Below, in pieces: positions 1-32,051 of a stretch of 32,051 bases of DNA. The number at the start of each line of letters is the position of its first letter. The first letter of the stretch is position 1. The stretch is from Thermodesulfovibrionales bacterium (GTDB lineage: Bacteria; Nitrospirota; Thermodesulfovibrionia; Thermodesulfovibrionales; CALJEL01), in assembly GCA_026417875.1 (NCBI GenBank), contig JAOACK010000016.1, positions 1-32,051 of the forward strand. Direction: 5' to 3'. The position numbers and the translations under genes were made by a program. The notes under the pieces were generated by a model. It saw nothing but the letters and a program-made list of their open reading frames with translations. It searched no databases and was not told where the DNA came from.

Positions 1-1
1 C

Positions 2-1897
2 CCTTACATATCTGAATGCACTGTGCTTCTTCTCTTCAGTACCACGGTGCAGTTCTGGGCTGCATGGAGGTTTCACAGGGCAGCATGGATTGCCTTAAGA
101 CACAAAACTGCAAACATGAATACACTTGTTAGTGTGGGTACCTTTTCAGCCTATATCTACAGTCTTATTGCAACCTTTTATCCATCCATATTCACAAGAG
201 GCGGTATGGAGCCTCATGTATATTATGAAACATCTTCTGTTATTATCACCCTTATACTTCTTGGAAGGCTTCTTGAGGCAAGGGCAAAGGCAAGGACTTC
301 TGAGGCCATAAGAAGGCTCATGGAACTCCAGCCAAAAACTGCAAAGGTTTTAAGAAACGGTGTTGAGATGGATATACCGGTTGAGGAGGTGATTCCAGGT
401 GATTTTGTAATAGTCAGACCAGGCGAGAGAATTCCAGTGGATGGAAAAATAATTGAGGGTTCATCTTCAGTGGATGAGTCAATGCTTACTGGGGAGAGCC
501 TGCCAGTAGAAAAATCCCCTGGTGATTCTGTTTATGGTGGCACTGTTAACAGGGCTGGCACATTTAAACTGATCGCCGAGAAGGTCGGTAAAGAAACCGT
601 ACTTTCAGGGATAATAAGACTTGTTGAAGAAGCACAGGGCAGCAGGGCACCCATTCAGGCGCTTGCTGACAGGGTGGCAGCAATCTTTGTACCTGCAGTG
701 ATCACTATTGCAATCATTACATTCATTATATGGTATGTTGCAGGTCCATCCTTTACACAGGCACTCATGAATTTTATTGCTGTTCTTATTATTGCCTGTC
801 CCTGTGCCCTTGGGCTTGCAACACCTACTGCTATTATGGTTGGTACTGGAATAGGTGCTGAAAGGGGAATTCTTATCAGAGATGCTCAGGCAATTGAGAT
901 AGCAGGAAAGGTCAATACAGTCGTTCTTGATAAGACAGGGACAATAACTAAAGGCAAACCCGAGGTTCTGGAGATTACCAATTTGAGCGAGTTCTCTGAT
1001 ATAGAGCTCATGAGGCTGGCTGCCTCTCTTGAGAGGCTATCGGAACATCCAGTTGCAAAGGCGATCGTGGATAAGGCATTGAGTATCTCAGGGCAGAATT
1101 CTATTATCCTTGAGGAACCTCTTTCTTTTAAGGTGGAACCCGGAGGTGGTGTTAGAGGAGAATTTCTGATAGGAGATAAGAAAAATGAGATGATAATCGG
1201 AAGTGCTGATTTCTTAAAAAATATGGGCATCGATATCTCTTCCTTAGTAACCTATGAAGAGGATATTTCAAAAAGGGCTATGTCTCCAGTCTTAATAGCC
1301 ATAAATAATAAGGTGAAGGGAATATTTGCCATTGCTGACCCAGTTAAGGAAGGCTCAAAGGAGGCTGTGGAGGCATTAAAAAATCTTTCGATAGACATAA
1401 TAATGATTACAGGTGATCATATGTTAACAGCAGAGGCAGTTGCGAAAAAGGTAGGTATAGAAAGATACTATGCAAGGGTAAAACCGGAAGAGAAATTACA
1501 GCTTATAAGGAAGCTTAAGGATGAAGGAAGAATAGTTGCAATGGTGGGTGATGGAATAAATGATGCACCAGCTCTGATGGAGGCACATGTGGGTATTGCC
1601 ATGGGCACAGGTACTGATATAGCAATGGAGTCGAGTCAGATCACTCTCATGCGGGGAGACTTAAAGAGTGTTGTGAGTGCAATTAAGCTCAGCAAGCTTA
1701 CAATTAAAACCATTAAGCAGAATCTCTTCTGGGCATTTATTTACAATATCACAGGAATACCAGTTGCAGCAGGAGTGCTCTATCCTTTTGGAGGTCCGCT
1801 GCTTAATCCCATGATAGCTTCTATTGCCATGGCGATGAGTTCAGTTAGTGTTGTTACCAATTCGCTAAGGCTCAGAAGAAAGGCAGCTGTGATTTAA
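2..1897 (+). CDS. copA: CPx-type (P1B) copper/heavy-metal-translocating ATPase, 5' end outside window
   Basis: This is a membrane P-type ATPase that exports a soft-metal cation, most likely Cu(I), using ATP. The frame is open to the left edge, so the N-terminal metal-binding domain(s) and first membrane helices lie outside; about 631 residues are visible. In the visible part the actuator TGES motif is near residue 163, the transmembrane metal-site CPC motif is at 266-268, the phosphorylated aspartate is in DKTGT (D310), followed by the P1B-specific SEHP motif and the hinge GDGINDAP. Two hydrophobic helices follow at the C-terminus. The CPC motif identifies the P1B class; Cu(I) versus Ag(I) cannot be separated here. 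A GTG at 23 is not a credible start because homology ([18 protein letters not shown]) continues upstream. Its TAA overlaps the stop of the convergent rnc gene. Confidence 0.93.
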
Positions 1898-2604
1898 TAT
1901 TTTTCATGCATTTTCTTAATCGCTATTTTTGCTGCCTCTGTCTGTGCCTCTTTCTTACTTTTTCCAGAACCTGTTCCGAAGAATTCACCATTAATGTATA
2001 TATTTACTGTAAAAACCTTTTTATGTTCTGCTCCGTGCTCTGCTATGATCTTATATTCAGGAAGTTTTCCGTATCTTTCAAGAGAGAGTTTCTGGAGCTC
2101 TGATTTTGGATCGAGTATTAAATCTGCTGAGGTCAATTCTTCAAATTTTCTTCTGAAAAGTCTTGATATCAGTTCTCTTGCATCTTCTAGACCACCATCA
2201 AGGAATACAGCACCAATCAGTGCCTCCAGACAGTCAGCAAGTATTGAGCTCTTCTGTCTTCCGCCTGTATGTTCCTCTCCCTTGCCAAGTAATAAATACT
2301 CTCCGAGAAAGAGTCCTTTTGCTATTTCAAAGAGCACGGATTCCTTTACCAGATAGGCCTTGAGGCTCGCCAGTCTTGATTCATCCTCTTCAGGAAATCT
2401 CCTGAAGAGATATTCTGATATTATAAGACCGAGAACAGCATCTCCCAAGAATTCCAGCCTTTCATTATAAAAAGGAGAGTCTTCAGGTCTTTCGTTATGG
2501 AAGGATTTATGTGTAAGGGCCTCCATCAGGAGGGCCCTGTTTTTAAAGGAATAACCTAAGGAATTTTCAAGCTCCTGAAAATTTTTTAAAGATGAGGCAG
2601 GCAT
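1894..2604 (-). CDS. rnc: Ribonuclease III
   Basis: This double-strand-specific endoribonuclease processes rRNA precursors and structured mRNAs. From the chosen ATG it is 236 residues, normal for the family. The N-terminal nuclease domain carries the signature [13 protein letters not shown] and the second acidic cluster [15 protein letters not shown], and a C-terminal double-stranded-RNA-binding domain starts at about DPKSELQKL. The frame is open further upstream (to 2709), but those extra 35 residues lie antiphase inside fabF and look like out-of-frame fabF sequence. The ATG at 2604 follows a GGTGG-like site and gives the usual N-terminus. It overlaps the end of fabF by 38 nt, so translation is probably coupled. 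It is the last gene of the fabG-acpP-fabF-rnc operon. Confidence 0.93.
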
Positions 2605-3814
2605 TTGTTCCACCAAATCCAAAGGAATTGGATATGGCACAATTAACCTCTCTATGTCTCGCCTTATTGGGTACATAATCAAGGTCACAAACAGGGTCAG
2701 GTTTTTCAAGATTTATTGTTGGAGGGATAAGATTGTTATAAATACTCAGTATTGTTATTACTGCCTCGACTCCACCTGCTGCTCCAAGCAGATGGCCTGT
2801 CATGGATTTTGTTGAACTTACAGCAAGCCTGTAGGCATGCTCTCCAAAGACCTTTTTTATTGCCATGGTTTCGAGCTCATCTCCATATTTTGTTGATGTG
2901 CCATGAGCATTAATATAATCAACTTCTTCAGGCTTTATACATGCATCCTTAAGTGCAGCTTCCATACATCTAGCCGCACCCTCTCCTTCGGGAGCAGGTG
3001 AGGTGATATGGTAGGCGTCACCGCTCATTCCGTAGCCGATGATTTCTGCGTATATCCTTGCCCCTCTTTTTAAGGCATGTTCGAGCTCTTCAAGAATCAC
3101 TATTCCAGCACCCTCTCCCATCACAAAGCCATCCCTGTCAATATCAAAAGGTCTGCTTGCCCTCTCAGGTTCATCATTTCTTGTTGAAAGGGCTTTCATA
3201 GCAGTGAAACCAGCTATACCCATTGGAGTAATTACGGCCTCTGTACCGCCAGCAATCATGGCATCAGCTTCACCACGCTGAATGATCCTGAAGGCATCTC
3301 CTATGGAATGGCTTCCTGTTGCACAGGCTGTGCAAGGAGAAGAATTCGGTCCCTTAGCACCATATCTTATTGATACCTGTCCTGCAGCCAGGTTGATTAT
3401 AATCATTGGAATAAAGAAAGGAGATATCCTTCTGTGCCCCTTCTCAAGGAGGGTTCTGTGATAATGTTCTATCATGGGCAGTCCTCCCATACCAGAACCT
3501 ATTATCACACCAACCCTTTGAGCATTCTCAGGAGTTATTTTAAGGCCTGAGTCCTTCATTGCCATTTCTGCGGCCGCAATAGCAAAGTGTATGAACCTGT
3601 CCATCTTTTTTATCTCTTTCTGTTCAATATAATTAGAGGGATCAAAATTCTTTACCTCAGCAGCAATCTGGACAGGATAGCTGGATGCATCAAAGAGAGT
3701 TATTTTACCAACACCAGATTTTCCCTGAATAAGAGCCTCCCATGTCTCCGAGACTCCTATTCCCAGAGGTGTAACCAGACCCAGACCTGTAACAACTACC
3801 CTTCTTTTTTCCAT
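2567..3814 (-). CDS. fabF: 3-oxoacyl-[acyl-carrier-protein] synthase II
   Basis: This cytoplasmic beta-ketoacyl-ACP synthase condenses malonyl-ACP with a growing acyl-ACP in fatty-acid elongation. At 415 residues it has the family's normal length. The catalytic Cys-His-His triad is visible: C164 in [11 protein letters not shown]304 in [11 protein letters not shown] and H341 in [13 protein letters not shown]; the glycine-rich C-terminus [11 protein letters not shown] is also typical. It starts 7 nt after acpP ends, the carrier protein it works on, and its 3' end overlaps rnc. FabB and FabF share the triad; length and sequence style favour FabF. Confidence 0.95.
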
Positions 3815-3821
3815 GACTTAA

Positions 3822-4055
3822 TCAGGCGTTAGAGGTTTTTTTCTTAATATACTCTATTGCATCCTTAACCTTTACAATCTTTTCTGCATCTTCATCAGGG
3901 ATCTCAATATTAAAGGCCTCTTCAAAAGCCATGACAAGCTCCACCGTGTCAAGCGAGTCTGCACCGAGATCCTCTACAAAGGAAGACTCAGGAGTGATAT
4001 CAGCAGGATTCACTCCAAGTTGTTTTGCTATAATTTCCTTTACCTTCTCTTCCAT
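3822..4055 (-). CDS. acpP: Acyl carrier protein
   Basis: This small acidic carrier holds acyl chains on a 4'-phosphopantetheine arm. It has 77 residues, the usual length. The modified serine is S34 in the [18 protein letters not shown] motif, followed by the acidic helix [10 protein letters not shown] good ribosome-binding site (GGAGG) precedes the ATG. It lies between fabG and fabF. The 82 nt separating it from fabG hold two hairpins that may adjust acpP output relative to fabG. Confidence 0.96.
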
Positions 4056-4088
4056 TAAAACACCTCCAGAATTTTTAGAAAAATATGA

Positions 4089-4103
4089 GCACCCTTAAGG
4101 TGC
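4089..4103 (-). promoter_or_regulatory. Hairpin between fabG and acpP, followed by a T-rich stretch
   Basis: In the direction of transcription this is a 5-bp stem (GCACC/GGTGC) with a 5-nt loop, followed closely by TCATATTTTTCT. It resembles a weak Rho-independent terminator. Because acpP lies immediately downstream in the same operon, partial termination or an RNA-processing site is more likely than full termination. This is inference; only the inverted repeat and the T-rich stretch are visible. Confidence 0.5.
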
Positions 4104-4114
4104 CCTGAGATTTC

Positions 4115-4131
4115 AAGAGGCTAAGCCTCTT
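4115..4131 (-). promoter_or_regulatory. Strong hairpin just downstream of fabG
   Basis: A perfect 7-bp inverted repeat (AAGAGGC, 3-nt loop, GCCTCTT) begins 7 nt after the fabG stop codon. No U-run follows it on either strand, so it is not a classical terminator. It could stabilise the fabG 3' end after processing or act with the second hairpin at 4089-4103. Confidence 0.5.
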
Positions 4132-4137
4132 ATATGA

Positions 4138-4887
4138 CTACATATACATTCCGCCATTAACATGAATAACCTGACCGGTTATATATCCTGAAAGAGGTGA
4201 TGCGAGAAAAACCACTGCATTGGCCACATCCTCAACTGTACCGAACCTTCCAAGGGGTATTGCTTTAAGCATCTCTGCTTTAACATTTTCAGGTAATGCC
4301 TCTGTCATTTTTGTCATAATGAATCCCGGAGCTACTGCATTGACTGTGATATTTCTGCTTGCATATTCCTTCGCAATAGTCTTTGTTAGACCAACCATAC
4401 CGGACTTTGATGCGCTGTAATTAGCCTGTCCGGGGTTTCCCATAAAGGCAACCACGGAGGCTATATTTATTATCCTTCCATACCTCTGCCGGGACATGAC
4501 CTTTACAGCCTCTCTTGAGCATAGAAACACACTCTTAAGATTAATTGCAATCACTGAATCCCAGTCTTCCTCCTTCATTCTGACAAGCAGGGCATCTCTT
4601 GTAATGCCTGCATTATTTACAAGTATATCAATCCTCGTCATTTTTTCAATTATTTCCTTAAATGCCCTTTCCACATCTTCACTTTTTGAGACATCAAATG
4701 AAAGGTCATAGGCACTTACACCAAAATTAGAAGCTATTTCTTCTGCAGTCCTCTTTGCCTCCTCAGCAATGATATCGCATATGACAACAGAAGCTCCTTT
4801 TTTAGCAAGGGCCTCTGCAATTGCCCTTCCTATACCTCTTGCAGCACCTGTAACAACTGCTACCTGGTCTTTGAATTCCTTTTCCAT
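4138..4887 (-). CDS. fabG: 3-oxoacyl-[acyl-carrier-protein] reductase
   Basis: This NADPH-dependent short-chain dehydrogenase reduces beta-ketoacyl-ACP in fatty-acid synthesis. At 249 residues it has the normal FabG length. The Rossmann cofactor motif TGAARGIG is at 13-20, NNAG at 91-94 and the catalytic residues are N116, S144, Y157 and K161 (YSASK). It is the first gene of the operon. A GGAGG site precedes the ATG and a strong promoter lies about 40-70 nt upstream. Position next to acpP and fabF supports FabG rather than another SDR. Confidence 0.95.
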   Translation of the reverse strand: MEKEFKDQVAVVTGAARGIGRAIAEALAKKGASVVICDIIAEEAKRTAEEIASNFGVSAYDLSFDVSKSEDVERAFKEIIEKMTRIDILVNNAGITRDALLVRMKEEDWDSVIAINLKSVFLCSREAVKVMSRQRYGRIINIASVVAFMGNPGQANYSASKSGMVGLTKTIAKEYASRNITVNAVAPGFIMTKMTEALPENVKAEMLKAIPLGRFGTVEDVANAVVFLASPLSGYITGQVIHVNGGMYM

Positions 4888-4928
4888 TGGATTACATTTA
4901 CCTCCGCATATTTTATTATTTAGCCTTA

Positions 4929-4958
4929 ATTATAAAATAACTGATGAATTTTTGTCAC
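4929..4958 (-). promoter_or_regulatory. Sigma-70-type promoter of the fabG-acpP-fabF-rnc operon
   Basis: Reading the minus strand, a -35 box GTGACA (5 of 6 consensus; plus-strand 4953-4958) is followed by an 18-bp spacer and a perfect -10 box TATAAT (plus-strand 4929-4934). The predicted transcription start is about 35 nt upstream of the fabG ATG. Confidence 0.7.
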
Positions 4959-5073
4959 TTAATTAGGGCAAGCAGTAAAATGAATTTTTATTAATCCCGG
5001 TACATTTCTAAAAATTATAGTTCTAAAATGACATAATTTTATCGGATATTGTATTTCAAAGTCAATTTTAAGT

Positions 5074-5079
5074 TATAAT
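5074..5079 (+). promoter_or_regulatory. Possible -10 box upstream of the homocitrate-synthase-like gene
   Basis: A TATAAT hexamer sits 26 nt upstream of the ATG at 5105. No good -35 box is seen at 16-18 nt; TTGTAT at 5049-5054 has a 19-bp spacer. A strong AGGAGGT ribosome-binding site follows at 5094-5100. The 217-nt region from 4888 to 5104 holds this element and the divergent fabG promoter and nothing else I can support. Confidence 0.4.
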
Positions 5080-5104
5080 AAAAATACTTTTTCAGGAGGT
5101 CAAG

Positions 5105-6337
5105 ATGCCCAAGGTATATCTTATTGATGTAACAAACAGGGATGGTGTCCAGACATCAAGGATTCTTCTTCCCAAATTATCAAAAACCATGCTGAATCTC
5201 TATCTTGATGAGATGGGAGTTTATCAGAGTGAAATAGGTTTTCCAACGTTGAAGCATGAGGTCAATTATATAAACGCAAATCTCGAACTTGCTGAAATGG
5301 GCGTGATAAAAAGGCTTCACCTTGAGGGCTGGTGCAGGGCTGTGCCAGAGGATGTGGAACTAGCCTTCAAGAACTGTCCTGGCCTCAAGCATCTCAATAT
5401 CTCCATGTCAACATCAGATATAATGATTCAGGGAAAATGGCAGGGTAAGAAGACATGGAAGGACCTTCTTAAATCTGTTCTTGATGCCATAAAGGTTGCT
5501 AAAGACAAAGGAGTTCAAACCCTCGGAGTAAACGCCGAGGATGCCTCAAGAACAGAGCTTGATAGACTTATTGAGTTTATCATAGCTGCAAAAGAGGCAG
5601 GAGCTGACAGGTTTAGATACTGTGATACCCTTGGTGCTGATGACCCGATTACCATCTATGAAAGGATAAAAGCCCTTGCCCTTGCTACAAAGTTTCCAAT
5701 CGAGATGCACTGCCATAATGACCTTGGAATGGCAGAGGCTGTCTCTGTTGCAGGAGCTCAGGGAGCAGTGGAGGCTGGCGTGGATGCCTATATAAATACA
5801 ACTGTGAATGGATATGGTGAGAGGGCAGGAAATTGCGATCTTGTATCAACTATCCTTGCCCTTAAGTTTTCTCATGGAGTGAAGGAAAAGCTTCACCTTG
5901 ATGAGCATGTAGACCTCAAGATGGCTTGGAAGATTTCAAAATATGCTTCCTATGCATTCAATCTTCCAATTCCTATAAATCAGCCTGGTGTGGGTGCAAA
6001 TGTCTTTGCACATGAATCAGGTATCCATGCAGATGGTGCTCTTAAAGACAGAAGAAATTATGAGCTCTTCGATCCAGAGGATGTAGGAAGAGGTGAACCA
6101 GAACTTCTTGAAACTGGTCGGGTAATAACAACTGGAGAATATGGAGGAATCAAGGGTTTCAGGTATGTCTATAGCAGGCTCGGCATTGAGTTTCATGATG
6201 ATAATGAGGCAAGGAGGATACTTGAACTTGTCCAGTATGCTAATCTTCATACGCAGAAACCCCTTACAGATGATGAACTCAGGTTCATTGCCAGGTATCC
6301 AGAGATAGTAAGGAAGATATTAACAGTTAATCCCTGA
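5105..6337 (+). CDS. Homocitrate synthase / 2-isopropylmalate synthase family protein
   Basis: This belongs to the acyl-CoA:2-oxoacid Claisen condensation family (HMGL-like TIM barrel), which includes homocitrate synthase (NifV), isopropylmalate synthase, citramalate synthase and Re-citrate synthase. RDGVQ is at 12-16, the metal-binding HCHND at H202/H204, NGYGERAGNCDL supplies a conserved Glu, and FAHESGIHADG closes the barrel. The 410 residues are too few for the C-terminal leucine-binding regulatory domain of a full LeuA (about 510), so a leucine-feedback LeuA is unlikely. The first strand reads DVTNRDGVQTSR rather than the commoner DTTLRDGEQ. No nif, leu or lys gene is adjacent, so the substrate is undecided. 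AGGAGGT precedes the ATG. Confidence 0.8.
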   Translation: MPKVYLIDVTNRDGVQTSRILLPKLSKTMLNLYLDEMGVYQSEIGFPTLKHEVNYINANLELAEMGVIKRLHLEGWCRAVPEDVELAFKNCPGLKHLNISMSTSDIMIQGKWQGKKTWKDLLKSVLDAIKVAKDKGVQTLGVNAEDASRTELDRLIEFIIAAKEAGADRFRYCDTLGADDPITIYERIKALALATKFPIEMHCHNDLGMAEAVSVAGAQGAVEAGVDAYINTTVNGYGERAGNCDLVSTILALKFSHGVKEKLHLDEHVDLKMAWKISKYASYAFNLPIPINQPGVGANVFAHESGIHADGALKDRRNYELFDPEDVGRGEPELLETGRVITTGEYGGIKGFRYVYSRLGIEFHDDNEARRILELVQYANLHTQKPLTDDELRFIARYPEIVRKILTVNP

Positions 6338-6444
6338 TCTGCATGGAGCCAGAGAGGTTATACATACTCAAAGCATTAAATATCAAAAATCTATCCATTC
6401 TCTCTTCATATGGTAAAAGGGGGCTTAATCCCTGAAACTTTATC

Positions 6445-7743
6445 ATGTGGTTTGAATTATTTATAATCTTACTTCTTATAATATTTAACGGCTTTTTTGC
6501 TGCCTCAGAGATTGCGGTTGTTACAGTAAGGCGATCAAGGGTAAAGCAGCTAATTGATGAAGGTAGAAAAAACGCAGAAATCCTCTTTGCCCTGAGGAAA
6601 AATCCGGATAGATTCCTTGCGACCATACAGATAGGTGTTACCATGGCAGGTGCCTTTGCCTCTGCCATAGGTGGTGCAGCGGCAGTTGAGATAATAAAAC
6701 CTGCTATACAACAATTACCTCTTCCTATGGTCTCTTATTATGCTGAGGCTATAGCAATTGCTATTGTTGTAGCCTTCATTACTTATATATCCCTTATATT
6801 CGGTGAACTGATTCCAAAGTCCATTGCCCTTGCCAATCCAGAAGGTATTGCCCTATTCGTTGCTCCTTTTATAGAAAAATTTTCAGAGATTACAAGTGCA
6901 GGTGTTAAACTTCTTACAAAAAGCACAGAGCTTATCTTGAAACCCTTTGGAAAAAAGGCTTTTACCGAAAGGGGATACATATCAGAAGAAGAGATAAAAT
7001 TGTTACTTGAAGAAGGGGGAGAGCAGGGCGTCTTTGAACCTGAGGAGAAAAAGCTAATCCACAGTGTCTTCGAATTTACTGATACCTTTGTAAAAGAGGT
7101 TATGATACCAGGACCTCAGATGGTTACCATTGGTATAAACATGAGTCCAGAAGAGGTGAAGGCTATTATTGCAGAAGAGAACTTTTCCCGTTATCCTGTC
7201 ACAGGAAAGGATCTCAATGATATTAGAGGTATACTTTATGCAAAGGATTTCTTTAATGTACTGAGCACATCAGGAACAGTGGATATCCGAAAGATTATAA
7301 AACCTCCTTTCTTCGTTCCGGAAACGATGAAGGTGAGCAGGCTCCTTAGAGAAATGCAGAAGAAAAGGATTCACATGGCGATTGTTATAGACGAATATGG
7401 AGCTGTGACGGGGCTGGTTACCCTCGAGGATCTCCTTGAGGAGATAGTGGGCGAAATAAGGGATGAGTATGATATCGAAAGTCCAGTGATTGAGCTTGGA
7501 GATGGGACACTCCTTATAGATGCCTCAATAAGTATTACGGATCTCAAAGAGGATTATTCCATTGAGCTTCCCGAGTCTCCTGAATACGAGACCCTCGGAG
7601 GCTTTATACTCACACACCTTCAAAGGATACCCGAGCAGAATGATGTGGTTGAGCTTGAAGGAATGAGGTTGAAGATAGTTGAGATGGTTGGTCAGAGGAT
7701 ATCAAAGGTTAAACTTGAAAGAAATAAGTTAATGAATAATTAA
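6445..7743 (+). CDS. CNNM/CorC-HlyC family CBS-domain membrane protein
   Basis: This integral membrane protein belongs to the family often annotated hemolysin-related or magnesium/cobalt efflux. Its 432 residues comprise an N-terminal DUF21/CNNM membrane domain (hydrophobic segments at about 4-20, 55-75 and 90-125, with FNGFFAASEIA), a CBS pair at about 205-325 (including HMAIVIDEYGAVTGLVTLEDLLEEIVGEI) and a C-terminal CorC_HlyC domain (about 345-425). The family is linked to Mg2+ export or Mg2+-dependent regulation; haemolysis is not implied. There is no good Shine-Dalgarno next to the ATG, although the N-terminus is typical. Its stop is 10 nt before malQ, so the two are probably co-transcribed. 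The 107 nt upstream hold no clear promoter. Confidence 0.88.
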   Translation: MWFELFIILLLIIFNGFFAASEIAVVTVRRSRVKQLIDEGRKNAEILFALRKNPDRFLATIQIGVTMAGAFASAIGGAAAVEIIKPAIQQLPLPMVSYYAEAIAIAIVVAFITYISLIFGELIPKSIALANPEGIALFVAPFIEKFSEITSAGVKLLTKSTELILKPFGKKAFTERGYISEEEIKLLLEEGGEQGVFEPEEKKLIHSVFEFTDTFVKEVMIPGPQMVTIGINMSPEEVKAIIAEENFSRYPVTGKDLNDIRGILYAKDFFNVLSTSGTVDIRKIIKPPFFVPETMKVSRLLREMQKKRIHMAIVIDEYGAVTGLVTLEDLLEEIVGEIRDEYDIESPVIELGDGTLLIDASISITDLKEDYSIELPESPEYETLGGFILTHLQRIPEQNDVVELEGMRLKIVEMVGQRISKVKLERNKLMNN

Positions 7744-7753
7744 GGGAGTCTAT

Positions 7754-9955
7754 TTGAAGGAAGAACTCATTGATGAACTTGCAGAACATTCAGGAATACT
7801 GCCAGGATATTTTGATATAAAAGGAAATTATCATCCTGTTCCCACTGAGACAAAGGCTGCCATTCTTGAGTCACTGGGTTACGATATAAGTTCTAATGAA
7901 TCCATTAAAAAGTCAATTGAAAAAAAGCGTTTTTATCCCTGGCTTGATTTTATAGAGCCTGTTCATGCTATAAGTCTTTCTGAGACCTTAAATATTTTTA
8001 TCTATATTCCTGCTGAAAGAAATGAGGAAAGAAGAATAGGTATTAATCTCACCTTTTACGATCAGGAGGGCAGAAAGATCAAGGATAAAGAAATCCCACT
8101 TCTTGTTGAGGAAGAAAGCATCATTAATAACAGGAGATATTTAAAGATAAAATATGAAGAAAAGGAGCTGACACAACAGGGTTATTATAACCTTGAGCTT
8201 GATATCATCCATCCAGATGAATCAATTAATAAAATTAAAAAAAAATCAAGGATCATTATTGCACCTGAAAGGTCCTACCTGCCACCTGAACTTGAAAGAG
8301 GAAGGTGCTGGGGCCTTTCTGTGAATCTCTACTCCATCCGTTCCTCAGAAAACTGGGGTATTGGAGATTTCGGAGACCTTAAAAGGCTTATTCCCTGGCT
8401 TTCTGATCTCGGAGCATCCCTTATTTCTCTTAATCCGCTTCATGCAATACCGAATACCTTACCTTACGGAATAAGTCCCTATGCTCCTCTGAGCAGATTA
8501 TATAAGAATTACATTTATCTCGATATTTCCCTTATTGATGAAATAAAAGAAGATTATCTTCAGAAACTGAATGAATCACTAAGGAGTGTTAAAGAGAGTG
8601 CTCTTATTGAATATGACCGGATAGCCTCTCTAAAACTTCAGGCCTTAAAAAAGGCCTTCAGAGCATTTGTTGATAGAGAGTTTAAAAATAATACGGAACG
8701 GGCTGAAAGATTCCGTAATTATATTAATACTGAATCAGAGGATCTAATACTCTTTGCTGCTTATATGGCCCTTTCAGAGCGATTCAGGACCACAGACTGG
8801 CAGAGATGGCCAGGAGATTTCCAGGAACCTGAAAGTCCCACAGTAAAGAAATTTATTATAGAAAACAAGGAGGAGATTTTATTTTTCCAGTATATTCAGT
8901 GGTTGATAGATGAACAGCATAAGGATCTCTATAGAGAGTGCCGTGAGAGGAGTCTCATTATTGGCCTCGGTCATGATCTTGCCATAGGTGCTATGAAAGA
9001 AAGTTTTGATGTCTGGTCAAATAAAGGACTTTTTGCCCTAAAAATGTCACTGGGTGCGCCACCTGATGATTTCAGTCCTGATGGACAGAACTGGGGTTTT
9101 CCGCCACTGATTCCGGAGAGACTCAGGATTAAGGGATATGAGCCTTTCATAAAGGCTCTCAGAAAGAATATGCAGCACTGTGGTGCAATCAGAATTGACC
9201 ATGCCTTCGGTCTTTTCAGACAGTTCTGGATTCCTCAGGGAAGAACTCCGTCAGAAGGTGCCTATGTGAGATTTCCTTTTGATGAGCTTCTTAAGATTAT
9301 AACTCTTGAGAGTGTAATGAATACTACCATAATAATAGCAGAGGACCTTGGTACAGGACCTGAGAATGCAAGAGAAGAGCTTAAAAAACACAGAATGCTT
9401 TCTTACAGACTCTTTTATTTCGAAAGAAAATATCCTGAGCAAAACTTCCTTGAACCCTCGGGATATCCTGAAATGGCTCTTACAGCAGTGACAACCCATG
9501 ATCTTCCAACAATTTATGGATTCTGGAAGGGAGTGGACATAGAACAGAGAAAAAATCTAAAAAAATATCCTGATGAAAGGTTCTATATTTCTCAGATAGA
9601 GGAGAGGATTAAGGACAGAACTCTGATAATTGAGGCCTTAAAGAGGGAAGGAATACTTGACAGCAATTATGAATTACCAGAAGAAATGACAGAGGAACTC
9701 TGTCTGGCAATATATAATTATCTTGCAAGGACTCCGTCAAAGATAGTGCTTGTGAGTCTTGATGATATTCTCGGTGCACTCAACCAGCAGAATATGCCTG
9801 GCACAATTGATATTTATCCAAACTGGAGACAGAAGACAGTTAAGATGCTTGAGGATATATTGCGTGACGAACGATTCAAATTACTTGCCAGGATGTTTGA
9901 AAAGGAAGGAAGAAATATGGTGGAGCTGAGCGGGATCGAACCGCCGACCTCGTGA
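7754..9955 (+). CDS. malQ: 4-alpha-glucanotransferase (amylomaltase), 3' end inside antisense tRNA-Ala
   Basis: This GH77 enzyme transfers alpha-1,4-glucan segments in maltodextrin or glycogen metabolism. It has 733 residues, close to the long MalQ form with an N-terminal domain of about 170 residues. The catalytic core shows the nucleophile D482 (IRIDHAFGLFRQFW), the acid/base E530 (IIAEDLGT) and the transition-state D583 (TTHDLPTIYGFW). It begins at a TTG, 5 nt after an AAGGGAG ribosome-binding site and 10 nt after the preceding stop. The natural end seems to be near residue 720, but no stop occurs there. The frame runs 38 nt into the tRNA-Ala gene in antisense and ends VELSGIEPPTS. That tail is an antisense tRNA product, not a protein domain. 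Confidence 0.92.
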   Translation: MKEELIDELAEHSGILPGYFDIKGNYHPVPTETKAAILESLGYDISSNESIKKSIEKKRFYPWLDFIEPVHAISLSETLNIFIYIPAERNEERRIGINLTFYDQEGRKIKDKEIPLLVEEESIINNRRYLKIKYEEKELTQQGYYNLELDIIHPDESINKIKKKSRIIIAPERSYLPPELERGRCWGLSVNLYSIRSSENWGIGDFGDLKRLIPWLSDLGASLISLNPLHAIPNTLPYGISPYAPLSRLYKNYIYLDISLIDEIKEDYLQKLNESLRSVKESALIEYDRIASLKLQALKKAFRAFVDREFKNNTERAERFRNYINTESEDLILFAAYMALSERFRTTDWQRWPGDFQEPESPTVKKFIIENKEEILFFQYIQWLIDEQHKDLYRECRERSLIIGLGHDLAIGAMKESFDVWSNKGLFALKMSLGAPPDDFSPDGQNWGFPPLIPERLRIKGYEPFIKALRKNMQHCGAIRIDHAFGLFRQFWIPQGRTPSEGAYVRFPFDELLKIITLESVMNTTIIIAEDLGTGPENAREELKKHRMLSYRLFYFERKYPEQNFLEPSGYPEMALTAVTTHDLPTIYGFWKGVDIEQRKNLKKYPDERFYISQIEERIKDRTLIIEALKREGILDSNYELPEEMTEELCLAIYNYLARTPSKIVLVSLDDILGALNQQNMPGTIDIYPNWRQKTVKMLEDILRDERFKLLARMFEKEGRNMVELSGIEPPTS

Positions 9956-9993
9956 ATGCCATTCACGCGCTCTCCCAGCTGAGCTACAGCCCC
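9918..9993 (-). tRNA. tRNA-Ala (anticodon GGC)
   Basis: This 76-nt tRNA folds fully. The acceptor stem GGGGCTG pairs with CAGCTCC and includes the G3-U70 wobble that marks alanine tRNAs. The D stem is GCTC/GAGC, the anticodon stem CGTGA/TCACG with loop ATGGCAT (anticodon GGC), and the T stem GGCGG/CCGCT with loop TTCGATC. The terminal CCA is encoded. It is transcribed opposite to malQ, whose last 38 nt overlap it, and has its own promoter immediately upstream. Confidence 0.97.
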
Positions 9994-10002
9994 AGTAATT
10001 TA

Positions 10003-10032
10003 TTTATACCAGCTTTATCGAGATGTTGTCAA
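10003..10032 (-). promoter_or_regulatory. Promoter of tRNA-Ala
   Basis: On the minus strand a perfect TTGACA (plus-strand 10027-10032) is followed after 18 bp by TATAAA (plus-strand 10003-10008). Predicted initiation is only a few nucleotides before the mature tRNA 5' end at 9993. Confidence 0.7.
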
Positions 10033-10050
10033 TAGCAATTGATAAGGTTC

Positions 10051-10059
10051 TGATATAAT
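10051..10059 (+). promoter_or_regulatory. Extended -10 promoter of the methyltransferase/aldehyde dehydrogenase pair
   Basis: TGATATAAT is an extended -10 element (TGnTATAAT). It ends 6 nt before the ATG at 10066, so the predicted transcription start falls on or next to the start codon. No Shine-Dalgarno sequence lies between, which fits a leaderless mRNA. Confidence 0.55.
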
Positions 10060-10065
10060 TTATTC

Positions 10066-10761
10066 ATGGAGCGTATTCCTGAGCCAGAGCTAATGGATGA
10101 TCCTGAGCAGGTTCATGCTTATGCAAGTGCAAATTTTTCTGAACCTGACAGCGAGTTCATGAGACTGTTTATTGACCTATTCGGAAGGGATGTAAGGGGG
10201 TATGTTCTTGACCTTGGTTGCGGTCCGGGTAATATATCCTTCAGATTTGCGGGTACCTTTCCTGACTGTATTGTCCATGCGATTGATGGCTCAAGGGAAA
10301 TGATAAAAATGGCCAGAGAATTTCTATCAGAGACTCCTGAACTGAGATCAAGGCTTTTTTTTATTGAGGGGATTTTACCGGACATAAATCCTCCTCTTCG
10401 GTTTTATGATGTAATAATCAGTAACAGTCTCCTGCACCATCTTCATGATCCACTTATTTTATGGAATACAGTAAAAAGATTTTCAAGAGAAAGCTCTATT
10501 ATATTTGTAAGGGATCTTAAGAGACCCTCCTCAGAGGAGGAGGCTATGAGGATTGTAGAAACCTATTCAGGAAATGAGCCTGATATATTAAAGAGAGATT
10601 TTTATAATTCTCTACTCGCTTCTTTTACAGTACAGGAGGTAGAAGATCAGCTCCTAAATACAGGTCTTGATTATTTAAAAGTAAAAGAATCAGGTGACAG
10701 ACATTTAATAATCTACGGGGGGATTAAGCATGGAGACCATTCCAGCGATACTTGGGTCTAA
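10066..10761 (+). CDS. Class I SAM-dependent methyltransferase
   Basis: The 231 residues form a Rossmann-like methyltransferase. The S-adenosylmethionine loop is VLDLGCGPGN at about 47-56, an acidic residue ends strand 2 (HAIDGSREMI), and post-motif region IISNSLLHHLHDP resembles ubiquinone/menaquinone C-methyltransferases and other small-molecule enzymes. The substrate cannot be named. The ATG lacks a Shine-Dalgarno sequence and sits directly downstream of an extended -10 box. Its last 32 nt overlap the aldehyde dehydrogenase gene, so the two are one transcription unit. Confidence 0.8.
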   Translation: MERIPEPELMDDPEQVHAYASANFSEPDSEFMRLFIDLFGRDVRGYVLDLGCGPGNISFRFAGTFPDCIVHAIDGSREMIKMAREFLSETPELRSRLFFIEGILPDINPPLRFYDVIISNSLLHHLHDPLILWNTVKRFSRESSIIFVRDLKRPSSEEEAMRIVETYSGNEPDILKRDFYNSLLASFTVQEVEDQLLNTGLDYLKVKESGDRHLIIYGGIKHGDHSSDTWV

Positions 10762-12157
10762 GAGATATGTGTCTGATAATTTTATTGAGATAAAAAATCC
10801 TTTCTCAGGTGATGTTATCGCAAGGGTCTCAAAGATTAACAGAGAATTATTCGAAAGAGCACTGGATGAGGCCTTTAGGTCGGAGAGGATAATGGCAGAA
10901 CTTCCATCCTATAAAAAGGCAGAGATACTTGAGAAGGTCTCTGATATGCTTTTAAAGAATAAAGATGAACTTTCAAAATTAATCACCCTTGAGAATGGTA
11001 AACCAATCAGTGAATCAAGAATAGAGGTTGAAAGGGCTGCACTCACATTTAAAATAGCTTCTGAAGAGGCTTCAAGATTAAACGGAGAATTTTTAAGGCT
11101 TGACAGGAATCCTCTTTCAGAAAAAAGGTGGGGGATTGTCAGGAGATTTCCCTCAGGAACGGTTCTGGGCATAACACCCTTTAATTTTCCTCTAAATCTT
11201 GTTGCCCATAAGATAGCTCCTGCAATTGCATCAGGTAATCCTGTTATTATCAAGCCTTCATCAAAGACACCTCTTACAGCCATAAGGCTCGGAGAGCTTC
11301 TGATAGAGGCAGGCATACCAGAGGGTTGTCTAAGTATCCTTCCATGCTCTTCAGAGATTGTGGAAGAATTTATATTTGACAGCAGGATAAAGGTTCTGAG
11401 TTTTACAGGTAGTGCCTCAGCTGGCTGGAGATTGAAAAAAATTGCATTCAATAAAAAGGTGCTTCTTGAGCTTGGTGGTAATGCAGGCGTAATGATAGAC
11501 AGGGATTGTAATCTTGAGTTTGCAATAAGAAGATGTGTAAAAGGTGCTTTTTCCTATTCAGGCCAGATATGTATCTCTGTGCAGAGGATTTATATCCACG
11601 AAGATATCTATGATGATTTCGTAAAGGGTTTTGTAGAGGCTGTCTCCTTTCTTAAGATAGGAGATCCTCTTGATGAGACTATTCATATAGGACCGCTTAT
11701 AGATGAAGAGAATGCAATAAGAATTGAGAACTGGGTCAATGAGGCACTGAGGAACGGTGCTAAACTTCTTACAGGCGGAAGGAGAAAGGGTAATTTTTAT
11801 GAGCCCACAGTAATAACTGACGTAAGTTCTGACATGAAGATTGTTTGTGAAGAGGTATTCGGTCCTGTTGTTACACTAACAAGGGTAAAGAGTTTTGAGG
11901 AGGGCATAAGGGCGATAAATGATTCAGCCTATGGCCTACAGGCAGGTGTATTTACAGAGGATATTCAGAAAGCCTTTTTCGCCTTTGAGCATCTTGAAGT
12001 CGGCGGGGTCATTATCAATGATGTTCCTTTATACAGGGTTGATCATATGCCCTATGGTGGAGTGAAGATGTCAGGATTCGGCAGGGAGGGTGTAAGATAT
12101 GCAATTGAGGAGATGACAGAATTGAGACTGATGGTTATAAATCTTAAAAAAAATTAA
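10730..12157 (+). CDS. NAD(P)-dependent aldehyde dehydrogenase
   Basis: This is an aldehyde dehydrogenase superfamily enzyme of 475 residues, oxidising an unknown aldehyde to its acid. The catalytic cysteine is C281 in SGQICISVQR and the general base is E247 in LELGGNAG; GITPFNFPLN and SFTGSASAG are cofactor-binding signatures. ELGGNAG and GQICISVQR are characteristic of a branch that includes lactaldehyde-type and archaeal or rhizobial putative dehydrogenases, but the substrate is not settled. The ATG follows GGGGGATTAAGC and lies inside the methyltransferase gene. A hairpin beyond the stop serves the opposite strand. Confidence 0.88.
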   Translation: METIPAILGSKRYVSDNFIEIKNPFSGDVIARVSKINRELFERALDEAFRSERIMAELPSYKKAEILEKVSDMLLKNKDELSKLITLENGKPISESRIEVERAALTFKIASEEASRLNGEFLRLDRNPLSEKRWGIVRRFPSGTVLGITPFNFPLNLVAHKIAPAIASGNPVIIKPSSKTPLTAIRLGELLIEAGIPEGCLSILPCSSEIVEEFIFDSRIKVLSFTGSASAGWRLKKIAFNKKVLLELGGNAGVMIDRDCNLEFAIRRCVKGAFSYSGQICISVQRIYIHEDIYDDFVKGFVEAVSFLKIGDPLDETIHIGPLIDEENAIRIENWVNEALRNGAKLLTGGRRKGNFYEPTVITDVSSDMKIVCEEVFGPVVTLTRVKSFEEGIRAINDSAYGLQAGVFTEDIQKAFFAFEHLEVGGVIINDVPLYRVDHMPYGGVKMSGFGREGVRYAIEEMTELRLMVINLKKN

Positions 12158-12175
12158 AGGGAGGCATAGCCTCCC
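12144..12175 (-). terminator. Rho-independent terminator of the tetraheme cytochrome gene
   Basis: In the minus direction a 7-bp stem with a 3-nt loop (GGGAGGC TAT GCCTCCC; plus-strand 12159-12175) is followed by TTTAATTTTTTTT. The T-run lies inside the 3' end of the convergent aldehyde dehydrogenase gene. On the plus strand the hairpin is followed by an A-rich run, so it should terminate mainly the cytochrome transcript. Confidence 0.75.
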
Positions 12176-12187
12176 CTTAAAAAACTC

Positions 12188-12757
12188 TTACTGTGTCTTT
12201 TTTGGTGCTGGAGCTGGTGCTGGTTGCGGAGCTAACTTTTCAGCAAGTCTCCTCTCATCCATACTATCAAAGATCTTTACATCCTTCGGAGCTTTCTCTA
12301 CCTTTGAAGGATGGCAGACAGCACAGAAGGTCTCCATCTCTTTGCCAGCCTTTGTATCAACCCTGAGATATTTATAATTGGGATTTGATGGATGGGGATC
12401 ATGACATCCGGAACATTCAAGTTTACCATCTCTTAAAAGCCCCTGGGGAACTGTGGCAACCTTTGGATTTGGTGTAACACTGAAAGGATGGCTCATTGCA
12501 CCTGATATAGGAGCAATGCCAGCACCACCTCTCTCAGGTGTCTCATGGCATCCAAGACAAAGTGCAGTTACCCCTGTGTAGGGTGTCTTTGTCTGAGGAT
12601 TTAGTGCTTTTTTGTTGGGTTCAACAGCGAAAATAATGTCTCCCTTTGCCGTGTGAATAGCGTGGCAACCTGTGCAGTTAAGAAGCTCATGCTTTCCTGC
12701 GCCATGGACAATGACAGGAATTAAAAGAACCAGAAATAGAGGTACCAAAATCTTCAT
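12188..12757 (-). CDS. Secreted tetraheme c-type cytochrome, doubled CXXCH type
   Basis: This periplasmic multiheme cytochrome has four haem-attachment motifs: CTGCH, CLGCH, CSGCH and CAVCH. From the chosen ATG it is 189 residues with an N-terminal signal peptide (MKILVPLFLVLLIPVIVHGA) and a proline/alanine tail (PQPAPAPAPKK). Spaced CXXCH motifs with HP and HDPHPSN elements resemble the doubled-CXXCH family of anaerobic electron-transfer proteins. An upstream in-frame ATG at 12778 is rejected because the Shine-Dalgarno GAGGAGG falls between the two and is 8 nt from the second. It is monocistronic, with a promoter at 12835-12864 and a terminator downstream. The redox partner is unknown. Confidence 0.9.
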   Translation of the reverse strand: MKILVPLFLVLLIPVIVHGAGKHELLNCTGCHAIHTAKGDIIFAVEPNKKALNPQTKTPYTGVTALCLGCHETPERGGAGIAPISGAMSHPFSVTPNPKVATVPQGLLRDGKLECSGCHDPHPSNPNYKYLRVDTKAGKEMETFCAVCHPSKVEKAPKDVKIFDSMDERRLAEKLAPQPAPAPAPKKTQ

Positions 12758-12834
12758 AAAACTCCTCCTCAAGTTCATAAATTATTAAACAGGAAAGGTC
12801 CTGAATTTTCCTCAGAAAAAAATAAGTTTAGATA

Positions 12835-12864
12835 ATCATAATACAGGGATTTTAAAGATGTCAA
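12835..12864 (-). promoter_or_regulatory. Promoter of the tetraheme cytochrome gene
   Basis: On the minus strand a perfect -35 TTGACA (plus-strand 12859-12864), an 18-bp spacer and -10 TATGAT (plus-strand 12835-12840) give a leader of about 70 nt. An inverted repeat, AATCATGTATGATT at 12863-12876, abuts the -35 box and could be an operator. Confidence 0.65.
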
Positions 12865-12876
12865 TCATGTATGATT
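12863..12876. promoter_or_regulatory. 14-bp inverted repeat at the cytochrome promoter
   Basis: AATCAT and ATGATT are perfect inverted arms separated by 2 nt, overlapping the outer edge of the -35 box. A dimeric regulator could bind here, conceivably the Crp/Fnr-family protein encoded about 0.6 kb away, but the sequence is not a canonical FNR box. Role inferred only. Confidence 0.35.
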
Positions 12877-12918
12877 TTGCTCATAGAAGGAGTTGCAGGC
12901 TTCTTAATAAACTAAATT

Positions 12919-13383
12919 ATGAAACCTTCTGTTCCAGAAAGAGGTCTTGTTGTTGCTGTCGAAAGAGACATGGCAAAAGTTATGCTAGTAAGTGGAGAGG
13001 CCTGTAGGGGTTGCAATCAGGCAAGGATTGGACTCTGCCGTGCAGCTGACCTATCAATAATTGTGGCAGTAAAGAATACACTTGGTGCTCGTATTGGAGA
13101 GACAGTCACCATCGGCATTGATGAGGGTATAAGAATAAGAGGTTATTTATTTGCTTTTATTATTCCACTGCTGTCACTGTTCTTAGGTACGATTATAGGA
13201 GTATTTTATAATAATATCTTTCCTATAAAGAGTCTGGATGTTATTTCAGGGTTTTTGGGTCTCTTTGCAGGTTCTCTTTTCTCTTTGAGATCGTTAAAAA
13301 GACTCGATTCCAAATCATATCTTGTTATAAGGTCAATCCTTTCTGCCCAAGACATAAATCTTGACAGTAAAGGAATACATTGA
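12919..13383 (+). CDS. RseC/MucC-like membrane protein (SoxR-reducing-system type)
   Basis: This is a small inner-membrane protein of 154 residues. The N-terminal part has the family's cysteine cluster (EACRGCNQARIGLC, C29, C32 and C40), followed by two hydrophobic segments at about 77-97 and 103-124. RseC/MucC proteins act in sigma-E regulation in some bacteria and in reduction of SoxR; they also occur beside Rnf-like electron-transfer genes. No rnf, rse or sox gene is in this window. No clear Shine-Dalgarno sequence precedes the ATG. It is followed after about 120 nt by the Crp/Fnr-type gene. Confidence 0.75.
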   Translation: MKPSVPERGLVVAVERDMAKVMLVSGEACRGCNQARIGLCRAADLSIIVAVKNTLGARIGETVTIGIDEGIRIRGYLFAFIIPLLSLFLGTIIGVFYNNIFPIKSLDVISGFLGLFAGSLFSLRSLKRLDSKSYLVIRSILSAQDINLDSKGIH

Positions 13384-13504
13384 GAGTTTTCCATCTGTGA
13401 TGCCAGATTAATGACATTTGTTAATTTATAACATACCTTTATCTTTAAATCCTCAGTTGAAATCCCTTTTAATTTCTGATAACCTTTAAAAAAGGAGGAA
13501 ATTG

Positions 13505-14197
13505 GTGAAGGAACGGGTTCTTGATTTAGTGGTTGAGATCATTTTTGGAAACCTATCTCATCAGTATCGAAAGATACTCTCAAAGGAGTTTCAGATAAAA
13601 AGATTTAAAAAAGGTGATGTAATTTTCTACCAGTCAGATCAGAGCACAGACCTTTATATTGTTCTTGATGGCTCTGTTAAGGCTTCACTTCTTAATGAAG
13701 AGGGAGATGAGCTTACCCTTGCTGAGTTCAAAAAAGGTGATTTTTTTGGTGAGATGAGTCTCATAGATGGAAAACCACGCTCTGCCACGGTTACTGCCCT
13801 TGAGGATTCTGAGCTTGCAATTCTTACAAGGGAGAGATTTATAGATGTCCTCAAAAAGGAACCTTCCATAGCACTTGAGCTTTTAAGCACCCTTGTGGAA
13901 AGACTCAGGACTGCCAATGGCGTAATAGAATCACTTGCCTTTCTTGATGTGGAAGACAGGCTCGTTAAACTTTTCTCTGCAATGTTAAAGGAGTGCGGTG
14001 AAAGGGTAACCCCAGGTTTTTATAAAGTTAAAAAATACACTCACAGGGAACTTGCCTCAAAGATAGGTGCATCAAGGGAGGCTGTCACAAAGGCACTGAA
14101 GGCTCTTAGTTTCAGAGGACTTTTAAAGGAAATGAAAGATGGATATCTTTTGAGCCATAAGATTTTTTCAGATAATGCCGAATATAGAATGAGATGA
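13505..14197 (+). CDS. Crp/Fnr-family transcriptional regulator
   Basis: This predicted DNA-binding regulator has an N-terminal cyclic-nucleotide-type beta-barrel (about 12-125, with FKKGDVIFYQ and GDFFGEMSLIDGKPRSATVTA) and a C-terminal Crp-type helix-turn-helix (about 170-215, HRELASKIGASREAVTKALKAL). No FNR-type N-terminal cysteine cluster is present, so it is not a classical Fe-S oxygen sensor. GEMSLIDGKPRSATV matches the phosphate-binding cassette of nucleotide-binding members. GTG at 13505 is preferred over the TTG at 13502 because GGAGG is then 6 nt away instead of 3; the protein has 230 residues. It overlaps the kinase gene by 4 nt (ATGA). Confidence 0.88.
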   Translation: MKERVLDLVVEIIFGNLSHQYRKILSKEFQIKRFKKGDVIFYQSDQSTDLYIVLDGSVKASLLNEEGDELTLAEFKKGDFFGEMSLIDGKPRSATVTALEDSELAILTRERFIDVLKKEPSIALELLSTLVERLRTANGVIESLAFLDVEDRLVKLFSAMLKECGERVTPGFYKVKKYTHRELASKIGASREAVTKALKALSFRGLLKEMKDGYLLSHKIFSDNAEYRMR

Positions 14198-17097
14198 GAG
14201 TAGGTATTTTCTTTAAATTTCTATTCATAATAGGGATAATAATACTTCCCCTTATTATATTTTCATTTTTCCATTACCATGAAATGGTAAAGCATGAATT
14301 CAGACACTTTGAGGAGCATGCCCTGATTATTTCAAGGAGGATATCTGAAGAGATGGACAGGGTTGCACAGGGGGCATGGGCTTTACTAAGAGGACTTGCT
14401 GTACATCCATCAGTGATCAATCTTAACTCAGAAGGATGTGATAATCTTGCAAAGAAAATTCACAGCTCCCATCCCGAGTATCTTAATATTCTCGGTGCAA
14501 GGATGGATGGACAGAATTTCTGTAGTGCTGTTCATGATCCTTTATTCAGAAGACTCAATTACAATGACAGGGAGTGGTTTCAGGAAGGTAAAAAGGGAAG
14601 GCCTCATGCAGGAAATGTGCATATCTCTAAATACTTTAAGAGGCCAGCAGTTATGCTAACAATGCCTGTATTTCATAACAATAAACAGGTTGCTGTGCTT
14701 GGTGCAGCCCTTGATCTTGAAAGTCTTTCCTCAAAGCTCAGGGAATCCATAGGTTCCAATTTTGAAGCAGAGATCATAATACTTGACAGAACCGGTGAGG
14801 TAATGATCAATACAAAGAATCCGGGAAAGACCATAGGGATAGACCTCACGAAAAAGGAAGGAACCCTGATTACAAAGGGAGTTGATGGTGTAGAGAGGAT
14901 TTATACTTTCACCACATCTTCTAATGGCTGGAGGATAATAACAGGTATACCTGTAGCCAGAATTGAAGCACATATAAATAAGATGAAAAGGGATTATTTT
15001 GGTGCAATGTTCATCCTTTCAGGAATTGGACTACTAATAGCACTAATGTTTTCCCTGAGACTGAAAAAGGACCTCAAACTCCTTCTTAATGGTATAAACC
15101 TCATAGAACAGGGAGATTATTCAACAAGAATTCATCTACAGGGTAAAGATGAGATGGCAAGGCTTGCAGGTGCCTTTAACAACCTTTCTGAGAGACTTGA
15201 TGCAGTTCACAGTGCCCTTAGGGAAAGGGAAGAATTTTATCGAACCCTGATAGAAAACTCCTCTGATATAATCCTGATTGCACAGAAGGATGGAAGGTTG
15301 GTATATGCAAGTCCCTCTGTAAAGAATCTTGGCTATAAGCCTGAGAATATTAACGGAAGGTCATTATTTGAATTTCTTGACCCATTTTATATACCCGAGG
15401 TAAAAGGAAAGATTGACCATGCCATCAATACACCTGATGAAATAGTCTCAACAACAATCAGGGCATTTTCTGCTGATGGTTCTTTAAGGATACTTAGTGC
15501 AAAGGGAAGGTATCTCAAATCCAGGGATTACCTTATTATTAATTGCATGGACATAACAGAGGAGACAAAAAAGGAGGTCCTCCTGAATGATGTGCTTAGT
15601 AGCATAAGTGAAGGCTTTTTAATACTTGACAGGGATATGAGGATAGTCTCTGCAAATAAGGCCTATCTGGAGAGGATGAAAACAGACCTTAGCAGAATAA
15701 AAGGAAGATTCTGCTGGGAGGTCTCTCACAGAACAAAGGAGCCCTGTTACTTTCTTGGAGAGGTCTGCCCTGTAAAGGAGACCCTGAGAACAGGTGAGCC
15801 AGCAATAGCAGAGCATGTGCATTATACTGATAAAGGAGAGACAATCCATGTTGAGATAAGGTCTTATCCAATCAAGGATATTTCAGGGAATGTTACTAAT
15901 GTTATAGAGGTAATCAATGACCTAACAGAGAAGAAAAGGCTTGAAGCCCAGCTCATACAGGCACAGAAGATGGAGGCAGTTGGTCAGCTTGCAGGTGGGG
16001 TTGCCCATGATTTTAACAATATCCTTACAGCAGTGAGTGGTTATGGAAGTCTTCTTGATATGAAGCTTCCAAAGGACAGTCCTCTTAGAGAATATGTTGC
16101 CGAGATTATGAAGGCTGTTGAGAGGGGTTCAAATCTTGCAAGGGGTCTTCTTGCCTTCAGCAGGAGACAGCCAGGAAATCCCAGGCCTGTTGACATTAAT
16201 GATATTGTCAGGATGGTAATGAAACTTCTCAGCAAATTAATAAGAGAGGATATAGAGCTAAGAACAGAGCTATCAGATGAAAATTTAATAGTAATGGCAG
16301 ATGCAGGACATATTGAGCAGATTCTCATGAATCTTGCCACTAATGCAAGGGATGCCATGCCAGAGGGTGGAGTTCTAACGATAAAAACTGGAAGTGTAGT
16401 TATTGATGAAAAATTCAGAGATATCCATGGATACGGAAAACCAGGTGAGTACTGTCTCATTTCTATCTCTGATACAGGAATTGGCATGGATGAAAATATA
16501 AAATCCCATATATTTGAGCCATTCTTCACAACAAAGGAAGAAGGTACCGGTCTCGGTCTTTCAATAGTCTACGGACTTGTTAAACAATATAATGGATATA
16601 TAAATGTTTACAGCGAGCCAGGTAAGGGTTCAACCTTTAAGATATACCTTCCTATTTACAGGGCGAAGGATAAGTCTGAATTATTCCAGAAACAACAGAC
16701 CCTCTTTATAAAGGGCCTTGGAGAGACTGTCCTTGTTGTTGATGATGATCCGACAGTGAGAGAATCTTTGAAGAACATTCTTGAGTTTGCTTCCTACAGA
16801 GTTATTGAGGCATCCGATGGAACTGAGGCTCTTAGTATATATAAAAACAAAAGAAATGAGATTAACCTCGTGATAACTGACCTCATAATGCCAAAGATGA
16901 ACGGTAAGGTTCTTTATGATGAGATAAAGGCAATCAATCCATCACAGAAAATAGTGTTCATGAGCGGTCACACAGCAGAAAGTCTTTACAAGCAATACCT
17001 GCCTGAAAAAGGGGTGTTACTTTTTAAACCAATCCTTCCCTCAGAGTTTCTAAGAAAGATAAGAGAGGTTCTGGAAGAACAGGTGATAGTCAAATAG
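14194..17097 (+). CDS. Hybrid sensor histidine kinase (dCache-HAMP-PAS-PAS-HisKA-HATPase-REC)
   Basis: This 967-residue membrane sensor has a transmembrane segment at about 5-24, an extracytoplasmic double-Cache domain (about 30-265), a second transmembrane segment (about 268-290), HAMP, PAS1 (about 345-455) and PAS2 (about 462-580). The kinase core has phospho-accepting H605 in GGVAHDFNNILTAV, an N-box NARDAMPEGG, and G-boxes DTGIGM and GTGLGLSIVYG. A C-terminal receiver has VVDDD and phospho-acceptor D896 in ITDLIMPKMNG. The Cache domain suggests sensing of a small extracytoplasmic metabolite. The 4-nt overlap with the Crp/Fnr gene suggests coupled translation. PAS2 holds a C...C..C cluster that could be redox-active. 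No Hpt domain or separate response regulator is adjacent. Confidence 0.9.
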   Translation: MRVGIFFKFLFIIGIIILPLIIFSFFHYHEMVKHEFRHFEEHALIISRRISEEMDRVAQGAWALLRGLAVHPSVINLNSEGCDNLAKKIHSSHPEYLNILGARMDGQNFCSAVHDPLFRRLNYNDREWFQEGKKGRPHAGNVHISKYFKRPAVMLTMPVFHNNKQVAVLGAALDLESLSSKLRESIGSNFEAEIIILDRTGEVMINTKNPGKTIGIDLTKKEGTLITKGVDGVERIYTFTTSSNGWRIITGIPVARIEAHINKMKRDYFGAMFILSGIGLLIALMFSLRLKKDLKLLLNGINLIEQGDYSTRIHLQGKDEMARLAGAFNNLSERLDAVHSALREREEFYRTLIENSSDIILIAQKDGRLVYASPSVKNLGYKPENINGRSLFEFLDPFYIPEVKGKIDHAINTPDEIVSTTIRAFSADGSLRILSAKGRYLKSRDYLIINCMDITEETKKEVLLNDVLSSISEGFLILDRDMRIVSANKAYLERMKTDLSRIKGRFCWEVSHRTKEPCYFLGEVCPVKETLRTGEPAIAEHVHYTDKGETIHVEIRSYPIKDISGNVTNVIEVINDLTEKKRLEAQLIQAQKMEAVGQLAGGVAHDFNNILTAVSGYGSLLDMKLPKDSPLREYVAEIMKAVERGSNLARGLLAFSRRQPGNPRPVDINDIVRMVMKLLSKLIREDIELRTELSDENLIVMADAGHIEQILMNLATNARDAMPEGGVLTIKTGSVVIDEKFRDIHGYGKPGEYCLISISDTGIGMDENIKSHIFEPFFTTKEEGTGLGLSIVYGLVKQYNGYINVYSEPGKGSTFKIYLPIYRAKDKSELFQKQQTLFIKGLGETVLVVDDDPTVRESLKNILEFASYRVIEASDGTEALSIYKNKRNEINLVITDLIMPKMNGKVLYDEIKAINPSQKIVFMSGHTAESLYKQYLPEKGVLLFKPILPSEFLRKIREVLEEQVIVK

Positions 17098-17109
17098 ATT
17101 AATTGAATC

Positions 17110-17118
17110 TGGTATAAT
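17110..17118 (+). promoter_or_regulatory. Extended -10 promoter of the AcsE-like/tpiA/secG/rsmA operon
   Basis: TGGTATAAT matches the extended -10 consensus TGnTATAAT exactly and lies 37 nt upstream of the ATG at 17155. The -35 region is poor. A GGGAGGA ribosome-binding site is 7 nt before the start. Confidence 0.6.
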
Positions 17119-17154
17119 ATTGAAATTTAATTTTAAGAACAGGGAGGATTTTTT

Positions 17155-17943
17155 ATGCTCATTATTGCAGAGAACCTTAATACCAGAAACAGGTCCTACA
17201 TAAATGCCCTGAGGTCAAAAGATAGAAAGGCCATAGCGGATATTGCCGAGAAGATAGCCCAGAAAAAACCTGATTATATAAATATCCAGTGCTCACTTGA
17301 TGGCACAGGTGATGAGGATAATCTACCACTGGTTACTGAGATAGTTATCAAGGCTACTGGCCTGAAAGTCTGTCTTGATTCACGAAACCTTGAGGCCTTA
17401 AAAAAGGCTATAAACTTCTGCAAAGAGCCACCTCTAATAAATTATCTTTCTGCGGATGAGAAAAATCCAGAGGAATTTTTCAGTCTGGTTAAAAGATCAG
17501 GTGCAGGTCTGATCCTGAGGGCACTAAGGGGTTCTGTTCCAACAACCCTTGAGGCAAAACTCATGATACTTGAAGATCTTATTGAAAAGGCAAATCTCGC
17601 AGATATACCTAATGAAAGGCTTTATGCTGACCCATCGGTAGTACATATAGGAGGTGGTGCAGGTCAGGACCATGTGGTGAATGTAAGGGACTGCCTTATA
17701 GTTCTTAATGAGATGGTAGAACCACCGGTAAATACCATTGCCTGGATAGGAAATATCTCAACTGCATCACCAAAAAATATAAGATCAAGACTCAATTCAG
17801 CCTTTCTCCTCTACCTTTCCGGTGCAGGACTTGATTCAGCTATTGTGGATATCTTTGATGAAGAGGTTATTAAGGCCATCTATTTAATCAAGGCATTCAG
17901 GGATGAGATAGTCTTTTCACCTGCACAGTTTGGAGTTGAGTAA
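17155..17943 (+). CDS. Methyltetrahydrofolate:corrinoid methyltransferase-like protein (AcsE family)
   Basis: This pterin-binding TIM-barrel protein of 262 residues is close in length and layout to AcsE, which moves the methyl group of methyltetrahydrofolate to the corrinoid iron-sulfur protein in the Wood-Ljungdahl pathway. The counterparts of the known pterin-site residues line up: D75 (VCLDS), N96 (LINY), D160 (YADP) and N200 (IGNIST). Several usual motifs differ, with ENLN instead of GERIN and NIQCS instead of DLNVG, so it may be a divergent AcsE or another corrinoid methyltransferase. No acs/cdh gene is adjacent. Its TAA shares a nucleotide with the tpiA ATG. Confidence 0.72.
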   Translation: MLIIAENLNTRNRSYINALRSKDRKAIADIAEKIAQKKPDYINIQCSLDGTGDEDNLPLVTEIVIKATGLKVCLDSRNLEALKKAINFCKEPPLINYLSADEKNPEEFFSLVKRSGAGLILRALRGSVPTTLEAKLMILEDLIEKANLADIPNERLYADPSVVHIGGGAGQDHVVNVRDCLIVLNEMVEPPVNTIAWIGNISTASPKNIRSRLNSAFLLYLSGAGLDSAIVDIFDEEVIKAIYLIKAFRDEIVFSPAQFGVE

Positions 17944-18695
17944 TGAGAGTTCCACTTATTGCAGCCAACTGGAAGATGAATAAGACAACTCAGGAGACCA
18001 GAGACTTTATAATTCAATTTACTCCAATGGTAGCTGGAATTGAAGGAGTTGAGATAGTTATAGCTCCACCATTTACATCACTTGCTGTAGCAGCAAAATT
18101 TCTGAAAGGCTCGGGTATAAAGCTTGGTGCCCAGAATATCTTTTATGAAAAGTCAGGTGCCTATACAGGAGAGATATCTCCATTGATGATAAAAGATTGT
18201 GGTTGTGAGTATGTAATAATTGGGCATTCTGAAAGGAGACAGTATTTTCAGGAAACAGATGTAATTATAAATAAAAAGCTCAGGGCTGCACAGGAGGCTG
18301 GTCTTTCTGTTATACTATGTATTGGCGAGACAATTACTGAGAGAGAGCAGGGTAAGACTTTTAATGTTATCAAAACTCAGCTCATAGAAGGCCTTAAGGA
18401 TGCAAAACCAGAATCTCTTGTTATTGCCTATGAGCCTGTATGGGCAATCGGAACAGGAAGGACAGCAAGTGTAGAGCAGATAAGAGAGGCCCACGGATTT
18501 ATAAGAACAGTGCTTAGAGATATATTTAAAGAAGAGGCTGAGCATATTAGGATTCAGTATGGCGGTAGCGTGAATCCTGAGAATGCTTTTAAGATATTGA
18601 ATATTGATAATGTTGATGGAGCCCTTGTGGGTGGAGCGAGTCTCAAGCCCGATAGTTTTACAAGTATAATATTAGCAAAAGGAGTAAGGAGATGA
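17943..18695 (+). CDS. tpiA: Triosephosphate isomerase
   Basis: This cytoplasmic enzyme interconverts dihydroxyacetone phosphate and glyceraldehyde 3-phosphate. At 250 residues it has the normal length, with all key residues visible: N9 and K11 (NWKMN), the electrophile H95 (IGHSERR), the base E164 (AYEPVWAIGTG, also the start of loop 6) and the phosphate-binding QYGGSV. The start overlaps the preceding stop by 1 nt (TAATG), and its own stop overlaps secG by 4 nt (ATGA). Confidence 0.97.
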   Translation: MRVPLIAANWKMNKTTQETRDFIIQFTPMVAGIEGVEIVIAPPFTSLAVAAKFLKGSGIKLGAQNIFYEKSGAYTGEISPLMIKDCGCEYVIIGHSERRQYFQETDVIINKKLRAAQEAGLSVILCIGETITEREQGKTFNVIKTQLIEGLKDAKPESLVIAYEPVWAIGTGRTASVEQIREAHGFIRTVLRDIFKEEAEHIRIQYGGSVNPENAFKILNIDNVDGALVGGASLKPDSFTSIILAKGVRR

Positions 18696-19018
18696 TAACA
18701 CTTTTAACAATTATTCACATACTTGCCTGTATTTTTTTAATATTTATAGTGCTTATACAGAGCTCAAAGGGTGCAGAGGTCGGAGCAGCCTTTGGTGGTT
18801 CAAGCCAGACTATCTTTGGGTCAAGAGGAGCTGCAACCTTTCTTAGTAAGGTTACTGCTGTAATTGCAACACTTTTTATGATTACATCCCTTGTGCTATC
18901 AATTGCAGCATCGAAGGGAACGAGTGTTGTTAAAGAGACTACAAAGCCACCGGCCCAGACACTTCCTCAGGAGCCATTGAAGGTCCCTCCCACAGTACCG
19001 CCTCCTGATAAGAAATAG
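18692..19018 (+). CDS. secG: Preprotein translocase subunit SecG
   Basis: This is an accessory subunit of the SecYEG protein-export channel. The 108 residues comprise two membrane helices (about 3-22 and 53-73) linked by the conserved GAEVGAAFGGSSQTIFGSRGAATFL loop, plus a proline-rich tail (VPPTVPPPDKK). The tpiA-secG pairing is common in bacteria and supports the call. The ATG overlaps the tpiA stop, so translation is probably coupled. Confidence 0.95.
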   Translation: MITLLTIIHILACIFLIFIVLIQSSKGAEVGAAFGGSSQTIFGSRGAATFLSKVTAVIATLFMITSLVLSIAASKGTSVVKETTKPPAQTLPQEPLKVPPTVPPPDKK

Positions 19019-19022
19019 ATAT

Positions 19023-19799
19023 TTGAGTAGATTAGGACAGCATTTTCTTTTTGATCCTTCTATCCTTAAAAGGATAGTTGATGTTTCAGGAGTAAAAAAG
19101 GAAGATACGGTAGTTGAGATCGGTCCTGGTCACGGTAGACTAACCAGGTTGCTTTCTGAAATAGCGGCTAGGGTTATCGCTATCGAGCTCGATCACCTGC
19201 TAATAAAAAAACTCAAGGATGAGCTTAAGGATTATTCTAATATTGAACTTGTTGAAGGCGATGCCCTTAAATACCCTTACTTTAACCTCGGACCTTTTAA
19301 GGTTGTTTCAAATATCCCTTACTATATTACTACACCCCTGATTTTCAGACTCCTGGAAGCTGATAATCTTCTATCCATGACACTTACAGTTCAGAAGGAG
19401 GTTGCTATGAGGATAGTAGCCGTTCCAGGTACAAAGGATTATGGTGTTCTTTCGCTCATGGTTCAGTATAGAGCTATTCCCGAGATAAAATTTTTCATTC
19501 CCAGAGGTGCCTTCAGACCTGTACCAAAGGTTGATTCAGCAGTGATTCATATAAAGATGCGGGACAGCCTTCTTAAGCCCGGATATGAAGATTTATTTAA
19601 AAAGATTGTTAAGACTGCCTTTTCAAAGAGAAGGAAGACGATATTAAATTCATTAAAAGGGGTTTTTAAGGATTTTAATATTGAGTCAATCCTTGAGTCC
19701 TGCGGTATAGATCCCGGAAGAAGGCCTGAAACACTGAGGCTAGAGGAGTTTATAAAAATTGCAGAAAGGATAAGATTCTTTGAAAGAAATAATAAATAG
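19023..19799 (+). CDS. rsmA: 16S rRNA (adenine(1518)-N6/adenine(1519)-N6)-dimethyltransferase
   Basis: This enzyme (also called KsgA) dimethylates two adjacent adenines near the 3' end of 16S rRNA during small-subunit assembly. The 258 residues begin with the characteristic GQHFL, carry the S-adenosylmethionine motif EIGPGHGRL at 33-41 and the catalytic motif NIPYY at 97-101, and end in the helical domain common to the family. The start is a TTG 4 nt after the secG stop, with only a weak Shine-Dalgarno. It is the last intact gene of the operon. Confidence 0.94.
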   Translation: MSRLGQHFLFDPSILKRIVDVSGVKKEDTVVEIGPGHGRLTRLLSEIAARVIAIELDHLLIKKLKDELKDYSNIELVEGDALKYPYFNLGPFKVVSNIPYYITTPLIFRLLEADNLLSMTLTVQKEVAMRIVAVPGTKDYGVLSLMVQYRAIPEIKFFIPRGAFRPVPKVDSAVIHIKMRDSLLKPGYEDLFKKIVKTAFSKRRKTILNSLKGVFKDFNIESILESCGIDPGRRPETLRLEEFIKIAERIRFFERNNK

Positions 19800-19829
19800 A
19801 TTTATGATATCCTCTTTCAGGAGGTTGCT

Positions 19830-20392
19830 GTGAGAGTCCGGACAGTTATATAGACCTATCATGATTATATAGGGCTTGGAGATGAAAAGAGATAGAAATT
19901 ATTGAAGGAGTGCTTTTAATGGTACCAGCTCCAGAGACATCAATTTATAGCTTCAGATATCCATTTCTTACTGAAAAAGATAGTGGATGAAAAAGGAATT
20001 GGTTATGTCTTTGGGGCTCCTATTGATGTGATTATCAGCAATGATAATGTAGTTAGCCTGAGATTATTTATATATCAAAAGATAGAAAGGCTTATAAAGA
20101 AGAAAGGTATATTTGGAGTTCCTGATATGATAATTGAGATTTTATCTCTATCTTCTCATTACAGGGATACTTATGAAAAAAAGGCTATTTATGAAAGGGC
20201 AGGTGTAAGAGAACACTGGCTTGTAGATCCCTGTATGAAGACTATTGAAATCCGGTACTGAAAAGGGGTAGATACGAACTTTTCTCAGAAGGAAGTTTAG
20301 AAGATGAGAGGTTTATTATAAGGTCTTCTGTTATTGAGGATATTCTTTTAGATTTAAAAGATGTTTTTAAAGAAGACCTCAGCCAATTTTAA
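19830..20392 (+). pseudogene. Uma2-family protein, frameshifted and stop-interrupted
   Basis: This is a recognisable Uma2-family (restriction-endonuclease-fold, DUF820) gene broken in several places. AGGAGG at 19819-19824 precedes a GTG at 19830 that reads VRVRTVI, then a stop, TYHDYIGLGDEKR, and another stop. One frame over, EIIEGVLLMVPAPETSIYSF follows; one more frame gives the middle (DEKGIGYVFGAPIDVIISNDNVV). QPEIIYISKDRKAYKEE lies in yet another frame, then KGIFGVPDMIIEILSLSSHYRD returns. The C-terminus RYELFSEGSLEDERF...LDLKDVF reads in another frame to TAA at 20390-20392. At least four frameshifts and two stops show decay. The open stretch 19983-20261 (92 codons) is only a fragment. 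Confidence 0.85.
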
Positions 20393-20816
20393 GTAAAGTA
20401 AGACCTGTTGCGGGATCAAATTCCCTCTCTGCCCTTATTCCCTCTATCTCAATGATAATTGCCTCAAGCACTAGAAATACCTCTCCTGCTTCTCTTAGAC
20501 ATCCAACAGATACATTATCACCTCTACCGAAGGCTCCATGAAGGTGTATCTTTGGCTCCTCTGCCTGCCAGAAGATTGAGCCAATTGCAATAACTTCATT
20601 ATTGTCCCTTATATCCTTCCATATGGGTTTTGGCGGAAGTTCATCCCGTTCAGGTCCTACAACTATCCTTCCTTTTCTTACCCCTCCAAGGAGATAAAAG
20701 ACTCCTGCTCTTATATTTTCTTTTTTTGCAAGTTCCTGAAGATTTTTTAATATCTCTTCTCTGTCTTCAAATCTTGCAACAAATATCCTGCCTGCTCTTC
20801 CCTGAGTGTATTTCAT
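20379..20816 (-). CDS. PPC/DUF296-domain protein
   Basis: The 145 residues form a single PPC (plant and prokaryote conserved, DUF296) domain, with the conserved region IHLHGAFGRGD and a GSIFW element ahead of it. In plants the domain occurs in AT-hook proteins and mediates oligomerisation; the bacterial stand-alone role is unknown and no enzymatic activity should be assumed. The ATG overlaps the stop of the upstream binding-protein gene by 4 nt, so the two are translated together. Its 3' end overlaps the Uma2 pseudogene, which runs the other way, by 14 nt. Confidence 0.8.
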   Translation of the reverse strand: MKYTQGRAGRIFVARFEDREEILKNLQELAKKENIRAGVFYLLGGVRKGRIVVGPERDELPPKPIWKDIRDNNEVIAIGSIFWQAEEPKIHLHGAFGRGDNVSVGCLREAGEVFLVLEAIIIEIEGIRAEREFDPATGLTLLKIG

Positions 20817-21937
20817 GGCCTCCAGTACTCCTCAAATCTTTTATTTTTTGTTATCCATACTACATAGGGTGACTTAACCACATCTCCTTTCTCGTCAAAT
20901 TTGATATCACCAAGTGCTCCTTTGAATTCAAGCTCATGGAGTTTCTGTGAAATCATTTTGCCATCTGTTGTTCCAGCCTCTCTGATTGCTGTAAGAAGGA
21001 CATTCGTGGCATCATAGGCATAGATAGAATAAGGTCCTGGCTCTCCGAATCTTTCACGGTATTTTTTCAGGAATTCCTTTGCTGTAGGTAATTTTTCCGG
21101 GTCCTGTCCGAATGTTAAGTAAGTGCCCTCAGCAGCAGGTCCTGCAATTTCTATGAATTTTGGATCAATGGTGCCATCGCCGCTCATGAAAATTGCCTTT
21201 ATTCCGATCTCCCTTGCCTGTTTTATAATAAGACCTGCTTCAGGATAGATGCCTCCAAAGTAGATAATGTCTGGTTTCTTCTCTTTTATTGCTGTTAGAA
21301 CTGGTTTAAAGTCCTGTTCACCCTTTGTTATACCACCGTAATATACAATCTGAGCGTATCCTTCAAGAACTTTCTTTACCTCGTCAGCAAGCCCCTGACC
21401 GTAGGTGGTTCTGTCATGGATTATAGCTATTTTTTTGAGACCTAGTTTTCTTTTAATGAACTCAGCAGCAACCATTCCCTGCTGGTCATCCCGTCCACAT
21501 ATCCTGAATACATTTTTATACCCCCTTTCTGTTAGCTGGGGATTAGTGGATGCTGGAGTTATCATTGGAATATCTGCCCTGTGGTATATATCAGAAGCCG
21601 GTATGGAGCAGCTTGAATTAAAATGCCCTATAACCGCAACAACTCCTTGAGTTACAAATTTATTTGCCACTGATACTGCCTGTTTTGGATCAGACTGGTC
21701 ATCTCCGACAAGTAAATTTATTTTTTTGCCGAGCACACCTCCTTTGGCATTCCATTCTTCCACAGCAAGGGTTACAGCATTTCTGAAGTCAGCACCCATT
21801 TTTGCCTCAGGTCCTGACATTGGTCCTGCTATTGCTACTGTTATGGTATCCTGTTTTTTACAGGCAATGAATAAAATTAATATTAATGCAAATAGAGTTG
21901 ATAATTTACAAAGGGTGGACAGGGTAATCCTTTTCAT
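20813..21937 (-). CDS. Branched-chain-amino-acid-type ABC transporter substrate-binding lipoprotein (LivK-like)
   Basis: This is a periplasmic binding protein of the type I fold (Peripla_BP_6). From the chosen ATG it has 374 residues, with a lipoprotein signal peptide ending in a lipobox (LFIAC) that would anchor it at the outer face of the cytoplasmic membrane or the outer membrane. Typical features are VAIAGPMSGPEAKMG, NAKGGVLGKKI, VVAVIGHFNSSCS and PASTNPQLT. The frame is open further upstream to 22024, but AGGAGG sits just before the ATG at 21937. The upstream codons are out-of-frame remnants of the Uma2 3' end. No permease or ATPase gene accompanies it, so the ligand and transporter partners are unknown. 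Confidence 0.88.
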   Translation of the reverse strand: MKRITLSTLCKLSTLFALILILFIACKKQDTITVAIAGPMSGPEAKMGADFRNAVTLAVEEWNAKGGVLGKKINLLVGDDQSDPKQAVSVANKFVTQGVVAVIGHFNSSCSIPASDIYHRADIPMITPASTNPQLTERGYKNVFRICGRDDQQGMVAAEFIKRKLGLKKIAIIHDRTTYGQGLADEVKKVLEGYAQIVYYGGITKGEQDFKPVLTAIKEKKPDIIYFGGIYPEAGLIIKQAREIGIKAIFMSGDGTIDPKFIEIAGPAAEGTYLTFGQDPEKLPTAKEFLKKYRERFGEPGPYSIYAYDATNVLLTAIREAGTTDGKMISQKLHELEFKGALGDIKFDEKGDVVKSPYVVWITKNKRFEEYWRP

Positions 21938-21989
21938 ATAAGCCTCCTTAAAAGATTTCTTCAAGTTAGATTTCAAGACCGATAACATT

Positions 21990-22493
21990 TCAATGAATAG
22001 TATCTTTCTGAATCCCTTTTTCAATCAGATTAAAATTGCCATCCCTGTTTTCATAGACCTCTATGGATTTTTCATCGGGATCAACAATCCAGTATTCCCT
22101 TACATTATGTTTTGCATAGGTTTTCACTTTGTGTACTTCATAATAGGCAGAGGAAGGCGAGAGTATTTCAATAATAAGATCAGGAGTACCCTCTATCTTT
22201 TTTTCTCCTTTAATATGAAGTCTGTCTTTTGATATAAAGATAATATCTGACTGATAAACCTCTATCTCTTCAAGATAGACATCAAGGGGTGCATGCAAGA
22301 CCTCGCCGATTTTTTGATTTTTTTTTGCGTGTTCATAAATTATATACTCAAGTATTTTTAATATCCTCTGATAATATGGCATAGGTGATGGGCTGATGAC
22401 AAGCTCTCCTTTTATGAGCTGATAGGGTGCTCCTTCAGGAAGTTTTTCATAATCCCTGTAAGTATAAATTCCTTTTTCAGCTGTGAGTGGCAC
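21990..22493 (-). CDS. Uma2-family protein, C-terminally truncated by in-frame stops
   Basis: This Uma2-family (DUF820, restriction-endonuclease-like fold) protein reads 167 residues from a GTG start overlapping thiE by 17 nt. Conserved parts are YQLIKGELVISPSP, the acidic SDIIFISKDR, PDLIIEILSPSSA and VREYWIVDPDEKSIEVYE. It stops at a TGA, but the same frame continues NVIGLEI, a TAA, LEEIF and a TAA at 21948. That matches the family's usual end and the end of the broken copy at 19830-20392 (VIEDILLDLKDVF). The gene has therefore probably lost its last 14 residues. The ancestral stop would lie 10 nt before the next gene. The core may still fold; function unknown. Confidence 0.75.
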   Translation of the reverse strand: MPLTAEKGIYTYRDYEKLPEGAPYQLIKGELVISPSPMPYYQRILKILEYIIYEHAKKNQKIGEVLHAPLDVYLEEIEVYQSDIIFISKDRLHIKGEKKIEGTPDLIIEILSPSSAYYEVHKVKTYAKHNVREYWIVDPDEKSIEVYENRDGNFNLIEKGIQKDTIH

Positions 22494-23121
22494 TTCTGAA
22501 CTCCTCTATTGCTTTTAAAAAGGCCCTTACATTTATTTCTGGATTTTCGTCTATTATACCAGAGGACACAGCTACTGCATCAGCACCATTTTTCATAACA
22601 GAGATTACATTTTCTGCCTTTATACCGCCAATAGCTACTACTGGAATTTTAACATATCTCTTGATCTCTTTTATAGATTCTGGACCCTTAGGAGTTCCAG
22701 CATCTTTAGTCAGAGTGGGAAATATAGGACCATATCCTATATAGCTGGCACCAGCCTCAGTTGCAGCAATGGCTTCGGTGAGACTGTGGGTTGAGATACC
22801 TATTATCCTTCCTGCGAATATCTTCTTTGCTATATAAATGGGTATATCGTCCTGACCGAGATGCACACCATCAGCATTTACAGCAAGAGCAAGATCAATA
22901 AAGTCATTCACAATCAATAGGGCATTGTATCTCCTGGTTAGTTCCCTTATGAGAAGGCAATCTCTATACTGAATCCTCTTTGAGGTCTCCTTACCTCTGT
23001 ACTGAATCCACCTTATCCCTTCCTCAAGAAGTATCTCGACTCTTTTTATTAAATCCTTTAGTACTTCAGAAGAAGGGCATATTACCTGAATTGGTGGTTC
23101 AGGTACAATCAGCTCAGACAG
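22477..23121 (-). CDS. thiE: Thiamine-phosphate synthase-like protein with probable non-canonical start
   Basis: This TIM-barrel enzyme joins thiazole phosphate and HMP pyrophosphate to make thiamine phosphate. Recognisable parts are [50 protein letters not shown] and [12 protein letters not shown]. The first ATG/GTG/TTG in frame is a TTG at 22917, which would drop about 68 N-terminal residues. The frame is open and homologous upstream to about 23134 without any ATG, GTG or TTG. AGGAGG at 23131-23136 lies 9 nt before a CTG at 23121; that start gives 214 residues, the normal ThiE length, and an 8-nt overlap with accC. An ATT start or a recently lost ATG are alternatives. TenI-type ThiE paralogues cannot be excluded. 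Confidence 0.75.
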
Positions 23122-24490
23122 GCTGGGTAACCTCCTTTAAAGTGGTTGAACTGTTCATTTCCTCAAGAAAGGAGGTACTATATCTGCCTTCTAAAAACTG
23201 AGGATGGTTCAGGAGTTTCTTGTGGAGGGGAAGGGTTGTCTTTACTCCCTCTATCATGAATTCATCAATCGCCCTTGCCATCCTCTTTATTGCCTCCTGT
23301 CTGTCCTTACCGTAAACAATGAGCTTGGCAATCATGGAATCATAATAGGGTGGCACTGTGTATCCGGGATATATGGCTGTATCGACCCTTACACCGGGTC
23401 CGCCCGGAAGGGAAAGAAAGGTTATCTTACCAGGAGAAGGGACAAATCTTTCAGGGTCTTCTGCATTTATCCGGCACTCTATAGCCCAGCCATTGAATTT
23501 TATATCAGGCTGTCTATAACCGAGCTCGTAACCTGCAGCAATCTTTATCTGCTCTTTTACAATATCTATTCCTGTTATAAGCTCGGTTATAGGATGCTCA
23601 ACCTGTATCCTTGTGTTTATCTCTATGAAATAGATATTCCCTTCTTCATCCACGATAAACTCAAAGGTTCCGGCATTCCTATATTTTATTGCCCTTGCTG
23701 CCTTTACAGCGAGTTCACCGATTTTCTTTCTCTGTTTTTCTGTGAGAAAAGGTGAAGGTGCTTCCTCAAGGAGTTTCTGGTGTCTTCTCTGAATTGAGCA
23801 TTCCCTCTCTCCAAGATGTACAATATTTCCTTTAGAATCAGCCAGAATCTGCACCTCTATATGCCTTATACTTGATATATATTTTTCAATATAAAGTTCA
23901 CCATTTCCAAAGGCTGCGAAGGCCTCTCTCTGAGCCATGTGAAAAGCCTGTTCGAATTCTGATTCCTCTCTCACGATTCTCATTCCCTTTCCGCCGCCAC
24001 CAGCAGAAGCTTTGAGCATTACAGGAAAGCCAATCTTCTTTACAACCCTTTCTGCCACATCCTCTGAATTAACAGGACCATCACTTCCTGGAACAACAGG
24101 AATGCCTCTTCTCTTAAGAATTGTCCTTGCCTTTGCCTTGTCTCCTCCAATCTTTATATTTTCCGGTGTAGGTCCTATAAATGTTATTCCAGAGGTGATA
24201 CAGGCTTCAGCAAAATGGGGATTTTCAGAAAGGAATCCATAGCCGGGATGGATTGCTTCAGCATCGGTAATCTCCGCTGCACTCAGGATTGCAGGGATGT
24301 TGAGATAACTCTGCTGTGGGTTTGCAGGTCCTATGCATACTGCCTCATCAGCAAGTTTTACATGGAGAGACTCCCTGTCCGCCTCTGAATAGACAGCTAC
24401 AGTTCTGATTCCAAGTTCCTTGCATGCCCTGATGATTCTAAGGGCAATCTCCCCTCTATTTGCTATGAGAATCTTTTTAAATAATTTCAT
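23114..24490 (-). CDS. accC: Acetyl-CoA carboxylase, biotin carboxylase subunit
   Basis: This ATP-grasp enzyme carboxylates biotin on AccB, the first half-reaction of acetyl-CoA carboxylase. The 458 residues are slightly longer than the usual 445-450. It shows [23 protein letters not shown] at the N-terminus, the ATP loop [15 protein letters not shown], and the catalytic [24 protein letters not shown]. The ATG overlaps the accB stop by 4 nt. accA and accD are not in this window. Its C-terminal codons contain the Shine-Dalgarno for thiE. Confidence 0.96.
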
Positions 24491-24927
24491 ACAGGCTCTA
24501 TCAGAAAGAGGGGTTCTCCATACTCAACAGGCTGACCGTTTTCAACAAGTATTCTCATTACCACACCATCTACCTCGCTCTCAATCTCATTCATTAATTT
24601 CATGGCTTCTATTATACACAGAATTTGCCCTTTCTTGACCCTTGTTCCTACCTCAACAAAAGGAGGTGCATCTGGTGATGGGGAACGATAAAAAGTTCCA
24701 ACTATTGGTGAAGTTACTGTTATTAGCCTGCGGGTTTCTTCTTCAGCAGCTACAGGTAAAGGCTGTTTCTCTATCTCCACAGGCTTCTGAGCATGCTGAA
24801 TCTCAAAAGGTCCTATAAATCTTTCACGCCTTACCTTTACTTTTATTCCCTCTTTTTCAATCACAAGTTCAGTAATATCTGTTTCTTTTAGTAAATTTAA
24901 TATGTCCTTTAATTCTTCAAGATTCAT
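24487..24927 (-). CDS. accB: Acetyl-CoA carboxylase, biotin carboxyl carrier protein
   Basis: This is the biotin-bearing subunit of acetyl-CoA carboxylase, 146 residues. The C-terminal biotinyl domain has the lysine in [11 protein letters not shown] and the preceding [23 protein letters not shown] hairpin; a short linker with PLPVAAEEE precedes it. It starts 1 nt inside the efp stop and ends in a 4-nt overlap with accC, its direct partner. Confidence 0.95.
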
Positions 24928-25487
24928 TATTTTACCCTCTCTACATATTCTCCGGTTCTAGTATCAACCTTTATTATATCTCCTTCAACAATGTGGAAAG
25001 GCACCTTTATAATTGCACCGGTTTCAAGTCTTGCCGGTTTTGAGCCGGCTGATGCGGTGTCTCCTTTGAATGGAGGTTCTGTTTCAATAACCTTGAGCTC
25101 TACAAACATAGGAGGTTCTACTGTCAGGGGTTGCTCTCTATAGTAAAGCACACGGACATTCATATTTTCCTTTATAAACTTCCTTGCCTCGCCAAGAGCC
25201 TCTTCACTTATTGTTACCTGCTCATAGGTCTCTGTATCCATGAAGACATATTCATTTCCTTGGCTGTAAAGATACTGCATCTCCTTTTCTTCAAGCTTAG
25301 GCAGCGGTATTTTGTCACCCGCATTAAATGTCTCATCAATAACCCTGCCGGTTTTAAGGGACTTTATCTTTACCCTCATTATAGGTGCACGCTGCTGCAT
25401 CTTTACATGCTGAGATTCGATAACCTCATAGGGTTCTCCCTTGAACTCAATCTTCATCCCTCTTCTTAATTCACTTGCAGCAATCAC
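24927..25487 (-). CDS. efp: Elongation factor P with atypical tip loop
   Basis: This tRNA-shaped factor rescues ribosomes stalled on polyproline. It has 186 residues with the normal three-domain layout (KOW-like N-domain, OB domain, C-terminal domain ending [18 protein letters not shown]). The start is GTG, 5 nt after AAAGGAGG. The tip loop, usually KPGKGQA with a modified lysine (K34 in E. coli), here reads KMQQRAP at 29-35. The position of the modified lysine holds Q32, next to R33. No epmA, epmB or earP gene is in the window. Assignment to EF-P rather than EfpL/YeiP is based on overall sequence and the efp-accB-accC context. Confidence 0.9.
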
Positions 25488-25581
25488 AGAAACCTCCTTT
25501 AAAACTTAATTCATAATGAATACTTAAATTCTATTAAAAAATCAGACAATATATACTTGGTTTTAACGGATTACCTTAGTG

Positions 25582-25599
25582 TTATAGTTTACACTATAA
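25582..25599. promoter_or_regulatory. 18-bp inverted repeat upstream of efp
   Basis: TTATAGTTTACACTATAA has perfect 7-bp inverted arms separated by 4 nt. It lies in the 129-nt gap between rnr and efp. A separate 10-bp palindrome, TTGCTAGCAA, is at 25606-25615 next to the rnr stop. No U-run follows, so these are not terminators. One of them could be an operator for the efp-accBC transcript. Confidence 0.4.
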
Positions 25600-25616
25600 A
25601 ATGGTTTGCTAGCAAG

Positions 25617-27710
25617 TTAAACGAGCGCCAGTATTATCTCCCTTTCTATCTCATCAACCCTTTCTATCCTTACAGTGACCTCATCTCCTATCCTGAATAA
25701 CTTCTTTTTTTTCCTTCCGATCAGAGTGAGTGTTTCTTGATCATATATATAAAAATCATCTGTCATATAGGAGACATGAAGAAATCCTTCCACATAAAAA
25801 TCCTTTAATCTAACCTTCATTCCGTATGGTGTCAGAGATATGATGTTTCCTCTGAACTCTTCTCCTATCTTTTCCTTCATAAACCAGACCCTCATGGCAT
25901 CTATTACAGTCCTTTCTGCTTCATCAGCAAGCCTTTCCATTCTTGATGAATGAAAGGCTATAGAGGGCAGTATCTCCTCAAGGTCTTTTATTTTTTTGTC
26001 TGTCAGTCTGTTGGTGAGGACATCCCTTAATATTCTGTGAACAACAAGGTCAGGATATCTTCTTATGGGCGAGGTAAAGTGAGTGTAGCATCTTGAGGCA
26101 AGGCCAAAGTGTCCTGCATTTTCTGGAGAATACCTTGCCTGTTTAAGGCTCCTGAGAAGGATGTAATTTACAAGTTCTTCATGTGGAGAGCCCTTCATCT
26201 CTTTTATAAGGGATGAGAGTTGTGAAGTTTTTATAAGTTTTCTGCCGGTGAGGTTTTTTAAAATCTTAGCGAGTTCCTGCATTTTCAGGGGATCGGGTTT
26301 TTCATGAATCCTGTAAATAGATGGTACGCACAGTGACTCAAGATACTCTGCAACTGCCTCATTTGCTGCGATCATGAACTCCTCTATAATCATGTGTGCA
26401 AAGGTTCTCTCTGCCTTTATAATATTTTCAGGTCTGCCCTGGATATCAAGAATCACCTCTGGCTCTGGAAGGTCAAAGTCAAGACTCCCCCTTTCAATAC
26501 GTTTTTCCCTTAAAATCCTTGCAAGTTCTTCCATGACCTCAAGATGAGGAAGCAGGAAGGTGTACTTTGTCCGCTCTGATGGTTCTTTATCAATAAGAAT
26601 TTTTTTGACAGATGTATATGTGAGTCGTGAGCTGCTCTTGATTACACTGGGATAGAAATTTACATTCAACCTTTCTCCATTTTTACTGAAGAGAATCTCA
26701 ACCGTAAATGCAGCACGCTCAACTCCGGGCTTGAGACTGCAGAGGTCTTCTGATAGCTCCCTAGGAAGCATGGGTATTGCTCTGTCGGGGAAATAGACGC
26801 TCGTTGCCCTTTTTCTTGCTTCTCTGTCAAGATTGCTGTTCCAGGGCACAAAATATCCCACATCAGCTATATGAACATAGAGCAAATAATTTTCACCCAG
26901 TTTTCTTATTGATATAGCGTCGTCAAAGTCTTTAGCATTTTCTCCATCAATTGTTACAGTTATTAGATTTGTGAGGTCCTTTCTATCCTTTCTATGAATA
27001 TCCTTTTTTCTAACTTCACGTGCTTCTGAATTAACTTCAGGAGGAAATTTGTTCTGGAGATTGAATTCTTCTATAATTGATTCAATCTCTGCAATCGGGG
27101 TATCAGGTTTCTTCAATACCTTTATTACCTTTCCTACCGGTGCTCTAGAATCGCTGGGATACTCAACTATCTCGGCTATCACATGGTCATTGTTCTTTGC
27201 TCCACCCCTTGCATTTGGTGGGATGTAAATGTCAAAGGAAAGAGTTCTGTTTTTTGGTCTTACAAAAGAACCATATCTTCCATATTCAAAGATGCCAGAG
27301 ATCCTCTTATGAACCCTTTCGAGAATCTTTATTATCCTTCCTGCCCTTCTTTCCGGTTCTTCAATCCTAGCAATTACCCTGTCACTGTCCATTGCACCAC
27401 CTGTGGCTCTTGCGGGTATAAATATATCTCTTTCACCAGGTTTTTCAGGTATGACAAAACCATATCCATCTCCGTGAGCTTCAAAGTATCCTGTAACAAG
27501 GTTCATCTCATCAGGGGGTCCGTAATGACCTTTCCTTGTTCTTACAAGTTCACCCTTATTGACCATTTCATTGAGAAGTCTTTTTATGGTTTTTGAATTT
27601 TTCCTTTGAATTTTCAGTAGGGAGAGTATCTCTTCAAAACTGAGGGGCTTTATCCTCTTTTTAAAAAGAGAGCGTATCTCCTGAGGAGTTATTGATTCAT
27701 ACTCTGGCAT
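25617..27710 (-). CDS. rnr: Ribonuclease R
   Basis: This 3'-5' exoribonuclease of the RNase II/R family degrades structured RNA. The 697 residues are shorter than E. coli RNase R (813), mainly lacking its basic C-terminal tail. The order is an N-terminal winged-helix segment (about 1-70), two cold-shock domains (about 70-215), the RNB domain with the catalytic TIDGENAKDFDDAISI cluster and HFTSPIRRYPDLVVHR, and a C-terminal S1 domain (about 610-697). The ATG overlaps aroB by 14 nt, so it is co-transcribed with the aro genes. Confidence 0.94.
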   Translation of the reverse strand: MPEYESITPQEIRSLFKKRIKPLSFEEILSLLKIQRKNSKTIKRLLNEMVNKGELVRTRKGHYGPPDEMNLVTGYFEAHGDGYGFVIPEKPGERDIFIPARATGGAMDSDRVIARIEEPERRAGRIIKILERVHKRISGIFEYGRYGSFVRPKNRTLSFDIYIPPNARGGAKNNDHVIAEIVEYPSDSRAPVGKVIKVLKKPDTPIAEIESIIEEFNLQNKFPPEVNSEAREVRKKDIHRKDRKDLTNLITVTIDGENAKDFDDAISIRKLGENYLLYVHIADVGYFVPWNSNLDREARKRATSVYFPDRAIPMLPRELSEDLCSLKPGVERAAFTVEILFSKNGERLNVNFYPSVIKSSSRLTYTSVKKILIDKEPSERTKYTFLLPHLEVMEELARILREKRIERGSLDFDLPEPEVILDIQGRPENIIKAERTFAHMIIEEFMIAANEAVAEYLESLCVPSIYRIHEKPDPLKMQELAKILKNLTGRKLIKTSQLSSLIKEMKGSPHEELVNYILLRSLKQARYSPENAGHFGLASRCYTHFTSPIRRYPDLVVHRILRDVLTNRLTDKKIKDLEEILPSIAFHSSRMERLADEAERTVIDAMRVWFMKEKIGEEFRGNIISLTPYGMKVRLKDFYVEGFLHVSYMTDDFYIYDQETLTLIGRKKKKLFRIGDEVTVRIERVDEIEREIILALV

Positions 27711-28782
27711 TTTCTAGAACCCTGAGAAGTTCCTCTTTATCAACCTCAGATATAATTACCCTGCCAATCTTTTCTGGAAGAACCATTCTTATCTTTCCTG
27801 CCTTTGCCTTTTTGTCAATTAACATTGCATTGAAAATACTGTTTCCGTTAATGTCATCTGGGATAGATGGCTTGAGACCGTAAAGCATTAGGATGTCTTT
27901 TATTTTTTTCACTGTAGAATCATCTGTGAGCCCTTTTTTTGATGCAAGAAAGGATTCTCCATACATACCCATTGCAATTGCCTCTCCGTGTAGAAACCTT
28001 GTATATCCTGTTACTGTCTCTATGGCATGGCCGATGGTGTGGCCAAAATTAAGCACTGCACGCAGTCCTTCTTCCCTCTCGTCCCTCGAGACTATTTCTG
28101 CCTTTATCTCACAGGAACGGGCTATGATTTTTTTTAGGCTTTCAGGTTCAAGATCTGATATTTCCCTGTTTCTTTCATTTAAAAAGGTGAAGAGGCCTTC
28201 ATCCCATATAATCCCATATTTAATCACCTCAGCCATTCCAGCCCTGAATTCCCTCTTGGGAAGGGTTTTTAAAAAATCAGTATCAATTATTACTAGAACG
28301 GGTTGATAAAATGTGCCTATCATATTTTTTCCAAGCGGATGATTGACAGCGGTTTTTCCTCCTACAGAGCTATCGACCTGTGCAAGGAGCGTGGTTGGAA
28401 GCTGTATATAATCAATGCCTCGCATATATGTTGAGGCAACAAATCCTGTGAGGTCTCCTACAACTCCTCCACCAAAGGCTATAAGGCATGAGGACCTGTC
28501 AAATCTCTTTTCTAGGAGTTTAGTGTGAAGGTAATAGAACCAGAGAAGATCCTTATATTCCTCACCATCAGGGATAATTATTGAAATAGCATTAAGCTCC
28601 CCTCTTAATCTTTCAATTAAATCTTTGTAAATTCCAGCAAGTGTATCATTTGTTATGATAGCTGTAAAGGTATATTTTTTTGAATGTATGAAATCTACCA
28701 GTTTTTCAATTATGCCTTTACCTATAAGGATATCGTAACTTCTTTCTCCAAGGGAAACCCTTACCGCGTTCATATTTATCAA
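27697..28782 (-). CDS. aroB: 3-dehydroquinate synthase
   Basis: This NAD- and metal-dependent enzyme of the shikimate pathway makes 3-dehydroquinate from DAHP. The 361 residues show GGGVVGDLTGFVASTYMRG, VDSSVGGKTAVNHPLGKN, and the metal-binding region with FLHGEAIAMGM and LNFGHTIGHAIE. The start shown is a TTG 5 nt after GGAG that overlaps the aroK stop; an ATG 9 nt downstream (28773) gives the typical N-terminus MNAVRVSLGERSYDI and is an equal alternative. Confidence 0.95.
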   Translation of the reverse strand: MINMNAVRVSLGERSYDILIGKGIIEKLVDFIHSKKYTFTAIITNDTLAGIYKDLIERLRGELNAISIIIPDGEEYKDLLWFYYLHTKLLEKRFDRSSCLIAFGGGVVGDLTGFVASTYMRGIDYIQLPTTLLAQVDSSVGGKTAVNHPLGKNMIGTFYQPVLVIIDTDFLKTLPKREFRAGMAEVIKYGIIWDEGLFTFLNERNREISDLEPESLKKIIARSCEIKAEIVSRDEREEGLRAVLNFGHTIGHAIETVTGYTRFLHGEAIAMGMYGESFLASKKGLTDDSTVKKIKDILMLYGLKPSIPDDINGNSIFNAMLIDKKAKAGKIRMVLPEKIGRVIISEVDKEELLRVLENARV

Positions 28783-29291
28783 TTATACTCCTGCTTTATT
28801 TTTTCAAGGATTTCCTGGGCAACTTCCTGTGGGGTCTTTTTATCCGTATCAATGAGTATATCAGCCCTTTCATAATAGGGTCTCCTGAAATCAAGTAGCT
28901 CTTTTATTCTCTGAAGAGGGTTTTCTACATGAAGAAGAGGTCTCGATGTATCATTTTTTGTTCTTTCATAGATTGTATCAGGAGATGCCATTAGGCATAT
29001 TATTATGCCTTTTTTTCTGAGATTCTCCATGTTTTCCTCTCTGAGGACTGCTCCACCACCTGTAGATATTACAGCTTTCTCCATTTGCGAAAGTCTCTTT
29101 ATGACATCTGATTCCAAATCCCTGAAATAAGGTTCACCAAATTTTTTAAATATCTCTGTTATGGCCATCTGCTGCTCTCTCTCTATTACAGAATCTGCAT
29201 CAATAAAGGTGTAACCAAGAAGCTTTGCAAGGATCTTTCCAACCTCTGTTTTTCCAGTTCCCATAAATCCTGTTAGAACTATGTTCTTCAT
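28779..29291 (-). CDS. aroK: Shikimate kinase
   Basis: This P-loop kinase phosphorylates shikimate. At 170 residues it has the normal length. The Walker A motif GFMGTGKT is at 8-15, shikimate-binding D33/D35 (FIDADSVIE) and the GGGAV motif follow, and the lid has TSRPLL. It lies between aroC and aroB with 4-nt overlaps on both sides, so the three pathway enzymes are translationally coupled. aroK and aroL cannot be told apart by sequence alone. Confidence 0.95.
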   Translation of the reverse strand: MKNIVLTGFMGTGKTEVGKILAKLLGYTFIDADSVIEREQQMAITEIFKKFGEPYFRDLESDVIKRLSQMEKAVISTGGGAVLREENMENLRKKGIIICLMASPDTIYERTKNDTSRPLLHVENPLQRIKELLDFRRPYYERADILIDTDKKTPQEVAQEILEKIKQEYN

Positions 29292-30469
29292 CTTCTTTCA
29301 AGCCTTTTCAGGTAGAGATCATAATTGGACCTTGTTTCTTCAATACTGTCTCCTCCGAACTTTTCAAGAAAGGCATCGGCTATTACAAGACAGAGCATTG
29401 CCTCTGCTATGACCGAGGCAGCTGGTACCGCACAGACATCGGATCTTTCATACATTGCCTCAACTGTTTCATGGGTTAATATATCCACTGACTTTAAAGG
29501 TTTTCTAAGGGTCGGGATGGGTTTCATGGTGAGCCTTGCAATGACAGGCATTCCATTTGATATGCCACCCTCAATTCCACCAGCAAAATTAGATTTTCTG
29601 TAATATCCTTTTGCATTTTCATAGAATATCTCATCCATGACCTCTGAGCCCTTTGCTGTACCAGTAAGTATCCCTGCACCTATTTCTACAGCCTTTATTG
29701 CCTGAATAGAAGAGAGGGCGAAAACAAGTCTTGCATTTAATCTCCTGTCCCACTGAATATGGCTTCCAAGACCTGGTGGAACATTGACCGCAAAGACCTC
29801 AAAAATACCTCCCAGGGTATTTCCCTCCTCAGAAGCCTGGTCAATTAATCTCATTATCTCCTCTGTGGCTTTTTCATCAGGACACCTTACCTCTGAAAGG
29901 TCTGCCTTTCTGGACAATTCTATTAATTTCTCTTTATCATGCCAGAAATCCTTTACTGCATGGAGCCCGAGACCCTTACCCCCGATTGAGAGAACATAGC
30001 TTCCAATGATAACATTGAACTCTTCAAGAAACCTACGTGCTATGGCACCAAGAGCTACCCTCATGGCAGTTTCTCTCGCAGAGGAGCGTTCCAGTACATT
30101 TCTTATATCGTCCTGACCGTATTTCAAAATTCCTGCAAGATCTGCATGCCCGGGTCTTGGTTTGGTTATTTTTTTAACCTCGCTTTTTACTTCTCCAACA
30201 GTCATTATCTCCTGCCAGTTTTTCCAGTCTTTGTTTTCAATAAAAATACTTACAGGTGAGCCTGTGGTCTTTCCGTGCCTCACTCCTGATAGGATTTCAG
30301 CATGGTCTGATTCTATCTTCATCCGTCCACCCCTGCCATAACCTGACTGTCTTCTCTGGAGCTGTCTGTCTATGTATTCAGAGGAAATAGCAAGGCCTGC
30401 TGGAATTCCCTCAAGAATTCCGGTAAGACCTCTACCATGAGATTCACCTGCTGTAAGAAAACGGAGCAT
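29288..30469 (-). CDS. aroC: Chorismate synthase
   Basis: This FMN-dependent enzyme converts EPSP to chorismate. The 393 residues match the long form of the family. Signatures are GESHG and EGIPAGL near the N-terminus, RRQSGYGRGGRMKIE, RPGHADL and RSSARETAMRVA, with the C-terminal DVCAVPAASVIAEAM. The ATG is 5 nt downstream of a 42-codon membrane ORF and lacks a clear Shine-Dalgarno. Confidence 0.96.
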   Translation of the reverse strand: MLRFLTAGESHGRGLTGILEGIPAGLAISSEYIDRQLQRRQSGYGRGGRMKIESDHAEILSGVRHGKTTGSPVSIFIENKDWKNWQEIMTVGEVKSEVKKITKPRPGHADLAGILKYGQDDIRNVLERSSARETAMRVALGAIARRFLEEFNVIIGSYVLSIGGKGLGLHAVKDFWHDKEKLIELSRKADLSEVRCPDEKATEEIMRLIDQASEEGNTLGGIFEVFAVNVPPGLGSHIQWDRRLNARLVFALSSIQAIKAVEIGAGILTGTAKGSEVMDEIFYENAKGYYRKSNFAGGIEGGISNGMPVIARLTMKPIPTLRKPLKSVDILTHETVEAMYERSDVCAVPAASVIAEAMLCLVIADAFLEKFGGDSIEETRSNYDLYLKRLERR

Positions 30470-30474
30470 AGTAT

Positions 30475-30603
30475 TTATTTCTTTTTATTCTTCAGTATTA
30501 GCATTATAAAGAGTGCCATTATAAGTGCCAGGCCTGCAAACTTTGCAAGTTTAAGGGCAATTAGTACTAAAATTATTGCAACTATAATAAGCCAGGTAGT
30601 CAT
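30475..30603 (-). CDS. Small predicted membrane protein (42 aa), first gene of the aro operon
   Basis: This short frame starts with ATG and encodes 42 residues (MTTWLIIVAIILVLIALKLA continuing to a KNKKK C-terminus). It is nearly all hydrophobic with basic residues in the middle and at the end, suggesting one long or two short membrane helices. It lies between an extended -10 promoter (30636-30644) and aroC, 5 nt before the aroC ATG, on the same strand. No clear Shine-Dalgarno sequence is present. I do not recognise a family; it could be a leader-type or stand-alone membrane peptide. Confidence 0.5.
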   Translation of the reverse strand: MTTWLIIVAIILVLIALKLAKFAGLALIMALFIMLILKNKKK

Positions 30604-30635
30604 GTTATTTTTAAATTTAGACTTTTCAATGATTA

Positions 30636-30644
30636 ATTATATCA
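30636..30644 (-). promoter_or_regulatory. Extended -10 promoter of the aro operon
   Basis: On the minus strand TGATATAAT matches TGnTATAAT exactly, placing a transcription start about 25 nt upstream of the 42-codon ORF. The -35 region is not recognisable. The rlmH promoter lies about 20 nt away on the other strand, so the two are divergent. Confidence 0.55.
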
Positions 30645-30662
30645 CAAAAGCCTTTTACTTTC

Positions 30663-30671
30663 TGTTATATT
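30663..30671 (+). promoter_or_regulatory. Extended -10 promoter of rlmH
   Basis: TGTTATATT fits an extended -10 element, 5 nt before the first ATG at 30677. The predicted transcript begins at or near the start codon. Confidence 0.45.
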
Positions 30672-30676
30672 ATCTC

Positions 30677-31117
30677 ATGATGCACATAAGGGTTATTTAT
30701 CCCGGAAGGACAAAAGAGGGTTTTATAAAAGATGGAATAAGCAAATACATCAAGCTTCTTAGGCCTTATGTCAGAATTGAGACAATCGAGCTAAAGTCTG
30801 CAGGTGGCTTAAAAGAGCAGATTATAACTCTGGAATCACGAGCGCTTCTTAAAACAGCAAGGCATCCTTTCTGTCTGCTTGACAGGGAGGGAATTGAGTT
30901 AACTTCAGAGGAGTTCGCTCAGTTTTTAAAGGATAGACCTGTAATTGATTTTCTCATAGGTGGTGCCTTTGGTGTAAGTGAGGAATTAAAGAGGTCTGCT
31001 CCTTTCAAGCTTTCCCTTTCAAGGTTTACCTTTACCCATGAACTTTCAAGACTGATTTTATTTGAGCAGCTTTACAGGGCAATGACAATCATAAAGGGAA
31101 GAGAGTATCATTATTAA
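30677..31117 (+). CDS. rlmH: 23S rRNA (pseudouridine(1915)-N3)-methyltransferase
   Basis: This SPOUT-class enzyme methylates pseudouridine 1915 in helix 69 of 23S rRNA. From the first of two tandem ATGs it has 146 residues, slightly short of the usual 155. It begins MMHIRVIYPGRTKEG and contains FLIGGAFGVSEELK (cofactor loop) and the conserved C-terminus EQLYRAMTIIKGREYHY. The frame is open upstream to 30437, but that part runs through the divergent promoter region and is not homologous. No Shine-Dalgarno precedes the ATG. Confidence 0.9.
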   Translation: MMHIRVIYPGRTKEGFIKDGISKYIKLLRPYVRIETIELKSAGGLKEQIITLESRALLKTARHPFCLLDREGIELTSEEFAQFLKDRPVIDFLIGGAFGVSEELKRSAPFKLSLSRFTFTHELSRLILFEQLYRAMTIIKGREYHY

Positions 31118-31195
31118 ATTTAACCTCGCAGGTGGAAATTTGTATTTTTCATGTAATGGATGTAAAAGGTAATATGATTTTTTAAAAATAAAGTT

Positions 31196-32051
31196 TTATC
31201 TGTCAGCGAAAGAACAATCTCCTCTCATCTGTGTTAAACAGTCCCTGTCTGTATCAAAAGATTTCTGATTACAGTAATTAGAGATATTAAATGGTGCAGG
31301 GCATGGAGTTTGACATTTATTATCAGTGTAAAACTGGTAAGTGCTTCCAGGCATGATTGAAAGTACATCTCCATCTTTCCATTCGGTGCACGTTCCACCA
31401 TCCCTGCGATAACTATCCCGTCCACCTCCTCTCGCATTCAGAAGCTGTATACCGTTTGTATAACATGGGTCAGGGTTAACTGTTATGTTGAAATTACTGG
31501 AAGTGCTTTGAGGAGGACTACAGCTGTCAGTAACCTGGACTGTAAAACTGTATGATCCAGGTGCTGAAAGAACCTGTGTGCCTGTGAGGTTACAAGTGGC
31601 AGCTGTATTTCCTGTACAAAAGTTAATGCCTGAAGGTAGGCTTCCTGAACGAGTCCAGGTATAAACCGGTACTCCTCCTATTACATTAATAGAACCTGAA
31701 TAGGACTGGCAGTTCGTTGCATTGGGCAGAAAAGAACTCCACCCCGTGAAGGGACAACAATTTACTGTTATCGATGTAGCTTTATCAGAATACTGTTGCC
31801 CTGGGTATGTGCAACTGTCTATCACCCTTGTTGTAAAGGTATAAGTGCCAGGTACAGTAGGCGTTCCTGAGATTGAGCATCCAGAGAGACTCAGACCAGG
31901 TGGAAGACTTCCAGAGACTATGCTACATGTTACAGGACTATATCCTCCTGTGTAAGTAATATTTGCAGTATAATTAGAACATGTTGTAGTAGACTGCAAG
32001 GGTGAAGGAGTAGTATTTGACAGGGACTGACAGCCAATGTTTACTACATAC
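31196..32051 (-). CDS. Cysteine-rich secreted protein with putative Ig (He_PIG-like) repeats, 5' end outside window
   Basis: The frame is open to the right edge of the window, so only the C-terminal 284 residues are visible. Two repeats of about 90 residues resemble putative Ig-fold domains: GGYSPVTCSIVSGSLPPGLSLSG with GTPTVPGTYTFTTRVIDSC, then GGVPVYTWTRSGSLPSGINF with APGSYSFTVQVTDSC. They are followed by a C-terminal region with GGGRDSYRRDGGTC and KCQTPCPAP, ending FADR. About 18 cysteines are visible, which points to an exported, disulfide-bonded surface protein. The role is unknown. The TTG at 31999 is not its real start. Confidence 0.7.
   Translation of the reverse strand, partial: YVVNIGCQSLSNTTPSPLQSTTTCSNYTANITYTGGYSPVTCSIVSGSLPPGLSLSGCSISGTPTVPGTYTFTTRVIDSCTYPGQQYSDKATSITVNCCPFTGWSSFLPNATNCQSYSGSINVIGGVPVYTWTRSGSLPSGINFCTGNTAATCNLTGTQVLSAPGSYSFTVQVTDSCSPPQSTSSNFNITVNPDPCYTNGIQLLNARGGGRDSYRRDGGTCTEWKDGDVLSIMPGSTYQFYTDNKCQTPCPAPFNISNYCNQKSFDTDRDCLTQMRGDCSFADR

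Follow-up and report, generated by a model that had tools for sequence, protein, structure and literature searches.

An elongation factor P with a conserved Gln-Gln-Arg tip that may act unmodified and appears to be exchanged with its N-terminal half

Elongation factor P (EF-P) is nearly universal, and a modified lysine or arginine is usually linked to its activity. The EF-P of a Thermodesulfovibrionales bacterium has neither residue at that position, which raises the question of how the protein works. Its gene lies in a window of 32,051 nucleotides, by which we mean the whole stretch of DNA that was analysed, on the minus strand at 24927–25487; the efp frame starts with GTG and encodes 186 amino acids. 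The tip loop between strands beta3 and beta4, K29-M30-Q31-Q32-R33-A34-P35, is encoded on the same strand at 25383–25403 by AAG ATG CAG CAG CGT GCA CCT, which agrees with a first-pass annotation that had read KMQQRAP within 25360–25412.

The window protein scores 246 bits against the TIGR00038 EF-P equivalog model (cut-off, 185.8), and its KOW-like, OB and C-terminal domains all score above the Pfam cut-offs (EFP_N, PF08207; EFP, PF01132; Elong-fact-P_C, PF09285). When an AlphaFold model of the protein (mean pLDDT, 90.5) was used for a structure search, the best 14 rows, with Z from 22.1 to 15.3, were all entries for EF-P or EfpL, and the model matched the Corynebacterium EF-P crystal structure 6s8z with a Z of 21.8 and 1.8 Å over 184 residues. 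An identity as EfpL was ruled out by scores of 144.5 bits against 216 for NF003392 and 125.4 against 264.05 for TIGR02178, and a second efp copy was ruled out because the window efp is the sole PF08207 match in its genome (2.0 Mb, 95.43% complete). We conclude that the window protein is a true EF-P and not EfpL; the contrary case raised at first pass, in which a normal efp lies elsewhere and the window copy is EfpL-like, failed on both counts.

A profile of 23 Q-type proteins aligned to two solved EF-P sequences without a gap at the tip, which places the Q32 codon (25392–25394, minus strand) at the site that is modified in other EF-Ps (K34 in E. coli) and the R33 codon (25389–25391, minus strand) one residue past it, where the KMGRG type has Gly. 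R33 also belongs to MQQR, the motif used to pick the type. In the AlphaFold model, Q32 is central in loop 29–35 because the flanking strands, 18–28 and 36–43, end and restart at residues 28 and 36. The predicted structure suggests that the window EF-P has the usual seven-residue loop with Q32 at its centre and R33 one further on, as had been proposed at first pass; the structural alternative considered there, with R33 at the tip, finds no counterpart in the model. The lysine-type signature of P32 and K34 is absent, as the window protein has M30 and Q32 there, and so are the arginine-type signature (R at the tip, here Q32) and the EfpL-type loop (more than seven residues with an R tip, here seven with Gln at the centre).

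We examined how this tip is distributed in the order, where 164 of 176 genomes have an efp match and 136 loci were read from 135 genomes (117 loci and 19 more, with G322 read twice). The tip is KMQQR[AS]P in 27 of these 136 loci and has Arg in 109 (L051 and L083 are examples), which read KMGRG or KIGRG save for one TMGRG and one KMGRSG, both among the 19 loci; no tip intermediate between the Q and R types occurs in the 136. The Q types comprise both genomes of the window's own family, all 16 genomes with a match in family f5 and nine of family f3. The closest relatives in the order carry KMGRG with Arg at the tip. In the set of 43 distinct Q-type genes, CAG and CAA share the two Gln positions by 26 to 17 and 25 to 18, and six codons are used for the Arg and four for the Pro. 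Both K29 and P35 occur without exception in the 42 distinct Q-type proteins, against a mean column conservation of 0.74; K and P belonged to the pattern of a contig scan, and loci from protein-similarity searches were picked on MQQR alone. MQQR itself served as the selection criterion for the type. A frameshift or sequencing error was ruled out by the number of Q loci in the order, the lack of intermediates and the frequent silent codon changes. Taken together, the sequences indicate that KMQQRxP is a conserved tip type and more than chance or error. A link to heat-loving life through 16S GC content was dropped, as a 16S match was obtained in 6 of 66 genomes and the groundwater locus L204 is Q-tipped.

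Elsewhere in the phylum, 30 of 30 loci read outside the order, which were the best Pfam scorers, have KPGKG, and a locus from the same class but another order (L155) has KMGRG. Scanning named genome contigs for the pattern returned 39 stretches, of which 13 do not encode an EF-P with a KMQQR tip and 26 do; the latter belong mainly to Thermodesulfovibrio and other Nitrospirota but also to two Omnitrophota and two UBP3-group genomes (L189 and L190 are pieces of one genome, and L180 belongs with the UBP3 group). In Omnitrophota, where 270 of 285 genomes searched have a match, seven of the best 30 matches are Q type, of which six read KMQQRQP, and in the UBP3 group, where 36 of 44 genomes have an efp match, the 30 loci read include 2 Q types; these shares are not prevalences, as the loci read were the best Pfam scorers or the best matches to a Q-type query. 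The tip KMQQR[ASQ]P is common to three phylum-level groups: Nitrospirota, Omnitrophota and UBP3. Each of five Q-type genomes checked by family search (those of L190, L194, L178, L180 and L204) has one efp; in G371, the second efp match is a piece at a contig end with the same sequence as the first.

The UBP3 group also holds other unusual tips. A further tip type, TPGN[WL]R, places Asn at the modified position, followed by Trp or Leu and then by Arg, and occurs in 11 of the 30 loci read (L260, L262, L265, L267–L269, L271, L272, L274, L281 and L283); the tip of L282 is VRETRRG.

Trees address how the Q tip arose. From 257 loci with an EF-P match, 255 of at least 165 amino acids gave 224 distinct sequences, which were thinned to 111 rows after removal of the EfpL-like L222; all trees were quick ones with SH-aLRT support. 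In the whole-protein tree without tip columns, Q requires four changes, a number forced by the starred branches, and forcing all 36 Q rows into one clade is worse by 105 log units (p = 1.15e-7). This phylogeny with the tip residue mapped had been proposed as a check at first pass, and it rejects a single Q clade. The Nitrospirota Q types are nested among R-type EF-Ps.

The two halves of the protein were also analysed separately. For Nitrospirota (68 rows, with L153 left out and four R rows added by hand), the N-terminal half is compatible with one Q origin (p = 0.79), and the C-terminal half gives p = 0.12 for Q as one clade, which is formally still compatible. Across phyla, an N-half tree of 73 rows, obtained after removal of L253, L216, L213 and L153 and thinning, is compatible with one clade for all 19 Q rows (p = 0.096) and for the 18 Q rows of Nitrospirota and Omnitrophota (p = 0.31). 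Mean N-half identity between Q types of different phyla is slightly raised or not raised at all. Whole proteins without the tip thus reject a single, vertically inherited origin of all Q types, and the N-terminal half alone does not, which argues that the tip tracks that half more closely than it tracks the gene as a whole. Independent convergence and cassette transfer between phyla therefore both fit the trees.

A closer view of this linkage comes from genus g3, in which G014 and G114 have the Q type and G067 and G090 the R type. In a LysRS tree of 57 of the 176 genomes, in which the row for G303 is a wrong frame, G114 and G067 are sisters with a support of 98. Gene order around efp is kept in both, and their proteins are 93.8% identical for the upstream neighbour, 94.6% for accB and 97.2% for accC but 80.1% for EF-P. 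Per 100 bases, their DNA identity is 0.89–1.00 outside efp and drops to 0.58 inside. The best-fitting divergent segment spans codons 2.7 to 95.3. It holds 99 differences in 279 positions, against 186 in 3767 outside, a contrast (~35% versus 5%) with a nominal Fisher value of 5e-49 for a segment that was chosen to maximise it. Identities over codons 1–80 and 90–186 are 63% and 93% for G114 with G067, 82% and 85% for G114 with G014, and 92% and 84% for G067 with G090. Grouping of G114 with G067 is rejected in the N-half tree (p = 0.0019), which is compatible with all four g3 sequences as one clade (p = 0.18), and the two fall together in the C-half tree with a support of 77, which is not high. 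Taken together, these comparisons suggest that, in this one pair of sister species, the tip type was swapped when the N-terminal half of efp was exchanged. The matching half of the window gene, codons 1–95, lies at 25203–25487 on the minus strand, with breakpoints inferred in the relatives rather than in the window.

The R-type N-terminal halves of G067, G090 and G116 resemble one another unusually closely, which leaves room for transfer of an R-type half into a Q background as well as for the reverse. A chimera in the draft G114 or G067 assemblies is unlikely, given that the flanks on both sides agree with the sister species and that G014, assembled as a single contig, also has a Q-type half. 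The efp of L204, a groundwater Nitrospirae (3058–3615), may be a second mosaic, as its N-terminal half is ~74% and its C-terminal half ~54% identical to proteins of family f5, and the values against R types are 63% and 65%; the N-terminal half resembles Thermodesulfovibrio Q types and the C-terminal half does not.

Because G114 and G067 differ sharply at codons ~3–95, any partner enzyme specific to one tip type would need to have changed too, and the pair, whose efp loci differ chiefly in the N-terminal half of the gene, offers a natural experiment on the need for such a partner. In the window, efp is followed directly, with a one-base overlap, by accB (24487–24927, minus strand; PF00364) and then by accC, which encodes biotin carboxylase (23114–24490, minus strand; Biotin_carb_N and Biotin_carb_C). 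Of the 21 neighbourhoods that were drawn, 19 have accB next after efp, and the set shows no gene that is common to Q-type loci and missing from R-type loci. A putative endonuclease gene of the Uma2 family lies farther off, at 21990–22493 on the minus strand, between thiE and a gene for a periplasmic binding protein.

A genome search for epmA, earP and ymfI had been suggested at first pass, and it returned none above cut-off in the window genome or in the order. EarP was found in 0 of the 176 genomes and in no control genome, and the same search gave one match (E = 6.3e-101) among 36 genomes from the class to which a gammaproteobacterial MAG belongs. Above the cut-off, EpmA was found in 0 of 176 genomes of the order and 2 of 14 controls, and YmfI in 0 of 176 and 1 of 14. 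Weaker EpmA matches occur in 174 of 176 genomes (top score, 269 bits against a cut-off of 286.9), and the 57 that were fetched are frames of LysRS length except for the wrong frame in G303; G297 has an EpmA-like match of 376 amino acids and an R-type efp. Weaker reductase matches to the YmfI model occur in 176 of 176 genomes and in controls. Because EarP was found in none of these genomes, we consider the Arg tips of the order to be either unmodified or otherwise modified.

Deoxyhypusine synthase (DHS) was also considered. In 42 of 176 genomes a match passes the Pfam cut-off, and in 18 it exceeds 235 bits along the profile; these full-length homologues are scattered in the order (G357, G367, G370, G164 and 14 others). 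Full-length DHS occurs in 0 of the 27 Q-type genomes of the order, and the 18 genomes that have it comprise 16 with R tips, one with a short efp match only and one with no efp match. The window genome has a PF01916 match of 27.8 against a cut-off of 27, which covers 72 positions. An identity as DHS was ruled out for this match, which scores 23.1 against 304.25 on the DHS equivalog; it is a short DHS-like stretch in a GSU2086-family protein (439.5 bits against 250) encoded on the minus strand at 1–1002 of L364 (contig C13 of the window genome). Weak DHS matches are found in frames of 315–370 amino acids in many genomes of the order, and similar short matches in other genomes, both Q and R, are probably of the same GSU2086 kind.

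We therefore return to how an EF-P with this tip could work. With a confidence that is no more than even, we propose that the window efp encodes the genome's working EF-P with a distinct KMQQRxP tip, most likely an unmodified composite loop that was moved by N-half recombination. In this mechanism, the loop would reach the CCA end of the P-site tRNA without modification: R33, one past the usual site, would supply positive charge, Q31 and Q32 would make polar contacts, and P35, in place of a small residue, would stiffen the loop. Because the loop would work as a unit, its changes would travel with domain I and not by single substitutions, and the protein would be active on proline stalls. The unmodified composite loop is favoured because EfpL and stiffened loops work without modification and because the swap appears to have occurred in place; loop stiffness is named as a strategy for unmodified function in one study (PMC11611912). 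A more specific claim, which we offer tentatively, is that a self-sufficient Gln-Gln-Arg triad held by proline relieves stalls without a modified lysine or arginine, having arisen independently or spread as a domain I cassette, and that its exchange by gene conversion would switch the chemistry in one step. The first-pass annotation had listed an unmodified loop, use of R33 by a shifted register and a novel modification without choosing among them; the evidence leans, though not decisively, toward the first.

The main consideration against an unmodified loop is that Gln at the tip fails in the E. coli loop, in which K34A, K34M, K34N and K34Q are inactive and K34R keeps ~20% (PMC6544042). KMQQRxP could instead be the recognition site of an enzyme outside the known set that targets Q32 or R33, perhaps by methylation or glycosylation, in Q-type and perhaps R-type genomes. 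One exact loop recurring in three phylum-level groups, with K29-M-Q-Q-R-x-P35 nearly fixed, could equally mean recognition by an enzyme. Such an enzyme is compatible with the absence of the known ones: it could serve both tip types, given the 109 Arg-tip loci without EarP, and the window genome does encode the GSU2086-family DHS-related protein, with weak DHS matches of similar size in many other genomes. However, no Q-linked gene appears in the 21 efp neighbourhoods, a comparison confined to those neighbourhoods, and close sister species differ in tip type by an exchange of codons ~3–95 at the locus. We consider this explanation rather unlikely.

It is more doubtful that the loop is twisted by one residue, such that R33 becomes the physical tip in the role of R34 and the glutamines serve as spacers. 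The Nitrospirota Q types do lie among R-type EF-Ps with Arg one position away, and EfpL works with an unmodified Arg (PMC11611912), but the predicted loop, in a model that is not ribosome-bound, keeps seven residues with Q32 central, and a shift would leave the constant glutamines unexplained. A degenerate tip, with which EF-P no longer makes its catalytic contact and leaves proline stalls to factors such as the ABCF and YebC-type proteins described in other bacteria (PMC11611912), would fit Gln in place of a charged tip but is very improbable, as the loop is unchanged amid silent codon turnover in 43 distinct genes from three phylum-level groups and the window genome encodes PPP in SecG.

This SecG (18692–19018, plus strand; PF03840, 83 bits) ends in KVPPTVPPPDKK, with PPT and PPP near its C-terminus, which bears out the first-pass remark on such runs in the window and makes secG a possible EF-P client. 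On the unmodified composite loop that we prefer, the unusual tip suggests a different, putative way of helping ribosomes through proline runs. More broadly, a conserved class of Gln tips, in genomes where no other EF-P was detected, either challenges the rule that a charged, often modified tip is needed or points to an undiscovered modification.

Among the known systems, an actinobacterial EF-P reportedly works unmodified by means of a proline-stiffened loop that keeps lysine at the tip (Pinheiro et al. 2020). The likeness to the window EF-P is the idea of an unmodified loop stiffened by proline; the window protein has Q at the tip and no PGKG. Glutamine tips as such are in published censuses: Volkwein et al. 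(2019), who combined a census with E. coli and P. putida mutants, surveyed 1166 EF-Ps and found Q at the tip in 0.6%, never with P32, and the accessible part of their article holds no KMQQR loop, recurrence across phyla or domain exchange (PMC6544042). Some EF-Ps without K34 had also been noted in another report (PMC2821294). In the literature searched, no description of the KMQQR motif, its recurrence or its swapping was found, and the motif string matched only epitope-prediction work; a search for EF-P together with Thermodesulfovibrio found nothing. The lysine-type EF-P, which is served by EpmA or YmfI, is like the window protein in its fold, its seven-residue loop and its K at the first loop position; the window protein differs in having neither P32 nor K34, and EpmA and YmfI are not above cut-off in the order. 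The arginine-type EF-P with EarP, known from Pseudomonas and Neisseria, shares family and fold with the window protein and likewise has no proline at position 32; unlike it, the window protein has Gln at the tip with Arg one later, in an order where EarP was not found in 176 genomes. EfpL (YeiP) offers the precedent of a tip that works unmodified (PMC11611912), whereas the window EF-P has a shorter loop and scores far under the EfpL models.
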